This document shows, piece by piece, positions 1 through 64,000 of a DNA stretch of 64,000 bases; position 1 is the stretch's first letter, and the number at the start of each line of letters is the position of its first letter. Under the pieces are notes generated by a model. It made no database searches and had not been told where the DNA came from. It worked only from the letters and a program-made list of their open reading frames with translations. Source of the DNA: Candidatus Latescibacterota bacterium (GTDB lineage: Bacteria; Krumholzibacteriota; Krumholzibacteriia; WVZY01); assembly GCA_011772205.1 (NCBI GenBank), contig WVZY01000022.1, positions 62,001-126,000 of the forward strand, given 5' to 3'. A program made the position numbers and the translations under genes.

Positions 1-456
1 CCCGCGCTCGACAGCAAGCAGGGAGCGTTCGTGACGATCAGATCACAAGGGCAGCTCCGGGGCTGCATCGGCTACATCGAAGCGGTAAAGCCGTTACGCG
101 ATGTCGTTGCAGAAATGGCAAGAGCTGCAGCGTTTCGTGATCCTCGTTTTCCTTCCCTGGAAGAAGGAGAGCTGCCATCCATCACGATCGAGATCTCCGT
201 TTTATCGCCACTGAGCCGCATCGAAGGTCCAGCCAAAATAGAGATAGGGCGTCATGGCCTGGTCGTAGAGAAAGGATTCAATAAGGGGCTACTTCTGCCC
301 CAGGTTGCAGTAGAGTACGATTGGGAAATCGAAGAGTTCCTCGAACACACTTGTGAAAAGGCGGCGCTTGCTCCCGATGCTTGGAAAGATCCGGACACGC
401 GGATTTACGCCTTTTCCGCCGTGATCTTCGGAGAGGACGAGCCCCCTAGCGGATAG
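1..456 (+). CDS. AMMECR1-domain protein (AmmeMemoRadiSam system protein A), 5' truncated
   Basis: The frame is open from the window edge, so the N-terminus lies outside. The visible 151 residues match the AMMECR1 fold: GAFVTI, then the signature LRGCIGYI near the start, a DPRFP segment, ISVLSPL, and GLLLPQVAVE followed by an aromatic-acidic stretch. In bacteria this family is usually encoded with a MEMO-like protein and a radical SAM protein, and its biochemical role is not settled. Those partners, if present, would be upstream of base 1. The stop is a TAG at 454-456. The 3' end overlaps the convergent gene at 446-982 by 11 bases. Confidence 0.85.
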   Translation, partial: PALDSKQGAFVTIRSQGQLRGCIGYIEAVKPLRDVVAEMARAAAFRDPRFPSLEEGELPSITIEISVLSPLSRIEGPAKIEIGRHGLVVEKGFNKGLLLPQVAVEYDWEIEEFLEHTCEKAALAPDAWKDPDTRIYAFSAVIFGEDEPPSG

Positions 457-982
457 GACCTGCAGGTCCAAATATCTCGATGAGTCGATCGGTCAGACGG
501 CGAAACGTGTCGGTACTCAGGACCGCCACCGACGCATTTCGACGTGGAACATCCCCGCTCAGGGTAAATCGACGGAGCCGGGCTTCCCTGCCGTCGATGA
601 TCTCCAATTCGTAGTAGCTTTTTTCGATGTCCTTCGTCGGCTCTGTTCTCAGCACCGCGTGAAGGCCTTTGCGGTCCATTTCAACGAGTTGGAAATTCCC
701 GTCCAGGTAGGGAATCTCTTCACAAACTCGTTTCACGCGATACTGGAAATCCGCGGCGTCACGGCCGGCGAACCTCTCCTCAGTAACCTCGAGATCGAGA
801 TCCACAAGAAGAAGACCGTACTGGTCGATATCATCCACGCAGACACGGAGCCGGACGCCTTCAGCCAGAAGCTCCTCAACGAAACGGCGCTTCTCCTTCA
901 TGGTGATGAAGCCCAGAACTGTCTGTTTTTCCAACTCTTTCTGGCCCCGCAGCGCGTCGATTAACTGGTCTCCATAGCGCAT
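446..982 (-). CDS. Hypothetical protein, fourth gene of the prkA-yeaH-spoVR cluster
   Basis: A 178-residue soluble protein that I do not recognise. The ATG at 982 is chosen because GGAGGTG sits just upstream; the frame stays open further 5' but that part overlaps spoVR and reads as out-of-frame translation. The protein starts MRYGDQLIDAL, is rich in charged residues and seems to alternate helix and strand, with an acidic strand-like stretch (GLLLVDLDLEV) in the middle. No signal peptide, membrane segment or cysteine cluster is visible. It begins 53 bases after the spoVR stop on the same strand, so it is probably co-transcribed and may act in the same stress pathway; that is inference from position. 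Confidence 0.7.
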   Translation of the reverse strand: MRYGDQLIDALRGQKELEKQTVLGFITMKEKRRFVEELLAEGVRLRVCVDDIDQYGLLLVDLDLEVTEERFAGRDAADFQYRVKRVCEEIPYLDGNFQLVEMDRKGLHAVLRTEPTKDIEKSYYELEIIDGREARLRRFTLSGDVPRRNASVAVLSTDTFRRLTDRLIEIFGPAGPIR

Positions 983-1035
983 AATACACCTCCAGCACCA
1001 CGCGGATAGTGCAAGTTCCATACCTACGTGTACTA

Positions 1036-2532
1036 TCAGGCGGCGTTCTCCTTGGAAACTGTTCTTTCCCTGTGGTTGGATCCGTCGTAGCTCAAGATCG
1101 CAATGTTTTCTCCAATGACGGTTTGAACATGGACGGGCCGGTTCCAGACTTTGAAGATGTTCTCCAGCGTTGCTTTGGCGTAGTCGATCCTCAGCTCGAC
1201 ACCATCGAAGCGATGTTTGAGGTAGAGCTCGCCCCGGTTGTCGTAATTCGCGTCCACAACGGAGATATAGGGATGCCCCAGATTGGTGAGATTGAAAAGG
1301 AGTCTTTCTTTTATCTTTTCGACGCTCCTGTCTTCGATTTCGTAACGGTTGGTTTTCGGATTCAGGCGGTACGTGAATAGCTTGTGTTCCCGGCAAAACT
1401 CCTCTGTCATGAAATCGTCAATGAACATCATGTCGTTGTATATCTTCCTAACCTGGAATATCTTTTCCCTTCCTTCACCCGTATTTAGATTCCAGGAGCT
1501 CTTCTCTTGCAAATCGTCGCATTCTTCGTATTCTTTTCCGAAACGACCAGTATCCCACCGATATTCGATATCCTTGAAAAGTTCGAGCCCCAGCTTGTAC
1601 GGATTGATCACTCCGGGTCGAACTCCCAGCGTTCCTGAGTGGTGGTCAGCGTAGTCGATGAGTTCCGAATCAGTTAGAGCTTTCTCCGTGAGAATCTTCG
1701 AGTGCCAGTACACCGCCCAACCTTCGTTCATTATTCTTGTCTGCGCCTGAGGGGCGAAATAATAACTTTCTTCCCTGATCATGGAGAGAATATCCCGCTT
1801 CCAATTCGGTAAGGGCGCGAAGTCGATGAGGAACATCATCACGTCCTTCTCGGGCCTTGCTGGAAATTGTTTTTTCCGTCTTCTGGCCTCCTCGCGTTCA
1901 TCCCTCCTTTTCTTAAGGTATTCAGGGGGATTGATGTACGGTTCCATGTAGGTTTTGCTCTTGAGCTTCGGAACGGTTCGGTCCTCTTCTTCCAGGATAT
2001 CTCCATCCACGTCTTCCGGGTGAAGATGGACATCGAATATGGCATTCGGATCGATGAGGTTTTCTATCGAGAAACAAGTGTCCAGAAAATCTTCCACTGC
2101 TTCAAATCCGTACTTCGAAGCGTATTTGTGAATCCTCATCCCGTGATTTGCCATTTCATCCACCATTTTCTTGTTCGTATTGTTGAAATAGGAGTTGTTC
2201 TTGAAAAAGTCGCAGTGCGCGTAAACGTGGGCGATGACCAGCTTCTGATCGACCAAGTTGTTGCTATCGAGCAAATAGGCGTAGCACGGATTATTGTTGA
2301 TCACCATTTCATAAATCTTGTGCAATCCATAGGTATAACTTTTCTCCATGTAACGGTATTGCATTCCGAAGCGCCAGTGAGGATAGCGCACCGGAAATCC
2401 GCCATAGCTTGCCACTTCATTCATTTGCTCGAAGTCGACCATTTCGAAGATCACAGGATAAAAATCCAGCCCGTATCCCCTGGCATAGGCCTCCATCTGC
2501 TTAATAAGCTTATCGAGAGATTTCTTGCTCAT
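1036..2532 (-). CDS. spoVR: SpoVR family protein
   Basis: 498 residues, close to the usual SpoVR/YcgB length. It starts with the family-typical helical N-terminus and a segment containing YGLDFYPVIFE, followed by the FPVRYPHWRFGMQ block and a motif with INNNPCYAYL. The H/C-rich region AHVYAHCDFF and the later EGWAVYWHSKI block are also typical. SpoVR was named for a role in Bacillus spore cortex formation, but homologues are widespread in non-sporulating bacteria, where they accompany PrkA/YeaG and YeaH. The start ATG overlaps the yeaH stop by one base (TAATG), implying translational coupling. No spore genes are seen here, so a general stationary-phase or stress role is more likely. Confidence 0.95.
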   Translation of the reverse strand: MSKKSLDKLIKQMEAYARGYGLDFYPVIFEMVDFEQMNEVASYGGFPVRYPHWRFGMQYRYMEKSYTYGLHKIYEMVINNNPCYAYLLDSNNLVDQKLVIAHVYAHCDFFKNNSYFNNTNKKMVDEMANHGMRIHKYASKYGFEAVEDFLDTCFSIENLIDPNAIFDVHLHPEDVDGDILEEEDRTVPKLKSKTYMEPYINPPEYLKKRRDEREEARRRKKQFPARPEKDVMMFLIDFAPLPNWKRDILSMIREESYYFAPQAQTRIMNEGWAVYWHSKILTEKALTDSELIDYADHHSGTLGVRPGVINPYKLGLELFKDIEYRWDTGRFGKEYEECDDLQEKSSWNLNTGEGREKIFQVRKIYNDMMFIDDFMTEEFCREHKLFTYRLNPKTNRYEIEDRSVEKIKERLLFNLTNLGHPYISVVDANYDNRGELYLKHRFDGVELRIDYAKATLENIFKVWNRPVHVQTVIGENIAILSYDGSNHRERTVSKENAA

Positions 2533-3638
2533 TAGCGCCCCTTACCGAGGAATTCTTTGATCGATTTGTAGATCTCTTCCCTACCACTGATCCCTGATAG
2601 GATGAGGTTTTCGGTTTCGGGAAATGCCTGCTTGAGGTCATTGATGAAGGCGCCGCTCCCGTAAGGGCTGGCAACCTGCCCGTAGCAGAAAAGATTGACA
2701 TGCGGGAACAACCGCTCCTGCATGATTTCGATGCAAGTCTGCGTATCACCGCCACCCCAATTATCCCCATCGGAGAAATGGAACACGTAAATATTCCAAT
2801 CCACCGGCGAATATTCTTCTTCGATGAGCTTCGCACATAAATCATAGGCCGATGAGATCCGTGTGCCGCCGCTTTCCCGTGTGTGAAAAAATGTGTGCTC
2901 GTCTACAATGCTCGCCGCCGCATCGTGGATGACATACTTCGTCTCGATTCCCTGATACTGGTGCTTGAGCCAGGTATCGATCCAGAAGGACTCGATTCGG
3001 ACGATTTGCTTCTGCTCGTCACCCATCGATCCGGAAACGTCCATGATATAAATGATTACCGCATTGGTTTCCGGTTGCTTGACGACCCGCCACGACCGGT
3101 ACCGTTTATCTTCTTTGACAGGCACAACGATGGGGTTGTGAATGTTATACGTTCCCGAAGCGATCTGCCGTTTTAGCGCTTCCCGGAACGTTCGCCTGAA
3201 ATGCCGAAGGGTTTCAGGTCCAGTGCGACTGATCGTTGAATACCGGTCCTTCTCGGTTACGATGGAATGCTTATTTTTTGGGTGGACGTTGGGAAGCTCG
3301 AGCTCTTCACCCATAATCTGGGCAAGCTCGTCTATCGAAATGTCGACTTCCAGGATGTGCTGTCCGGGAATGTTGCCCGCACCTCCGACACCCTCCTCGC
3401 CCTCGCCGGATCCAATCGGCGTTCCCCCCTCGCCGTCCCCCTGGCCGACGCCGCCAAGTTTTCTCGTCTCATACTTGAAGGTGGGGATTTCGATTTGCTG
3501 TATAGGAATGCTGACGACATCTTTTCCCTTCTTGCCCAGGAGCTCCCCGGTTGTCATGTACTTCTTGAGCTCCTTTTTTACAATTCCCCGGATGATTTTT
3601 CTAAACCGGCGGAGATCTTGATCGATTCGCTGCACCAT
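2532..3638 (-). CDS. yeaH: YeaH/YhbH family (DUF444) von Willebrand A-like protein
   Basis: 368 residues. The N-terminal part is basic, followed by a Gly-rich linker at about residues 63-92. The C-terminal half carries a von Willebrand A-like domain with the metal-site motif DVSGSMG at residues 200-206, then [11 protein letters not shown] and FHFSDGDN, all typical of DUF444. Members are encoded between PrkA-type kinases and SpoVR and are thought to work with the kinase, although the molecular role is not established. The start ATG has GGAGG upstream. It lies 12 bases after prkA and overlaps spoVR by one base, so the three genes form a tight operon. Confidence 0.93.
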
Positions 3639-3650
3639 GGGGGCGCCTCC

Positions 3651-5702
3651 TTAAGACTCTTTCGTATCCCCCCTTGCGAAGATGCTTGCCACGAAGTTCA
3701 GCACGTCGGTGGCGCATATGTCGCAGTAGCTTTGGTTTCTGATGAGCCGTTGCTTGACTATATCGATCTTCTCCTGGGTCTCCTTATCGATCACGCTGGA
3801 TACGAGGTTCGTCAGTTTGATCGAATCTTTTTGATCCTCGAAGAGCTTCAGCTCCAAAGCTTTTTGGAGTCTCGCATTCGTTTTGTAGTCGAACGTTTTG
3901 CCATCCACGGCGAGAGCTCCGATGTAATTCATGATTTCCCTTCGGAAATCATCTTTCCTGTTTTCAGGAATCCCAATCTTTTCTTCGATTGACCGCATCA
4001 ACCTCTCATCCGGCTCCTCGTCTTCCCCTGTATACTTGTTCTTCACTTTCTCTTTCTGCGTATAGGCTTTTATGTTGTCCACATAGTTAGCGCAAAGCTT
4101 CTTGATCGACTCTTCATCGGCGGAAATCGCCCGCTGGACCTCGTTCTTCACGACATCCTCGTATTCCTCCTTGACCAACGCGAGCAGCTCCTTGCACCGC
4201 TTCTTCTGCTCTTCCGATGTAATCAGCGAATGATGCTGAAGTCCGCTCTCCAGTTCGTTGAGCACCATAAAAGGATTGATGCAGCCTTCGGCCTCTTCAT
4301 TTACGAGAGCATTCGAGATCTTGTCCTGGATGTACCTTGGGGAGATTCCTTCCATCCCCTCTCTCTCCGATTCCTTACGAAGCTCTTTGACATTATCTTC
4401 CGTGAAACCCGGCAGAGTTTGGCCGTTGTAGAGCTTCAGCTTCTGCATGAGACTCAGGGAAGCGTTTTTCGGTTCATCCAGCCGCGTAAGAACGGCCCAC
4501 ATCGCTGCCATCTCCAGCGTGTGGGGGGCGATGTGTTTACCTCTTATTCGGTTTGGATTGAAGTCCCTCTCGTAGATTTTTTCTTCATCCTTGAGCCGCG
4601 TGATATACGGTATATCGATCTTTACCGTCCTATCTCGCAGCGCTTCCATGAATTCGTTGTTCTGCAGCTTCCTGTACTCCGGTTCGTTCGTGTGACCGAT
4701 GATGACCTCATCGATGTCCGTCTGGGAAAATTTCTTCGGCTTAATCTTGTGTTCCTGCGAAGCGCCGAGGAGATCATAGAGGAAAGCCACATCCAGTTTG
4801 AGCACCTCGATGAACTCGATGATGCCTCTGTTTGCGATGTTGAACTCTCCGTCGAAATTGAAGGCCCTCGGATCTGAATCGCTGCCGTACTCGGCGATCT
4901 TTCGGTAGTTGATATCGCCGGTGAGCTCGGTGGAATCCTGGTTTTTCTCATCTTTCGGCTGGAACGTACCGATGCCGATTCTGTCTTTTTCTGATAAAAT
5001 CAACCGCCGCACCTGGACGTGCTCGATGACTTTCGTCCAATCACCGTTGTACCCGCTCAATAATTCGGTGAATTGGAAACGGCAGGCCGGGCAGAGCTCT
5101 CCCTCGATATGTATGTGCCTGGCGGGATCCTCGATCGTACTGTTGATCTTGGCCTCCACCTCCGCCCTGAAATTGTACGGGATCAAGTGGAGCGGTTCTT
5201 CATTCATCGGGCAGTCGATGTACCTTTCCGTGGAAGATTCCTCATCCCTCCACCCAAACGTGTAAAGGCGGCCTTCCGGGGTTTTCGAACAATGTTCCAT
5301 CCCCTTTTTCAGGAGCCTGACGATGGTGCTTTTAGCACTTCCTACCGGACCGTGCAGGAGCAGGATGCGCTTCTCGGTGCCGTAGCGCTGAGCGGCTGAT
5401 TTGAAGATGTTCACCATCTTCATTAGAGCTTGCTCCAATCCATATACGGCGTCGATCCCGCCATCATGGATATCGTCGAAGAATTTGTACTTGATGATCT
5501 TTTTCTTGTACTCCTTGTACTCCTCGACGCCGTGAGACAGGATCATGTCATGGATTCGCTGGAAAGCCGTTCTCAGAACAGAAGGATCATTGGCAACGAT
5601 GTTGAGATAATCGGAGAACGTGCCTTTCCAATTGAGTTCCTGAAACTTTTCGATATCCTGCTTGGACTCAATCAAGGAGATTATGTCGTTGGCGATCGTC
5701 AT
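3651..5702 (-). CDS. prkA: PrkA/YeaG family serine protein kinase (AAA+ type)
   Basis: 683 residues, slightly longer than the usual 630-645. An AAA+ module follows a helical N-terminus, with Walker [10 protein letters not shown] starting at residue 118. The central region includes [12 protein letters not shown] and a CPACRFQF segment, and IGHTNEPEY and [18 protein letters not shown] are also typical of PrkA. In E. coli the YeaG homologue is involved in nitrogen-starvation and stationary-phase responses, and Bacillus PrkA in sporulation-linked regulation. It is the first gene of the prkA-yeaH-spoVR operon and has a strong AGGAGG ribosome site. Two dyad sequences in the leader may be regulatory (listed separately). 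Confidence 0.95.
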
Positions 5703-5715
5703 GGGTCCTCCTCGC

Positions 5716-5731
5716 CGGGTTACATAACCCG
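5716..5731 (-). promoter_or_regulatory. Palindrome in the prkA leader
   Basis: CGGGTTA-CA-TAACCCG is a perfect dyad with 7-base arms, 14 bases upstream of the prkA start codon and directly before the ribosome site. It could be an operator or a small RNA hairpin that affects translation. No known regulator can be assigned from sequence. Confidence 0.35.
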
Positions 5732-5856
5732 CCTATTAACTATTTCCTTAACTCCCACAGGCAATATAATCATATCCACACCTTTCCGCCAGACCCTCGT
5801 TGCCGTTCGAAACAGGTTCCAGACGGCATAATCCGCATTTACTTTCGCAAAAAATA

Positions 5857-5886
5857 TACCAAATACTTCCGTTGCGATATTTGGTA
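5857..5886. promoter_or_regulatory. Inverted repeat between divergent prkA and HIT genes
   Basis: TACCAAATA and TATTTGGTA form perfect 9-base arms around a 12-base spacer, in the region between the divergently transcribed prkA and HIT genes. The shape suits a dimeric repressor or activator site. Its owner is unknown. Confidence 0.35.
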
Positions 5887-6070
5887 AGTGTAATGATTTC
5901 AATTATTCTCGTTCGTTCGATTTGGAGATCCAGATCCTGCCGTGCAATGATGCGAAAAGCATTGCTCGATCTCGGAACTTTTGCTGGTATTTTGTAAGCT
6001 GGCAGACAATCAAGCTGTAAAACGTTGCCGTTATCGAGCGATTATAGATTTATGGTAGCGATTGAATTTT

Positions 6071-6079
6071 TGTTATACT
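6071..6079 (+). promoter_or_regulatory. Extended -10 promoter of the HIT gene
   Basis: TGTTATACT fits an extended -10 element (TGnTATACT). A good -35 is not seen at the expected distance, which extended -10 promoters tolerate. It lies 48 bases before the HIT start codon. Confidence 0.4.
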
Positions 6080-6126
6080 CCCTTCAAAGTGAAGCGTATC
6101 ACCGGGATAGAAGAAGGGAGTACCAT

Positions 6127-6471
6127 ATGGAAGACTGCATTTTTTGCAAGATCATAAACGGACAGATTCCATCGAATAAAGTGTATGAAGATGAAGATTT
6201 GCTCGCCTTTGAAGACGTCAATCCCGTTGCACCCACCCATGTGGTCATCATACCCAAAAAGCACATCGAGACATTGAATGACATCCAGGAGGAGGACGCC
6301 GGCGTTCTCGCAAGTCTCTTGTTGAGAGCACAATCCATCGCTACCGAGAAAGAGATCGCCGAGGATGGATACCGCATTGTGTTGAACTGCATGCCGGGAG
6401 CAGGGCAATCCGTCTACCACATTCATTTCCACCTGCTAGGTGGCAGGATTTTCCACTGGCCACCGGGTTAG
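6127..6471 (+). CDS. HIT family nucleotide hydrolase (HinT-like)
   Basis: 114 residues, the standard length of a HinT-like purine nucleoside phosphoramidase. It opens with MEDCIFCKII, carries the C-x-x-C zinc-type pair common in this branch, the VVIIPKKHI strand, and the catalytic histidine triad HIHFHLLGG near the C-terminus, ending WPPG as in HinT. The ATG at 6127 is preferred over upstream in-frame starts because AGGGAG precedes it at proper spacing and because the family begins here. It stands alone on the plus strand, divergent from prkA and convergent with the Minf_1886 gene. Confidence 0.93.
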   Translation: MEDCIFCKIINGQIPSNKVYEDEDLLAFEDVNPVAPTHVVIIPKKHIETLNDIQEEDAGVLASLLLRAQSIATEKEIAEDGYRIVLNCMPGAGQSVYHIHFHLLGGRIFHWPPG

Positions 6472-6806
6472 CGGTAAAAATTCACCCTGCTGTCAGTTAC
6501 GCACACCCTTAGAAGAGGCACCCCAGCTCTTTCATCCTCATTAGGTGATAGAGATGGGTGATAAAAATAGGCGTTAGAAATCAGTGACAGAACGCAATAG
6601 CAGTAGACGTGCGAAGTGCAAATTGACTTTTGCGTGAATCGAAGCCGGCGCGAATAGCAATGGGAAAGACAGGAGCACTACGGGCCTAAGAGTCTACCCG
6701 TCTTGAGGTTGCGTTGTGCTTCCTTCTTATTTATTGCTAAGCTGGTGGGATGTTCCAAGGTGCTGATATCTCACGTGGGCGATCAATATGAGGTGCTTCT
6801 TCTGAA
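6472..6806. other. 335-base spacer between convergent genes
   Basis: No credible reading frame, RNA gene or clear intrinsic terminator is visible here. It separates the HIT gene from the 3' end of the bacillithiol operon. Confidence 0.5.
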
Positions 6807-7187
6807 CTAAGGTAAATTGTTGCGGAAATAGGGATCCTCAAGCACTTCCTTGAGGCCGAAAAGATTCTCGAAGTCTTCCGGCCGTTCTTCTTCCTGCTTG
6901 GACAGAATCCCTTCATCGATGAGGTGGAACACGATAGCCCCGATATCATCCGTCGATTGGATCCCCCAATCTCCGAGAAAGGTAAACGCCATTGGCCCGT
7001 ACATTCCCCTCGCGCACAAGCACACAGCGGCAGCCAGCTCCTTTGCCGACACATGCCGGAACTGTCGAGTGTACACGTAGATGCCTTCGAGAGAGCGCAG
7101 AACGTGGCGGTACGCATCTTCATGAAAGCGATTGTCCCTCTCCTGAATCCGTTTGATGGCTTCTACCAGTTCGAATTCCATGTCCAT
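6807..7187 (-). CDS. Minf_1886 family protein
   Basis: 126 residues that match the Minf_1886 family pattern as I remember it: a DAYRHVLRSLE helix, the RHVSAKEL block, GPMAFTFLGDWGI, then STDDIGAIVFHLIDEGILSK and a C-terminal EDFENLF segment. The family is common in Planctomycetes, Verrucomicrobia and candidate phyla and has no assigned function. It starts 3 bases after the bshA stop, so it is the last gene of the bacillithiol operon. A link to thiol metabolism is only suggested by position. Confidence 0.8.
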   Translation of the reverse strand: MDMEFELVEAIKRIQERDNRFHEDAYRHVLRSLEGIYVYTRQFRHVSAKELAAAVCLCARGMYGPMAFTFLGDWGIQSTDDIGAIVFHLIDEGILSKQEEERPEDFENLFGLKEVLEDPYFRNNLP

Positions 7188-7190
7188 TGA

Positions 7191-8321
7191 TTACGCCTCA
7201 AGGACTGTATTATATAGCTTTAGATATTCATTGACAATTCTTTCCTTACTGAAACCCCTCTTTGCCCTCTCCCGCGCCTTTAATCCGATGCTCCGGCGCT
7301 TGTCTTCGTCTCCTAGGAGCTCAGAGACCGTCACGGCCATGCGCTGCACATCATGTGGATCGCATAGATAACCCGTTTCTTTATGATCGATCACCTCATG
7401 GAGCCCCCCCACGTTGGATGCCACCACGGGAAGCCCGCAGCTCATGGCTTCGAGCGCGGCAAGGCCAAAGCTCTCGTGTTCGCTGGGGAGAACAAAGACG
7501 TCGGCCACCGGGAGAATATCGGCAATGAACTCCTGATCACCCATAAAAACCACATCTTTGGCGATTCCAAGATCGGTAGCCTGACGTTCGGCCGATTCGC
7601 GCTCGGGACCATCTCCGATCAGAATCAACCGGCATGGCCTCCAACTTCTCACTTTGTCGAACACCTCGATCACAACGGGAATGTTCTTTACTTTTCTGAA
7701 ATTCGACGCGTGGATGATCAGCTTTTCGCCGTTAGGCGCAAGCCTATCGCGGATACTTGCGTTGCGTTGCGGTCGGAATTCGTTGCAATCGACGAAATTA
7801 TGGATGACATGTATTAGCTGGTCCACTTGGAATGCCCGGATGGTTTCATCCTTGAGAAACTGCGAAACGGCTGTAACGGCATCGCTTACCGAGATGCTGA
7901 AGCGCGTGATTTCATAAAATGACGGCATGAGTCCCACCAAGGTGATGTCCGTTCCATGGAGTGTGGTGATTGTCCGAACGCGTTTCGGCTTCAACATCTC
8001 TTTTGCCAGAAATGCGCAGGCAGCGTAAGGAATTGCGTAATGAACGTGCACGATATCGAGATCGTACTGATCCACAACTTCCCGGATCTTCGCTGCGAGA
8101 TTCAGCGGATACTGACTAAACGGTTGGAAAAGCGGATATTCCCCTAGCTCGACCTTGTGGAAAAACAGGTTTTCATCGAAATGACTTAGACGTGATGGAA
8201 TTCCATGGGTGATGAAATGTACCTTGTGGCCCCGTGCTGCAATTGATTTGCCCAGTTCGGTGGCGACAACGCCACTCCCCCCCAGAGTTGGATAGCACAC
8301 AATGCCAATATCAGGTTTCAT
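7191..8321 (-). CDS. bshA: N-acetyl-alpha-D-glucosaminyl L-malate synthase
   Basis: 376-residue GT4-family glycosyltransferase catalysing the first step of bacillithiol synthesis: GlcNAc transfer from UDP-GlcNAc to L-malate. The N-terminus has YPTLGGSGVVATELG, the BshA hallmark; HVHYAIPYA and SEHESFGLAALEAMSCGLPVV are the family's acceptor and nucleotide-sugar motifs. The start at 8321 (MKPDIGIVCYP) is preferred to the TTG nine bases upstream because homologues begin there. It follows bshB by 20 bases and precedes the Minf_1886 gene by 3. Confidence 0.95.
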   Translation of the reverse strand: MKPDIGIVCYPTLGGSGVVATELGKSIAARGHKVHFITHGIPSRLSHFDENLFFHKVELGEYPLFQPFSQYPLNLAAKIREVVDQYDLDIVHVHYAIPYAACAFLAKEMLKPKRVRTITTLHGTDITLVGLMPSFYEITRFSISVSDAVTAVSQFLKDETIRAFQVDQLIHVIHNFVDCNEFRPQRNASIRDRLAPNGEKLIIHASNFRKVKNIPVVIEVFDKVRSWRPCRLILIGDGPERESAERQATDLGIAKDVVFMGDQEFIADILPVADVFVLPSEHESFGLAALEAMSCGLPVVASNVGGLHEVIDHKETGYLCDPHDVQRMAVTVSELLGDEDKRRSIGLKARERAKRGFSKERIVNEYLKLYNTVLEA

Positions 8322-8341
8322 GTCGACCAAATCGCATTGAA

Positions 8342-9040
8342 TCAGCCCATGAAAAGGTTGAAGTCACTGAGCGCCATTGGCTTGAGCGTCAAAAACGGCT
8401 CCCCATAGCGTGCGCCGATTCGGAACCCATAGCAGCGACTGCGGGCCTCGATAAACGGGAGAAACTCGGGCGAGTTGATTGGAGTCGGTTTCCTTCCCTC
8501 TCCCCCGATGAACTGCGTGCGATGAGCTTTGATCGCCCGGACTCTTACTTCGAAAGTTGAAGTAATATCCACAATGAAATCTGGATCGATTTCCAAACGC
8601 CCTATGTATATCAGTCCCTGTTTCACCGCCCACGCATCAGCACCGGTTTGGTATCCTTGCACACCTGCAAAATAAAGTGATCTCTCTATCAGCTCACCCC
8701 CTGAAGCATGGTCGGGATGCGGATCTTCCTTATGGGGAATAAAAACAAAATCCGGCTTGAAACGCCGTACACAGCTCACTACCGCATGGAGTTGCTGAGG
8801 ATCCTCGCACTGGATTTTCGTATCATGAAAGCCGAGGTTCACCCGTTGCGTTGCACCGAGGATCTTCGATGCTTCCATAGCTTCTTTGGCCCGTTCCTCG
8901 GGAGTGCCGTTGCTGGAGGCCTCTCCGGTGGAGAGATCTGCGAGGATAACCTCATGCCCCTGGCGGGCTGCCAAAGCCACGGAGCCGCCGCAGCTCAGCT
9001 CGATGTCATCGGGATGGATTCCAAATACAAGCAAGCGCAT
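8342..9040 (-). CDS. bshB1: Bacillithiol biosynthesis deacetylase BshB1
   Basis: 232 residues of the PIG-L/LmbE deacetylase family. The N-terminal zinc motif is HPDDIELSCGG, and the HKEDPHPDH block supplies further metal or catalytic histidines. BshB1 removes the acetyl group from GlcNAc-malate to give GlcN-malate. The ATG at 9040 is used because homologues begin MRLLVFG-like; a TTG twelve bases upstream would overlap the bshC stop. Its position between bshC and bshA supports the BshB1 assignment over other LmbE-like deacetylases. Confidence 0.93.
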   Translation of the reverse strand: MRLLVFGIHPDDIELSCGGSVALAARQGHEVILADLSTGEASSNGTPEERAKEAMEASKILGATQRVNLGFHDTKIQCEDPQQLHAVVSCVRRFKPDFVFIPHKEDPHPDHASGGELIERSLYFAGVQGYQTGADAWAVKQGLIYIGRLEIDPDFIVDITSTFEVRVRAIKAHRTQFIGGEGRKPTPINSPEFLPFIEARSRCYGFRIGARYGEPFLTLKPMALSDFNLFMG

Positions 9041-9042
9041 GA

Positions 9043-10677
9043 TTAGCCGCAATATACAATATGGCTGGGGTTACCGTCCATCAGTTCGTGGATATAATGC
9101 TCTGCAGCTGCCCGCACGATTCCGGCAGCGGTCTCGCCGGAGAAAAGGTAAGGGGTGAGGGAAGACAGAATCCGCTCCTGCGGCTTTCCCCGAGGTTTAA
9201 CGACCGACCCTACATTTGCCAGATAGGGGTGACGCTCGAGAGCAGCCGCCTTTCCCGCTTCGCGTTCCACTTCGCGAATTTGATCAACGCGCTTTCTCAA
9301 CTCGGAGAGCCGCCCGGCGAGACGCGCCCGAAGCTTTTCGTGAATCGCCTCATTGACCGTTCGTTGAAATACATCGACGGCACCGCCGACTTCCTTGATA
9401 AAGCGCGAGACGGCTTGCTCGATCTCAGTGGGGACAGCATCCTCATAAATGGCCGCGGCAAACCGAGCAGGTTCTTGGAACAGCATATTGATACGGTCGC
9501 GTGTTTCTCCTTCGACAATTTCCTTCAGGGGCGCGGGGATGTATGTGGCTGCCAGTCGTGGCACAACCACTGGACGTGGGATTTCGAATTCCTCATAGAG
9601 ATCGGCGATTTGCGCTCGGTAGGCGATCTCCGCCGGGCCCAGTATCACAGCGGCGGGATGAAACACACTGTCCTGAACGAGATTCCTCAGGATGACCCCT
9701 GGCGAGCATCGCCCGACCGATTGACGAATCACCTCGCGAAGCAAAGGGAGCTGCTCGCGTTTGACCGTGCGTCGCTTGCCACCCTCCATCAAAAAAATAC
9801 CCGAATCCTCCCCAACGGAGAGTTGCGCGTGATACCCTTTGCTCTCCAACCGGCTTCCCCGTTCTATCACCACTCGTTTCACGCTCTCTTCCCGTTCCAA
9901 ATAATCCGAGAAAAGGGATCCCACACACTCCCGAATATGAACGGACCTGCCATCAGCAAAGGCGATCTGTCCGCCTGTAAGTGATGCAAGGACAGCGGCC
10001 GATGCTTCACCGTTGTCCCGTGCAGCCGAAAGCGCCTTCGACACGCATTCCCGAACGAATCCACCCTTCGGAAACGCATCCAAACGCCGCGCGATGCTGT
10101 CCCAAGTCCTGGCGACCGAATCAATTGCTATGTCACCCACGGGAGCAGTGCTCTCGTGCGCATCGGCGGGAATTCCCGTCGATAACGGGGATAAATCTTC
10201 CGACAGCGTAGAAAGTGTCCGAATCTCCTGAAAGTCCGTGTCATCACTCCCTACCCAGAAGAGAGGAATCACTGTTCGCGATAGGAGCTTTTCAAGCCAG
10301 TTGGACAGGACCACGGCAGAAAACGCCTTATACAGCGTGATCAATGGGCCTCCCAATATAGCCGGCTGTTGCCCCGTCACAACAAAGAGAACGCCATCGT
10401 GTTTGGCTTGCTCGAGCTTTTCCAGTACGGCTGGAGCCGTTCCGGCACGTTTCCCGAGTTCGATCACGTCGTCCAAAATTCGCATCCACTCGCTCCCCGC
10501 GCGTTTCTGTCCGTACGCGCCTGCCCCGAGAAAATCTTGCCAGAACGCCGCGTTGCCCGAAAAACCCTGAAGGAGTCCACCGAGGCCGTCGGATGGATTC
10601 TCGACGAAGTCCAGAAAGAGTTTATTTTCCGAACTGAAATCTGCTACCGGTATTGTATGGAGAATTGATGTGTGCAT
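9043..10677 (-). CDS. bshC: Bacillithiol synthase (cysteine-adding enzyme)
   Basis: 544 residues, the usual BshC size. Family landmarks include VVTGQQPAILGGPL with LYKAF after it, and IPLFWVGSDDTDF. It also has the long C-terminal coiled-coil-like region (residues about 420-490). BshC joins cysteine to GlcN-malate, completing bacillithiol. Its stop lies 2 bases before the bshB start. With bshA and bshB1 next to it, the whole committed pathway is present in one run of genes. Confidence 0.95.
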   Translation of the reverse strand: MHTSILHTIPVADFSSENKLFLDFVENPSDGLGGLLQGFSGNAAFWQDFLGAGAYGQKRAGSEWMRILDDVIELGKRAGTAPAVLEKLEQAKHDGVLFVVTGQQPAILGGPLITLYKAFSAVVLSNWLEKLLSRTVIPLFWVGSDDTDFQEIRTLSTLSEDLSPLSTGIPADAHESTAPVGDIAIDSVARTWDSIARRLDAFPKGGFVRECVSKALSAARDNGEASAAVLASLTGGQIAFADGRSVHIRECVGSLFSDYLEREESVKRVVIERGSRLESKGYHAQLSVGEDSGIFLMEGGKRRTVKREQLPLLREVIRQSVGRCSPGVILRNLVQDSVFHPAAVILGPAEIAYRAQIADLYEEFEIPRPVVVPRLAATYIPAPLKEIVEGETRDRINMLFQEPARFAAAIYEDAVPTEIEQAVSRFIKEVGGAVDVFQRTVNEAIHEKLRARLAGRLSELRKRVDQIREVEREAGKAAALERHPYLANVGSVVKPRGKPQERILSSLTPYLFSGETAAGIVRAAAEHYIHELMDGNPSHIVYCG

Positions 10678-10715
10678 CGATAAATCAAGCTCGACTAGAA
10701 ATCACCCGTTGACTG

Positions 10716-11447
10716 CTATTTTTTTGCGGAAACGATGATCACCCGATCTGAAACCCCCTCGACAAATGGACTGAGATCATAGCCTCCAAAAACACTGTCG
10801 ATCTTGAAACCAACGCTTTCGAACATGATGATCAGTTCATCCATGGTATACAGCCTGAGTCGCTCTTCGATCTGTTCTTTCGTTCCGCTTTGCGCGTTGA
10901 TTGCCTGGATATCCTTCACCAGATATTTCCCATAATTCTCGAGCCGCCGCTTCTCCTTGATTATGAAACTTCCTGACTCTCTTTGCGATTCTTCCAACAA
11001 TGACGAAGCGATTTTTCGGGCGTTTATAAAGTCAAATAGAAAGATCCCTCCCCACCTCAGCACTCTGAAAACTTCTTTGGAAACAAGAAGATTATCCGTG
11101 TCTCTCGAAAAATAGCCAAAACTTGTGAACATGTTTATAACTGCGCCGACACTGCCGGTAAGGAGCGGGATTCGTCGCATATCTGCCTGCATGATGAGTC
11201 CTTTGTGCCCCCAGCTGTCCAGACACGCTCTCAAAAGATAATGAGACAGGTCGAGTCCAAAGATGAGATGCCCTCTCCTCGATATCGATTCGAGGTACCG
11301 GCCGTTTCCGCAGGCAAGATCGAGAATCGGATCTTTGTCCAAGAACAATGATCCAAAGGCCTTCGCAACAGCGTCCGACTCCTCGATATCTCTATGCTCG
11401 TAGAGAATCGGATAAAGAGTGTCGAATGCGACTTCGTACCATTCCAT
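10716..11447 (-). CDS. Class I SAM-dependent methyltransferase
   Basis: 243 residues with a Rossmann methyltransferase core: motif I DLACGNGRY, then FGLDLSHYLL, an ADMRRIP segment and INMFTSFGYF. It is followed by LRWGGIFLFDFIN. The substrate cannot be told from sequence. The start at 11447 is chosen because the gene then begins 2 bases after the nadB stop and the first residues (MEWYEVAFD) resemble related methyltransferases. It sits between nadB and the bsh genes and is probably co-transcribed with both. Confidence 0.85.
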   Translation of the reverse strand: MEWYEVAFDTLYPILYEHRDIEESDAVAKAFGSLFLDKDPILDLACGNGRYLESISRRGHLIFGLDLSHYLLRACLDSWGHKGLIMQADMRRIPLLTGSVGAVINMFTSFGYFSRDTDNLLVSKEVFRVLRWGGIFLFDFINARKIASSLLEESQRESGSFIIKEKRRLENYGKYLVKDIQAINAQSGTKEQIEERLRLYTMDELIIMFESVGFKIDSVFGGYDLSPFVEGVSDRVIIVSAKK

Positions 11448-11449
11448 AG

Positions 11450-13054
11450 TTACTCCATATCGGGACGCCACTGCAAAATCGTGTCCATGCAAAAGCGCTC
11501 ATCGTCCCTCTCGGGGTGCGTCTCCGTATAATGAAGCCCCCGGCTCTCCTTTCGTGCCGTTGCGGAGCGGATGATCAGATCTCCGACGAGGATGATGTTT
11601 CTCAACTCGAGGATGTCTTTTGTCAGATGACATTTCCAGTAGAGAGAGGTGATTGTCTCGGTGATCTGCGCCATCCGTTCCTTTGCGATCTCCAGTCTCT
11701 GATCGTTCCGGACGATCCCGACGTAATCCCACATGATCCGTCTTGCCTCATCCCAGTCGTGATCGACGATTACCGAGTCCATCAGCTTCTCGGTATGATC
11801 CTCGCTCCACGGAAGAGGCTCGACTATCCGCTGCTTCCTGAACCTCTCATCGTTTTTCAAAAAGAGGAAGGCTCTGTGCGCAAAAGTCAAAGCTTCGAGC
11901 AGCGAATTGCTCGCCAACCGGTTGGCTCCATGGAGCCCCGTGTGGCTTGCCTCCCCAACAACAAATAAGTTCTCCAGCGACGTCCTTCCCCATTCATCTA
12001 CATCAACACCTCCGCAAAAATAATGAGTAGCCGGTACCACGGGAATGGGATCCGATGTGATGTCGACTCCGTACCGCCGACACTCGCCATAAATGTGAGG
12101 AAAACGATTTCTTATATGCTCCGATTGAAGATGTGTTAGGTCGAGATAGACACATTTGCTGCCCGAGCGTTTCATTTCGCTGTCGATCGCCCGGGCAACG
12201 ATATCGCGAGGGGCAAGGTCCGCCTGGGGGTGGTACTCCTCCATGAACGCTTTCCCGTCTCCATTGATGAGAACACCGCCTTCTCCCCTGAGAGCCTCAC
12301 TCAACAGAAAAGATTTCGCATCGGGATGATACAAGCACGTCGGATGAAACTGAACGAATTCCAGATTCGCAATCTTTGCCCCAACACGGTAAGCCATGGC
12401 GATGCCATCCCCAGTGGCAATATCCGGATTGGATGTGTAAAGATACACCTTACCGGCACCTCCGGTGGCGAGAATCGTCCGGTGCGCGACGAACGGGATG
12501 ATGGTGTCACTTGCGATGTCCAGCACATATGCGCCATAAATCCCCGCCTCCCCACCCGAAGGGCTGCCCTTCAAGTGCCTGCCGGTGATGAGGTTTACCG
12601 CCATGTGGTGGGGATAAAGATGAATTCGCGGGTGCTCTTCGATTCTCTCCAGCAATATTCGCTCTATTTCCCTGCCGGTGAGATCTTTGCAGTGAACGAT
12701 TCGATTTCGTGAATGGCCCCCCTCGCGCCCAAGCGACAGCTGCCCTTCTCTCCTCGTGAAATCGACACCCAGTGACATCAGCTCGGATACGCGTTCCGGC
12801 CCGTCCTTGATCGTCATCTCGACGATCGACTTCCGGCACAGCCCAACCCCACTCGACAGGGTATCCCTTATGTGAAGGTCGAAGTTGTCATTCTGAGAGT
12901 GCACGGCTGCTATCCCGCCCTGAGCGAAATTCGTATTCGAATCCGCGGCCTCCTTTTTAGCCACAATATGGATCTCTCCAAGCTCTGCTGCTTTTAAAGC
13001 GAGGGAGAGACCCGCTACGCCGGCTCCAATGATCAAGATATCCGAACTATTCAT
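11450..13054 (-). CDS. nadB: L-aspartate oxidase
   Basis: 534 residues. It oxidises L-aspartate to iminoaspartate with FAD, the first step of de novo NAD synthesis. The FAD-binding motif GAGVAGLSLALKA is at residues 11-23; TNFAQGGIAAV, a GREGGHSRNRIVH block, and GEASHTGLHGANRLASNSLLEAL are all typical of NadB. The start at 13054 places the FAD motif at the normal distance; no good ribosome site is visible, so an upstream start up to 13183 cannot be ruled out. NadA and NadC are not in the window, but nadD is (37002-37580). Confidence 0.94.
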   Translation of the reverse strand: MNSSDILIIGAGVAGLSLALKAAELGEIHIVAKKEAADSNTNFAQGGIAAVHSQNDNFDLHIRDTLSSGVGLCRKSIVEMTIKDGPERVSELMSLGVDFTRREGQLSLGREGGHSRNRIVHCKDLTGREIERILLERIEEHPRIHLYPHHMAVNLITGRHLKGSPSGGEAGIYGAYVLDIASDTIIPFVAHRTILATGGAGKVYLYTSNPDIATGDGIAMAYRVGAKIANLEFVQFHPTCLYHPDAKSFLLSEALRGEGGVLINGDGKAFMEEYHPQADLAPRDIVARAIDSEMKRSGSKCVYLDLTHLQSEHIRNRFPHIYGECRRYGVDITSDPIPVVPATHYFCGGVDVDEWGRTSLENLFVVGEASHTGLHGANRLASNSLLEALTFAHRAFLFLKNDERFRKQRIVEPLPWSEDHTEKLMDSVIVDHDWDEARRIMWDYVGIVRNDQRLEIAKERMAQITETITSLYWKCHLTKDILELRNIILVGDLIIRSATARKESRGLHYTETHPERDDERFCMDTILQWRPDME

Positions 13055-13235
13055 CGTTAGTTGAGCGGTGCTAGGGATGGCGCCTACCTGGCGGTTTGGA
13101 GAATCAACTCTTGGGGCCGCAATCATAATAATCAAACCGGCTTTCGATTGCAACCATGAAGGCTGACGGCTTGCAGAATGCACGAAGGCCTAAAAGCCTC
13201 GAGCACCCAAAGGATAGAATTTCCTTATTTGTCTT

Positions 13236-13241
13236 TATAAT
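13236..13241 (+). promoter_or_regulatory. Candidate -10 box for the 13345 lipoprotein gene
   Basis: A perfect TATAAT hexamer lies about 100 bases before the lipoprotein start. The -35 at 17 bases upstream is poor. The leader between holds GACTGG and CCAGTC arms that could pair, so a structured 5' UTR is possible. Confidence 0.35.
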
Positions 13242-13344
13242 AATCACTTAAGAAGCGCCCACAAGAATGCGACTGGCATGCTCGTTGCGTATACGCGCAC
13301 AAAGACCAGTCAACACCGCCGGATTTCTGCAGGAGGTTGGTTCA

Positions 13345-13971
13345 ATGAAGAGTAAGCTTTTTAGCTTTATGTGCGTTATAGGCGCGTTGGCCTTTTTGCT
13401 GGTAAGTTGCGAGGATAATCCGGAGGGAAATCGTGCCGTCGTGACGGTTGCATCCTTCAATGATAATGCTCCCTTCTTCTGCGACGTTTTGGAACAGGGA
13501 GATAGCTTGTTCGATCAAGCGGGGAATGCCGTCTTGAGGGACGACTTCATCGCGGAAGATTATCTCAAAGTCGCTTTTTATAACCGCCCGTACAATTCGT
13601 TCATCGTCTCGCCCCCGGGATATCCGTACGGTGAATACCTCATCACTCGATATCGGGTCGAGTGGGCACGCGTTGACGGCGGGGTGCAGGTGCCTCCCCC
13701 CTACGATGGTGCTACGAGCATCTCGATTCCCTCGGGTGAATTGGTCGAAGGTTACATCCTCTTGGTCCCATTTATGGTCAAGGAGCTGCCCTTCATTTGG
13801 ACGCTCCGCTACGTCCAAGCTGGAGGCACCGGAGGCGAAATCCTCTGCGTTGCCAACATCACCTTCTGGGGTCATGAGGTGGGTACGGATAGAGAAACGG
13901 AGGTTATAGGGTCGCTCTCCGTGAACTTTGCCGATTGGGTGATCGAGACGAAAAAGAAGAAGCAGCTTTAG
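13345..13971 (+). CDS. Hypothetical lipoprotein
   Basis: 208 residues. The start ATG at 13345 has a strong AGGAGG ribosome site. A basic N-terminus and hydrophobic segment end in the lipobox LVSC at about residue 21, so it should be a lipid-anchored exported protein. The mature part looks beta-rich, with many aromatic residues, and ends in a run of lysines. I do not recognise the family. It is a single-gene unit on the plus strand, convergent with lpxK, and is followed by a hairpin terminator. Confidence 0.8.
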   Translation: MKSKLFSFMCVIGALAFLLVSCEDNPEGNRAVVTVASFNDNAPFFCDVLEQGDSLFDQAGNAVLRDDFIAEDYLKVAFYNRPYNSFIVSPPGYPYGEYLITRYRVEWARVDGGVQVPPPYDGATSISIPSGELVEGYILLVPFMVKELPFIWTLRYVQAGGTGGEILCVANITFWGHEVGTDRETEVIGSLSVNFADWVIETKKKKQL

Positions 13972-14051
13972 ACGGACTCCTCGTTATCGCCAACCTCCAG
14001 GGGGAATCCGGTCTGAATAGATTTGCAGAGGATGGCCCAACCCGCCCACAG

Positions 14052-14080
14052 AGAAACCGCAGGTTATGCCTGCGGTTTCT
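14052..14080. terminator. Hairpin terminator shared by the lipoprotein gene and lpxK
   Basis: AGAAACCGCAGG pairs perfectly over 12 bases with CCTGCGGTTTCT around the 5-base loop TTATG. On the plus strand it follows the lipoprotein stop by about 80 bases and has a short T-rich tail. On the minus strand it lies inside the last codons of lpxK, whose TAA stop is in the loop. It probably works for both converging genes. Confidence 0.75.
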
Positions 14081-15212
14081 TGATTCTATCTACAATATTT
14101 CCTCCCGCTATCTCCAATTCCAGACGGGCGATTGAAATGGTGGAGGAAACGCTTTCCAGATCCCGCAGTTTGACCCAGTCCTTCTCAGTTGTCACGACTC
14201 CTGCGACTTTGTGTTCGCGCAGCAACGCCTGCACGATCTGTGCATCATCGTTGCCATAACCGTGGTGATCGGGATAGCGGATCGAGAGCCGGACATCGCA
14301 GCCGCAGCGCTCGAGTGATTGGTCGAACCTGTCAGGGCGGGCAATGGAGGACAAGGAGGCGATTGGTCCGTCAATTGGATCACAAGGATCCCCTTCAGGG
14401 GACTGCAGGCATGCGTGCCTGAGGATGCCGAAGACCGGCTTTTTGCAGGAGGTCGCCTTATCAATAGACTCCTCGAGAGCGGGGAGGTCCTCCCTATCGG
14501 GAAGATCGTTGAAGCCAATCCAGTCGGCCCTGGAGAGCGCAGAGGGCTCCTCTCTGAGCGTCCCAGCGGGTAACATGCGACCGTTCCCGAAAGGTTTTCG
14601 AGCGTCGAGAAGAACCACATCCAGATCCCGATAAAGACCCCATGATTGGAAAGCGTCATCCAGTATGATGTGGGTCGGATCGAACAGGGATATCGCGGCT
14701 TTTATCGCCTTTGTTTTGCAAGATGAAAAGACAAGTGGAACCTGCGGCAGACGCCATGCAACCATTGCTCCTTCATCTCCAACTACCCGATCGAGCAAGG
14801 CCGCGTCGCGCCTGACAAACCGTATCTGCGCCTCGATCGACAAAACGGATGCGGGCTCCTTCGGGAGCACCACTGTTACGGCGCCAAGCCTTTCCGATTC
14901 ACTCTTGAATCCCCGGCTAGCGTATACTGGGCGATACCCCTCTCTGGTGAGCGCTTCCAGCAGATGAATGCAGAAAGGCGTCTTTCCCCCTCCACCCACC
15001 TCGATATTTCCAATCGAGATGATGGCAACCGCCCCATATGTCCCCACGGGCTTATGCTTCAGTTTCTTTTGCCCGGTAGACACCAATCGGTAGATCCAGG
15101 CGGCCGGCACCAGCAGCGCACGGCTCCCGGCAGAACGGTCTTCAGCTGCCACCATTCTTTTTCGGGGATATACAATCTTCGTTCGCCCTGCCAGTTCACC
15201 GGAATGCATCAT
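14064..15212 (-). CDS. lpxK: Tetraacyldisaccharide 4'-kinase
   Basis: 382 residues. LpxK phosphorylates the 4' position of the lipid A disaccharide at the inner membrane. The P-loop-like IEVGGGGKTPF at about residues 71-81 and YASRGFKSE after it are diagnostic, and DDAFQSWGL with LDVVLLDARKPFGNGRMLPAGTLREE follow as separate short motifs. It overlaps the 3' end of the acyltransferase gene by 17 bases and is the last gene of the bamA-lpx operon. The stop codon lies in the loop of a hairpin terminator, an unusually tight arrangement. Confidence 0.93.
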   Translation of the reverse strand: MMHSGELAGRTKIVYPRKRMVAAEDRSAGSRALLVPAAWIYRLVSTGQKKLKHKPVGTYGAVAIISIGNIEVGGGGKTPFCIHLLEALTREGYRPVYASRGFKSESERLGAVTVVLPKEPASVLSIEAQIRFVRRDAALLDRVVGDEGAMVAWRLPQVPLVFSSCKTKAIKAAISLFDPTHIILDDAFQSWGLYRDLDVVLLDARKPFGNGRMLPAGTLREEPSALSRADWIGFNDLPDREDLPALEESIDKATSCKKPVFGILRHACLQSPEGDPCDPIDGPIASLSSIARPDRFDQSLERCGCDVRLSIRYPDHHGYGNDDAQIVQALLREHKVAGVVTTEKDWVKLRDLESVSSTISIARLELEIAGGNIVDRIKKPQA

Positions 15213-15837
15213 CGTTCATTTCCGTTATCGCCTTGAGGGCTTGCTCCAGAGCAAGACGTCTCTCCTCCAGCTCCTCGGCGCTTGCATCGGCGGGAACGAG
15301 CACGGGTTCGCCATATCGCACGAACACATGGGTGAATGGCTTCGGCACCTCGAATGCGTCCCACGAATCGAACGTCCAATGACGTGCAGAACTCGCGGTA
15401 ATTGGGACTATCGGGGCGCCGCTAAGCTTCGCCACCTCGAGCGGACCCGGTTTTACCACGTACCTCGGCCCCTTGGGTCCGTCGACGGTGATTCCCAGAT
15501 CCAGGCCACCATCCAGCTTCGCAACCAGTTCCCTTATCGCCCTCGCACCACCGCGGGTGCTCGATCCCCTCACATGGCCAAAACCGAGCCGGCGAATGGT
15601 TTGGCCCATGGTTTCCCCATCCCGGTGCTCGCTGGCGAGCACCTGAATATCCTGACCACGGTGAGTAAAACTCAAAGGAAAGAGCCGCCCGTGCCAGAAC
15701 GCGAAGATCACCGAAGGATTGATCTGCCGGGCTTTTTCCAGTTGGTCCTCATCGATATAGCGGATTCTCCATGAGAGACCCAATATGCGGATCACAACAG
15801 ATCCAAGAATCGCTATGATCCGGATGCGCTCGCTCAT
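15196..15837 (-). CDS. Lysophospholipid acyltransferase family protein (DUF374)
   Basis: 213 residues. A hydrophobic N-terminus is followed by FAFWHGRLFPL, where the H of a degenerate H-x4-D site lies, then SEHRDGETM, RGSSTRGGARA and DGPKGPRY. This set is typical of DUF374 proteins, relatives of lipid acyltransferases. Its place between lpxB and lpxK suggests it acylates a lipid A precursor, perhaps replacing LpxL, which is not seen in the window. That role is inference. Confidence 0.87.
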   Translation of the reverse strand: MSERIRIIAILGSVVIRILGLSWRIRYIDEDQLEKARQINPSVIFAFWHGRLFPLSFTHRGQDIQVLASEHRDGETMGQTIRRLGFGHVRGSSTRGGARAIRELVAKLDGGLDLGITVDGPKGPRYVVKPGPLEVAKLSGAPIVPITASSARHWTFDSWDAFEVPKPFTHVFVRYGEPVLVPADASAEELEERRLALEQALKAITEMNDDAFR

Positions 15838-15844
15838 TTCTTAA

Positions 15845-16963
15845 CTAGCGTCTCTTTCTCAGCATCTCTTCGGATATTTCCGCCACGCGCCTGCACCCGC
15901 CCCCACCCGATAGGGTGTGCTTGAGTGACTTGAACCGATCAACCATGATCCTCCGCGAGTCATTGTCGTCGATTAGCTCGAGGGCTTTTTTGCCGATGCG
16001 CTCCGGCACCGCACTGCTCTGGATAAATTCCGGACAGACGCCGTCATTGAAGATGATGTTTACCAGACCGATGTTACGGATCTTTACCAATTTCCTGGCG
16101 AGAAGGTAGTTGATAGCCGAGATACGATATACGATGACGAGCGGCGTCTCGAAGAGTGCTCCCTGCAATGTAGCCGTTCCCGAGGCAACCAGAATGGCCC
16201 GGGAGCGCCTCATGACAGCGACGGCATCATTATCGATCGGGATATCCATTCCGAAACGGGTGAGGACTTTCTCATAAGAATAGAGTGGCACAGTCGGATG
16301 CCTGCCTATTACGAAACGGGTCCCCGGCCGCCTCTCGGTTATGTACCGCGCCGCACCGAGAAGAACCGGCAGTATCCGCCGGATCTCCTGCAGCCGACTG
16401 CCCGGAAGCAGGCCGACTCCCTCCCGCTCGCTTTCAGTGACGGGCTCGGGGAGATAGTGATCCTCCACAAATGGGTGACCCACGTATTCCACCGGAATCC
16501 CTTCCCTCTTGTATATCTCTTCTTCAAACGGAAGAATCACAGCAATGCGATCCACAGACCGCCCAATCTCACGGATCCGACCCGCTCCCCAAGCCCAAAC
16601 CTGTGGGCTTATATAATAAAGAACAGGCACCCCGAGTTTCTTCGCATAACCGGATAAACGAATGTTCAATCCTGGGTAGTCAACCGGAATGAATAGATCA
16701 ACGCCATTGCGCAGGACGCTTCTGAGCTTCTTTTCCAAGCGGGCGAACTTGGTGATGCTCGCCAGAACGCTTGAAAAACCCATTACTGCGTAGCGATCGA
16801 TATGGGATACGAGTTCTGCCCCAGCTTGCGCGACACGATCGCCTCCAAAGGCAATGATTCTTGCATCCGGATTTCTTTTGAGAATCTCCGTTACGAGCGC
16901 GGCAGCGTGAAGATCTCCGCTCGCTTCCCCGCAGCTGATCAGTATGGTGGGGTAAGTCGCCAT
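15845..16963 (-). CDS. lpxB: Lipid A disaccharide synthase
   Basis: 372 residues, the normal LpxB size. It condenses UDP-diacyl-GlcN with lipid X. Motifs: ISCGEASGDLHAA at the N-terminus, GGDRVAQAGAEL, MGFSSVLASI, DYPGLNIRLSGYAKK, YYISPQVWAWG and LLPGSRLQEI. The start at 16963 fits homologues; an overlapping GTG at 16987 that touches the preceding stop would add eight residues. Its substrate lipid X needs an LpxH, LpxI or LpxG enzyme, and none is encoded beside it. Confidence 0.94.
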   Translation of the reverse strand: MATYPTILISCGEASGDLHAAALVTEILKRNPDARIIAFGGDRVAQAGAELVSHIDRYAVMGFSSVLASITKFARLEKKLRSVLRNGVDLFIPVDYPGLNIRLSGYAKKLGVPVLYYISPQVWAWGAGRIREIGRSVDRIAVILPFEEEIYKREGIPVEYVGHPFVEDHYLPEPVTESEREGVGLLPGSRLQEIRRILPVLLGAARYITERRPGTRFVIGRHPTVPLYSYEKVLTRFGMDIPIDNDAVAVMRRSRAILVASGTATLQGALFETPLVIVYRISAINYLLARKLVKIRNIGLVNIIFNDGVCPEFIQSSAVPERIGKKALELIDDNDSRRIMVDRFKSLKHTLSGGGGCRRVAEISEEMLRKRR

Positions 16964-16983
16964 GGTGGCCTTAGTCGTTCGCG

Positions 16984-17985
16984 TCACAAAGTGGTTGATT
17001 CTCGCTCTATTTTGTCGAGAACGGCTTCGGCGAGCTTGAGAGCGTTCAACCCGTCTTCACCGGTTACCGGGGGCGGTTTGCGGGTTAGCACTGAACGGCA
17101 GAAAGTTTTGAGCTCCTTGGCAAGCGGCTCATCTCCGTGCGTTTCGAACTCCTCGATGGTCAAGAACTCGCTGAGGTCGATGACTCCCGGACTCCCTTCG
17201 AGTTCTTTGAGCCTCGCAACTCCTTCCTTGAACTTTTCGCCCTTTTCATATCGCTTCACTCGACGGCGAAAAAGGTCGATTGAAAGATAGCGGTTTGGCG
17301 AAAAAACGCGGATCTTTCGCATGGGTTCAACGGAGACGCGACTTGATGTGAGGTTCGCCACACAACCGTTCGCAAACTCCAACCTCGCATTGATGATATC
17401 CGGTCCGGTGGTGAGAATGCCTGCTCCCTTGGCCCGTATGTCCTCGGGCCACCGTTTTAGCAGAAGGAGAAGGATATCGAGATCATGAATCATCAAGTCC
17501 GTTGCGACTGAGACGTCGATTCCCCTTGCCGCAAAAGGTGCGAGGCGATGTATTTCTATAAATGAAGGATCTTGAATAAATGGGAATGCCGCTTCGAAGG
17601 CCGAATTGAATCGCTCGATATGTCCCATCTGCAGGATTCTCTGATGACGCTGCGTGGCGTCCACGATGCGCTCGGCAGCCCTTACGTCGCTCGCGATGGG
17701 TTTTTCGAGGAACACGTCTTTTCCTGCCTCGAGCGCAGCAACGGCAACCTCAGCATGTTTCGTGGAAGGGACGACGACGCTTACCGCATCAACGGCATCG
17801 ATCAGCTCCTGAACGGTGCTAAAAGTGGTTGCACCGAAATCTTTGGACGCTTGGAGAGCTCTCTCTTCTATTAGATCGTAACAACCGATAAAATCAACTT
17901 CGTCGAATCCCTTAAAAACACGAACGTGCTCTCTTCCAAGCTTTCCTATACCTGCTACGCCTACTCTGAGACCCAACGTGTCCAC
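16984..17985 (-). CDS. Gfo/Idh/MocA family oxidoreductase
   Basis: 333 residues. The N-terminal Rossmann motif GVAGIGKLGREHV, the EKPIA motif with its catalytic-type lysine, and the GHIERFNSAF segment place it in the NAD(P)-dependent Gfo/Idh/MocA family. A GTG at 17985 is the start. It lies between lpxA and lpxB. In other bacteria a relative, GnnA, oxidises UDP-GlcNAc to make 2,3-diamino lipid A, but its aminotransferase partner GnnB is absent here. The substrate is therefore unknown, although lipid A sugar modification is the natural guess. Confidence 0.85.
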   Translation of the reverse strand: MDTLGLRVGVAGIGKLGREHVRVFKGFDEVDFIGCYDLIEERALQASKDFGATTFSTVQELIDAVDAVSVVVPSTKHAEVAVAALEAGKDVFLEKPIASDVRAAERIVDATQRHQRILQMGHIERFNSAFEAAFPFIQDPSFIEIHRLAPFAARGIDVSVATDLMIHDLDILLLLLKRWPEDIRAKGAGILTTGPDIINARLEFANGCVANLTSSRVSVEPMRKIRVFSPNRYLSIDLFRRRVKRYEKGEKFKEGVARLKELEGSPGVIDLSEFLTIEEFETHGDEPLAKELKTFCRSVLTRKPPPVTGEDGLNALKLAEAVLDKIERESTTL

Positions 17986-18050
17986 TCCTTGATAAGGCGC
18001 TCAATAGCTTTTGAATTTATCAGTGAGAAAATAAGAACCGAGGGGCAAGG

Positions 18051-18848
18051 TTATTTTGTAATTCCACGAATGCTTCCCTCGATAAACTCTACGAAGATGC
18101 GTCGTTCGGGATCACTGAATTCGCCGTCTTTAAGCCGCTGCACCGATTGGGCTACATTGAGGTTGCTCCGATACAGCACTTTGAACATGCGCTTGATCAT
18201 AGAACATCTCTCGGGCTCATAGCCCCGCCTTTCGAGCCCCACACCGTTAATGCCATAAACACGTGCAGGATTTCCCGCTACCTTGATGAATGGGGGGATA
18301 TCTCTCTCTATTCGGCTCCCGCCGCCTATAAATGCTAGCTTCCCGATTCGCACGAACTGATGCACCGGTGTAACGCCACCAACAATTGCGTAATCATCAA
18401 TGAAGACATGTCCGGCGAGATTGACAGAGTTTGCGAGGATCACCTCATTGCCTATGGTGCAGTTATGCGCAACATGTGCATAAGCCATGAAGAGGCAGCC
18501 AGATCCGATTAACGTTTTCTCCCCCTCGCGAGTGGCGCAGTTCACCGTTACAAACTCACGAAATATATTATCGTCGCCGATCTCTACGTATGTAATATCT
18601 CCGGAATATTTCAGGTCCTGGGGAATCGTCCCGATGCTTGCACCGTGAAAAAACACGTTATTGCTCCCGATCCTCGTCCTTCCCTCTATGAGAACATTGC
18701 ATCCTACTTCACACCCATCTCCCAGAGTGACATTCTCTCCGATAACGCTGTACGGACCTACCTTGATGCCCGCTCCGAGCTTGGCCATAGGGTGGATTAC
18801 GGCCGTTGCGTGGATTTCGTTCTCGAGTGCTCTGCTTTGCAGCTTCAT
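18051..18848 (-). CDS. lpxA: UDP-N-acetylglucosamine O-acyltransferase
   Basis: 265 residues with the left-handed beta-helix hexapeptide repeats. It transfers an acyl chain from acyl-ACP to UDP-GlcNAc, the first lipid A step. The motif GTIPQDLKYSGD and the catalytic-histidine region MAYAHVAHNC are present, and the C-terminal helical part follows PARVYGIN. The ATG at 18848 has AGGA upstream and gives a normal length; an ATG at 18890 would add 14 residues without a ribosome site. It follows the lpxC/fabZ fusion. Confidence 0.94.
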   Translation of the reverse strand: MKLQSRALENEIHATAVIHPMAKLGAGIKVGPYSVIGENVTLGDGCEVGCNVLIEGRTRIGSNNVFFHGASIGTIPQDLKYSGDITYVEIGDDNIFREFVTVNCATREGEKTLIGSGCLFMAYAHVAHNCTIGNEVILANSVNLAGHVFIDDYAIVGGVTPVHQFVRIGKLAFIGGGSRIERDIPPFIKVAGNPARVYGINGVGLERRGYEPERCSMIKRMFKVLYRSNLNVAQSVQRLKDGEFSDPERRIFVEFIEGSIRGITK

Positions 18849-18914
18849 ATCAACAATTCCTGCAGCCGTCGCCGCCCCGAGCCGGATCATGCCGGGGCGA
18901 GACAGCGGTGTGAA

Positions 18915-20228
18915 TCACCTTTCGACAATTGTCGACCACAGCTCGGCTTCCGCCACCAGGTTACCGTCGACGTAAGCGTGCCCCTGCATTTTGCAGATCC
19001 GTCGCTTGAGCGTCAACAATTCAAGTTCAAACCGAATTTGATCGCCCGGCAGAACCGGCTTGCGGAACTTCGCCTTATTGATTTGGGTGAAGTATACGAG
19101 GTACCTCTCCGGGTTGTCCACGCTGCTAAGCAGCAGCACTCCTCCAATTTGAGCCATGGCCTCAATGATCAATACTGCCGGCATGATGGGGTGCCCTGGG
19201 AAATGCCCCTGAAAAAACGGCTCGTTGATCGTTACGTTTTTGATCCCCACGACCCGTTTTTTGTCTTCGAGTTCCAGGATTCTGTCAATGAGGAGAAACG
19301 GGTACCGATGGGGCATAATCTTTTGGATGACGTTGATATCCCACTGGCCTTTCTTCAGGAGGTCGCTCGTTCGCGTCCTCGATTCTTTCACTTCCCACAA
19401 TCTTCTGATGAAATCGATGTTTGTGGCGTGTCCTGATCTAACGGCATGAATGTGCCCTTTGACAGGAGATCCCAGCAACGCGAGATCACCAAGCAGATCG
19501 AGGATTTTGTGTCGGACACATTCGTCGGGGAAGCGCAGAGGTTCGTCGTTCAGGAGTCCCTTGTCGGTGAAAACGATGGCGTTTTCAATGCTTCCCCCTT
19601 TTATGAGTCCAGCTTTGCGCAGATGTTCGACATCCTCCATCAATACAAACGTGCGCGCCGAGGCAAGTTCGTTCACAAAAACTTCCGGAGTAATGTCAAA
19701 GCTCGCGTGTTGGCTTCCGATGTGCTTGTTCTCGTACTCGATCGAGAAGCTCAGTTTGAATGTATCGCAAGGATAGGCATGCAGCTCGACACCACCGTTC
19801 TTGTGGGAGACGGTCCGATCGATTTCGAAGATGTCGCATGGCACTCCCTGGTTCTTGAAACCCGCCTCTTTGAATGCTTGCACAAATGCATCACAGCTGC
19901 CATCAGGTGGTTCAGGCGGCTCCTCTCCCTTCAATTCGATTACGAGGTTGTCGATGTTGAGCCCGTAGCAGGTTGCAAGGAGATGTTCGACGGTGAAAAT
20001 CTTTACGTTCCCGCGCGACAGCTCAGTCTGTCGGTAGGGACGTGATTCAGCAGGAACGCTAGCGATGGTTGCCGGAATTTCATCTCGATTTTCGAGATCC
20101 ATACGGACGAATTTGATCCCGGCATTCGGTGGAGCGGGTTTGACCTCTATGCTGCTTGCATTCCCTGTGTGGAGTCCTGTTCCTTCGAATAATATTTCTT
20201 TATTTATCGTCCTCTGTTGCCTTATCAA
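18915..20228 (-). CDS. lpxC-fabZ: LpxC-FabZ fusion: UDP-3-O-acyl-GlcNAc deacetylase / 3-hydroxyacyl-ACP dehydratase
   Basis: 437 residues. The first ~290 are LpxC: GTGLHTG, the zinc-ligand region [20 protein letters not shown] and the HIHAVRSGH block. From about residue 300 the FabZ hot-dog domain follows, with [14 protein letters not shown] and the catalytic [12 protein letters not shown]. Such fusions occur in Bacteroidetes and related phyla. The start is a TTG at 20228 with a strong GGGGAG ribosome site; it overlaps lpxD by 29 bases. The fusion ties lipid A commitment to fatty-acid elongation, both of which use 3-hydroxyacyl-ACP. No separate fabZ is in the fab cluster of this window. Confidence 0.95.
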
Positions 20229-21267
20229 TAAAACTCCCCTTCCCGAGTTTCTCCACTTTCCTCTCCAGCTCCTTCAACCTTCGGTATAGGTCAGGCAAAC
20301 TCGATATATAGGCGTTCAGGCGCTTGGCGAGCGAATGTTCTCTAGCAGGGTAGCCTGAAGCCTTCATCCCCGGGGGTATCGATTTCGTCACTCCCCCCTG
20401 GGCGCCAACCATTGCGTTATCGCCGATGGTAATGTGCCCCACTAGGCCGGCCTGGCCCCCGAGCACCACATTTTTGCCCAGTTCGGTGCTTCCGGATACG
20501 CCAACCTGCGCCGCGAGGATGCTGTTTTCACCCACAAAAACATTGTGTGCTATTTGAACGAGGTTGTCGATTTTAGAGCCGCGGCATATGCGCGTGATTC
20601 CGGTAGTCGCCCGGTCGATGGTGGAGTTCGCACCGATCTCGACGTCGTCCTCTACAATAACGCGGCCGATCTGCGGCACTTTCTGGTGTGTGGAGCCATT
20701 CTTGGCATACCCAAAACCATCGGAACCGATGACCGCCCCGGGATGAAGAATCACTCGGTTGCCGATGGAGCATCGCTCCCTAACCGTCACGTGGGGATAG
20801 AACAGGCAGTCCTCACCAATTTCCACATCTTCGCCGATGTACACGCTGAACACCATCGTAGCGTTCTTGCCTATTCTGGTTCCTCTTCCGACAAAGCAAT
20901 AAGGGCCCACGGAAGCGTTTTCTCCAAGAATCGCTTCTGGATGGATGATCGCTGTCTCGTGGATTCCTCTCGGGTATTGCGCGAAAACATCCCCGGCAAA
21001 AAGGGTCAATACCTGGAGAAACGCAAGATAGGGATCCTTGTTCCATACGAGAGCCTTCTTGCTTTCCATCCCCGGGTGGCTGATGACTGCCGAAGCACAG
21101 GTCGTCTCCAGGTAGGGCTCGTACTTCGGGTTGGACAGGAAGGTGATGTCCCCCGCCCGTGCCTCTTTGATCCCCGCGACACCGCGAATGTCGATTTCTC
21201 CATCGCCCCGCATCTCCCCGCCGATCAACGCGGCGAGCTCTTTGAGTTTATAAGTGCGAGATATCAA
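20200..21267 (-). CDS. lpxD: UDP-3-O-(3-hydroxyacyl)glucosamine N-acyltransferase
   Basis: 355 residues. An N-terminal LpxD-specific domain (about residues 1-100) precedes the beta-helix hexapeptide region with [12 protein letters not shown] and [11 protein letters not shown], the family's catalytic-histidine region. The C-terminus is a helical extension that seems coiled-coil-like. The start is a TTG at 21267 with AGGAG upstream. It sits 9 bases after the skp gene. It adds the N-linked acyl chain to the LpxC product. Confidence 0.95.
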
Positions 21268-21276
21268 TCGATTCTC

Positions 21277-21813
21277 CTATTGCCCCAGCTTGTTCAGCTC
21301 CACCAGCACGCGATCCGTGAGATCGAGTTCCTTGTTCGCCCAGACGATATTCGCGTTAGCGACATCGAATATGACCGTAAAGCCTTCCTCGGCACCAAGC
21401 CTCTCCAGGATTTCGTTGATTTTGTCAACGATGGGTTGGGTGAGTTCCTTGTTTCTTCTCGCAGCCAGCCCATCTTCTCCGAAGGTTTCCTGCATGAAAC
21501 TCTGGTACCCCTGCATTTTCCTGTCGAGCTCGAGCTTCTTTTCTCTCTGCTTCTCTTCGGAGAGCATGAGGCTCTGAGCTTTCAACTCTTCCTGAAGCTT
21601 AACGATTTCCTGCTCCATCGACGCGGCTTGCGCTTTCCAAGCATCGACTTCCTTCTTGTAGACTTGCTCAGCTTCCTGGGTATCTTTGTATTCTGCAAAA
21701 ATTTTAATCGAGTCAATGTAGCCGATTTTAACTTCCTGAGCAAGCAAAGAAATTGCGGTAACTGCAACAATGGAGAAAGCAAGAATGGTAATGAAAATCG
21801 GTTTTTTTCGCAT
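21277..21813 (-). CDS. skp: OmpH/Skp family periplasmic chaperone
   Basis: 178 residues. A signal peptide (MRKKPIFITILAFSIVAV) is followed by KIGYIDSIKIFAEY, a long charged coiled coil from about residue 45 to 110, and a C-terminal part with INEILERLGAEEGFTVIFD typical of OmpH. Skp holds unfolded outer-membrane proteins on their way to the BAM complex. It lies just after bamA in the operon. Confidence 0.92.
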   Translation of the reverse strand: MRKKPIFITILAFSIVAVTAISLLAQEVKIGYIDSIKIFAEYKDTQEAEQVYKKEVDAWKAQAASMEQEIVKLQEELKAQSLMLSEEKQREKKLELDRKMQGYQSFMQETFGEDGLAARRNKELTQPIVDKINEILERLGAEEGFTVIFDVANANIVWANKELDLTDRVLVELNKLGQ

Positions 21814-21856
21814 TACGCTACACTCCTTGAGTTATACAACTCCAAACGCTGTATGG

Positions 21857-24118
21857 TTAGAAGAAAGCCCCGAGAGAAATATGGGGCTCCCATGCGCCGC
21901 CCCCTTCCTTGTCGAACCCGTAACCGTAGTCGAGGCCGACCGTTCCAAGCATGGGGAGCTCCAGCCGGATGCCTATTCCAGCTCCTTTTTTCAGGTCGAA
22001 GAGATCCGCTCCTCGGAAGCTGTTCCACGTGTTTCCTCCATCCAGGAAGAATAATCCGTATATCGAAGGGGCGATCGGGAATGATATCTCGTACGACAGA
22101 GTTTGCATGAACCGACCACCGATGAACTGCGGATTTCCCCTGGGGACAACTTCATAGAAGTCATACCCTCTCAGTGCGTACCTTCTATTTCCACCAAGCC
22201 TGAAAAGCTCATAGTCCGGCACCTGCGACGGTGAATCATAGCCGTCCAGGACTCCGATGTTGTAATGAGTGTCGAGAACGAATTTCCACAACAGGGTTGC
22301 ATACCAGCATAGACTTGCTTCGTATCGCTGAAACCTTACATCGCCTCCAAGCAGATCGCCTCCGTTCCACTCGGCAGTAACGGTTGACCAGGTTCCCATC
22401 GTGGGATGGAACGGGCTGTCCGTAGAATTCCGCGTGAGTGTGAAGGCGACCGAACTCGTTCGCTGGGGCCACTGGATTCTCGTTAGGGGACCCGTGTAGC
22501 CGTCAGAGAAGTTCTTTAGTTCCACAGACTCGTACTGATAGCGACCGAAAACGGAGGTGTAATCGAACCAAGGGAAAGGCCTTCCAATCCGTATCGAGAA
22601 TCCCTTCCTCCTGTCATCGTAGAACTGCTGCCGCACCTGGTTTTGGATGATATTGAAGACGCTGACACTCAGTTCCGTTGGAGTTCCGAGAAGCCAAGGC
22701 TCGGTAAAGCGAAGATCGAGATTTTGGCGGTAAGACGAAAATTCCCAATTTAGCCCGATTCTTTGGCCCTTTCCCAAAAAGTTCGGTTCTTCAATACCGA
22801 GAAAACCACTGATTTTATTCAGCGCAGAAAAGCCGGCACCGAACCGGAATTGTCCTGTCGACCGCTCCTCCACTTGCAGGGAAAGACTGATATCCCCGTT
22901 ATCATCAGGAGGAGATGGATTTACCTGCGGAGGCCCGTTGAAAAAGCCTAAGTTGAAAACCTCCCTCAGGGATCTCATCAAGCGAGGCCTCGAGAAAACC
23001 TCTCCCGGTTTTATGATAAGCTCCCTTCGGATCACTTCCTCCGCAGTTTTTGTGTTGCCCAGAATATTGATCTCGCGAACGTGCGCGGGTTTCCCTTCGA
23101 CAATCTCGAAATCAACGTCGATAGTATCGCCGCGGACGTTCTTTACGGGACTCACCGAGCTGAAGATATATCCCTTATCTGCATAAAGCCCGCCAATTCC
23201 AAACTGCGTTTCCTGGAATTCCACTTCGTTAAAAACTTCACCGCGGTTGAATGCGATATATTTCGCGATCGTAGAATCTTCAAACAGTTTGTTTCCCTGC
23301 CATGTCACCTCTCCTACGCGGTACTGTTTGTTTTCGGAAACCGTGATGAAAATGTCCAGATCTTTTCCATCTTCAGAGAATATTAGCTCCTTGTCCTGGA
23401 TTTCCGCATCCAGGAAGCCGTGCTGTCGATGCAGGTTCAGGATTTTTTCGCTGTCTTCTTCGAACACTTTGGGCTTGAAATCTGCACCGCGCCACCACCT
23501 GTCTTCTTTGCTCTCTATTACCTTGCGGATCTCATCGGAGTCGAGGGCTTTGTTGCCAAAAAAATCGATGTGCTTGATGGACACCTTGCTGCCCTCGGTG
23601 ATCTTGTATTGGAGCACGATCTTTTTTTCTTTCTCCTTATAAACTACCGTATCGCTTACAGCGACGCGATAATAGCCTTTATCACGGTAAATATCGGCGA
23701 TGGCCTCGTGATCCTTTCTGATGAGAGCGGGCCTGGCGAAAGAGCCGCTTCTCATTGAAATCGCCTTGTCCAGGTCTTCTTTATTCGCGTGTTCGTTCCC
23801 CTCGAACTCGACCTCGTCCACTTTCAAATATTCTTTGACAATGAGCAACAGCGCGATGCCCTCTTCGGTCGTTTCCTTATAAGCCTGGATATCGGAGAAT
23901 TCCTTGGTGGCAAAAAGGCGCTTGAGCGCTTCCTCCAGCCGATCCTCGCTGTACGGATCCCCTACCTTCAAGCGGAGGATACGAAAAATCTTTTCGAGGG
24001 AGACATGGTAATTCCCGTGGACGGTGATCGACTCAACCCGAGTCTCTGCAACAGCCGCAAAAGAAAACAGGTGCAGGAGTACCGTACACCCGATGATCTG
24101 CAATAAAGTCTTTTTCAT
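21857..24118 (-). CDS. bamA: Outer-membrane assembly factor BamA
   Basis: 753 residues. The ATG at 24118 is chosen because AAGGAG lies just upstream and a signal peptide begins there (MKKTLLQIIGCTVLLHLF). Several POTRA repeats fill roughly residues 25-350, with short motifs such as VEFEGNEHANKEDL and INILGNTKTAEEVI. The C-terminal half is the Omp85 barrel: SGFLGIEEPNFLGKG, RLGGNRRYALRGYDF, and a final FF-ending strand. BamA inserts beta-barrel proteins in the outer membrane. It heads the lipid A operon, as in many diderms. Confidence 0.95.
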   Translation of the reverse strand: MKKTLLQIIGCTVLLHLFSFAAVAETRVESITVHGNYHVSLEKIFRILRLKVGDPYSEDRLEEALKRLFATKEFSDIQAYKETTEEGIALLLIVKEYLKVDEVEFEGNEHANKEDLDKAISMRSGSFARPALIRKDHEAIADIYRDKGYYRVAVSDTVVYKEKEKKIVLQYKITEGSKVSIKHIDFFGNKALDSDEIRKVIESKEDRWWRGADFKPKVFEEDSEKILNLHRQHGFLDAEIQDKELIFSEDGKDLDIFITVSENKQYRVGEVTWQGNKLFEDSTIAKYIAFNRGEVFNEVEFQETQFGIGGLYADKGYIFSSVSPVKNVRGDTIDVDFEIVEGKPAHVREINILGNTKTAEEVIRRELIIKPGEVFSRPRLMRSLREVFNLGFFNGPPQVNPSPPDDNGDISLSLQVEERSTGQFRFGAGFSALNKISGFLGIEEPNFLGKGQRIGLNWEFSSYRQNLDLRFTEPWLLGTPTELSVSVFNIIQNQVRQQFYDDRRKGFSIRIGRPFPWFDYTSVFGRYQYESVELKNFSDGYTGPLTRIQWPQRTSSVAFTLTRNSTDSPFHPTMGTWSTVTAEWNGGDLLGGDVRFQRYEASLCWYATLLWKFVLDTHYNIGVLDGYDSPSQVPDYELFRLGGNRRYALRGYDFYEVVPRGNPQFIGGRFMQTLSYEISFPIAPSIYGLFFLDGGNTWNSFRGADLFDLKKGAGIGIRLELPMLGTVGLDYGYGFDKEGGGAWEPHISLGAFF

Positions 24119-24172
24119 AGCTCCTTCCGGAGACGATCCCGAGCATCCTAGCACAGGCCCCCTGGAGTGTAA

Positions 24173-24210
24173 ATAAAAATTCCCCCGCCCCAATCGCCAG
24201 GGGAATTCTT
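24173..24210 (-). terminator. Intrinsic terminator after clpC
   Basis: On the minus strand, AATTCCCC (24207 back to 24200) pairs with GGGGAATT (24185 back to 24178) and is followed by a TTTTATTT tract. It lies about 70 bases after the clpC stop and before the bamA start region, so it should separate the two operons. Confidence 0.65.
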
Positions 24211-24274
24211 AACTTATTATAGTCAAACAAATTACAAAATGCGCGGAACCGTAGCGATTTCGCGAAATCAGAAA

Positions 24275-26707
24275 TTAGGTCTTTTGGACGATTTCGAAGT
24301 CCAGTGCTCCGCTTTTTACATCCACATGGATTTCAGTCTCTTTCGTAAATCCTCGCTGCAAGAGCAGCTCGCTCAGGGGATCCTCGAGGTATTGTTGAAT
24401 GGCTCTCCTTAGCGGGCGGGCGCCAAGGGATGGATCAAATCCTTTGTCCATCAGGAACGACTTGGACTCCTTGGTGAAATCGATATCCAGATCGAGCACC
24501 TTCAGACGCTCTTTGAAATCACGAAGCATGATTTCGATGATTTCTACCATTTCTTCCCTGCCGAGAGGCTTGAATACGATTTGGGCATCGAGCCTGTTGA
24601 GAAACTCTGGATTGAAAGTTCTTTTGAGGCTCTCGAGCAGCTTGCCCTTCATCACCTTATAAGAGGCCTCCGACCCTTCCTGGACGAATCCCAGCCCCTT
24701 CCCCCCTTTCATCTCTTTATACCCAACATTCGACGTCATGATCAGCACGGTATTCCGGAAATCAACCCGGCGACCATAATTATCGGTGAGCTGGCCTTCC
24801 TCCATTACCTGCAAGAGGATGTTGAAAACGTCTGCGTGAGCTTTCTCGATTTCGTCGAGTAGAATCACGCAATACGGCTTTCGCCGAACCTTCTCGGTTA
24901 GCTGACCACCCTCATCGTAGCCGACGTACCCTGGTGGTGCGCCGATCAGACGGGATACGGAGAATTTTTCCATGTATTCCGACATGTCTATCCTGAGGAG
25001 CGAGTCTTTCGATTCGAACAGGATTTCGGCGAGCGCCCTGGCAAGCTCCGTTTTTCCAACACCCGTTGGACCCAAAAATACGAAGCTGCCGATGGGTCGC
25101 CTGGGATCGCGGAGTCCAGCCCGGTTGCGCCGGACGGCGCGTGCTACCGCCACGACAGCTTCCTCTTGTCCGACGACGCGCTTCCGCAGCTCTTCCTCCA
25201 ATTTGAGGAGGGTCTGGGTTTCCTCGGCCTCCACTTCGGAGACAGGAATCCCGGTCATCGAAGAAACCACCCTTGCGATATCCGCCGCCGAGACAACATT
25301 CTCCTGGGCCTGTTTGGTCTCGTTCCAGGTTTTCCGCATTTCCTTTAGCTTGTTTCGCAGTTCCTTCTCTCTGTCCCGAAAGCTTGCCGCTTTCTCGAAT
25401 TCCTGCGCTTGGATCGCCGACTCTTTTTCCATGCATAGCTCCTCGATCTCCGTTTCGAGTGTTTGGAGCTCGGATGGAGCCGTGACGGTGGCCAGTCTTG
25501 CTCGTGAGCCTGCCTCATCGATCACATCAATCGATTTGTCAGGGAGAAAACGATCGTGGATATATCTCTGCGAGAGATACACGGAGGCCCGCACGGCATC
25601 ATCGCTGATTTTCACTCGGTGGTGCGCTTCGTATTTATCGCGGAGACCAAAGATGATCTTGACCGTTTCCTCTTCGGTGGGAGGGTTGATCATAATGGGC
25701 TGGAATCGCCGCTCCAGCGCTCCGTCCTTTTCGATGTGCTTGCGGAACTCGTCCAGAGTCGTCGCTCCTATGCACTGGAGTTCGCCCCGGGCGAGGGCGG
25801 GTTTGAGCATATTGGACGCATCGATCGCCCCCTCCGCTCCACCGGCTCCTACCAGCGTGTGGATTTCGTCGATGAAGATGATCACATCGTCGGATTCACG
25901 GAGCTCATTAATGATAGACTTCAATCTCTCCTCGAACTGACCTCTGTATTTTGTTCCCGCTACGACAGATGCGAGATCCAGGGTTGTAATCCGGCGGTCC
26001 TTCAATATCTCCGGAACCTTGTTTTCAATGATCCTTTGCGCAAGGCCCTCGGCAATCGCCGTCTTACCTACACCGGGTTCGCCGATGAGTATCGGATTGT
26101 TCTTTTTTCGACGGGTCAGCACCTGAACCAGCCGCTCGATCTCCGCATCACGACCAATGATCGGATCGAGCTTGTTTTCCCGGGCCATTTGAGTGAGGTC
26201 GCGCCCGAACTGGTCGAGGTTTGGGGTATCGCTTTTCTCTTTCTTGGCCTTCCGGGCCTTCATCGTCGAGGAAGGTCCGAGAAGCTTCAAGACTTCCTCG
26301 CGCACGCGCTTGCGATCCACACTCAAATCGGCAAGGACCTGTGCGGCCACACCTTCGCCCTCACGAATCAAGCCCAGGAGGAGGTGTTCGGTCCCCACGT
26401 AATTGTGTCCGAGCAGCCTGGCCTCTTCGATGGCCAGCTCCAGGACGCGTTTCGCTCTCGGAGTGAAGGGGATTTCGCCAATGGTCAGCGTCGTCCCGGA
26501 TTTGGAGACCATGCTCTCGACTGCCTGCTGGATCTGTTCGAAATCGAGATCGAGTTTGCTCAATACTTTCGCCGCGATACCTTCGCCCTCTCTCACAATT
26601 CCGAGCAGGAGATGCTCGGTACCGATATAATCGTGCTGCAGCCGGCTGGCCTCGTCCCGCGCAAAGTAAATGACTCTGCGAACTCTATCTGTAAAGCGAT
26701 CCCGCAT
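24275..26707 (-). CDS. clpC: ATP-dependent Clp protease ATP-binding subunit ClpC
   Basis: 810 residues. Two Clp N-terminal repeats (about 1-145) precede the first AAA+ domain with GEPGVGKT at 209-216, a middle domain with a UVR-like helical pair, and the second AAA+ domain with GPTGVGKTE. The C-terminal domain ends with the D2-small region. ClpC unfolds proteins for ClpP and in Gram-positives recognises arginine-phosphorylated substrates made by McsB. It follows mcsB by 3 bases. No clpP is in the window. Confidence 0.96.
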
Positions 26708-26710
26708 GTA

Positions 26711-27781
26711 TCAATCCTCCTGAACGTTGTCTGGGGTGGACAGCTTCCGGCGTATATAGGTAGCGCGAGTGTGGTCCCTCTCGCTTTGATCCATCGTGTT
26801 CCCAGAGGCGATTTGAAGGTGAGCCGGTTGCACGTAGATAAGTAACTCGTTCAGTTTACGCACGGTTAGGTCACCGATAATCCCCATCCCCATACCCAGG
26901 CGCACGGCAGAAATCAAGCTGAGAGCCTCTTTCGTGTCAACCCTCCGAGCGTATTTCAACAGCCCATATGCACGCCATACCTTGTCTTCGAGCAAGCTTC
27001 GTGCCTTTTGGAGTATGGTCTTCCTCGCTTGTTGTTCGAGGTTTATCAAATTTGTAACCACATTACCGAGATTGTTAAGAATCTCCTCTTCCTGGCTCCC
27101 CAAGGTCGCGCTGTTGGAGATTTGGAAAAAATTGCCCATGATATCGGTTCCTTCCCCATACAGACCGCGGATAGAGTGGTGGATCTTTCTCAGGTGCTCC
27201 AGCAACTTGTGGATCTCCTTGCTGTGCACCAGTCCCGGCAGGTGCATCAAAACGGAGGCCCTGAGGCCGGTACCGAGATTGGTCGGGCACGCTGTGAGAA
27301 ATCCAAGGCGCTCGCTAAAGGCAAATTCGAGTTTCGGGGCAAGCTCGTTGTCCAGTTTGTTCACCCTGCTGAGTGCTCCCATCAGGTCGAAGCCGGAACT
27401 GTACGCCTGGAGCCTTAAGTGATCCTCCTCATTGATCATGAGGCAGACATCCTGAGATTTGTTCACGACGAGTCCACGGTTGGACGAGCTGGAGAGAAAT
27501 TCCGTACTCACCAGATGCCTCTCAACCAAAAACTGCCTGTTCAGCTCCGGCACGCTCCCCATTGGAAAATAAAAGCCGTCTTCGAATGTCTTCGTTTGGT
27601 CCGCGGCGGAGTGGGACTCGTCGAGGATCGCTGCAAGCTCGTCGCCGCCGGCGTTGTGAGTAAACCGGTGCTTCTCCAAATTTCTCGCCAAGCGCACCCT
27701 GCTGGACAGGACAACCTCGCACTCATCTCCCGTTGCGAGGAGCCACGACGCCGGGTGTTTGATCATCTCTTCGATCAGCAT
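26711..27781 (-). CDS. mcsB: Protein arginine kinase McsB
   Basis: 356 residues, the usual McsB size. The phosphagen-kinase-like domain shows VVLSSRVRLARNL near the N-terminus, SSSNRGLVVNKSQDVCLMINEEDH in short motifs, and TACPTNLGTGLRASVLMHLP, the catalytic-loop region. McsB phosphorylates arginines on client proteins, marking them for ClpCP. The C-terminal part has helical DLTVRKLNELLIYVQPAHLQ. It is encoded between mcsA and clpC. The Gram-positive repressor CtsR is not encoded here. Confidence 0.94.
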   Translation of the reverse strand: MLIEEMIKHPASWLLATGDECEVVLSSRVRLARNLEKHRFTHNAGGDELAAILDESHSAADQTKTFEDGFYFPMGSVPELNRQFLVERHLVSTEFLSSSSNRGLVVNKSQDVCLMINEEDHLRLQAYSSGFDLMGALSRVNKLDNELAPKLEFAFSERLGFLTACPTNLGTGLRASVLMHLPGLVHSKEIHKLLEHLRKIHHSIRGLYGEGTDIMGNFFQISNSATLGSQEEEILNNLGNVVTNLINLEQQARKTILQKARSLLEDKVWRAYGLLKYARRVDTKEALSLISAVRLGMGMGIIGDLTVRKLNELLIYVQPAHLQIASGNTMDQSERDHTRATYIRRKLSTPDNVQED

Positions 27782-27784
27782 CTG

Positions 27785-28306
27785 CTAACTGTCCTTGCTT
27801 TCTTTGGCTTTGGTCTCGATCTCTTTGATTTTGTCTCGGATTTCTGCGGCTTTCTCGTACTCCTCGTTTTCGACTGCCTGGTTCAGCATATCTTTGAGTC
27901 CCATGAGCTCCTTGCGGAGTGTTGCCTGGGGACCAAGTGCCGTGGGTGTCTTGCCTTTGTGCTGGGTGCGCCCGTGGATTTGCCTCAACAGCGGAATCAG
28001 CTGCGCCCCGAATGCCTCGTAGCAGTCCGGGCAGCCAAAGCGGCCGATTTTCTTGAAATCCGAGTAGTCGTAACCACAAAATGGGCAATGAACCTTTCCG
28101 ATTTTCTCGGTCTCGCTCTGCGTGGCACTGCCGATCATTGTGGCCATCAGATCCCCCACTCCGAATGGCCCGCCCTTCTGTACATCGATCCCTTTTTTCT
28201 TTGCGCAATCCGCGCAGAGATGGGTGGTGATAACTTTGTTGTTGACAATCTCCGTATAATGAATCTGTGCTGGTTGCGTTCCGCAAATTTTACATAGCAC
28301 GGTCAT
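27785..28306 (-). CDS. mcsA: McsA, zinc-finger activator of McsB
   Basis: 173 residues with four CxxC pairs: CKIC, CADC, CPFC and CPDC, matching the two zinc-binding sites known in McsA. The C-terminus has a UVR motif in a helical region (QAVENEEYEKAAEIRDKI). McsA binds and activates McsB in Bacillus and links it to ClpC. It lies 8 bases after lolD and 3 bases before mcsB. Confidence 0.93.
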   Translation of the reverse strand: MTVLCKICGTQPAQIHYTEIVNNKVITTHLCADCAKKKGIDVQKGGPFGVGDLMATMIGSATQSETEKIGKVHCPFCGYDYSDFKKIGRFGCPDCYEAFGAQLIPLLRQIHGRTQHKGKTPTALGPQATLRKELMGLKDMLNQAVENEEYEKAAEIRDKIKEIETKAKESKDS

Positions 28307-28314
28307 TGGGCTCC

Positions 28315-28998
28315 TTACATTGGATTCAGCAAACCATTTTCTAGAAGCAATGTACGACGCGAGAACTGGGCGAACTCTTTCTTATGCGTAACGATAACGA
28401 ACGTCTTTCTTTCGGAGGCGGACAGCTGGTTGATCAGCTCGTGAAGTGTGGCGCTCGTCACGTCATCGAGGTTCCCGGTCGGCTCGTCGGCAAGAATCAC
28501 CTCCGGATCGTTGATCAGAGCCCTCGCGACGGCGACACGCTGCTGCTCTCCGCCCGAGAGTTCAGGGGGCTTGTGGAACCGCCGCTCAGACAACCCAACA
28601 CGCTCCAGCCAATCTTCCGCTTCCCTTCTGGCCCGCTGGGAGGAGCTGCCCCTGATGAGCCGGGGCATCATCACATTTTCCACTGCGGTGAATTCCGGGA
28701 GCAAAAAGTGAAACTGGAATACGAATCCAATCGTTGCGTTCCGGAGTCGGTCCAGCGCGCCTCCCCGCATCCGGTTTAGATCGCTTCCCTGAACCAACAC
28801 CGTTCCACTGTCCGGCCTGTCCAGCGCGCCCAAGATGTTCAAAAGAGTCGTCTTGCCGGCTCCCGAAGCCCCAAGGATCATTACCACCTCCCCGGATCGA
28901 ACGGAAAGGTCCACTCCCTTGAGAACCTCGATTTTTCTGCCGGTGCCCGAGAACGACTTTGTGATTCCCCGCGCCAGCAATACCGCATCTGTATCCAT
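28315..28998 (-). CDS. lolD: Lipoprotein-releasing ABC transporter ATP-binding protein
   Basis: 227 residues. Walker A is GASGAGKTT near residue 44, the Q-loop lies in FVFQFHFLLPEF, the signature is LSGGEQQRVAVARAL, and Walker B is VILADEPTGNLDD. This is the LolD/MacB branch of ABC ATPases. With the LolC/E membrane protein upstream, it should extract lipoproteins from the inner membrane for transfer to the outer membrane. It is followed closely by mcsA. Confidence 0.93.
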   Translation of the reverse strand: MDTDAVLLARGITKSFSGTGRKIEVLKGVDLSVRSGEVVMILGASGAGKTTLLNILGALDRPDSGTVLVQGSDLNRMRGGALDRLRNATIGFVFQFHFLLPEFTAVENVMMPRLIRGSSSQRARREAEDWLERVGLSERRFHKPPELSGGEQQRVAVARALINDPEVILADEPTGNLDDVTSATLHELINQLSASERKTFVIVTHKKEFAQFSRRTLLLENGLLNPM

Positions 28999-29169
28999 AA
29001 TCTAAATCCCGCAGGCCCTAAAAATCAAGCTGCAAGAAACGCTTCCTACTCCCTGCGTATCATTTTAACTACCACACCTGCACTCCAGTGGTACAACTCC
29101 CGGCAACCGGAGGGGACGATCCGGCGTCGCCTCTCCATTGACAGTATAGTGCAAAAGCTCCGAGGATTG

Positions 29170-30426
29170 TTAATCGTTCCTCAACGCTTCCACGGGCAGC
29201 AGCTTGCTTGCTTCCCAGCTCGGATAGACCGTCGCAACGAAACAGATGAGAATCGCACTCCCCCCCACAGCTAGCAGGTCCTGCCATTCGACGAGGACGG
29301 GCAGGGTTTTGATGAAATACACATCTCCCGGCAGATTGAGCTGGATCCGATCCAGTACATAGCAGGCGATGAGTCCCGCAATCATTCCTCCAAGGGTTCC
29401 CAGGACGCCGATAATGGTGCCCTCGAGCATGAAGATCGACATAACTCCTTTGGATGAAGCCCCCATCGACTTGAGGACGCCGATCTCCGTTCGCTTTTCC
29501 ATGATCACCATTGTCAGCATGCCAACTAAGTTAAACGCGGCTACGAGTATGATGAGAGTGAGCATGAGAAACATTAGTATCTTCTCAATTTTCATATAGC
29601 TGAAGAGATTCTGGTTCAGATTGATCCAGTTGTTCGTGCCGTAGTGCTGGATAGGCAGCATTTTTTGAATACGGACATCCATTTCCTGAGCCGCATATAT
29701 ATTACCCAGCTTGACGCCGATGCCTCTGACACCCGTTTCGAAATCGAAAATGCGATCCACATCATTTATATCCATGTAAATGAATCGCGAATCGAACTCG
29801 TACATTCCGCTGTTGAAAAATCCCAAAACACGGCATTTGACCATCTGGGGCTCGAAGTCATCCGTGCGAATAGTGGCAGGTGCCGTGACCAGAGCGAGCT
29901 CTTCGCCCAAGCCGATTCGCATTTCCACTGCGAGATCCAATCCCATAACCACTCCAAACCTCGGCTCCTCATCCTCGAAAAAGCTCGCATCGAATGAATC
30001 GATCTCAGGCTTGATACTATCGATCACTGTAGAAACAAGGGCTTCTCTCGTCAGATCTACACCTTTGACGATAACGCCCCGGATCTGCGTCCTCCGCCCC
30101 GGTATGATCTCGTATGCGGCAAGCGCCTCCGAGCGGATAAACGGTGCCGCGGCTACCACGCCCTCCATATCGCCGAGCACAGCCGAGAGACTGTCCACCC
30201 TCTGCCAAGCTCCCGGATTTCGCATGAACACCATGACATTCGCATTGAAGCCGACTATTCTCTGGCGGAGTTCCGTTTCGAACCCATTGATCACCGACAG
30301 GACGATCACGAGCGTCATCACACCCACAAATACGCCGCCGACCGCGATCGACATGATGCGCGACACAAGAGCGGACCGCTTCTTCGTTTGAAGATGCCGC
30401 TTCGCAATAAATAATGGGTAATTCAT
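29170..30426 (-). CDS. lolC: Lipoprotein-releasing system permease LolC/LolE
   Basis: 418 residues. The N-terminal IAKRHLQTKKRS motif and first membrane segment are family-typical, followed by a large periplasmic domain (about residues 50-275) and three C-terminal membrane helices, with EKRTEIGVLKSMGAS between two of them. Only one such gene is present, so a homodimeric LolF-like transporter is possible; the LolC/LolE split cannot be decided from this copy. Its start overlaps the lysS stop by one base (TAATG). A 171-base gap separates it from lolD. Confidence 0.92.
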   Translation of the reverse strand: MNYPLFIAKRHLQTKKRSALVSRIMSIAVGGVFVGVMTLVIVLSVINGFETELRQRIVGFNANVMVFMRNPGAWQRVDSLSAVLGDMEGVVAAAPFIRSEALAAYEIIPGRRTQIRGVIVKGVDLTREALVSTVIDSIKPEIDSFDASFFEDEEPRFGVVMGLDLAVEMRIGLGEELALVTAPATIRTDDFEPQMVKCRVLGFFNSGMYEFDSRFIYMDINDVDRIFDFETGVRGIGVKLGNIYAAQEMDVRIQKMLPIQHYGTNNWINLNQNLFSYMKIEKILMFLMLTLIILVAAFNLVGMLTMVIMEKRTEIGVLKSMGASSKGVMSIFMLEGTIIGVLGTLGGMIAGLIACYVLDRIQLNLPGDVYFIKTLPVLVEWQDLLAVGGSAILICFVATVYPSWEASKLLPVEALRND

Positions 30427-31898
30427 TAGACTGGACCTTCTTCAGGCCTCATATGGGGGAAAAAGAGAACGTCTCTTATTGATGGACTGTCGGTGAATAT
30501 CATTACCAACCTGTCGATTCCAATACCAAGTCCGGCTGCAGGGGGCATTCCGTACTCCAGCGCTCTCAAGAAGTCCTCGTCGAGAATCTGCGCCTCCTCA
30601 TCTCCCCTGGCTCTCAAAGCCGCTTGCTGCTCGAACCGTTTCCGCTGCTCTATGGGATCGTTCAATTCGGAAAATGCATTGCCGACTTCGAAGCCGCCTA
30701 CGAAGGGTTCGAAGCGCTCGACGAGCCCTTCATCCGAGCGATGGTCCTTTGCAAGCGGCGAAAGCGCTTTCGGATAATCATACACAAAGGTGGGCTCGAT
30801 CAGCTCGGGTTCTATCAATTCGCTGAAGAGTTCGTCTAAAATCGCTGGAGAAGGAGTATCTTTTTCGACATCCAGTCCCAGTTCGATGGCTTCTTCGAAG
30901 ATCTCATCATCGCTCATCCTGCGAAAATCTCTTCCTGTCCGCTCCTTGATCGCATCGAAGTAACGAATCCGCTTCCACGGTTTTCCAAAGTCGATTTCAT
31001 GGCCTTTGTAAGTAACCACACCGCCTGCCGCCAGGTCACCGGCAACCACTCGCATCATTTCTTCGACCATGTCCATGAAGTCCAAGTAGTCCATGTAAGC
31101 GGCGTAGCATTCCATCATGGTGAATTCCGGATTATGCGCTCTGTCTATCCCCTCGTTCCTGAAATCTTTCGCAAACTCGAAGACGCGTTCCAGGCCGCCC
31201 ACAAGGAGGCGCTTCAGGTACAGCTCGTCGGCGATCCTCAAATAGAGCTTCATATCGAGAGTATTATGATAAGTTACGAAGGGCCTCGCCGAGGCGCCGC
31301 CGTAAAGCGGCTGCAAGATTGGCGTTTCCACTTCCAGAAATCCATTGCCAATCAAGAACTGCCGCATCGATTCGATGAGCTTGGATCTTTTGATGAAAAC
31401 CTCGCGGATGTGTGGATTCATGAAAAGGTCCACATATCGCTGCCGGTAACGCAGCTCCTTGTCCGTGAGGCCATGCCATTTCTCGGGGAGAGGCCGCAGG
31501 GTTTTCGTGAGGATCTCGACTTTCTGCGCCCTTATGGTAAGCTCATCCGTCTTTGTTCTAAAGAGCGTACCCTCTACACCCACGATGTCCCCCACCTCGA
31601 TCAGTTTGAAGAGCTTGTACGCATCCTTTCCAACGATATCTTTCCGGATGTAAAACTGGATCGTTCCGTTCAAGTCCGCAATATGTCCAAATGTAGTGGC
31701 TCCATGCCCACGGACCGACATCACACGTCCCGCGGTAGAAACCAGCATTTCGTTTTCCGACAGGTTCTTTTCAGCGGCAATCAATTGCTCGATGGTGTGG
31801 GTTCCTCGAAAACGATACGGGTACGGGTTTACGCCCGCCGCTTTCAGCTGGTTCAGCTTCTCGATCCGCGCTCTGCGGAGTTTGTCCAATCCTTCCAT
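30426..31898 (-). CDS. lysS: Lysyl-tRNA synthetase, class II
   Basis: 490 residues. The N-terminal OB-fold anticodon-binding domain covers about residues 50-150. Class II motif 2 is in FRNEGIDRAHNPEFTMMECY, and motif 3 near the C-terminus is AAGLGIGIDRLVM. GGASARPFVTYHN and RIADELYLKRL are also typical of LysS. It heads the run leading to lolC/E, lolD, mcsA, mcsB and clpC. Confidence 0.96.
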   Translation of the reverse strand: MEGLDKLRRARIEKLNQLKAAGVNPYPYRFRGTHTIEQLIAAEKNLSENEMLVSTAGRVMSVRGHGATTFGHIADLNGTIQFYIRKDIVGKDAYKLFKLIEVGDIVGVEGTLFRTKTDELTIRAQKVEILTKTLRPLPEKWHGLTDKELRYRQRYVDLFMNPHIREVFIKRSKLIESMRQFLIGNGFLEVETPILQPLYGGASARPFVTYHNTLDMKLYLRIADELYLKRLLVGGLERVFEFAKDFRNEGIDRAHNPEFTMMECYAAYMDYLDFMDMVEEMMRVVAGDLAAGGVVTYKGHEIDFGKPWKRIRYFDAIKERTGRDFRRMSDDEIFEEAIELGLDVEKDTPSPAILDELFSELIEPELIEPTFVYDYPKALSPLAKDHRSDEGLVERFEPFVGGFEVGNAFSELNDPIEQRKRFEQQAALRARGDEEAQILDEDFLRALEYGMPPAAGLGIGIDRLVMIFTDSPSIRDVLFFPHMRPEEGPV

Positions 31899-31927
31899 TT
31901 CTGACGCCCTTGAAGGAAATTCAGCGA

Positions 31928-31957
31928 AGCCTAGATATAGGCGAGTCCGAATGTCAA
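31928..31957 (-). promoter_or_regulatory. Candidate lysS promoter
   Basis: On the minus strand a perfect TTGACA (31957 back to 31952) is followed after 18 bases by TAGGCT (31933 back to 31928), 29 bases before the lysS start. The -10 is weak, so this is tentative. Confidence 0.35.
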
Positions 31958-32029
31958 GCCAAAGTTAGCCTTTTGATTCTTCATCACTTCGCCGATCTGC
32001 ACGAGAGGATCCCGCCAATAGATGATGCC

Positions 32030-32300
32030 CGTTGCGGCCGGCTCCGTGGGGATTCCACACCACGCTCGCGCTTCGCTCGGGCTCCTCTGCTCTATCGATG
32101 GCCTTGTTGGAGTGCTGCGTGAGGTGGTTTCCTCACCTGCGCCCGCTTCGGTCGGCTTCCCGCCTGCGGCGGGCGATCCTCCCTCGCTCCGCGCAATGGT
32201 TCGTCACCCCCGTCACGCAGCACTTCCGCCCGCTCGCTCCGCGTAACGGTTCGTCACCCCCGCAGAGCCTCCCTGCTTGCATCCGTGCGAATGACGAATC
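32030..32300. repeat. GC-rich intergenic repeat segment between lysS and prfB
   Basis: This non-coding stretch has two 30-base direct repeats at 32183-32212 and 32233-32262 (28 of 30 identical, exact 50-base period), each containing GGTTCGTCACCCCCG. It also has an 11-base inverted pair, GTGCTGCGTGA at 32112-32122 and TCACGCAGCAC at 32213-32223, enclosing about 90 bases, plus further short dyads such as GCCTGCGGCGGGC. The pattern suggests a dispersed intergenic repeat family or a structured RNA. No reading frame here looks coding. Confidence 0.6.
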
Positions 32301-32304
32301 AACG

Positions 32305-33409
32305 TTATCTTTCCGAAAACTTATGGAGATACGCTTCTATGAACTCTTTGAGATCGCCATCGAGCACACGCTGCACATCCGAAGTTTGCATTCCCGTTCG
32401 ATGGTCCTTCACCATGTTGTAGGGATGCAGTACGTAGGAACGAATTTGACTCCCCCATGCAATATTTTTCTGCCCTTCCATCATCTTTGATAGCTTCTTC
32501 TTCCCTTCTTCGAGCTTGAGATGGTACAGCTTCGCCATGAGGATCTTCATTGCGTTGTCTTTGTTTCTGAACTGGGAGCGCTCGTTCTGGCACTGCACGA
32601 CAATCCCTGTGGGCAGGTGTTTTATCCTCACGGCGCTGTCCGTTTTATTGACGTGTTGGCCGCCCGCGCCGCTCGATCGAAATGTATTGATCTGCAAATC
32701 TTCATCCCGGACTTCGACTTCGATATCGTTCTCGATCTCCGGGTAGACAAAAACGGATGCGAACGATGTATGCCTTCTATGGCTTGCATCGAACGGGGAC
32801 AACCGCACCAGGCGGTGAACACCACTCTCGGCTTTCAGATGTCCGTAAGCGTTATCTCCCTTGATCTCGAGAGTCGCGCTCTTTACTCCCGCTTCTTCAC
32901 CGGGCAGCAGTTCGAGAATCCGAGCAACGAATTCCTGCTGCTCGCAAAACCTCGTGTACATCCGCAGAAGCATCTCCGCCCAATCCATCGATTCGGTCCC
33001 CCCGGCCCCGGGATGGATGGTCAAGATCGCATCCCGCCTGTCTTCGGAACTGGAAAATAGAAGCGTAATCTCCAGGTCCCCGAGTTTCTCCTCGATAGCT
33101 TTGAGATCTTTCTTTACGTCGCCAATAAGGGAATCGTCCCCCTCCTCGCTGGCGAGTTCGAGGATCTCCCTGCACTCAGAGAGTGCCTTCGAGATCTGAT
33201 CAACTGGCTCTAGTTTGGATTTGATCGAGCTGACTTCGCGGAGGATTTCTTCGGAGCGCTTCTTGTCCTGCCAGAGCTCCTGGGAGCTCATCAATTTCTC
33301 CAGCTCATCGAGACGGGCTTCCTGGGCGGAAAGGTCAAAGATACTCCTTTAGCTTCTCGCTTCTCGCTCCGAGGTTCTCCAGAGTTGAGAACAGTTCATC
33401 CGATTCCAT
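32305..33409 (-). CDS. prfB: Peptide chain release factor 2 with programmed +1 frameshift
   Basis: Translation starts at the ATG at 33409 behind GGAGGT and reads 24 codons to an in-frame TGA at 33337-33335. Skipping one base there continues into the main frame for 343 codons, giving about 367 residues, the normal RF2 length. The residues at the junction, KEYL then DLSAQEARL, align well with RF2. The main part has GAGGTESMDWAEML and the GGQ motif in SSGAGGQHVNKTDSAVR. RF2 recognises UGA and UAA stops. Annotating only the second frame would lose the N-terminus. Confidence 0.95.
33334..33348 (-). promoter_or_regulatory. RF2 programmed frameshift site
   Basis: AGGAG, three bases, then CTT TGA C reproduces the known RF2 recoding signal: an internal Shine-Dalgarno-like element just before a slippery CTT and a UGA stop followed by C. 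Low RF2 lets the ribosome shift +1 and make more RF2. Confidence 0.93.
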
Positions 33410-33517
33410 CCGTTTCGACCTCCTGCATTAAAGATAAGCGGTTTTCTGTATTTTGTGTATTCGAATCATTTTCCGTGCGGGAGCGGAGTCAGCCGCCCCG
33501 TGTGGTACTTCCATGAT

Positions 33518-34120
33518 TCATGTGTTCCTGTCCAGAACATCATCCACGATCGCATCCACTTCGGCAAGAACCTGGGAGAGTTCCCCGTCCGTATCGATGA
33601 TGATGTCTGCATTGTGGAAAGAACTCTCCAGGTCCACTTGGCTCTTCAACCTCAGGCGGATTTCTTCTTCCGTAGCACCCCCCTTTGCTCGCAGCCGCCG
33701 AATCTGCTCCTCCTTGTCGCAGCGAAGCGCTATCGCAACGTCCATATGAAACGGTAAGTCCACCTCCAGGAGGAGGGCGGCATCGATCACAACAAATTCG
33801 AAGCCGTCCTGCTGCAGCTGGTCGAGCCGTTTCAGGCAGGCTTCGATGATCCGTGGATGAAGGATGCGATTGAGGACTTTCAGCAATTCCCCGTCTCTGA
33901 ATACCATCTCCCCCAGCTTTTTTCGGTCCACGCTCCCTTCAGAAGTGAACACGTCCGGACCAAAGTACCTCAGGATTTTAGCCCTTACCGCTGCATCCGT
34001 CTCCAGCAGCTCGTGGCCGAGCCGATCAGCATCGATGTGCCCCCCGCCGCGTGACTTCAAGTGTTCGGCAATCGAGCTCTTCCCGGTACCGGATTCACCT
34101 GCCAATCCGATGATCTTCAT
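33518..34120 (-). CDS. coaE: Dephospho-CoA kinase
   Basis: 200 residues. Walker A is GESGTGKSSIAEHL near the N-terminus; HIDADRLGHELLE, the KLGEMVFRDGELLKVLNRILHP region (in part) and a lid with RLRAKGGATEEEI fit CoaE. It phosphorylates dephospho-CoA in the last step of CoA synthesis. The ATG at 34120 has AAGGTG upstream and is preferred to a GTG nine bases before. It lies downstream of polA, 69 bases away. Confidence 0.92.
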   Translation of the reverse strand: MKIIGLAGESGTGKSSIAEHLKSRGGGHIDADRLGHELLETDAAVRAKILRYFGPDVFTSEGSVDRKKLGEMVFRDGELLKVLNRILHPRIIEACLKRLDQLQQDGFEFVVIDAALLLEVDLPFHMDVAIALRCDKEEQIRRLRAKGGATEEEIRLRLKSQVDLESSFHNADIIIDTDGELSQVLAEVDAIVDDVLDRNT

Positions 34121-34189
34121 CCAGCGCACCTTCCAGAACCAGCCTCGGTGAGACAGGGACGGCCGATGTGGTTTCCAAGCGCATGGAAG

Positions 34190-36961
34190 CTAGGCATGGG
34201 CCTCCAGCCAGTTTTTCCCCACTCCCATGTCGATCTTCAATGGAACATCGAGCTTGATCGCGTTTTCCATCGTATCTTCAACGATCTCACGTACGCTTTT
34301 TAATTCCTCTTCCGGAAGATCGAACAGCAGCTCGTCGTGGACCTGGAGAATCATTTTCGCCTCGAATCCGCCTTCCTTTAGCTTCCTCGCGATCTGCACC
34401 ATCGCGACCTTTATGATGTCGGCAGCCGTTCCCTGGACGGGCGTATTTACGGCAATCCTCTCGGCGAAAGACTTGACCCTTCCCTCGTTGCTCGTAATCC
34501 CCGGAAGCTGCCTTACTCTTCCCAGCAGCGTGCTGACCGCTCCGTTACGCCGAGCTCCCTCTATTGTGTCGTCAATGAACCGCTTCACGCCAGGATAGTT
34601 TTCGAAATAATCCTCAATGAACTGCTTGGCCTCCTTGAAATCGATGTCCAATGCCTGTGCCAGTCCTCTTGGTCCCATTCCGTACACAACGCCGAAGTTC
34701 ACTGCCTTTGCCCTCGACCGCATCTCCTCGGACACCTGCTCCGGCGGAACCTTCAGTATTCTCGCCGCCGTTTTCCTGTGAACATCCGCTCCTTCTTCGA
34801 ATGCTCTCCTGAGCTCGATATCTTTGGACAGATGCGCGAGGACACGGAGCTCGACCTGGGAATAGTCGGCGTCAAGCAAGACCCAATCCGGCCCGCTGGA
34901 AACAAATCCCTTTCTGATCTCCCTCCCCAATTCGGTACGAATAGGGATGTTCTGGAGGTTCGGATCCGAACTGGACAAGCGCCCCGTGCTCGTCACTGCC
35001 TGGTTGTACGAGGTATGGACCCTCCCTGTTTGTGGATTGACGAGCTTCGGCAGCGCATCGATATACGTGCTCTTTAGTTTATCCAACGAGCGATATTCCA
35101 GGACGAGCCTCGGCAGCTCGTGCTCAGCAGAGAGCGCCTTCAAAACCTCCACGTCCGTAGAGTACCCTGTTTTGGTTTTATGGAGCGGTTTGAGCTTGAG
35201 TTTGCTGAACAGAATCGCCTGCAGTCGCGACGTAGAGTTGATGTTGAAACGCTCTCCCGCCGCCTCATAGATCGATTTTTCGAGGTGCGATAGATTGTTC
35301 GAAATCCGATCCGATAGCATCCTCATCATGTCTGTGTCGAGCCTGACGCCCTGGATTTCCATTTCGGTGAGAACGCTGCATAGAGGCATTTCCACTTCCC
35401 AAAAAAGTTGAGCGATCTGCGAGGCTTCGATCATCGGTTCGAATTCATGTTTGAGTCTCATCGTGAAGTCTGCGTCTTCACACGCGTACTCCTTGACCCT
35501 TTCGACGGGCACTTTCCGAATGTCCTTCACCCTGGTGCGCGTGTCGAAGAGGGATTTGAAAGAAATCTTCTCGTGGCCAAATATCTCCTTACTGAGGTTG
35601 TCCAAACTGTGACTTTGTCTTGCCGGATGAAGACAGTAGGAAGCGATCATGGTATCGAAATATACGCCCCGGAGATCGAATCCCGCCTGCCGGAGAACGA
35701 TCGCGTCATACTTGATGTTCTGCCCAATTTTCTTTTTGGCGGGATCGCTGAGAATCGGGCCAAGACGAGCGCGTACGAGATCCAGGGGCAATCCCGGGGC
35801 TTCATGCGCGGGGGCAAGCGCGAGCTCTTCTTCCATCATTCGGCTCTTTACCGGCACATACCACGCGCGACCGGGTTTTATGGAAAACGATATTCCCGCG
35901 AGCTCTGCACGCATCGGATCCAAGCGGCTGGATTCCACATCGAGAGCAAACTCGTCAACGGCCTGAAGCGCGCCGGCGAGGTCTGACAGCAGTGATTCGC
36001 TGTCCACGAGGATGTATTGCTTTTTCCCCTCTAAATCCGCATCGCCGATATCCCCCCCACCTGAATCCGCCCCGGCTCCGAAGCTACCTCCCGAGTTCCC
36101 GAGCCCTTTGACTTCTTCGGCCAAGCGGACCAGCTCGAGATCCCGAAGAACAGCCTGGAGGGACTCGGTCCGAAAGCCCGTATGCTTCATGTCTTCGATG
36201 GAAAAATCGAAGGGGACCGAGCGATCCAGCACAACGAGATCGCGCGAAAGAAACGCGTTTTCTCTGTCCCTCGCAAGCTTCTTTTTCAAAGAATCCGGGC
36301 CAATCTCATCGATATTTTCATAGATTCCGTCCAAGGTGCCGTATTTCTTGATGAGTTTCCTGGCCGTCTTTTCGCCCACTCCTGCTACGCCTGGAATGTT
36401 GTCCGAAGCGTCCCCCGTTAGAGCGAGAAAATCCACCATTTCCCCCGGCCGAAGCCCGATCTTCTGTTCGAGCCGCTCGGGATCGATTTCATCTTCCAGC
36501 AGGCCCCCTTTACCGGGACGGATAATGTGCGTTCTCTCCGTGACTATCTGGAATAGATCTTTATCGCCGGAGACGATTCTCACGGGGATCTTACTTTCGA
36601 GTGCGGTCGCGATCGTGGCCAGCAGGTCGTCCGCCTCGTAGCCGGGAACCAAAAAAATCGGTATGGACATTGCCTCGAGCAGCTCTTGAATTCTCGGAAT
36701 CTGCCCGATGAGTGAATCGGGCATCCTCTCACGATGCGCTTTGTACTCGGGATAGAACTCGTGGCGATGCGTTTTTTCGATGCTGTCAAAAACAGCTGCG
36801 ATATGAGAAGGATCAAACTTCTTCAGGAGGCTGACGACCGTATTGGCGAAGCCGAAAACCGCGCTCGTCTCTTCGCCCTTCGATGTCACAAGAGGGTTTC
36901 TTATGAAGGCATAATATGCCCGGTAGGCCAACGCGTGCCCGTCTATGAGGTACAGTGCCAT
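34190..36961 (-). CDS. polA: DNA polymerase I
   Basis: 923 residues. Three parts are visible: the 5'-3' exonuclease (1 to about 290) with LIDGHALAYRAYYA and GYEADDLLAT; a 3'-5' exonuclease-like domain with FALDVESSRLDPM keeping the D-x-E pair; and the polymerase domain with DADYSQVELRVLAHLS, FGVVYGMGPRGLA and LQVHDELLFD. All the catalytic acids expected in the polymerase motifs are present, and proofreading looks intact. It lies between nadD and coaE, on the same strand. Confidence 0.96.
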   Translation of the reverse strand: MALYLIDGHALAYRAYYAFIRNPLVTSKGEETSAVFGFANTVVSLLKKFDPSHIAAVFDSIEKTHRHEFYPEYKAHRERMPDSLIGQIPRIQELLEAMSIPIFLVPGYEADDLLATIATALESKIPVRIVSGDKDLFQIVTERTHIIRPGKGGLLEDEIDPERLEQKIGLRPGEMVDFLALTGDASDNIPGVAGVGEKTARKLIKKYGTLDGIYENIDEIGPDSLKKKLARDRENAFLSRDLVVLDRSVPFDFSIEDMKHTGFRTESLQAVLRDLELVRLAEEVKGLGNSGGSFGAGADSGGGDIGDADLEGKKQYILVDSESLLSDLAGALQAVDEFALDVESSRLDPMRAELAGISFSIKPGRAWYVPVKSRMMEEELALAPAHEAPGLPLDLVRARLGPILSDPAKKKIGQNIKYDAIVLRQAGFDLRGVYFDTMIASYCLHPARQSHSLDNLSKEIFGHEKISFKSLFDTRTRVKDIRKVPVERVKEYACEDADFTMRLKHEFEPMIEASQIAQLFWEVEMPLCSVLTEMEIQGVRLDTDMMRMLSDRISNNLSHLEKSIYEAAGERFNINSTSRLQAILFSKLKLKPLHKTKTGYSTDVEVLKALSAEHELPRLVLEYRSLDKLKSTYIDALPKLVNPQTGRVHTSYNQAVTSTGRLSSSDPNLQNIPIRTELGREIRKGFVSSGPDWVLLDADYSQVELRVLAHLSKDIELRRAFEEGADVHRKTAARILKVPPEQVSEEMRSRAKAVNFGVVYGMGPRGLAQALDIDFKEAKQFIEDYFENYPGVKRFIDDTIEGARRNGAVSTLLGRVRQLPGITSNEGRVKSFAERIAVNTPVQGTAADIIKVAMVQIARKLKEGGFEAKMILQVHDELLFDLPEEELKSVREIVEDTMENAIKLDVPLKIDMGVGKNWLEAHA

Positions 36962-37001
36962 GATCGATCGATCCTATGATGCTCCCTACTTCCACACTAA
37001 A

Positions 37002-37580
37002 CTAGCACTTATACAGCGAATTGTCTAAAATAAACTCATATACTGGTTCGGGTAAGAATCGCTTCATGCGCTCACCTGCCGCCATTTTTTCGCGAATTTC
37101 AGTGGATGATATATCGATGACCGGGCCTTCGAAAAGCACCACCGACGCGCCGCCCGCAACAGGGAGAATCGATGGATACCCTGTCCGAGGGAAAACAACG
37201 AGAGTAGTGAGCTCCAAAATCCCCCCAGGATCCTTCCAGTTCGGAAGATCGCTCAACGTATCGGCACCAATAATGAAGAACACGTCGTCATCGTGCAGCT
37301 GGTGGTAGTGTTTCAATAGGTCCACGGTGTAGGACGGGCCATTCCTGAACTCTTCCATTCTCGAAAGCTCAAGACCGGCATCCCCGGAGAGTGCGAGCTC
37401 GACCATTTTCAAACGCAGGCTGTATGGAGTGAGCTCCTCCGGGATTTTGTGGGGGGGATTCGGTGCTGGCATGAACAGAATCCTTTCGAGAGGGATCTTC
37501 TCCACAGCTTCCCTGGCCATTACAAGATGAGCGATATGAGGCGGATCGAATGTCCCGCCCAGTATGCCGACTCTTCCCAC
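37002..37580 (-). CDS. nadD: Nicotinate-nucleotide adenylyltransferase
   Basis: 192 residues. The N-terminal GGTFDPPHIAHL contains the nucleotidyltransferase (T/H)xGH-type motif with A in place of G, seen also in other NadD proteins. PAPNPPHK, FIIGADTLSDLPNWKDP and the C-terminal ISSTEIREK motif are typical. It makes deamido-NAD from nicotinate mononucleotide. Start is GTG at 37580, one base after the bamD stop, so the two are coupled. Confidence 0.94.
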   Translation of the reverse strand: MGRVGILGGTFDPPHIAHLVMAREAVEKIPLERILFMPAPNPPHKIPEELTPYSLRLKMVELALSGDAGLELSRMEEFRNGPSYTVDLLKHYHQLHDDDVFFIIGADTLSDLPNWKDPGGILELTTLVVFPRTGYPSILPVAGGASVVLFEGPVIDISSTEIREKMAAGERMKRFLPEPVYEFILDNSLYKC

Positions 37581-37581
37581 C

Positions 37582-38373
37582 TTATTTGTCCCTCAACCGC
37601 GCCAGCTCCGCTTTTGCGTCGTCCGTAATATCCAGTTCCTTGGAATAGTTCACAACGCCTTCGAACATCGTCGCCGCGCCCTCCTTATCTCCCTGCTCGA
37701 GAAGGATCTGGCCTTTATGATACATTGCTCTTGCCCAGTAATCGTTACCCGGATACTGTTCGATGACTTTATTCAGGTAGATCATTGCAGAGCTTTTAAA
37801 TTTTCTGCGCACGTAGAACATCGCATTCTTGAAGTCTTTCTCGGCCAGCTTCTCATGGATCTCAGCGACATAGCGTTGGACGTCTTCGACAAGGGTGCTC
37901 TGGGGAAACGTTTGGAGAAACTGCCTGAATCTCGAAAGCGCCTCGAAGGATTTCGTCTGATCGAGATGCGATTTCGGCGCCTGCTCGAAAAAGCAGAGCG
38001 CCTCCTTGAAAAGCGCATCATCCACGTATTCACTGTACCCGTAATCGCTGATGATGATCCGGTACTCGACGGCGGCAAGCGGGTATTCCTCATCCTTGAA
38101 ATAGCTTTCCGCAAGCATGAACTGGGCATAGTCGCTTTTATCATGACCGGGATGCTTTGCGAGAAACCCTTTGAAGAGCTCCTGGGCTTGAAAGTACTTA
38201 CCCTTCTGAAATTGTTGCTCGCCCTTGCTCAATATCGCCTCCGGCTGATTCGGTATCGACGGAATGCCCCCCGCGCACCCTATATTCGAAAAAGCAACCG
38301 TCAGGAGGATCGCTCTGACACCTGAAGGCCGGGCAAAATTCAACGATCTCCTTCCACTCGAGCGCTTACGCAT
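37582..38373 (-). CDS. bamD: Outer-membrane assembly lipoprotein BamD
   Basis: 263 residues. A basic N-terminus and hydrophobic stretch end in a lipobox-like SNIGC. The mature part has the BamD (YfiO) pattern of about five TPR-like helical pairs, including FQKGKYFQAQELF, KSDYAQFMLAESYF and SEYVDDALFKEALCF. It supports BamA in outer-membrane protein assembly. Start choice is uncertain: ATG at 38373 sits almost on top of AGGAG, and a TTG at 38394 is an alternative. It lies between a TPR lipoprotein and nadD. Confidence 0.87.
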   Translation of the reverse strand: MRKRSSGRRSLNFARPSGVRAILLTVAFSNIGCAGGIPSIPNQPEAILSKGEQQFQKGKYFQAQELFKGFLAKHPGHDKSDYAQFMLAESYFKDEEYPLAAVEYRIIISDYGYSEYVDDALFKEALCFFEQAPKSHLDQTKSFEALSRFRQFLQTFPQSTLVEDVQRYVAEIHEKLAEKDFKNAMFYVRRKFKSSAMIYLNKVIEQYPGNDYWARAMYHKGQILLEQGDKEGAATMFEGVVNYSKELDITDDAKAELARLRDK

Positions 38374-38395
38374 TCTCCTATTGCCGGCCTGCAAT

Positions 38396-39337
38396 TCAGT
38401 TCAACCCCGCTTCTCGCAAAATGGCCATTTTCTCCTGAGCGCGCTCCACGATTCTTCCCGACGCTCCCCGATCTTGCCTAATGATTGCCCGGTATTCTGC
38501 ATAAGCTTTTTTGAACTCACCCAAGCCTTCGTACGCTTCTCCTTTGAGGAACCGACCTTTTTGGATCAAGGCCGCATTGCCTGTAAACGTGAGGAGTTTA
38601 TCCACGACCTCGATCACTTCTTCGAAATTACCGCGTTCGAGCTCTTCTGCGCCTTGTTCATAGAGCAGATTGGCGATCCTCCATTTCGCCTCTCCTGTAA
38701 ATTCCCCGCGGGGAAACACCTCGACGAGCTTTTCGTAAGATTCCTTCGATTTGCTGTTCAACCCGATCGCTGCATAAGAGACGCCCATGCGGAACAGCGC
38801 CTGCTCTGCTGCTGTGGTGTCCGGAAAACCGAGTACCGCATCTTTATAGAGATTGGCGGCTTTATCGAACTCTTTATCTCCAAAGAATGCATCGCCCGCT
38901 GTAAATGCGTACGGCCCCAATTCGATAGCAGGGTAATAACTCACAGCCGCACCAATCCATCCTCTCGCCTTTTCCACGTCGCCAACGGCGTGCGCTTCCT
39001 TGCCAATCGAAAAAAGCGTCGAAGCCGCAGGCTTGGCCAGGGAAGGTTCCGTTCTCACAGCTGCGTCGAGCTGGCGGAATCCCTCGTAGTCCCTGCCGAG
39101 ATGGACGAGTGCGAGGCCGTAGTAATAGTAAACCTCCCCATCGCGATAATCCTTCCGCAGGGCGTGTCTGCAATGGGCGACGGCTTCGCGATATTCCCCC
39201 GCCTCGTAGAACTCACGGATCTCGGAGAGCACCTTCTCCTTCTGAGAGCACCCGGTTGAGATCACAAGGGAAAGAAGAACAGCGAAGGAAAATATAGCCG
39301 TGATCAAGGCTTTTTTCGAATCCCATCGGCAAGCCAT
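38396..39337 (-). CDS. TPR-repeat lipoprotein
   Basis: 313 residues. The signal peptide ends in the lipobox VISTGC, so it is lipid anchored. The rest is tetratricopeptide-like: FYEAGEYREAVAHCRHAL, YYYYGLALVHLGRDYEGF, FDKAANLYKDAV and later YEGLGEFKKAYAEYRAI. TPR proteins of this kind hold complexes together. It is next to bamD and may have arisen from or work with it, but no specific role can be given. ATG at 39337 is preferred; a GTG at 39367 would overlap the upstream gene. Confidence 0.82.
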   Translation of the reverse strand: MACRWDSKKALITAIFSFAVLLSLVISTGCSQKEKVLSEIREFYEAGEYREAVAHCRHALRKDYRDGEVYYYYGLALVHLGRDYEGFRQLDAAVRTEPSLAKPAASTLFSIGKEAHAVGDVEKARGWIGAAVSYYPAIELGPYAFTAGDAFFGDKEFDKAANLYKDAVLGFPDTTAAEQALFRMGVSYAAIGLNSKSKESYEKLVEVFPRGEFTGEAKWRIANLLYEQGAEELERGNFEEVIEVVDKLLTFTGNAALIQKGRFLKGEAYEGLGEFKKAYAEYRAIIRQDRGASGRIVERAQEKMAILREAGLN

Positions 39338-39356
39338 TTTGTTCGTCCGAACTATG

Positions 39357-40046
39357 TCAGTTATCACTCTGATTGGAAAAGAACAGATAGACGAGCCCTA
39401 CGATGATACCACTCACCACAACCGGCTCGATGATCCGCCCCCAACGGGTCGGCTCGACCGGCGGTTTCGTGAAGGCGAAAAGCCCCTTCTCGACTGCAGG
39501 GCGGAGACCGTAAGGAAATTGGTCATTGTAATCCCTCGATGCTTCCCCCACCCATGCCACCGATTGTTCGGCGGTATCAAGGAGCTTGGCAAAGATTTTC
39601 ACCTCAGCCCTTCTCTTGATCTTTTTACCACCAATGAGGTAGGAGCGGAAAACCTTCGGATAGGTCAAACTAAACTCAAGGGCCTGGAACTCGAGTTCCA
39701 TCGCCTTGGTTCCCAAACGCGGCGAATCCAGACCAGCTGAATCTGCTGAGATGTTTGTGCCGGGGGGATACGTTTTAATATTTCTCGAGGTCAGCTCCGC
39801 GGTGAAAACATTCGTAAGAAAATTGTATATCTCGTCATTACCATACGGGACCAGGATGATTCCTTGCGAAGGGCGCATGTGCTTTTGGAAGGAGGAAATG
39901 AGCTCTTCCGCGACCTCGGCGCTGAGTGAGTTGGCAATATACAAATTGCTCTTGACTTCTTCCTCACCGAGGGCCGGTCCGACCCGAAATGTGAAAGCAA
40001 TCGAGACGATCGCCAACGATGTGCATATTTTTCTTGCGCAAAGCAT
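39357..40046 (-). CDS. Hypothetical exported protein with C-terminal membrane helix
   Basis: 229 residues of unknown family. A signal peptide (cleaved near GPALG) precedes a soluble domain with ILVPYGNDEIYNFLTNVF and a region ALEFSLTYPKVF; near the C-terminus EPVVVSGIIVGLVYLFFSN forms a membrane segment. It starts behind a strong GGGAGG site and has a good candidate promoter upstream, so it appears to head the operon running through the TPR lipoprotein, bamD, nadD, polA and coaE. The placement points to an envelope role. Confidence 0.75.
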   Translation of the reverse strand: MLCARKICTSLAIVSIAFTFRVGPALGEEEVKSNLYIANSLSAEVAEELISSFQKHMRPSQGIILVPYGNDEIYNFLTNVFTAELTSRNIKTYPPGTNISADSAGLDSPRLGTKAMELEFQALEFSLTYPKVFRSYLIGGKKIKRRAEVKIFAKLLDTAEQSVAWVGEASRDYNDQFPYGLRPAVEKGLFAFTKPPVEPTRWGRIIEPVVVSGIIVGLVYLFFSNQSDN

Positions 40047-40072
40047 ACTTCCTCCCTGAATAAGATTTTCTA

Positions 40073-40101
40073 TAGATAGTCCATAACTGCCAGCGGGTCA
40101 A
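40073..40101 (-). promoter_or_regulatory. Candidate promoter of the bamD-nadD-polA operon
   Basis: On the minus strand TTGACC (40101 back to 40096), 17 bases, then TATCTA (40078 back to 40073), 27 bases before the start of the exported protein gene. The -35 matches 5 of 6, the -10 is weaker. Confidence 0.45.
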
Positions 40102-40149
40102 GGGATTTGGTAGAGTATTCAGGGGTCATATCATACCGACATTCAAAGT

Positions 40150-41493
40150 TCATACCACTTCACCCATCAGATCATAGATACCAGCGTCCAGGATCCTGGC
40201 CATAACGAAGTCCCCGGGGATGAGGTTTTTCCCTTTCAAATACACCTCCCCGTCGGTCTCGTAGGCTTGCCCATAGAATCGCCCTGCAAAATCGCATTCG
40301 TCAAAGACGCCTTCGTCATTGCTCACCGCCCTGTCGACCAGAACACGCAGGACTTTGCCTATGAATCTCGAGTGGAAATCGAACGAAGCAGCTTCCTGGA
40401 CTGCGCTCAGCTCCGCCGTCCGTTCCTCCACGGTTTCCTTGGGCACATGGTCTCCGAGTCTCGCCGCTTCCGTGCCCGGCTCGGAAGAAAACTGAAATAT
40501 CCCCAGGGAAGCAAACCATCCAGAAGCAACGAAATCCTTCAATTTTTCAAAATCCGATTCCGTTTCACCAGGGAAGCCCACGATTGCCTCGCTCCGGATT
40601 ACTGCGTCTGGAAATTCGCGGTGTATTCCCGACAGAAGTGCCTCCAGCGCAACCCTACTGTGCGAGCGCTTCATCTTGTGGAGCAGCTCATCGGACACGT
40701 GCTGGAATGGCACTTCGAGATAGCGGCAAACAGAGTCGCGTTCGAACAATCGCCCGACCGTTTCCAGGGTGAGTGTCGCCGGATGCAAGTAAAAGATCCG
40801 TATCCATTCCACACCGGTTTCAACGATTTCCGTTACGAGATCGGGGAATTTCATGCCACTCGAACAGTAAGAGAGGATGTCTTGAGCGATAAGGGTGATT
40901 TCCTTCACTCCTTTTCGCAACAGGCCCTCGATCTCCCGGAGGATCGATTCGGGCCGCCTGCACGATAGCGGGCCGCGGATCACAGGGATAGCACAGAAAG
41001 AACAACTTCGATCGCAGCCCTCGGCGACTTTAACGTAAGCGGTGTGCGCAGGAGTGAGAAGATCACGGCTTTCATAGGCGGCAAAAGGATCGTATATTCC
41101 ATCGACGGGGCAGGTTGTAGCTTTCGAGCTGCTCGAGCGCCATTCTTCGATGAGCTGGGGAAGCAATGCGTGTGCGCCCGACGGAATAATATGATCCACC
41201 CATGGGAGAGATTGTTCGAGATTGTTATATCTGTGCACTGGGAGGCACCCCATAAGGATGAGCTTCTTGTTTCCGTTGGACCGCTTGAGGTGAAAAAGCC
41301 TCTCGGTCTCCTCCAGCGTTTCGCGCCAGGCTGCATCGAGGAAGGAACAACTATTTACCAACAAAATATCGGCCGCCCGCGGATCTGACGTTATTGTGCA
41401 ACCCGATCGCCTCAGAAGCGAGATCGCAGCCTCGGCATCTACGGTATTCTTCGGGCACCCGAGCGAAATGATATGCGCTCTATACGCCTTCAT
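40150..41493 (-). CDS. rimO: Ribosomal protein S12 methylthiotransferase RimO
   Basis: 447 residues. The N-terminal UPF0004 domain starts ISLGCPKNTVDAE with conserved cysteines, including VNSCSFLDAA and MGCLPVHR. The radical SAM motif is EGCDRSCSFCAIP, followed by IRGPLSCR. A TRAM domain ends the protein. The CPKNTVD motif favours RimO over MiaB. It adds a methylthio group to an aspartate in S12. ATG at 41493 is used since the signature then starts at residue 8-10. It follows ftsK on the same strand after 145 bases. Confidence 0.92.
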   Translation of the reverse strand: MKAYRAHIISLGCPKNTVDAEAAISLLRRSGCTITSDPRAADILLVNSCSFLDAAWRETLEETERLFHLKRSNGNKKLILMGCLPVHRYNNLEQSLPWVDHIIPSGAHALLPQLIEEWRSSSSKATTCPVDGIYDPFAAYESRDLLTPAHTAYVKVAEGCDRSCSFCAIPVIRGPLSCRRPESILREIEGLLRKGVKEITLIAQDILSYCSSGMKFPDLVTEIVETGVEWIRIFYLHPATLTLETVGRLFERDSVCRYLEVPFQHVSDELLHKMKRSHSRVALEALLSGIHREFPDAVIRSEAIVGFPGETESDFEKLKDFVASGWFASLGIFQFSSEPGTEAARLGDHVPKETVEERTAELSAVQEAASFDFHSRFIGKVLRVLVDRAVSNDEGVFDECDFAGRFYGQAYETDGEVYLKGKNLIPGDFVMARILDAGIYDLMGEVV

Positions 41494-41638
41494 TCTCCGC
41501 CGCCTGATACAAAGGAACATTGCTGCGCATCGATGTATTTAATCTCGATGCTCAATAAAGATTTCCGGGCGTGCTTTGATCGCAAAACCCTTTTTAGTTT
41601 ACCGCCTGGCTCTGAAGTCGGTACGATGTATTGACGCA

Positions 41639-43921
41639 TCAGGGATAGTCATCGATCGTCGGGCCGATCTCCTCCTGCTCCCGAACGAGAACCTCCCTTG
41701 GCTTGCTCGAGTCGGGTGGGCCAACGATTCCAACCTGCTCCATCTGATCGAGCAGCCTTGCCGCCCGTGCGTAGCCTATGTGGAGCTTGCGCTGCAGGAG
41801 CGAAGTGGATCCCTGACGATATCGGAGTATGACTTCCTTGGCCTCTTCGAATAGCGGATCCCTATCCTCCTCGTCCCACACTTCGGTTCTCGTTTCGATA
41901 TGATCCAGGGTGGGTTTTTCGAACTCGTAGGACTTCCAGTGGGAAACGAGTCTTTCCAGCTCCTCCTCGGAAAGAAAGGCACCATGCAAACGCACCGGCT
42001 CGGGGTGCTTTGCATCCATATGCAGCATATCTCCTCTACCGATCAGTTTTTCCGCGCCGATCGAATCCAGGATCGTTCTGGAGTCCACTCTGGTTGCTAC
42101 CCTGAAAGCGATCCGAGTAGGAAAGTTGGCTTTTGTTTTGCCGATAATGACGTCTACAGAAGGCCTTTGGGTTGCCACCACCATATGAATCCCCACAGCA
42201 CGCGCCATTTGGGAAATCCTCGAGAGGAATGTTTCAATATCCACCCCCTTGGCGAGCGTAAGGTCGCCCAGCTCATCTATGATCAGGACGATGTAGGGCA
42301 GCTTCTCGTCCCACTCACCCGGCCTGGTCTTCCCAAGTGCGATTTTAGAATTATAGCTCTCGATATTTTTTACTCCGCTCTCCCTGAAAAGTTCGTTTCT
42401 CCTCTGCATTTCGGCAGTAAGGTATGAGAACACCCTGGCGGCGACTTTCGGATCATTGATCACGGGATGAACCAGGTGCGGAATACCATTGTAGAGGTTC
42501 ATCTCCACCATCTTTGGATCCACAATGATCAAACGAACTTCGGAGGGGTGGTGTTGGAACAGAATGCTCGAGATGATCACATTGAGACAAACGCTTTTGC
42601 CGGACCCGGTGGTTCCAGCGACCAACAAGTGAGGGGCCGAGCAGAGGTTGAGGAAAAACGGCCTGCCGACCACATCCACCCCGAGGGCGATCATGATGCC
42701 GCTGACCCTCAACCGCTCGGGAACCTCCTTCAGCACCTCGCGAAAACGAACAATTCGGCCTTCCGGATTGGGAATCTCGATGCCAACGGCGGCCCGTCCC
42801 GGAATGGGCGCGATCATCCGGAGACTTTTTGCTCGCAAAGCGAGCGCCAGGTCATCCGATCGGGAAACGATGTCTTTGATCTTGACGCCTGGTGCCGGCT
42901 CGAACTCGAACGTGGTGATAAGCGGACCATGATGAACGTCACCGACCCGGCCTTCTACGTTGTAGTTCCGCAGCTTTTCTTCAAGAACAGCGCTCCAGCT
43001 CTTCAGCCTCTCGGGCGTATAAGGAGTCCCGTCTTCCCGCCTCGCCTCTTCGAGAATCGATAAATCGGGAAGCGAAGCCTCTTCGATTGGAATTTTATAT
43101 TCACTCGGTTCTCGAGATTCGACTCCTCGAGAAATCTCCGCAGCAACCCGACGGCGCATCTTGGGAATCTTGCCCCGGGCTTCTTCCCGCCGTTTTTCGA
43201 GCGGTGGCACGTCCTCTGCGGCCGACTCGACCCAGGGTTTTTTGTAAATATCCGAGGGTTCTTCGACCACTGCAGCCGGAATATCCGAGGCCTCCTCTCT
43301 ACGCTTTGCTCGGGCGGATGCCGCCGCAGCCAGCCGCCTCACGCCCGCCGAAACACCGCCCCAGACGCGCGCAAACAGCCCAGACACCCGTGGCATGTTT
43401 GGACGAAAACCACCGAATGCATGCGCGAGACGCTTTAGTTCTCCCAATAAAATTAGGAGGAGACACGCGATGAGTACGATCGTTCCCCCGATTTCGCCGA
43501 AAATAGAGGAGAGACCGGAAGCCAGCAAGCGGCCTACTGTACCGCTCAAAGCGGAGATTCCGCTAGTGTAGGGAGAAAGTGAAAAGAAGGCGTTGAACAA
43601 AACGACGAGCACGGTGGCTTTCAACAGCCTCCTTCCAACCGTCTGCGACCTGCCGGCCATGATCGCAGCTCCGACACTGAACGCTCCGATGGGAATGAAC
43701 CACGCAAATAGTTTCCCAAGAAGCTCGAAAAGTGCAAAAGCGATCAGCGAGCCAAAGGGGCCGCACAGGTTATTCGCGCTGCGAAATGGTTTCCCACCCG
43801 AAAACGGCCAGTCGAAGGGATCCACCGTCACCAGGGCTACGCCAACGAATGCGGCGAAAGCGATCAATGCAATCGAGAAAAACGCTTTTTCCTTACGGTT
43901 CACTATCATTGCTCGACCCAT
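41639..43921 (-). CDS. ftsK: DNA translocase FtsK/SpoIIIE
   Basis: 760 residues. Four or so N-terminal membrane helices (to about residue 165) and a charged, Arg-rich linker (about 195-280) are followed by the motor: Walker A AGTTGSGKSVCLN, Walker B region LPYIVLIIDELGDL, and ATQRPSVDVIIG. The C-terminal winged-helix gamma domain has STSLLQRKLHIGYARAARLLDQME, which reads KOPS-like sites. FtsK pumps DNA at the septum and activates XerCD at dif. Start could be the GTG at 43924, or ATG at 43921 or 43909; none has a good ribosome site. Confidence 0.95.
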   Translation of the reverse strand: MGRAMIVNRKEKAFFSIALIAFAAFVGVALVTVDPFDWPFSGGKPFRSANNLCGPFGSLIAFALFELLGKLFAWFIPIGAFSVGAAIMAGRSQTVGRRLLKATVLVVLFNAFFSLSPYTSGISALSGTVGRLLASGLSSIFGEIGGTIVLIACLLLILLGELKRLAHAFGGFRPNMPRVSGLFARVWGGVSAGVRRLAAAASARAKRREEASDIPAAVVEEPSDIYKKPWVESAAEDVPPLEKRREEARGKIPKMRRRVAAEISRGVESREPSEYKIPIEEASLPDLSILEEARREDGTPYTPERLKSWSAVLEEKLRNYNVEGRVGDVHHGPLITTFEFEPAPGVKIKDIVSRSDDLALALRAKSLRMIAPIPGRAAVGIEIPNPEGRIVRFREVLKEVPERLRVSGIMIALGVDVVGRPFFLNLCSAPHLLVAGTTGSGKSVCLNVIISSILFQHHPSEVRLIIVDPKMVEMNLYNGIPHLVHPVINDPKVAARVFSYLTAEMQRRNELFRESGVKNIESYNSKIALGKTRPGEWDEKLPYIVLIIDELGDLTLAKGVDIETFLSRISQMARAVGIHMVVATQRPSVDVIIGKTKANFPTRIAFRVATRVDSRTILDSIGAEKLIGRGDMLHMDAKHPEPVRLHGAFLSEEELERLVSHWKSYEFEKPTLDHIETRTEVWDEEDRDPLFEEAKEVILRYRQGSTSLLQRKLHIGYARAARLLDQMEQVGIVGPPDSSKPREVLVREQEEIGPTIDDYP

Positions 43922-43963
43922 CACTCATGCGTGACGCTCTTATGCTACGGCTACTCGACGATG

Positions 43964-45310
43964 TTACTGCCCATTCCATACAAAGTCCTCTAAGAAGCGC
44001 GTGCTCACTTCTCCCCTTAAGAAGCGCGCATCGTTTAGTATTGCTTGGTGGAAATCCAGTGTGCTCTCAACACCTTCGATGACAAATTCCTCCAGCGCCC
44101 TAATCATCCGTTGGATCGCTTCATTTCGATCGAGAGCATGGCAGATGATTTTTGCAATCATCGAATCATAATATGGCGATATTTCATACCCCTGATAAAC
44201 ATGCGAATCCACCCTTACTCCCATGCCGCCGGGAAGATGGAAAAAGTCGATTTTCCCCGGGCAGGGCAGAAAATTTCGCGCGGGATCTTCCGAGTTGATT
44301 CGGCACTCGATTGCATGGCCGGTGAATAAAATGTCATCTTGTGTAAAGGACAGCTTTTGCCCTGCGGCTACAGCGATTTGTTCCTTGATCAAATCTCGCC
44401 CGGTCACCATTTCGGTTACGGGATGCTCAACCTGAATGCGTGTGTTCATCTCCATGAAGAAAAACTCGTCATTTTGAACGAGAAACTCCATCGTCCCAAC
44501 GGAGTGGTACTCCATCGCCGCTGCGCCCTTCACCGCAGCCTGGAGGATTTCTTGGCGGAGATCATCTGTAATACCTGCACATGGGGATTCCTCGATCAAC
44601 TTCTGGTGCCGGCGCTGCACCGAACAGTCTCTTTCTCCCAAATGGACGATTTGTCCAAATGCATCGCCTATCAACTGTACTTCAACATGTCTTGGATTGG
44701 GCAGGAATCGCTCCAAGTAGAGCGAAGGATTCCCAAAAGCACTTTCTGCTTCCGCCCTGGCGATCAATAGATTACTGGAGAGGGCTTGAGGATTATCGGC
44801 GATGCGCATCCCTTTTCCACCGCCCCCAGCCGCTGCCTTGATCATCACCGGGTACCCGATTTCCTCCGCTTGCTGCAGCGCTTCCTCCTCCCCCTCGACC
44901 GGACCATCCGAACCGGGAATCACCGGAATCCGCGCCTCATGCATCATCTGCTTGGCAAGGGACTTGTTCCCCATCTGGGAAATCAGCCCGGAGGAAGGGC
45001 CTATCCACCGGATGTCGCATGATTCACAGACCTCGGCGAACTCGGGATTCTCAGCGAGAAAGCCATAACCCGGATGCAGCGCCTCCGATCCCGTCACTTC
45101 CGCGGCGGCAATCAGGCGATTGACATTCAAATAGCTCTCCGACGTAGGATTCTTCCCGATGCACACCGAATGGTCGGCGAACTTCACGTGGAGCGATTCC
45201 GTATCGGCTTCGCTGTGAACGGCCACCGTTTCGACTCCCAGCTCCCGGCACGCACGGATAATTCGTAGAGCGATTTCGCCCCGATTTGCGATGAGAATCT
45301 TCTTGAACAT
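43964..45310 (-). CDS. accC: Biotin carboxylase subunit of acetyl-CoA carboxylase
   Basis: 448 residues, the normal AccC length, starting MFKKILIANRGEIALR. The ATP-grasp glycine loop is KAAAGGGGKGMRI, and MNTRIQVEHPVTEMVTG is the catalytic region. It carboxylates biotin on AccB using bicarbonate and ATP. The frame is open up to 45403 but homology begins at 45310. It lies 38 bases after pilT, which separates it from accB. Confidence 0.95.
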   Translation of the reverse strand: MFKKILIANRGEIALRIIRACRELGVETVAVHSEADTESLHVKFADHSVCIGKNPTSESYLNVNRLIAAAEVTGSEALHPGYGFLAENPEFAEVCESCDIRWIGPSSGLISQMGNKSLAKQMMHEARIPVIPGSDGPVEGEEEALQQAEEIGYPVMIKAAAGGGGKGMRIADNPQALSSNLLIARAEAESAFGNPSLYLERFLPNPRHVEVQLIGDAFGQIVHLGERDCSVQRRHQKLIEESPCAGITDDLRQEILQAAVKGAAAMEYHSVGTMEFLVQNDEFFFMEMNTRIQVEHPVTEMVTGRDLIKEQIAVAAGQKLSFTQDDILFTGHAIECRINSEDPARNFLPCPGKIDFFHLPGGMGVRVDSHVYQGYEISPYYDSMIAKIICHALDRNEAIQRMIRALEEFVIEGVESTLDFHQAILNDARFLRGEVSTRFLEDFVWNGQ

Positions 45311-45348
45311 GGACAAAAAACTATCACAGGGGAAGCAGCTTGAAAACC

Positions 45349-46485
45349 CTAGACTTCGGGTGTGGAGACGGTATTGCTCGTGACATCCTCGAAACCCTTC
45401 CATGTCTGGTCCGATGTCGCCTGGATTCCCTTGAGCCGTAGGGTGAGCTCATGAGGATTGGAGCTGGCCCTGAGCGCATCTTCAATATTGATCTTACCTT
45501 CCTGAAATAACCTCATCAAGGCCTGGTCGAATGTTTGCATCTGGTGCTGCGTAACGCCTTCGCGCATGACTTGCTGTATCAGCTGGGTCTTATCTGGATT
45601 GACCAGACAATCGCGAATCGTTCCAGTCGTCACCATAACCTCGACGGCCGGGATTCTTCCCTCGCTGTCGATCCGCCGGATGAGCCGCTGGCAGATGACG
45701 GCCTGAACAGTAGATGCGAGAAGGTACCGGATCTCCTGGTGCTGGTGAGGCGGGAAAAATGAAATCACCCGGTTCACCGTCTGGGTGGCGTCAACCGTAT
45801 GGAGCGTGCTCAAGACCAGGTGGCCCGTATCCGCCGCTTTTAAAGCAATTTCCATCGTTTCCGCATCGCGGATCTCCCCAATGAGGATGACGTCCGGGTC
45901 CTGCCTGAGAATGTGCCGGAGCGCCTCGTGAAAAGAGGAAGTATCGCTCCCCACTTCTCTCTGGTTGATGATGCTCTTGTCGTCCCTGTGGAGGAACTCC
46001 ACTGGATCTTCGATAGTGATAATCGTCGAGGGTAGATTGCGGTTGATCGTCTGAACCATAGCGGCAAGCGTGGTCGATTTGCCGCTGCCAACGGTACCAG
46101 TCACCAGGATGAGGCCGCGGGGGCGAAGGGCCAGGTTCCCGATCACCAGAGGGAGATTGAGCTCCTCGATAGTAGGAATACTGACCGGAACATGCCGGAA
46201 GACCATGGCGATCGAGCTGCGCTGAACGTAGAAGTTCGCCCGGAATCTTGCAAGACCAGTCACCCCGAATGCAAAATCAACTTCGCGAGTGCTCTCGAAC
46301 TTTTCCCGTTGAAGGGGGGTCAGGATCTTCCTGGCCGTTTCCTCCATCTGCCGCGGTGTCGGCGCCGGAAAGGAGGTCCTCTGCAGCTTTCCATTCACAC
46401 GCACAACTGGAGAGATTCCTGGCTTTATATGAAGATCGGAGGCGCCAAGCTCGATCATCTTTTCGAGGAGCATCTTGATATTCAT
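45349..46485 (-). CDS. pilT: Type IV pilus retraction ATPase PilT family
   Basis: 378 residues. N-terminal MIELGASDLHIKPG, Walker A GTVGSGKSTT, the Asp box ITIEDPVEFLH, Walker B DPDVILIGEIRD and the His box TGHLVLSTLHT are all present, as in PilT. It powers pilus retraction. AIRNLI-like C-terminal residues expected in classic PilT are not obvious, so PilU or another paralogue is possible. It sits between accB and accC, an odd place; no other pilus gene is in the window. GAGGTC precedes the ATG. Confidence 0.92.
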   Translation of the reverse strand: MNIKMLLEKMIELGASDLHIKPGISPVVRVNGKLQRTSFPAPTPRQMEETARKILTPLQREKFESTREVDFAFGVTGLARFRANFYVQRSSIAMVFRHVPVSIPTIEELNLPLVIGNLALRPRGLILVTGTVGSGKSTTLAAMVQTINRNLPSTIITIEDPVEFLHRDDKSIINQREVGSDTSSFHEALRHILRQDPDVILIGEIRDAETMEIALKAADTGHLVLSTLHTVDATQTVNRVISFFPPHQHQEIRYLLASTVQAVICQRLIRRIDSEGRIPAVEVMVTTGTIRDCLVNPDKTQLIQQVMREGVTQHQMQTFDQALMRLFQEGKINIEDALRASSNPHELTLRLKGIQATSDQTWKGFEDVTSNTVSTPEV

Positions 46486-46505
46486 ATGGAGACCTCAGCT
46501 GTAAT

Positions 46506-46964
46506 TTATTTCGTTTCAACAAGAAACAAAGCTTGACCGAATTCGACCGGCTCGGAGTTATCGATAAGTACCTTCCGGATCACCCCGCTGTAATCCGATC
46601 CGATCTCGTTCATCACCTTCATCGCTTCCACGATACAGACCGTTTGGCCGGTCTGGACCGCCTGCCCGACCTCGACAAATGGGTCCGCGTCGGGAGCCGG
46701 TGCCCGGTAGAATGTCCCTACCATCGGTGATACGATCTGTTTCAAGTTTGATGCCAGCTTAGGGGCCTCCTCGCGGTTTACCGGAAGCGCATAGGCCTCC
46801 TCCGATGGACTTTCCCCAGGGGATTCGGATGCAGCCATTCGAGCGGAGGCGGCAGTCGAGCCTTTTGCTATGCGGATCTTGCGTTTGCCCTCACAGATCT
46901 CCAGCTCGGAGATCTTGCTCTCCTCAACGAGCCGGATCAATTCTTGGATCTCCTCTTTTCGCAT
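46506..46964 (-). CDS. accB: Biotin carboxyl carrier protein of acetyl-CoA carboxylase
   Basis: 152 residues. An N-terminal helical part with IQELIRLVEESKISELEI, an Ala/Ser/Pro/Glu-rich linker (about 45-75), and the biotinyl domain with VSPMVGTFYRAP and the biotin-lysine motif EAMKVMN. The ATG at 46964 has AGGAGG upstream; longer open frame upstream runs into efp. It lies 25 bases after efp. Confidence 0.95.
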   Translation of the reverse strand: MRKEEIQELIRLVEESKISELEICEGKRKIRIAKGSTAASARMAASESPGESPSEEAYALPVNREEAPKLASNLKQIVSPMVGTFYRAPAPDADPFVEVGQAVQTGQTVCIVEAMKVMNEIGSDYSGVIRKVLIDNSEPVEFGQALFLVETK

Positions 46965-46989
46965 TTCCACCTCCTGAGCGCGTGTCCTG

Positions 46990-47547
46990 CTACACACGGG
47001 TGACGTATTTCCCGGTCCTGGTATCGATCCGCACCGTATCCCCAATTTCGATAAACAGGGGGAGATTTACAACAACACCTGTCTCCAGCGTTGCAGGCTT
47101 GGAGCCACCTTGAGCCGTATCCCCCCTCAAGCCTGGCTCCGTCTCTTTCACAACGAGATCGACGAAGTTGGGCAACTCAACCAGCAACGGTTTATCCCCT
47201 TCCATATACAGAGTTACATCGAGGCTCTCCTTCAAAAACCCTTTCACGTCCTCCACCATGGGCTCCGGGAGCGGTATCTGCTCGTACGTCCCCTTGTCCA
47301 TCATGTAGTATAGTCCGCCGGAAGCATATAAATACTGGAAAGCACGCCTTTCCACCCTCACCTCATTTACCTTCTCACCGCCACGAAATGTCTGGTCCTT
47401 TACTTGGCCAGTGATCAGATTCTTGATTCTCGTGCGAACAAAAGCGCCACCTTTGCCCGGTTTGACGTGCAGGAATTCCATGATAATCCAATACTCCCCA
47501 CCGATATTCAGGATCATTCCATTCCGGAAATCGCTTGTGTCTGCCAT
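46990..47547 (-). CDS. efp: Elongation factor P
   Basis: 185 residues, the standard EF-P length, in three OB-like domains. The loop with HVKPGKGGAFVRTRIKNL carries the lysine that is modified in many bacteria; no EpmA/EpmB genes are seen here. The C-terminal GDTVRIDTRTGKYVTRV is the family signature end. EF-P relieves stalling at proline runs. GGAGAG precedes the ATG at 47547. It starts the efp-accB-pilT-accC run. Confidence 0.96.
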   Translation of the reverse strand: MADTSDFRNGMILNIGGEYWIIMEFLHVKPGKGGAFVRTRIKNLITGQVKDQTFRGGEKVNEVRVERRAFQYLYASGGLYYMMDKGTYEQIPLPEPMVEDVKGFLKESLDVTLYMEGDKPLLVELPNFVDLVVKETEPGLRGDTAQGGSKPATLETGVVVNLPLFIEIGDTVRIDTRTGKYVTRV

Positions 47548-47682
47548 GTCGCGCTCTCCTTCAACCTCAATGAGATGCTCTGCTAGCCCACCCTCTATAG
47601 CGGATGATCCCAAATACTAAAAAAGAGGAGCCTGGATTTCCAAGAGAAATATAGAGCTGGGAAAAAGGAAAAGGAGGGGCTT

Positions 47683-48681
47683 TCACTGGTTCATGCGTTC
47701 TATCCATTTCCTGAACTGCTGCAAACTCGACTTTTCTTCAATGGGTTTATAATGATCATCGGCTTCTTTGCGAGCCGGTTCAGCTGCTGCTTCCTCCCGG
47801 CTGGAGGTGTCCTCGGCAGCATCAGGCTCTTTTTCATCCGGCGGAGAAGAGATATCAACAGGCTCTTTCGACGATGCTTCCCCTGTTTCGACCTCACCCT
47901 CCCCTGTTTCAATCCCGCTACCCTGCTCGGCCAACTCTTCCATGGCGATTTCGCCTGGATCTTCCTCGACCTCTTCCGGCGGCTCCAACTGGTAATGCTC
48001 TGGATCCAGCTCAGCGAGCTTCTGCTTGGCAAGCTTGTTATCTGGTCTTCTCCTCAGAATCTCTTCATATATCTTTATCGCTTTTTCTCTGTATCCCTGA
48101 GACGAATAGATTTCTGCCAGTGTGAGGGTAGCGAATTCATCGGAGGTTTCTTCCTCGTCACTCAGCGAAATCACTTTACCCTCGAAATCCTCATCGGGAA
48201 CAGCGCCCAAATGGATGACCCCTTCCTCCTCTTTAGCCTGCGTTCTCCCTATTGTATCTTGTCTTTCCTGCAGATTTTCCAACTTTGAGCGTATTTCGGT
48301 GTTCTCTGGGTCGAGCGCGAGGATGTGTTTGAAATGCTCCATTGCGGCCGTTTCCCGTCCCTGTTCGGCCAGTATGGTCCCCAGGTATTTGAGCGCTACG
48401 AGGTTATTTTCATCGAGAGACAGTACCGTTTGAAATGAATCCAATGCTCTATCTTGGTCTCCAATATCGTAAAAGCACTTGCCGAGCACGACATGCCCGC
48501 TAGCATAATCGGGGTGATGCGCGATGCCATTCGTGCAGATCTCCAGCGCTTCCTCAAGCCTCCCAACCTTCCGGCACGCGTCGGCAAGCGGGGCGAAAAC
48601 CAGGCTGTCGGGCTCGCTTCTCAGCTTCTCAAACAGCTTATCGAGATCAGGATAATCGGTCAGATATTCTTCGTCGGCCAT
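47683..48681 (-). CDS. TPR-repeat protein
   Basis: 332 residues, no signal peptide. TPR units at about residues 27-135: FAPLADACRKVGRLEEALEI, VVLGKCFYDIGDQDRALDSF, LKYLGTILAEQGRETAAMEHF, and one more near 195-230 (LAEIYSSQGYREKAIKIYEEI). The C-terminal third is acidic, with runs of E, S and P, and likely disordered. Similar proteins occur next to envelope or pilus genes in related bacteria. The function is unknown; a scaffold role is likely. Confidence 0.85.
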   Translation of the reverse strand: MADEEYLTDYPDLDKLFEKLRSEPDSLVFAPLADACRKVGRLEEALEICTNGIAHHPDYASGHVVLGKCFYDIGDQDRALDSFQTVLSLDENNLVALKYLGTILAEQGRETAAMEHFKHILALDPENTEIRSKLENLQERQDTIGRTQAKEEEGVIHLGAVPDEDFEGKVISLSDEEETSDEFATLTLAEIYSSQGYREKAIKIYEEILRRRPDNKLAKQKLAELDPEHYQLEPPEEVEEDPGEIAMEELAEQGSGIETGEGEVETGEASSKEPVDISSPPDEKEPDAAEDTSSREEAAAEPARKEADDHYKPIEEKSSLQQFRKWIERMNQ

Positions 48682-48853
48682 GGCTGGTTGATCCTGAATC
48701 TATTCATGCTCTGCAATAAAGTAGCAAACACACCCTGGAAACGCCGATTTGCTAGCATTTTAGAACACCAAAAGGGCAAAATCAAACATCGGGATGCAGC
48801 GCACCCAGTAGAATCGACTTAAGCTCTTAAAAAAATTATAGTTCCATCCCCTC

Positions 48854-48874
48854 AAATCCTGTCTGGCAGGATTT
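48854..48874 (+). terminator. Perfect 8-bp hairpin with T tail
   Basis: AAATCCTG and CAGGATTT pair perfectly around TCTGG, with a T-rich 3' side on the plus strand. It looks like an intrinsic terminator but no plus-strand gene precedes it. It lies near the left boundary of the gene-poor island and may be a relic of that element. Confidence 0.4.
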
Positions 48875-48907
48875 TTCAACAGGGACACCTGGTGCAAACA
48901 AGTTATG

Positions 48908-48921
48908 CACTTCCCATGCCA
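48908..48921 (+). repeat. 14-bp direct repeat, left copy
   Basis: CACTTCCCATGCCA occurs here and again at 50100-50113, both on the plus strand, and the two copies bracket a 1.2-kb gene-poor stretch with a broken gene. Confidence 0.5.
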
Positions 48922-48992
48922 GTTGCAATATATTGAAAATAAAGGAATTGACTTATTTGTCAAATATTTATGACGTTTCATTGTGGGAAATT

Positions 48993-49520
48993 CTAAGTCA
49001 AAATAAGGCATTTTATGGAACTCGGCGGCGGACACACGGCTGACAATTCTGTATTGAGTCCGATCCACTTTCCCACACGATTCATCATTGCCTGTTTTGA
49101 GACAAGCCTGCTCTCTTCTTCCCCAATTGCAGGAAGCTCTATACCCATAACGATCAGCTCCCCAATTTCTACAAGCTTACTATAATATTCAATGCGTTGC
49201 TTTGGATCAGTCGTCCCTTTCAGCAGGGAGGCTGTGAAATAGGCGTTTGGAAATGCTTTTCTGGCCGTCGGCTCCAAATATAAACAACTATTCTCCCACC
49301 AACTTTAGCATTCCAAGACCAGATCGTCGAGTTTCTTGGCATCGACATTATCTTGCAAGCCAACAAGAAGCCTCCGCCATAGAGGAAAAGCCCCCTGATA
49401 AAGAGCTATTCTTTTTTCGAGTGCCGCTAAGCGAAGCTGATGGCGACGCTCTGAACGCCATTTTAAAGATGGCGTCAGCGAAGTTAGCCCGGCACCGATA
49501 ATAACTCCTGGCAGTGCCAT
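48993..49520 (-). pseudogene. Hypothetical protein gene broken by an in-frame stop codon
   Basis: From the ATG at 49520 the frame encodes a hydrophobic N-terminus (VIIGAGLTSL), a basic helix and the segment RLAALEKRIALYQGAFPLWRRL, ending at a TAA (49307-49305). Translation in the same frame continues directly with SWWENSCLYLEPTARKAF and on to 48993. The two halves read as one membrane-anchored protein of about 175 residues; similar uncharacterised proteins have a glutamine-like position before the WW pair, so a CAA to TAA change would explain it. That comparison is from memory. Either a recent nonsense mutation or a sequencing error. Confidence 0.7.
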
Positions 49521-50099
49521 CTATCAAGCTGAAGGCGCTCACGAAGCGACCACCTAGGAGCCTGGATATCAATTACCTCGAAGCCGAACGCTTGAATTGG
49601 CGCAGGAGCTGCGAAGACGGCTTCGGGTAGTGAGTGGTTTTCGGTTTACATTCGCGTCTGATGTCGCACCTGAAAAGCTGACACAACCAGGAAAGCTAAA
49701 ACATCAAAGAATGCACTTCTTGTGCACCCCCCCAAAACCACAGCAGGACACTGCACCTGTCGGGAGGTTGAGCAATTAGCGGTCCAGCCAAATGCCATGG
49801 TGGTAACTACTGGATTAACGTTGCTGGCAGGGATTTGCTGGTGTGCAGGATTCCTCTTCCCGAGGGCGTCTTCGGGAGGCGGCTATATAAGAAACGGGGC
49901 GGCGTGCCGACTGGCACCCGTCCCGCGTTCTGGGGTGAGAAAGGAGGGCTCCTAACGCAGGGAGAGTAAGCAAACACCTCGAAAGGAGATCGCTACCTAA
50001 AACCTCATCCCTATAAAAAAATCGTGTTAGCAGATTTTCCAGGCTTATTCAAGTATTTTATTAGAAATTTACTTATCTTTATATCAGGACCGTGGACTT
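49521..50099. other. Non-coding remainder of the gene-poor island
   Basis: No frame here has convincing coding character. The composition changes from GC-rich (49850-49960) to very AT-rich (50020-50090). It contains the hairpin at 49893-49929. I see no transposase or integrase remnant. Confidence 0.5.
49893..49929. other. Strong imperfect hairpin of unknown kind
   Basis: AACG-GGG-CGG-C-GTGCC pairs with GGCAC-CCG-T-CCC-G-CGTT around GACT: 15 pairs with single-base bulges. There is no T tract, so it is not an ordinary terminator. It could be part of a structured RNA or the end of a mobile element. Confidence 0.5.
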
Positions 50100-50113
50100 C
50101 ACTTCCCATGCCA
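50100..50113 (+). repeat. 14-bp direct repeat, right copy
   Basis: Second copy of CACTTCCCATGCCA (see 48908-48921). It begins right after the terminator of the DUF4837-like gene. Confidence 0.5.
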
Positions 50114-50137
50114 AGAAAACGGGCGCCTTAAGCACCC
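50111..50137 (-). terminator. Terminator of the DUF4837-like gene
   Basis: On the minus strand GGGTGC, loop TTAAG, GCGCCC (6 pairs including one G-T) followed by GTTTTCTTGG, 29 bases after the stop at 50166. Confidence 0.55.
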
Positions 50138-50165
50138 TATTAAACACATGTTCCGGGCTTCGAGG

Positions 50166-51218
50166 CTATTCGTACCGAAACGTCTCGGCCAGTGCGAGCA
50201 GCTCTCGGAAGTGGGGGTGCTTGGGAAATCCCGGTGCGTAAACGAGGAGATCTACCGCCCACAGCAGCTCTTCGTTCTCCTGAAACACAAAGAATGTTTG
50301 GTAAAATCCTCCTGCAGTCGCTGTCGTGTTGTACCAATACCCTTCCATCTTCACCGCAGGGTATTCGCCCAGCTGTTCTTCCGAAAACCACACCTGTGTA
50401 GAATCCATCGCATCCTTGTTGTAACGCTCCCAAACGTATTTCCTGCGGATATCGAATAGCACATTCTTATCGGCCAGCGTCGGTTGCTTGTCCCAATCGA
50501 CCCAGAATATGCCGAGCAGTCTGGATGGATTTTCGCGGAGAAGTTCGACTCCCGGAGGAGTTCGACTCTCGCTGAAAAGCCGGTAAAGCGTGGGGACTTC
50601 CACGGCAAAGCCGTACGTCCGGTACAAATGATCGGTTACCGTCTTGTTTGGATAGGACATGAAGAACCGGCGCAACCGATTCCGGCAGCTGCTCTCAATG
50701 ATCCCTTCGAGTTCCCTGCCCCGCTCCTCAATAACCCTCTCGAGTTCCCCCTCGCTCGAAGCCGTCACGATCACCGTCAGCTGACCGGGCGCCGGCAGAT
50801 TCTCCCGCTTCAAGATATTCGCTTCCCCAGCCTTTACCTTGCTCAATCCCGATTCCCCGATCAACATGATGATCCGCTCTCCGACATCGGTGAGTGGGTC
50901 CGCAACACCGCATATCACAATGTTTTTGACGGCGGGCATTTCACCGAGATCGGCCGCCCTTATAGCGGAGACCGTGAACGGTTTCTCCTTATCCAGAACA
51001 TAGTTCTTCTCCTTCGTTAGCCAGGGAACAATGAGAGTCATGAGGCTGCTCTCTTTCCCTTCCTCTGTGACCAGCAGTATCTCCGAATAGGAGCCGGCAG
51101 GAGGGACGGCCAATTCCTTGCATCCACTCGCAAAAAGGAAAGCCACGACCAGCAACGCCCAGACGGCTGTTTTGAATGAACAGGGACAACGTTTCATCAA
51201 TTTAAATATATAGTGCAT
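50166..51218 (-). CDS. DUF4837-like lipoprotein
   Basis: 350 residues. The signal peptide (about 1-32) ends in the lipobox FASGC. The mature protein resembles DUF4837 proteins of Bacteroidetes: an early YSEILLVTEEG strand, a middle part with long helices, and late motifs IFWVDWDK and a conserved aromatic GYWYNTT. Function unknown. The ATG at 51218 has AGGA upstream; the ATG at 51197 is an alternative. It lies 149 bases after the anti-sigma gene and has its own terminator. The family call is from memory of its pattern. Confidence 0.7.
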   Translation of the reverse strand: MHYIFKLMKRCPCSFKTAVWALLVVAFLFASGCKELAVPPAGSYSEILLVTEEGKESSLMTLIVPWLTKEKNYVLDKEKPFTVSAIRAADLGEMPAVKNIVICGVADPLTDVGERIIMLIGESGLSKVKAGEANILKRENLPAPGQLTVIVTASSEGELERVIEERGRELEGIIESSCRNRLRRFFMSYPNKTVTDHLYRTYGFAVEVPTLYRLFSESRTPPGVELLRENPSRLLGIFWVDWDKQPTLADKNVLFDIRRKYVWERYNKDAMDSTQVWFSEEQLGEYPAVKMEGYWYNTTATAGGFYQTFFVFQENEELLWAVDLLVYAPGFPKHPHFRELLALAETFRYE

Positions 51219-51367
51219 ATCCGAGTCCTAGTGCAAAAGAAAAAAGCGCACATCTCGAGGCTGTCCACATCGAGCTGTAACGTGGATTTGAATCGGCTCT
51301 TTGATGTGAAAGGAAATCAAGGATCGACGCGAATAGCCTCGTGCGGGGGGCAGCCCATTCCGTAATA

Positions 51368-52093
51368 CTAGGGTTTCACGCTGCTGGTTCCCGACTCACA
51401 CTCCCGGAGGTAGCTTTGGAGCTGCTCCACCTGCTGCTGAAGAGAACGGACTCTGAACTGCATATAGTACGATTTCATGATGAAAGGTACGAGCGAGTCC
51501 GGTCCCATGATGATTGTGGAGAGAGGGGGAACTTCCTCATTGATCGCTCCGCGGTAGCCCGGCCGACCCAGGAATCCGCTCTCCCCGCTTGAAACAGGCC
51601 ATTGCATGTCCGGCAAGTCCCCTCTGTAACGCGTCGTCGATTCGTCTGTGGATGTTTCGTTCGGCACAGAGGCCAGATTCTGAATGGTTGTTGCTGGCCG
51701 CTGGTATGTGACCTCTGCAGGCACGTCCGGTTTCAGGATAATGCCCGACGTCCACAATAAGTAGCCGCTCGCTAGGATCAGTGCAAACGTCGCTACAGCG
51801 CTCAACGCGAAGTGCATGTTCCACGACTTGAAGACCTCCTTCTGGGCGGCAATCGCATCATGAAAAGCATTCCTTTCCCTGGCAAGCTGCAGCCGGACGT
51901 TCCAGTTGAAGTTTTCGCTGGGCGCTTCCAGCGGAGCTCGGTGGACAAGATCCAGGCTCCGCGCCATCTGGGATGTAAATGTTTCGCAGGTGCTGCACTC
52001 GTTCAAGTGTTTCTCCAAGTTCACACGGTCGCTCTCGGCAAGCGTTCCGTCAAGGAAGTCGAAAACGAGTTGCTTTGCTCGACGGCATTTCAT
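51368..52093 (-). CDS. Zinc-finger anti-sigma factor
   Basis: 241 residues. The N-terminal anti-sigma zinc-binding pattern is H-x3-C-x2-C (HLNECSTC at about residues 29-36) with MKCRRAK at the start. A single membrane helix (about 97-117, FALSAVATFALILASGYLL) separates the cytosolic part from a periplasmic domain ending in a coiled-coil-like VRSLQQQVEQLQSYL. It should hold the neighbouring ECF sigma factor inactive until an envelope signal triggers release. It starts 12 bases after the sigma gene with an AGGAGG ribosome site. Confidence 0.9.
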   Translation of the reverse strand: MKCRRAKQLVFDFLDGTLAESDRVNLEKHLNECSTCETFTSQMARSLDLVHRAPLEAPSENFNWNVRLQLARERNAFHDAIAAQKEVFKSWNMHFALSAVATFALILASGYLLWTSGIILKPDVPAEVTYQRPATTIQNLASVPNETSTDESTTRYRGDLPDMQWPVSSGESGFLGRPGYRGAINEEVPPLSTIIMGPDSLVPFIMKSYYMQFRVRSLQQQVEQLQSYLRECESGTSSVKP

Positions 52094-52105
52094 AGTGGGG
52101 TCCTC

Positions 52106-52735
52106 CTAAAAATCGATTCCTCTTTCTAAAAGCGGTTCTACAATCTTTCGAAAATAGTTCCTCGCGCGATTGATTCTGGAGCGGACGGTACCGAGCTTCA
52201 AACCGGTAACCGCTGCAATTTCTTCGTATGAAAGCTGGTTGATCTCCCTAAGCACAAAACTCATACGGTACTTAGCCGGTATCCTCTGGATTGCTTGATT
52301 GATGATCATACTGAGCTCAAGGTCATTGATCTCCTCATCAGGTTCCTTTCCTGGATCGACCAGATCGATCGGCTTCGATTCGGTAGACCCATCCTTTCCC
52401 CGATCCCAGAGATGGAGAAATTGCGGAGCGCGGCTCTTCGCACGGATGCGGTTTCTGACGAGATTCGTCGCGATCGTATAAAGCCATGTCGAGAATTTTG
52501 CAATGGTCTTATATTTCCCTGAATGAATAAACGCTTTGACAAATGCCTCTTGCGCGATCTCCTCGGCCTCATCTCGATCCCCGATCAAGCGGAAGAGATA
52601 GTTGAGAAGTCTCACCTTATACCGGTCCACGAGAATATCGAAAGAGACATTGCTCCCTCGTTGGACCTCGAGCATCAGCTCCTCATCGGTGAGGCTCCGG
52701 AGCCTGGCGCGCTCTTTAAGAGAGTCCGGGTCCAC
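52106..52735 (-). CDS. ECF-type RNA polymerase sigma factor (RpoE-like)
   Basis: 209 residues. Region 2: DEAEEIAQEAFVKAFIHSG and FSTWLYTIATNLVRNRIR. Region 4: RMSFVLREINQLSYEEIAAVTGL and LGTVRSRINRARNYFRK. A GTG start at 52735 with AAGGAAA upstream. Paired with a membrane anti-sigma factor, it probably directs an envelope-stress regulon. A GGAACT-17-TATAAA promoter lies just before it and might be self-recognised. Confidence 0.94.
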   Translation of the reverse strand: MDPDSLKERARLRSLTDEELMLEVQRGSNVSFDILVDRYKVRLLNYLFRLIGDRDEAEEIAQEAFVKAFIHSGKYKTIAKFSTWLYTIATNLVRNRIRAKSRAPQFLHLWDRGKDGSTESKPIDLVDPGKEPDEEINDLELSMIINQAIQRIPAKYRMSFVLREINQLSYEEIAAVTGLKLGTVRSRINRARNYFRKIVEPLLERGIDF

Positions 52736-52756
52736 GTCTTTCCTTTCACTCGTCTT

Positions 52757-52785
52757 TTTATACCCAATTCAGCCGCTCGAGTTCC
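52757..52785 (-). promoter_or_regulatory. Candidate promoter of the ECF sigma gene
   Basis: On the minus strand GGAACT (52785 back to 52780), 17 bases, TATAAA (52762 back to 52757), 21 bases before the GTG start. The -35 has the GGAAC look of ECF promoters, while the -10 is closer to the housekeeping form. Confidence 0.4.
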
Positions 52786-52876
52786 TATGAGCGGGACTTG
52801 TCCCGATCCCGAATTGCTCCCTTATCCACCCGCAGTGCTCGAAGGAAATGCTAACTGAATGTATAATAATAAGTTA

Positions 52877-53623
52877 CTAATTGGCAGCAAGTTTGATGCG
52901 CCATCTTCTATCTTCGATCAATAACACGATCTCTTCCAACCCTTGATTCTCCGATCCTGAAGGAGCCCATAGATAGGACGCCTCGAGCCGATCAACCTCT
53001 CCAGTCGAAAAATAAACGGGCCAGTGAAGGGACCTGAGTCTCCTCTCTTCGGGATCGAAAACGACGCGCACCTGTCTGTCCGCGAGCCGCCCTGAAAATA
53101 CGACCTCCCCGCTATTGGAAGTATGAATTTTCTTATTCTTCAAGTTGTTGCAAGGCGGCAGCGCCCCGAGAACGATGGCGACGATCTCCTGAGCGCTGAT
53201 GTCCAAATCGAGCGCATCCTGCAGCATGACATCCACCTCTTCCCTCTCGTAGAACTTCATCCGCTCGCGGTCGAGAACGCGGATCACTCCTTCTACAATC
53301 GATATCGAGATATCCTCCCGCTGCCCGCCCAACAGGGAACCGCTCGAGAATTCGAAGCCCATGTCGCCGTTCGCCTGTGCGAGCAGGTTGAACTGGCCTC
53401 TTACTCTATACTGCTCCACGTCGAAGGTCGCTCTACCTGCCATGATAATGACCTTCTCGAAACCCGAGCTTCGATAGAGCGAATCCAATACCGCGCACGT
53501 CTCCCGCCCTGGAATCGCTTTCCGGCCCGCCGGTGATGCACAGCCAACCTGCAGCAGTACACAGATCAGCCCTGCAGCGACCGTGCCCATTGTGGAAGAC
53601 AAAAGGAATCGATCACCCGTCAT
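52877..53623 (-). CDS. DUF4292-like lipoprotein
   Basis: 248 residues. The signal peptide ends in the lipobox LQVGC. The mature part looks like a LolB/DUF4292-type beta sheet: VEQYRVRGQFNLLAQ, an early amphipathic helix, and later strands with VVFDPEERRLRSLHWP. Such proteins are thought to bind lipids or lipoproteins; a LolB-like role is possible as no lolB is seen. It follows the long TPR gene by 5 bases, so they are co-transcribed. The family call is tentative. Confidence 0.7.
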   Translation of the reverse strand: MTGDRFLLSSTMGTVAAGLICVLLQVGCASPAGRKAIPGRETCAVLDSLYRSSGFEKVIIMAGRATFDVEQYRVRGQFNLLAQANGDMGFEFSSGSLLGGQREDISISIVEGVIRVLDRERMKFYEREEVDVMLQDALDLDISAQEIVAIVLGALPPCNNLKNKKIHTSNSGEVVFSGRLADRQVRVVFDPEERRLRSLHWPVYFSTGEVDRLEASYLWAPSGSENQGLEEIVLLIEDRRWRIKLAAN

Positions 53624-53628
53624 TTGTA

Positions 53629-55401
53629 TTATTCAATCCTTTTCCGCGCGGATTCGATTTTCTCAAGAATGTCGGGGGTTCCACCCCCGGCGGCTTCGGA
53701 CCGCTCATAGGCTGCCAGTGCATCGCGGAATCGTTTCAGCGCCCGGTATGCGTCCCCCAAGTGTTCGAGAATCACCGGATCGTCCGGGACGATTATGGAG
53801 GCTTTTTCCAATTCAACAACGGCCAGATCGTATTCCCCACGCTGATAGAACACCCAGCCAAGGCTATCGATGTAATAACCGTTCGAGGGATCTTTTTCGA
53901 GTGCCTTCCGTATCAGCTCTTCGGCGCGCTCGAGGTTCTTCCCCATTTCCGCGAGCAAGTAACCGTAGAAGTTGCAGATCGTGGGGTCATCGGGTTTGCG
54001 CTCGAGGAGTCGGATGAGATACCCTTCCGCTTCCTCGAACCGCCCGGACTTTTCGGCAATATTGGCGAGATTCAGCAGCGTGCCTTCGTCATCCGGCATC
54101 AGAGCGAGGGCGTGCAAGAGATATTTCCTGCCTGCGTCCAGTGAGTCGACGCTCATGTAGCAAATACCGACGAGATAGTTACCGTCGAAATCCTCCTCGG
54201 TAACCAGGGATCCGGCCTTATGGAGCAGCTCCGCCGTTTCCTTGTCGGAAAGCTCGATCCTCGTCCCATCTTCCGGCGCAAACCTGGAAGAAGAGGCAAA
54301 AAACAGACCGAGATAGCGCCTGTAATCGTCCGGCGAGGCATCGATCGCCATGCGGAAATATTTCAAGGCTTTTTCCGGTTCTCCCTTCCTCAGGCAGATG
54401 TCGCCAAGAATCCTCGCGAGTTCAGGGCTGTCGGGATCCTTTTCGTGCAACTCCGCGAATATGATCTCAGCCTCGTCGTATTCTTTCGCTTCGAAGTAAA
54501 ACCTCCCAAGAAGAATTTGAGCTTCGCGCGGAAGTGTCCCCTTTTGCTGTTGTGCTTCGAGCAACCGAATACCATCGTCCAAACGCCCGATATCGAGATA
54601 GAGAGTCGCCAGCATCATCATGACCCTCTCTGTTTGTGCTCCCTGCTCGAGTGCCTTCGAGAGGACGGACACCGCCTCATCGACACGCGCACTATCTATG
54701 AGGAGTCCGGCCAGCTTTATGGCCGGCTCCGTCAAACGCGGGTCAATAGCGATCGATTTGCGAAACGCCTCTTCGGCCTCTGCATGCCTCCCGGCCGACG
54801 TGAGGAGAAGACCATAACGGTACTGCATGCTCGCTGAGTTCGGATCGAGCTTCAGAGCATTTTCGAATGCTTCCAGCGCTTTTTCATCCTCCCCTATTTC
54901 ATAGTAAATGTTGCCGAGCATGCGCTGGATCTCGAACGAGCTTCTGTGCGTTTCAACGATTCTTTCGAGGTACCTGAGTGATGATCTGGGGTCTCGCTGG
55001 AGATACTTGATCTTGGCCTTCAATAGGAGGGCGATGTAATTGTCGGGATCTCTCGAAAGTACTTCATCCGCAACGGATTCGCTAGACGGAAATCTCTTGA
55101 GATAGTAATATGCCTCTGCGAGCTTGGCCCCGATGAATGGGTGGTAATCGCTTTTTTCCCAAGCTGCTTCGAAATAATCGACGGCGCTGTGCGTGTCCCC
55201 GCTTTCCATGAGGTATACGCCCATGGCGAAATGTGAGAGCACTTCTCCATCCAGAATGGGAGGAGACTCACTCGCCGATCTGGTGGACACTGCCGAAATA
55301 AGCAAGAAAACCCAAATCGAGAGTATGACAGGCACATAGTGCGGCGCTTCGAGCCAAATTGAGATATTTAGGAGCTGTTTCAATTGCTGAATTCCGCGCA
55401 T
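53629..55401 (-). CDS. Large TPR-repeat protein
   Basis: 590 residues. A signal-anchor-like hydrophobic stretch (VPVILSIWVFLLISAV) is followed by about twelve tetratricopeptide units across the whole length, such as HFAMGVYLMESGDTHSAVDYF and MLGNIYYEIGEDEKALEAF. Late repeats include YGYLLAEMGKNLERAEELI. It is probably exported and holds an envelope complex together. The ATG at 55401 has AAGGAT upstream; the frame is open to 55488 but that would overlap the divergent gene. It is co-transcribed with the DUF4292-like lipoprotein. Confidence 0.87.
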   Translation of the reverse strand: MRGIQQLKQLLNISIWLEAPHYVPVILSIWVFLLISAVSTRSASESPPILDGEVLSHFAMGVYLMESGDTHSAVDYFEAAWEKSDYHPFIGAKLAEAYYYLKRFPSSESVADEVLSRDPDNYIALLLKAKIKYLQRDPRSSLRYLERIVETHRSSFEIQRMLGNIYYEIGEDEKALEAFENALKLDPNSASMQYRYGLLLTSAGRHAEAEEAFRKSIAIDPRLTEPAIKLAGLLIDSARVDEAVSVLSKALEQGAQTERVMMMLATLYLDIGRLDDGIRLLEAQQQKGTLPREAQILLGRFYFEAKEYDEAEIIFAELHEKDPDSPELARILGDICLRKGEPEKALKYFRMAIDASPDDYRRYLGLFFASSSRFAPEDGTRIELSDKETAELLHKAGSLVTEEDFDGNYLVGICYMSVDSLDAGRKYLLHALALMPDDEGTLLNLANIAEKSGRFEEAEGYLIRLLERKPDDPTICNFYGYLLAEMGKNLERAEELIRKALEKDPSNGYYIDSLGWVFYQRGEYDLAVVELEKASIIVPDDPVILEHLGDAYRALKRFRDALAAYERSEAAGGGTPDILEKIESARKRIE

Positions 55402-55486
55402 TGAGATATCCTTTAAGTAGGAGAACGTACCGTATCTTCCCCTGAAATCGAATGATTTATCATATTTTAACAGGAAAGGGGGATTC

Positions 55487-55879
55487 ATGACAAATCGAAT
55501 CCTACTGGCTCTGATCCCCTGCCTGATTCTGTTTGCATTGATTCTTTCCGCATCTTCCTGCTATACGATCCTCAAAGATCCCGGCATCGCCGATGCGTAA
55601 GACCACAACGATTACATTTACTTCCACCCAGCGCCAGGTATGCCTTGCACCGGCTGCCACTTCGATCTGCATCCCATCGTGCCCCCCGCACCCGCTGAGC
55701 CCGAGCCACCGCCGCCCCCGAGAGATGAACTCCGGGAGGAGCGGAAAAAAAGAGAGGATCCCGGGGAGCGTTCCGGACGTACTCGCCCTCCTTCGAAGGA
55801 AAAAGGGGCAAAATCAGCTCCCGACGACAGGAAAGAGGACAAAGGCAAAAAGATGCCGGAAAAGAATCAAAGCCCCTGA
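55487..55879 (+). pseudogene. CxxCH lipoprotein gene interrupted by a TAA codon
   Basis: From the ATG at 55487 (behind AGGAAAGGGGG) a signal peptide ends in the lipobox ASSC followed by YTILKDPGIADA, then TAA at 55598-55600. The same frame stays open to 55879 and encodes MPCTGCHFDLHP, a proline-rich stretch and a Lys/Glu-rich tail. The next gene, at 56038, has the same order: SSCYTIL, a CITCH motif and a charged tail. So this is a paralogue broken by one stop codon, or a 37-residue product with a silent remainder. CTGCH could bind haem or metal. Confidence 0.7.
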
Positions 55880-56037
55880 AGCGATCCAGCAATTCCAAAT
55901 ATAAGAAAAACTGGCAATCTTGCTCGCATGTTTTTTGCTAGATAACTCGATGCGGCAAGCGTTCTTCCCGGTACCGGCATGAATAGGCATTGCCAAGCAA
56001 AATCCCATTAATTAATATAAATACGAAAAGGAGTGTC

Positions 56038-56544
56038 ATGGCTAGCCGCATCTGCAGAAGTGTTGCGCTATCGATTTTTTCGGTTCTGATACTGGTTCTC
56101 ACTGTCTCCTCTTGTTACACCATCCTCAGGCACCCCAGAATCGCCGAAGCGGATTATGAAAGACCATCGGGAGTTCGATGCATCACATGTCATACAGAAG
56201 ATGAAATGTGGCAATTCCACCGCCCATCTACGAGATATATCTACTATCCAGGCTGGCAGTATTATTATGATACTCCTTGGTGGTACGATTCATACTGGTA
56301 CCACACAGATCCCGTTGATCCCGAAACGGTCCCTCTCCGCTGGCGATCATTTCGAGCCACGCGAGACAAAGGAGGGGACTCGGGAATTCGCCCAGGCACG
56401 CTTCGCGGCCAAACGGGCAATACTAAGTTGAAGTCCCCTGACGACGCAGAGAACAAGGAGAAGGGCAGTGAAGGAGACAAAAATAAATCAAAATCCGATA
56501 AGCGATCAATCCGGCCCACGAAGAAAAAGAAAAAAGACGGGTAA
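56038..56544 (+). CDS. CxxCH-containing lipoprotein, unknown family
   Basis: 168 residues. Signal peptide with lipobox VSSC, then YTILRHPRIAEADY and a CITCH motif (C-x-x-C-H, typical of c-type haem sites, though one alone could also bind a metal). A very Tyr/Trp-rich stretch follows (YYPGWQYYYDTPWWYDSYW), and the C-terminal third is full of Lys, Ser, Asp and Glu. AAAGGAG lies before the ATG at 56038. Its 3' end overlaps the outer-membrane protein gene by 77 bases. I do not recognise the family. Confidence 0.8.
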   Translation: MASRICRSVALSIFSVLILVLTVSSCYTILRHPRIAEADYERPSGVRCITCHTEDEMWQFHRPSTRYIYYPGWQYYYDTPWWYDSYWYHTDPVDPETVPLRWRSFRATRDKGGDSGIRPGTLRGQTGNTKLKSPDDAENKEKGSEGDKNKSKSDKRSIRPTKKKKKDG

Positions 56545-57844
56545 ACACGCCCTCCGAGTGCTGTTGGCTGCCGGCATTCTCGGAATGGCATCGTTCGCTT
56601 TCGCACAGGACGTTAACGAGGCGCTTGATTTCGAAGACCTTGGCTTCAACTCGCGTCTTTTCTCCGCAGCTCGGCCGGCAGGGCTCGCCGGCGCCTACAC
56701 GACTGCGGGAGACGACGTTCACACACTGGTGTACAATCCAGCCGGTCTTTCGAGAGTGCGCAGGATAGAGGCGTCCGTTGGGTTTCAATACGAAAGGAAC
56801 AACGTCAGGAACGTGTTCTATGGTTCGACGGCCAGCGTTGACCATACATCGACGAACCTCGACTACGCATCCATCGCTTACCCTTTCCCAACATATCGGG
56901 GAAGCCTCGTAGGGGCATTTGGGGTTTACAGGGAGTACTCGGCATACCTGGATCTGATCAACAGAGGATTCAATACGGCAACTCAGACTCAAGATGATTT
57001 CGTATTACAGCAGTCCGGTTCGATTTTCAGCTATAACGTCGGGTTCGGTGTCGACCTTTCCCCAACCCTTTCGACGGGAGCCTCGTTTTTTATCCTCGAT
57101 GGAACGGTTAACGCGCTCACCCAATGGTCTTATCAAGTAATCGGCCCTCTCAATCAAGGGGATATCCGGGAGCATTTCCTGCTGGATGATCTCCAAGTGG
57201 ATGTGGATGGTTATGGAGGACGACTCGGCATTCAGTTCTCCCCGCACAATAAATTCCGATTCGGAGCTGCCCTGACGACTCCCATCTGGATCAACCTGGA
57301 GGGCGACGCCTTTACGGAAGAATTGCTGTACCTCGAGGACGACCCAGACGAGATGTATACCGATGTTGCCCTGATCGACATCGATTACCGCCTGCCTTAC
57401 CGCATCGACGCCGGCGTAAGCTTCACTCCGGAATATTTCCTGATCTCTGTGGATGCCGGGTACGCCGATTGGACACAATCTTCGATCAACCGAACCCGGT
57501 TGAGGGACGATAACCTGGAGCCGGTTCAGCGGGAGGTCGTGGACGTGAGAGCAGGTGTAGAAGTGAACATTCCTGGCAGGCCATTCAGGATCCGAGCTGG
57601 ATACGCCTATGTGCCGTATCCTCTTCATTACCTGCAGGCGGATCGAATCGAAGGCGCGGCCATCACAAAGGCAAGCATTGATACAGAGCGGCAGCTGCTC
57701 GCTTTCGGTTTCGGCGGGCTCGTTGGTCGCGTACTGACCCTGGATGCTGCTTACCAGTACATCATGGGCGAGCGATCCATATCGACGCTCAAAGATGATC
57801 GGGCTCTGCACAGGTTTTTGCTTTCAGGATCATATCGCTTCTAG
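56468..57844 (+). CDS. FadL/OmpP1-like outer-membrane protein
   Basis: 458 residues from the GTG at 56468, which has AAGGAG upstream. A long basic N-terminus precedes the signal hydrophobic core LLAAGILGMASFAFAQ. Then SARPAGLAGAYTTAGDDVHTLVYNPAGLSRV, quoted here in part, is the motif of FadL and PorV-like barrels, followed by many amphipathic strands and a final SGSYRF strand ending in F. It is probably a beta-barrel for transport of hydrophobic compounds or secretion. It overlaps the CxxCH lipoprotein gene, which suggests coupled expression. Confidence 0.82.
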   Translation: MKETKINQNPISDQSGPRRKRKKTGKHALRVLLAAGILGMASFAFAQDVNEALDFEDLGFNSRLFSAARPAGLAGAYTTAGDDVHTLVYNPAGLSRVRRIEASVGFQYERNNVRNVFYGSTASVDHTSTNLDYASIAYPFPTYRGSLVGAFGVYREYSAYLDLINRGFNTATQTQDDFVLQQSGSIFSYNVGFGVDLSPTLSTGASFFILDGTVNALTQWSYQVIGPLNQGDIREHFLLDDLQVDVDGYGGRLGIQFSPHNKFRFGAALTTPIWINLEGDAFTEELLYLEDDPDEMYTDVALIDIDYRLPYRIDAGVSFTPEYFLISVDAGYADWTQSSINRTRLRDDNLEPVQREVVDVRAGVEVNIPGRPFRIRAGYAYVPYPLHYLQADRIEGAAITKASIDTERQLLAFGFGGLVGRVLTLDAAYQYIMGERSISTLKDDRALHRFLLSGSYRF

Positions 57845-57940
57845 AGATATCCCGCCGTCTCGAAGGATCCGATTTAGTGCAACCGTCCAACTCGCCAACG
57901 CTCAGGGCGCGAACCTTAACAGAATTGACGATCGGAAGGA

Positions 57941-58372
57941 TTACTTCTTACGGGATGTGCCGCCCAAGAGGGCAAGGTAGGCCTCGTCCAGTTTCTCCAT
58001 CATTTCTTCGCTCAATCCCCCACCCGTTTCCATAACGCGGTTATATGTTTCCTCGATATACCGGCAGAGGGACACCTGCCTGTTTTCAATTTGCGTGAAG
58101 ACCAGCTTCTTTAGTTCCTCAGAATTTCTGGCAAAATCAGGATCCGTTTCTTCGACATTTTTGACATTGTGGAAGTAGTCGTTGAGCAACCGCAGCCAAT
58201 AATCTTCATGCTGCCCCCCGTTGTCGAACACGCATCCCGGCTTCTCAACGAGAAAGCAGTAACCATATATGAAATACGTACACTGGAGCATGCCCTGCAG
58301 AAAAAACCGGCGGTAACAATCGATGCTCATCACATCGAGCTTGCAGGGAAGCTGGCACTCCCGGCAGAGCAT
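57941..58372 (-). CDS. Hypothetical Cys-rich protein
   Basis: 143 residues from the ATG at 58372, which has GGGGGAG upstream; an ATG at 58432 would add 20 residues without a ribosome site. The N-terminal half is rich in cysteine: MLCRECQLPC, SIDCYRRFF, LQCTYF, YGYCFLVEKPGC, so it may bind zinc or an iron-sulphur cluster. The C-terminal half is helical. No family is recognised. It lies downstream of rnc on the same strand, 111 bases away. Confidence 0.65.
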   Translation of the reverse strand: MLCRECQLPCKLDVMSIDCYRRFFLQGMLQCTYFIYGYCFLVEKPGCVFDNGGQHEDYWLRLLNDYFHNVKNVEETDPDFARNSEELKKLVFTQIENRQVSLCRYIEETYNRVMETGGGLSEEMMEKLDEAYLALLGGTSRKK

Positions 58373-58483
58373 CTCAGCTTCTCCCCCATAGACAAACGGG
58401 AGGGAAGGCACTTTTATTTCAGGTCTACCCATGCTAATGCCAAACTCATGCAGGAAATGTGCCTTTTCCGGCTACAGTATCTG

Positions 58484-59251
58484 CTAATTGCTCCCTGGAG
58501 AGTTGAGGAGCTTTCGATACGCTTCCCTGGCGGCTTCTTGTTCCGCATGCTTCTTCGTTTTACCCGTACCTCGCCCCAAAATGGTGCCTCGCACGCTCAC
58601 TTCCACGCCGAACTCCTTGTCATGGTCCGGACCCTGTGTGGAGTAAACGCGATACCGGGGCGGTATTTTGTGCAGGGCTTGAATGTACTCCTGCAGGAGG
58701 CTTTTGTAATTGACGTTTTCGTCGTCGTAGACAATCTCTCCCAAGCCGGAGAGAAGAAAATCCTGGATAATCCTGCTGGCCTGCTCGAATCCTCCATCGA
58801 GAAAAATGGCGCCGAATATCGCCTCGAGCGTATCTGCAAGGACGCTGTCCACCTCGCTGACTCCAGCTTTTTGGGCATTATCACTTAGAAAAATAAAAGA
58901 ACCGATGTTGTGCTTTTTCGCATGATCGGAGAGGATCTGCTTGCTGACTATAATCGATTTCATCTTTGTCAGCTCACCTTCGCTCTTGCTGGGGTACTTG
59001 ATGTATAAAAACTCATTGACAACCAGTGACAATACGGAGTCACCGAGGAACTCCATTCTCTCGTTCGAGCGTTGCTCGGGTTCTTCGTTTTCCCTCGTCG
59101 GGAGGTAAGAGCGGTGAACAAGCGCTTCGACAAGCAGCTGCGGATTTTGGAACTGATATCCGAGCGCTTGTTGCAACAGATCCAGGTTCCTGGCTCTAGA
59201 AGATCTCCCCTTTAGGAATACTGTTTTTAGTTTGCGGAAGATCTCAACCAT
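58484..59251 (-). CDS. rnc: Ribonuclease III
   Basis: 255 residues. The catalytic domain has the signature NERMEFLGDSVLSLVV and later DTLEAIFGAIFLDGGF, with the metal-binding acids in place. The C-terminal double-stranded RNA-binding domain is at about 180-250 (NYKSLLQEYIQ to KHAEQEAAREAYRKLL). It cuts double-stranded RNA in rRNA and mRNA processing. As in many bacteria it follows fabF and acpP. Confidence 0.95.
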   Translation of the reverse strand: MVEIFRKLKTVFLKGRSSRARNLDLLQQALGYQFQNPQLLVEALVHRSYLPTRENEEPEQRSNERMEFLGDSVLSLVVNEFLYIKYPSKSEGELTKMKSIIVSKQILSDHAKKHNIGSFIFLSDNAQKAGVSEVDSVLADTLEAIFGAIFLDGGFEQASRIIQDFLLSGLGEIVYDDENVNYKSLLQEYIQALHKIPPRYRVYSTQGPDHDKEFGVEVSVRGTILGRGTGKTKKHAEQEAAREAYRKLLNSPGSN

Positions 59252-59276
59252 ATGTTTGACAGTGGAATGTGGCGGA

Positions 59277-60533
59277 CTACTCTGGGCCGGAATAGTTTTT
59301 CACGATTATAGCGACGTTATGCCCTCCGAAGCCAAATGCATTCGACAGTGCCGCAGTTAGAGGAATCTGCTGGCTCTCATTCGGCACATAATCGAGATCG
59401 CATTCGGGATCCGGATTCTCGTAGTTGATCGTCGGCGGAAGCTTCCCTTCTTTCAGCGCCAAACAACAAAGTATCAGCTCGACGGCTGCGGCGGCTCCAA
59501 GCAAGTGCCCGATCATCGATTTTGTGGAGCTTACTTTGAGTTTGTAAGCATGGTCGCCGAATACTTCCTTAATGGCCGCCGTTTCGCTGGCGTCGTTCAG
59601 CTGGGTGCTCGTTCCATGCGCATTGATATAGCCGATATCGGATGGATTGATTTCCGCATCTTGAAGAGCCAGCTGCATGGCTCGCACCGCTCCCTCACCG
59701 TTGGGTGCCGGAGATGTCATGTGGTATGCATCACCCGTGAGCCCTATCCCTACCACTTCGCAAATGATGTCGGCCCCGCGCTTCTCTGCATGCTCCAAAT
59801 CTTCCAGGAAAAGTGCACCGGCACCTTCTCCCATCACGAAGCCATCGCGTTCGAGGTCGAAGGGCCTCGAAGCCCTTTGCGGTTCATCGTTGCGACGGGA
59901 GAGCGCTTTCATCGAACAGAAACCAGCGAGCGCCATCGGTGTAACGCTCGCCTCGGTCCCTCCAGTCAAAACGGCGTCGGCATAGCCTGCTTTGATTAGC
60001 ATGTATGCATCGGCAATGGCGTTGCCCCCGGAAGCGCATGCCGATACCGTACCGAAATTCGGCCCCTTCAATCCGTACACAATGGAGAGCTGCCCAGCGG
60101 CCATATCGGATATCATCATGGGGATGAAAAACGGACTCACCTTGCCCGGACCCTTGGAAATGAGAATACCATGTTGCGCTTCGAAAGTGTTGATTCCCCC
60201 AATTCCCGAGCCGATAACGACGCCGATGCGGTCCCTATCCATCCGGTCGAGCGGGATTCCCTCGAGACATTCTCTGGCGGCGCATGCGATGAGGTGAACG
60301 GATCGGTCCGTACGTCGTGCATCCTTCGTATCCATATACTGAGTCGGATCGAAATCGCGGATTTCGGCCGCGATTTGCGTGGTGTGTTTGCCAGGATCGA
60401 ACGAGGTAATGCGGGAGATGCCGCTGCGGCCTTCCAAGAGGTTTTTCCACGTCTCCCCGGTCGTAATCCCGCACGCCGTGGTGCATCCAATCCCGGTGAT
60501 CACCACCCGCCTTGATTCGTATGTGCGACCCAT
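59277..60533 (-). CDS. fabF: 3-oxoacyl-ACP synthase II
   Basis: 418 residues, the usual KASII length. The active-site cysteine is in [14 protein letters not shown], with histidines in [11 protein letters not shown] and [12 protein letters not shown]. It extends acyl chains by condensation with malonyl-ACP. It lies 42 bases after acpP and 25 before rnc. Confidence 0.95.
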
Positions 60534-60575
60534 CGCTCCGTATCCTTGTTCAGACGCTGGGAAAACGCACTGCGC

Positions 60576-60818
60576 CTACTTTTCGCCAAGCTTTCTTTCT
60601 ATGTAATCGATTGTATCCTGGACCGTCTTGATCTTGTCGGCCTCTTCATCCGGAATATCGAGACCAAACTCGTCTTCCAAGGCCATTACGAGCTCGACGG
60701 TGTCCAGAGAATCGGCTTTCAGATCCTCTGCGAATCTCGCCTCGTTCGTAATCTGATCCGCATTGACGGACAACTTTTCTTCAATAATCTTTTTTACTTT
60801 TTCTTCTACTTCAGTCAT
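60576..60818 (-). CDS. acpP: Acyl carrier protein
   Basis: 80 residues, acidic, with the phosphopantetheine attachment site in [15 protein letters not shown]. It carries the growing acyl chain for both the fab enzymes and LpxA/LpxD. GGAGGTGA precedes the ATG. It lies between fabG and fabF. Confidence 0.97.
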
Positions 60819-60845
60819 GCTGACCGTTCACCTCCTCGCATAACA

Positions 60846-61592
60846 TTAGCGTGCCATAATCATGCCGCCGTCGCAGTTGAGCACCTGGCCAGTTATGTAA
60901 CTCGCCATATCGGATAGGAGGAAAAGGGCGACGTTTGCAACATCCTCCCCTTTTCCAAATCTTCCGAGAGGTATCATTTTCATCATGCTCTCACGTATAT
61001 CGGCACTAAGGGACTCCGTCATCGCCGTGTCGATGAAACCCGGCGCGACCGCATTTACCGTAACGCCTCTCGATGCAAATTCCTTGGCCAGAGTTTTCGT
61101 CAGGCCGATAATGCCCGCTTTGCTCGCAGCGTAGTTCGCCTGCCCCGCATTGCCCATTATGCCGATCACGGAAGCAACATTTACAATTCGGCCTTGCCTC
61201 CGCTTGAGCATGTGAGGAGAAAGGACCTTGCAGCAGTTGAACGTTCCAGTGAGGTTCACGGATATAACGAAGTTCCAATCTTCGGGCGTCATCCTCAACA
61301 GCAGCCTGTCACGAACCACACCCGCGTTGTTGATGAGAAAGTCCACCGCATCGAATTCGGAGAGAACCTGTTTCCCCACCCCGTCGACGTCTTCGAAAGA
61401 AGAAACGTCGCATTTATAGGCTTTTGCCTGGATGCCGTGCGTCTCACACTCTTTGGCCGTTTCTTCGGCCCCAGCGATTTCAAGATCAATGAGGGCGACA
61501 TTAGCGCCACGCTCTGCCAGCTTAATAGCGATGTCGCGCCCGATTCCACGCGCGGCACCCGTTACCACGGCAGTTCTGTTCTTGAAATCCAC
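60846..61592 (-). CDS. fabG: 3-oxoacyl-ACP reductase
   Basis: 248 residues of the short-chain dehydrogenase family: the NADPH motif TGAARGIGRDIA near the N-terminus, NNAGVVRD, and the catalytic S, Y, K set with NYAASKAG. GTG start at 61592 with AAGGAG upstream. It reduces 3-oxoacyl-ACP in chain elongation. Confidence 0.95.
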   Translation of the reverse strand: MDFKNRTAVVTGAARGIGRDIAIKLAERGANVALIDLEIAGAEETAKECETHGIQAKAYKCDVSSFEDVDGVGKQVLSEFDAVDFLINNAGVVRDRLLLRMTPEDWNFVISVNLTGTFNCCKVLSPHMLKRRQGRIVNVASVIGIMGNAGQANYAASKAGIIGLTKTLAKEFASRGVTVNAVAPGFIDTAMTESLSADIRESMMKMIPLGRFGKGEDVANVALFLLSDMASYITGQVLNCDGGMIMAR

Positions 61593-61654
61593 CGGACTCT
61601 CCTTGAAGCTTGGAATCTATATAACAGAATCAGAGTTGCAATCAAGGGAAAAGT

Positions 61655-62584
61655 TCATTCGCTGCCTTCGAGAACCGCAGCGAAGCTGCCCACGTCTGTG
61701 AGCGGGTGCACCGGAATTGCTTCGTCAATGCGTTTCATTAATCCGGCGAGCACTTTACCTGGGCCAACCTCCAACACGGGTCCTTCGGCACGGTCGGCAA
61801 GCAGTCTCATGCTATCCACCCACCGGACGGGAGAGGACAGCTGCCTCGACAAAAGATCCAGCACCTGATCATCGTCCTCAACCACCTTACCGGTTACATT
61901 CGCAACCCAGGGTACCGTCAGATGTCCGTGCCGGAATTTCTCCAAGTATTTCCTCAGTGGTGAAATCGTCGGTTCCATGAGTGGCGAGTGAAATGCCCCG
62001 CTCACCTGCAGCTTCATCACTCGCTTCGCCCCCTTATCCTTGGCCAGGGCCATCGCCTTGTCCACAGCTTCAACTTCCCCGGAAATGGAAAACTGCGACG
62101 GCGAGTTGTAGTTGGCGATGACGACGATCCCATCCACAGAAGCCTCTGCAACAGCTTCAGTCAATCCAGTCACCTCGAGTCCAATGACGGCCGCCATGGT
62201 GCCCGGACGCTCGAGGCCGGATTCGAACATCAGTTCCCCACGTCTCCTCACTATAAGAAGCGCGTCCAAAGGCTTGAAAAAACCCGCCGCAACCAACGCA
62301 GAGAATTCCCCGAGGCTGTGGCCTGCCACGATGGATGGCCGGATCCCTTGTCCTTCGAGAACCGTCAATACGACAATGCTGTGGAGAAGGATCGCCGGCT
62401 GGGCATTGTGCGTCTTCGTGAGCTCCTCGAGATCTCCCGAAAAAGAGAGCTCTGTAATGTCAAATCCCAGCGTTTGATTCGCCTGCCGATACAGCTCTCT
62501 CGCTTCAGGAAATCGATCGTAATAATCCTTCCCCATGCCAACGTATTGGGATGCCTGTCCGGGGAAAAGCATGGGGGATTTCAT
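61655..62584 (-). CDS. fabD: Malonyl-CoA:ACP transacylase
   Basis: 309 residues starting at the ATG at 62584, which has GAGGA upstream; the open frame extends to 62770 but that part overlaps fabH and is not homologous. LFPGQASQYVGMG, the nucleophile elbow GHSLGEFSALVA, and GAFHSPLM with the catalytic histidine are all present. It loads malonyl groups on ACP. Confidence 0.95.
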   Translation of the reverse strand: MKSPMLFPGQASQYVGMGKDYYDRFPEARELYRQANQTLGFDITELSFSGDLEELTKTHNAQPAILLHSIVVLTVLEGQGIRPSIVAGHSLGEFSALVAAGFFKPLDALLIVRRRGELMFESGLERPGTMAAVIGLEVTGLTEAVAEASVDGIVVIANYNSPSQFSISGEVEAVDKAMALAKDKGAKRVMKLQVSGAFHSPLMEPTISPLRKYLEKFRHGHLTVPWVANVTGKVVEDDDQVLDLLSRQLSSPVRWVDSMRLLADRAEGPVLEVGPGKVLAGLMKRIDEAIPVHPLTDVGSFAAVLEGSE

Positions 62585-62636
62585 ATGTCCTCGCTCCCGA
62601 TCTTTTTTGAAGATGCACAAACGGTTTTGTCCGGGA

Positions 62637-63653
62637 TCAGCCCGAACGCCCCGCGGGCTCCGTATGGCGAAACAGAACGGATCCCCATGTGAATCCGCCG
62701 CCGAAGGCAACGAACAAGACGATGTCGCCGGATTTGATCTTTCCGCTCTTTCGAACTTCGTCAAAAGCAATGGGGATCGTCGCCGAAGATGTGTTTCCGA
62801 ATCGATCGATGTTGACGACCACTTTTTCTTCCGGGATTCCCAGCCTTCCTATAACTGCATCGATGATTCGGATATTTGCCTGGTGAGGAATGAGGTGGTC
62901 CACTTGCTCGAGATCGAGATCGGCTTGTTTGAGAACTATTGAAGTCGCATCGACCATCGCCCGCACGGCGTACTTAAACACCCCGTCGCCTTTCATCTTG
63001 ATATAATGTTCCCGTTGTTGGTAGGTAAATTCGGAGATGGGCGCCCTGGATCCACCTGCGGGTATCCAGAGGAGGTCTGCAAGCGACCCATCGCTTCTCA
63101 TATAAGTCCCCAGAATTCCATCATCCGGATCACATGGCCCTAGAACCGCTGCGCCCGCCCCGTCTCCAAACAGCACACAGGTCGCACGATCCTGCCAGTC
63201 GAGAAACTTGCTCAGCACTTCAACTCCCACAACCAGCACCGTGTTCATTTGTCCGGAGACAATCAAACCATGCGCGGTGTTCAGGCCATAAATGAAACCG
63301 CTGCAGGCAGCTCCCAGATCAAAGGCCGCCGCGTTTTTTGCCCCCAACCGGTCCTGGACGAGACATGCCGTTGCAGGGAACTGCATATCGGGCGTAACGG
63401 TTCCAACGATAACGCCATCGATATCGTCCGCTTTAATGCCCGCATCTTTCAGAGCGGCTTCCGCAGCCAGTAGCGCAAGGTCCGAACTCGCCTCTTGCTC
63501 GTTGGCAATTCGCCTTTCACGAATGCCCGTTCTCGTCCGGATCCATTCATCGGAGGTTTCGACGATCTTTTCCAAGTCGAAATTGGATAGAATTTTCTCA
63601 GGGCAGTAATGCCCGCTCCCGATGATTCGCGAGCCTCTATGTAATTTCTGCAA
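62637..63653 (-). CDS. fabH: 3-oxoacyl-ACP synthase III
   Basis: 338 residues. The catalytic cysteine is in LGAACSGFIYGL, the histidine in LIPHQANIRI and the asparagine in RFGNTSSATIP. It starts fatty-acid synthesis from an acyl-CoA primer. The start appears to be TTG at 63653, overlapping the plsX 3' end by 17 bases; the ribosome site is weak, so a different start is possible. Confidence 0.94.
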   Translation of the reverse strand: MQKLHRGSRIIGSGHYCPEKILSNFDLEKIVETSDEWIRTRTGIRERRIANEQEASSDLALLAAEAALKDAGIKADDIDGVIVGTVTPDMQFPATACLVQDRLGAKNAAAFDLGAACSGFIYGLNTAHGLIVSGQMNTVLVVGVEVLSKFLDWQDRATCVLFGDGAGAAVLGPCDPDDGILGTYMRSDGSLADLLWIPAGGSRAPISEFTYQQREHYIKMKGDGVFKYAVRAMVDATSIVLKQADLDLEQVDHLIPHQANIRIIDAVIGRLGIPEEKVVVNIDRFGNTSSATIPIAFDEVRKSGKIKSGDIVLFVAFGGGFTWGSVLFRHTEPAGRSG

Positions 63654-64000
63654 GGTCGCTCACTAGTCCTTTGAATCGTTCTTCGATGTGATCATTGACT
63701 CCTCGATCGACAAACTTCTTTGCAACGAGGATGGCATTTTTAATCGCCCGGCTCGAGCTCTTACCGTGAGAGATGATGATAACGCCGTTCACACCAAGCA
63801 AAGGCGCACCACCGTATTCTGCATAGTCCAGCTTTGTGCGAACGGAATTGAAAGCTCCCCTCAGAAGCATGGTCCCGATTTTGGCCATTATCCTCTTCCT
63901 GATTTCCTGCTTTACCATATGTGTCAAGAACGAAATGATACTCTCCGAGAGCTTGAGGGCGACGTTTCCAACGAAACCGTCGCAAACGACAACGTCCGCG
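63637..64000 (-). CDS. plsX: Phosphate acyltransferase PlsX, 5' part outside the window
   Basis: Only the C-terminal ~120 residues are visible; the frame is open to the right edge. VVVCDGFVGNVALKLSE, LDYAEYGGAPLLGVNG and ISHGKSSSRAIKNAI are PlsX signatures. It converts acyl-ACP to acyl-phosphate for phospholipid synthesis. Its place before fabH is the standard arrangement. Confidence 0.94.
   Translation of the reverse strand, partial: ADVVVCDGFVGNVALKLSESIISFLTHMVKQEIRKRIMAKIGTMLLRGAFNSVRTKLDYAEYGGAPLLGVNGVIIISHGKSSSRAIKNAILVAKKFVDRGVNDHIEERFKGLVSDLAEIT

Follow-up and report, generated by a model that had tools for sequence, protein, structure and literature searches.

The window analysed here, a 64,000-nucleotide stretch of contig WVZY01000022.1 from a Candidatus Latescibacterota bacterium that GTDB places in Krumholzibacteriota, carries two copies of a lipoprotein gene (A and B), followed by the gene of an outer-membrane barrel (Table 1). 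A preliminary description, made from the sequence alone, had reported a pair of CxxCH lipoproteins joined to a FadL-like barrel. Both copies start as it stated and share SSCYTIL and a CxxCH motif, and the charged tail and Tyr/Trp-rich stretch ascribed to copy B are present. The pair did not hold up: copy A is a decayed or diverged copy and no intact gene. Its TAA falls between SSCYTIL and CxxCH, with 37 residues preceding the stop, and it reads KDP where the family has xHP. Against residues 14-53 of copy B it shows 50% identity, with one TAA inside the aligned part. The 92 open codons after the TAA are weak evidence of coding, because about 11% of dinucleotide shuffles are equally open. The TAA could result from an assembly error instead of a real stop. 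Recoding of TAA was also considered and is thought unlikely, because copy B and the neighbouring genes read normally (the TAA was rendered as Tyr solely for displaying the frame).

Table 1. Features of the locus (positions in the window; aa, amino acids).
Feature	Position	Strand	Remarks
DUF4837, anti-sigma (zf-HC2), sigma factor, DUF4292-like and TPR genes	50166-55488	-	Order largely kept over the phylum; sigma and DUF4292-like labels by eye
Copy A, broken or decayed lipoprotein gene	55487..55879	+	TAA in frame at codon 38; Asp replacing the near-invariant His; PWW stretch absent; CxxCH and charged tail beyond the stop
In-frame TAA stop inside copy A	55598..55600	+	Sequence reading
CTGCH (CxxCH) of copy A, beyond the stop	55646..55660	+	Sequence reading
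Copy B, intact CxxCH lipoprotein, 168 aa	56038..56544	+	AAGGAG precedes its ATG; family profile and alignments
Lipidated Cys26 to His32 (C-Y-T-x3-H), conserved mature N-terminus	56113..56133	+	His32 is the proposed distal ligand; alignments
CITCH (CxxCH), copy B residues 48-52	56179..56193	+	Sequence, alignments
Tyr/Trp-rich stretch	56236..56307	+	Conserved W73, YY, PWW (residues 80-82); alignments, aromatic fraction
Charged Lys-rich C-terminal tail of copy B	56350..56541	+	No predicted structure; sequence, alignment, structure prediction
FadL-superfamily outer-membrane barrel	56468..57844	+	PF03349; GTG start uncertain; about 14 predicted strands
163-aa Cys-containing protein	57941-58432	-	Matched in 29 of the 80 phylum genomes, its own among them; often beside the barrel

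Copy B runs from a signal peptide with the lipobox VSSC through Y-T-I-L-R-H-P, a single CxxCH and the Tyr/Trp-rich stretch to a tail rich in Lys, Asp and Glu. The signature of its family is a lipobox C-Y-T-x3-H-P, a CxxCH, a W-x2-YY-x2-PWW and a charged tail, the tail being almost missing from two members (G003 and G006). Residues C26, T28, H32, P33, C48, C51, H52 and P80 are invariant among 14 aligned sequences. The lipidated Cys, Thr, His, Pro, CxxCH and PWW are likewise invariant in two diverse sets (n = 23 and n = 22); this is partly a selection effect, because most of the set of 23 came from a pattern scan with CYT and HP as required residues. The Tyr/Trp stretch belongs to the entire family and not to copy B alone, with a mean aromatic fraction of 0.24 over mature residues 20-90 (134 sequences). 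No Pfam and no NCBIfam family scored above its cut-off with copy B. Structure prediction, a route that the preliminary description had suggested, worked for the barrel (pLDDT 85) but returned no confident fold for the lipoprotein (pLDDT 57, pTM 0.24), an outcome that would fit folding dependent on a cofactor or partner, or disorder. A search of the open-access literature found no paper on this lipoprotein, and FadL, CXXCH, lipoprotein and barrel searched together gave none.

Homologues, on whose existence the preliminary description had let its reading depend, were found in several phyla. A profile search identified members in 18 of 80 Krumholzibacteriota genomes, the window's own included (E 2.6e-39 to 6e-9). 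Nine weaker matches were inspected: two had no CxxCH frame, and the other seven are small exported proteins of monohaem type but of a different kind. The seven at L065-L071 end in MTCG and all come from a single family code (f6) of the phylum, for which the search gave no member of the lipoprotein family. A pattern scan of named genomes, which required [SPA][GA]CYT[IL][LI]xHP, gave 22 loci and extended the family to Zixibacteria, KSB1, Calditrichota/Calditrichaeota and the Kryptonia members Chrysopegis and Thermokryptus, the latter placed by NCBI in Kryptoniota. At E <= 0.001 the profiles matched 50 of the 132 Zixibacteria-phylum genomes, 56 of 82 in the KSB1 phylum (longer paralogues counted in) and 25 of a sample of 395 from the phylum that includes the Chrysopegis genome, a phylum we take to be Bacteroidota in GTDB usage. 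These later profiles were built chiefly from CxxCH members. Weak matches of five genomes and one second match in the Chrysopegis phylum, together with 18 places in the KSB1 phylum, were left out of the loci. Three loci (L077, L088 and L092) share the gene order of the window's phylum; their public labels, Latescibacterota or plain bacterium, are perhaps outdated. For counting we used a set of 134 sequences, in which those with identical first 70 mature residues were counted once. It left out four copy A entries (cut by the stop), one unrelated cytochrome (L069) and five entries, one listed twice, that have CxxCH and HP and do not have a strict C[YFH]T.

The gene order is largely kept in the window's phylum: DUF4837, anti-sigma, sigma, DUF4292-like and TPR genes, then lipoprotein and barrel, then the 163-aa gene, rnc and fabF. 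In four genomes (G004, G005, G014 and G017) the fetched stretch lacks parts of this order; another, G043, carries an insertion. The 163-aa protein is 47-73% identical in genomes other than its own and has no Pfam or NCBIfam match at E <= 1. The barrel follows the lipoprotein gene in all 18 Krumholzibacteriota genomes that have the lipoprotein (the window, 13 loci and 4 more). An automated recount gave 16 of 17 fetched loci; L173 fell beyond the distance limit, its barrel stop-to-stop frame extending back 543 bases, and its lipoprotein (2006-2506) and barrel (675-1916) lie side by side. Co-occurrence with the barrel, which the preliminary description had proposed to count, also holds in Zixibacteria (48 of 50; the sequence of the remaining two loci ends 190 and 157 bases downstream) and in the phylum of the Chrysopegis genome and L090 (19 of 20 fetched loci), but it breaks down in the KSB1 group. 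There the barrel adjoins none of the 38 CxxCH lipoproteins, although 20 of these loci hold only about 1.2 kb downstream; in three a barrel sits 3.4 to 3.8 kb upstream. The partner of the barrel in that group is a longer, CxxCH-less lipoprotein starting C-Y-T-Q or C-Y-T-V, adjoining in seven of eight fetched loci; the contig end truncates the eighth. Longer Tyr-rich C-Y-T-Q lipoproteins, CxxCH-less where checked, were seen at L237:1683-2804, L087:2-1213 and L090:6012-6989; the one in L237 matches the same profile at E 3e-6, has the barrel adjoining and is likely a paralogue. Copy B and the barrel are thus a conserved gene pair, whose linkage in several phyla argues against chance neighbourhood. 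The barrel also occurs by itself: eight genomes of the window's phylum (L159-L161, L163-L167) have no lipoprotein gene in the gap between TPR and barrel, and L162 and L169 have none up to the contig start. A tail-like Lys/Arg-rich stretch ahead of the barrel in G002, of the window's own family, is perhaps a remnant. Genes for outer-membrane proteins of about 250 aa lie upstream of the lipoprotein at L082:53-847, L090:5169-5930 and L087:6213-6968, scoring 24.8, 18.4 and 15.6 bits, respectively, for YjbH (PF06082, cut-off 24); those upstream in L081, L084, L089, L094, L095 and L096 are similar by eye.

The FadL-like barrel of the preliminary description stands. It matches PF03349 (E 1.3e-9, 37.5 bits versus a cut-off of 29.7), and its model (18 sequences; pTM 0.79) has about 14 strands, with helices before residue 97. 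A sequence search of solved structures with the barrel found none, and neither did a peptide-pattern search for it in the genome contigs. The reported overlap of 77 bases with copy B does follow from a GTG start at 56468, with AAGGAG ahead of it. Its extent is nonetheless uncertain, because 7 of 16 related loci allow an ATG at a 4-base overlap, and L088 and L092, closer relatives, have an ATG at 8 bases. By VIA, with rows within 1 Z treated as tied, the model is closest to FadL (Z 34.6 over 352 residues, rmsd 2.9), and CymD, TbuX and TodX are close behind. A chain of the F. johnsoniae BAM complex, which we take to be BamG, reaches Z 33.5 and is placed first by Foldseek. The type 9 secretion system chains 8gl6_F and 6h3i_F, presumably PorV, share the superfamily fold at Z 27.1 and 26.8. 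From the predicted fold and the family match we are confident that this is a FadL-superfamily barrel. Residue 1 of FadL aligns with residue 59 of the model, and the mature N-terminus probably lies at residue 47, giving an N-terminal extension over FadL of about 12 residues (the cleavage site is itself deduced, and residues 36-47 have low confidence in the model). The third predicted strand is broken at 159-160, approximately the place, we assume, of the S3 kink of FadL.

The best NCBIfam match of the barrel is BamG (NF053685), at 53.3 bits against an equivalog cut-off of 250; the PorV family reaches 25 bits against a cut-off of 90. We considered BamG orthology and find it unlikely. In 16 of the 19 genomes with the pair (linkage read from coordinates), a gene other than the linked barrel is the better match, which makes the barrel most likely a BamG-like paralogue. 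The window's own genome has such a candidate at G000:C71 (92.7 bits versus 53), itself below the cut-off, as are all BamG candidates in the window's phylum. Chrysopegis has a gene elsewhere with 269.9 bits versus 52.5 for the linked barrel; G014 and G090 show near ties. The linked barrel is the top BamG match of its genome in three of the 19 (G005, G047 and G089). The barrel is BamG-like, then, but probably not BamG.

Conservation of the CxxCH, which the preliminary description took to bear on its haem proposal, is extensive and has real exceptions. The motif is present in 112 of the 134 sequences, each time as the only CxxCH within the first 110 mature residues. The 22 sequences lacking it, longer paralogues among them, retain the lipobox-YT and the aromatic stretch, and 17 have the barrel adjoining; in Zixibacteria, seven of the 50 members are CxxCH-less and still have it beside them. 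The N-terminal His follows the CxxCH: [YFH]TxxxH occurs in 110 of the 112 sequences with CxxCH versus 4 of the 22 without, and in 97 of 99 versus 4 of 22 when the pattern-scan loci are removed (Fisher p ~1e-16 and ~1e-15, respectively, relatedness ignored). A tree from the other columns yielded at least seven changes of CxxCH and eight of the His. On supported branches there were three independent CxxCH pairs, for which the His changed the same way in 2.5 on average, the opposite way in 0 and showed no difference in 0.5; the sign test on these three changes (median p 0.25) cannot reach significance. The joint presence of His and CxxCH suggests one four-ligand site, the parts of which would be kept or lost together. 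Two CxxCH members without the N-terminal His motif, L202 and L214, both have an extra downstream IHxVHG, which perhaps supplies another ligand.

This putative site is most likely a mono-haem c, a metal site being less likely. The CxxCH of copy B lies behind the lipobox of an exported protein, and for such a motif the simplest interpretation is a bis-His-ligated haem c. Searched against solved sequences, the lipoprotein profile gave 27 matches at E <= 1, of which 26 are named c-type cytochromes or cytochrome subunits; all are weak (best E 0.002) and start from the CxxCH. No curated cytochrome family scored above its cut-off for copy B, and a single PF00034 match (E 0.02) was seen among 23 members. 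The maturation genes on which the haem proposal of the preliminary description depended are present, the window's own genome included. Cytochrom_C_asm was found in 46 of 46 genomes, 15 of them without the lipoprotein, and in 69 of 71 of a second set; G096 and G191, the two where it is missing, may be incomplete genomes, and both have CxxCH lipoproteins. In the window's own genome, contig C33 has Cytochrom_C_asm frames of 747 aa and 239 aa about 4.5 kb apart, which by their size would be CcmF- and CcmC-like, and C64 has one more; no ResB was found in this genome. These genes do not discriminate, because 18 genomes of the second set whose fetched member is CxxCH-less have Cytochrom_C_asm too. 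Nor can a haem be the whole function, because CxxCH-less members keep the adjoining barrel. From these members, the barrel-only genomes and the split arrangement in KSB1 it follows that barrel and aromatic scaffold have uses without the CxxCH site.

It is the gene order that suggests that the lipoprotein may work with the barrel, and the BamG-BamH pair provides the closest analogy. According to two reports, BamG has an extended N-terminus (about 10 residues, PMC12578637) that runs through its lateral opening, and BamH is a lipoprotein whose lipidated conserved N-terminus occupies a BamG groove, its acyl chains being placed between BamA and BamG; BamG2 and BamH2 form a putative operon (PMC12611786, PMC12578637). 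The window's barrel likewise has a predicted N-terminal extension, and its lipoprotein a conserved N-terminus. The barrel differs in scoring far below the BamG cut-off in a genome that holds a better candidate, and its lipoprotein, which has no predicted fold, has a CxxCH; for BamH, the portions of those reports available do not mention a comparable site, here a likely haem or metal one (PMC12611786, PMC12578637). By this analogy we tentatively propose, as the best explanation, a two-gene outer-membrane module in which a mono-haem lipoprotein docks on a FadL-type platform, an interpretation that may well be right but that we would stop short of calling probable. The BamG-like barrel encoded downstream would be the platform, and the small lipoprotein encoded upstream would dock on it by its mature N-terminus, C-Y-T-x3-H-P, as BamH does on BamG. 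A single haem c would be covalently bound at the CxxCH, with the His six residues past the lipidated Cys as second axial ligand. The haem would thereby be placed at the membrane surface beside the barrel, and the same N-terminal His would tie it to the docking site. The Tyr/Trp strip may pack around the haem or against the barrel. The pair might deliver electrons at the surface, or it might contribute to envelope assembly through a redox-dependent step. The proposal builds on the family, its linkage, the predicted barrel fold and the joint occurrence of His and CxxCH, and extrapolates from them to the complex, the haem, its ligand and a redox role.

The rival that survives best, although we consider it somewhat unlikely, is a module for outer-membrane assembly or surface anchoring, comparable to BamG-BamH or PorV; the Tyr/Trp-rich scaffold of the lipoprotein would do the work, and the CxxCH would be an accessory lacking in several lineages. 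The CxxCH-less members with their adjoining barrels would suit it, as would the NCBIfam ranking of the barrel, its first place for BamG in three genomes and the YjbH-like gene upstream in L082, with weaker matches in L090 and L087; the better BamG matches elsewhere in most genomes do not, and 110 of the 134 sequences, from distant phyla, retain both CxxCH and His, which is much for a dispensable accessory. Less likely still is a zinc or copper site (Cys2His2) formed by the CxxCH and the N-terminal His. Joint loss of the two fits any four-ligand site, and the lack of a cytochrome family above cut-off is compatible with a metal, but these organisms have cytochrome c maturation genes, and in such organisms an exported protein with a CxxCH is normally haem-loaded.

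The docked mono-haem lipoprotein can be carried further, to electron transfer by the pair, which the preliminary description had raised alongside hydrophobic substrate transfer and which we infer as one potential activity. Its boldest form is a two-chain, single-haem cytochrome-porin on a FadL fold, in which the haem (CxxCH plus the His seven residues into the mature protein) and the Tyr/Trp strip would conduct electrons across the outer membrane of FCB bacteria or along it, a redox conduit without multihaem cytochromes; we regard this as improbable. Cyc2 is reported to join one CxxCH haem site to one outer-membrane barrel, but as a single chain with a predicted 16-stranded porin, whereas here there are two frames and a FadL-type barrel (PMC8406198). 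The Mtr and Omb-Oma-Omc porin-cytochrome conduits resemble the pair in combining an outer-membrane barrel with a redox lipoprotein (PMC6148476). No multihaem partner was found in the 64-kb window, where no frame of at least 100 codons has multiple CxxCH motifs; of the frames that long, just copy B and one lying antisense to fabF contain a CxxCH. That the barrel is an ordinary FadL-type transporter of hydrophobic compounds, with the lipoprotein a surface receptor or chance neighbour, would agree with its VIA ranking and broken third strand, but is very improbable given the linkage over several phyla and a predicted N-terminal extension resembling that of BamG, which fills the lateral opening there (PMC12578637).

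FadL-type barrels with dedicated lipoproteins were recognised in 2025 as core components of the Bacteroidota BAM complex. The present pair looks like a second FadL-type barrel with a lipoprotein family of its own, distributed over several FCB-type phyla. Neither Pfam-A nor NCBIfam, as scanned, contains this lipoprotein family, so that a dedicated model would help to annotate many genomes. A real haem would mean that a redox centre lies at the base of a FadL-type platform.
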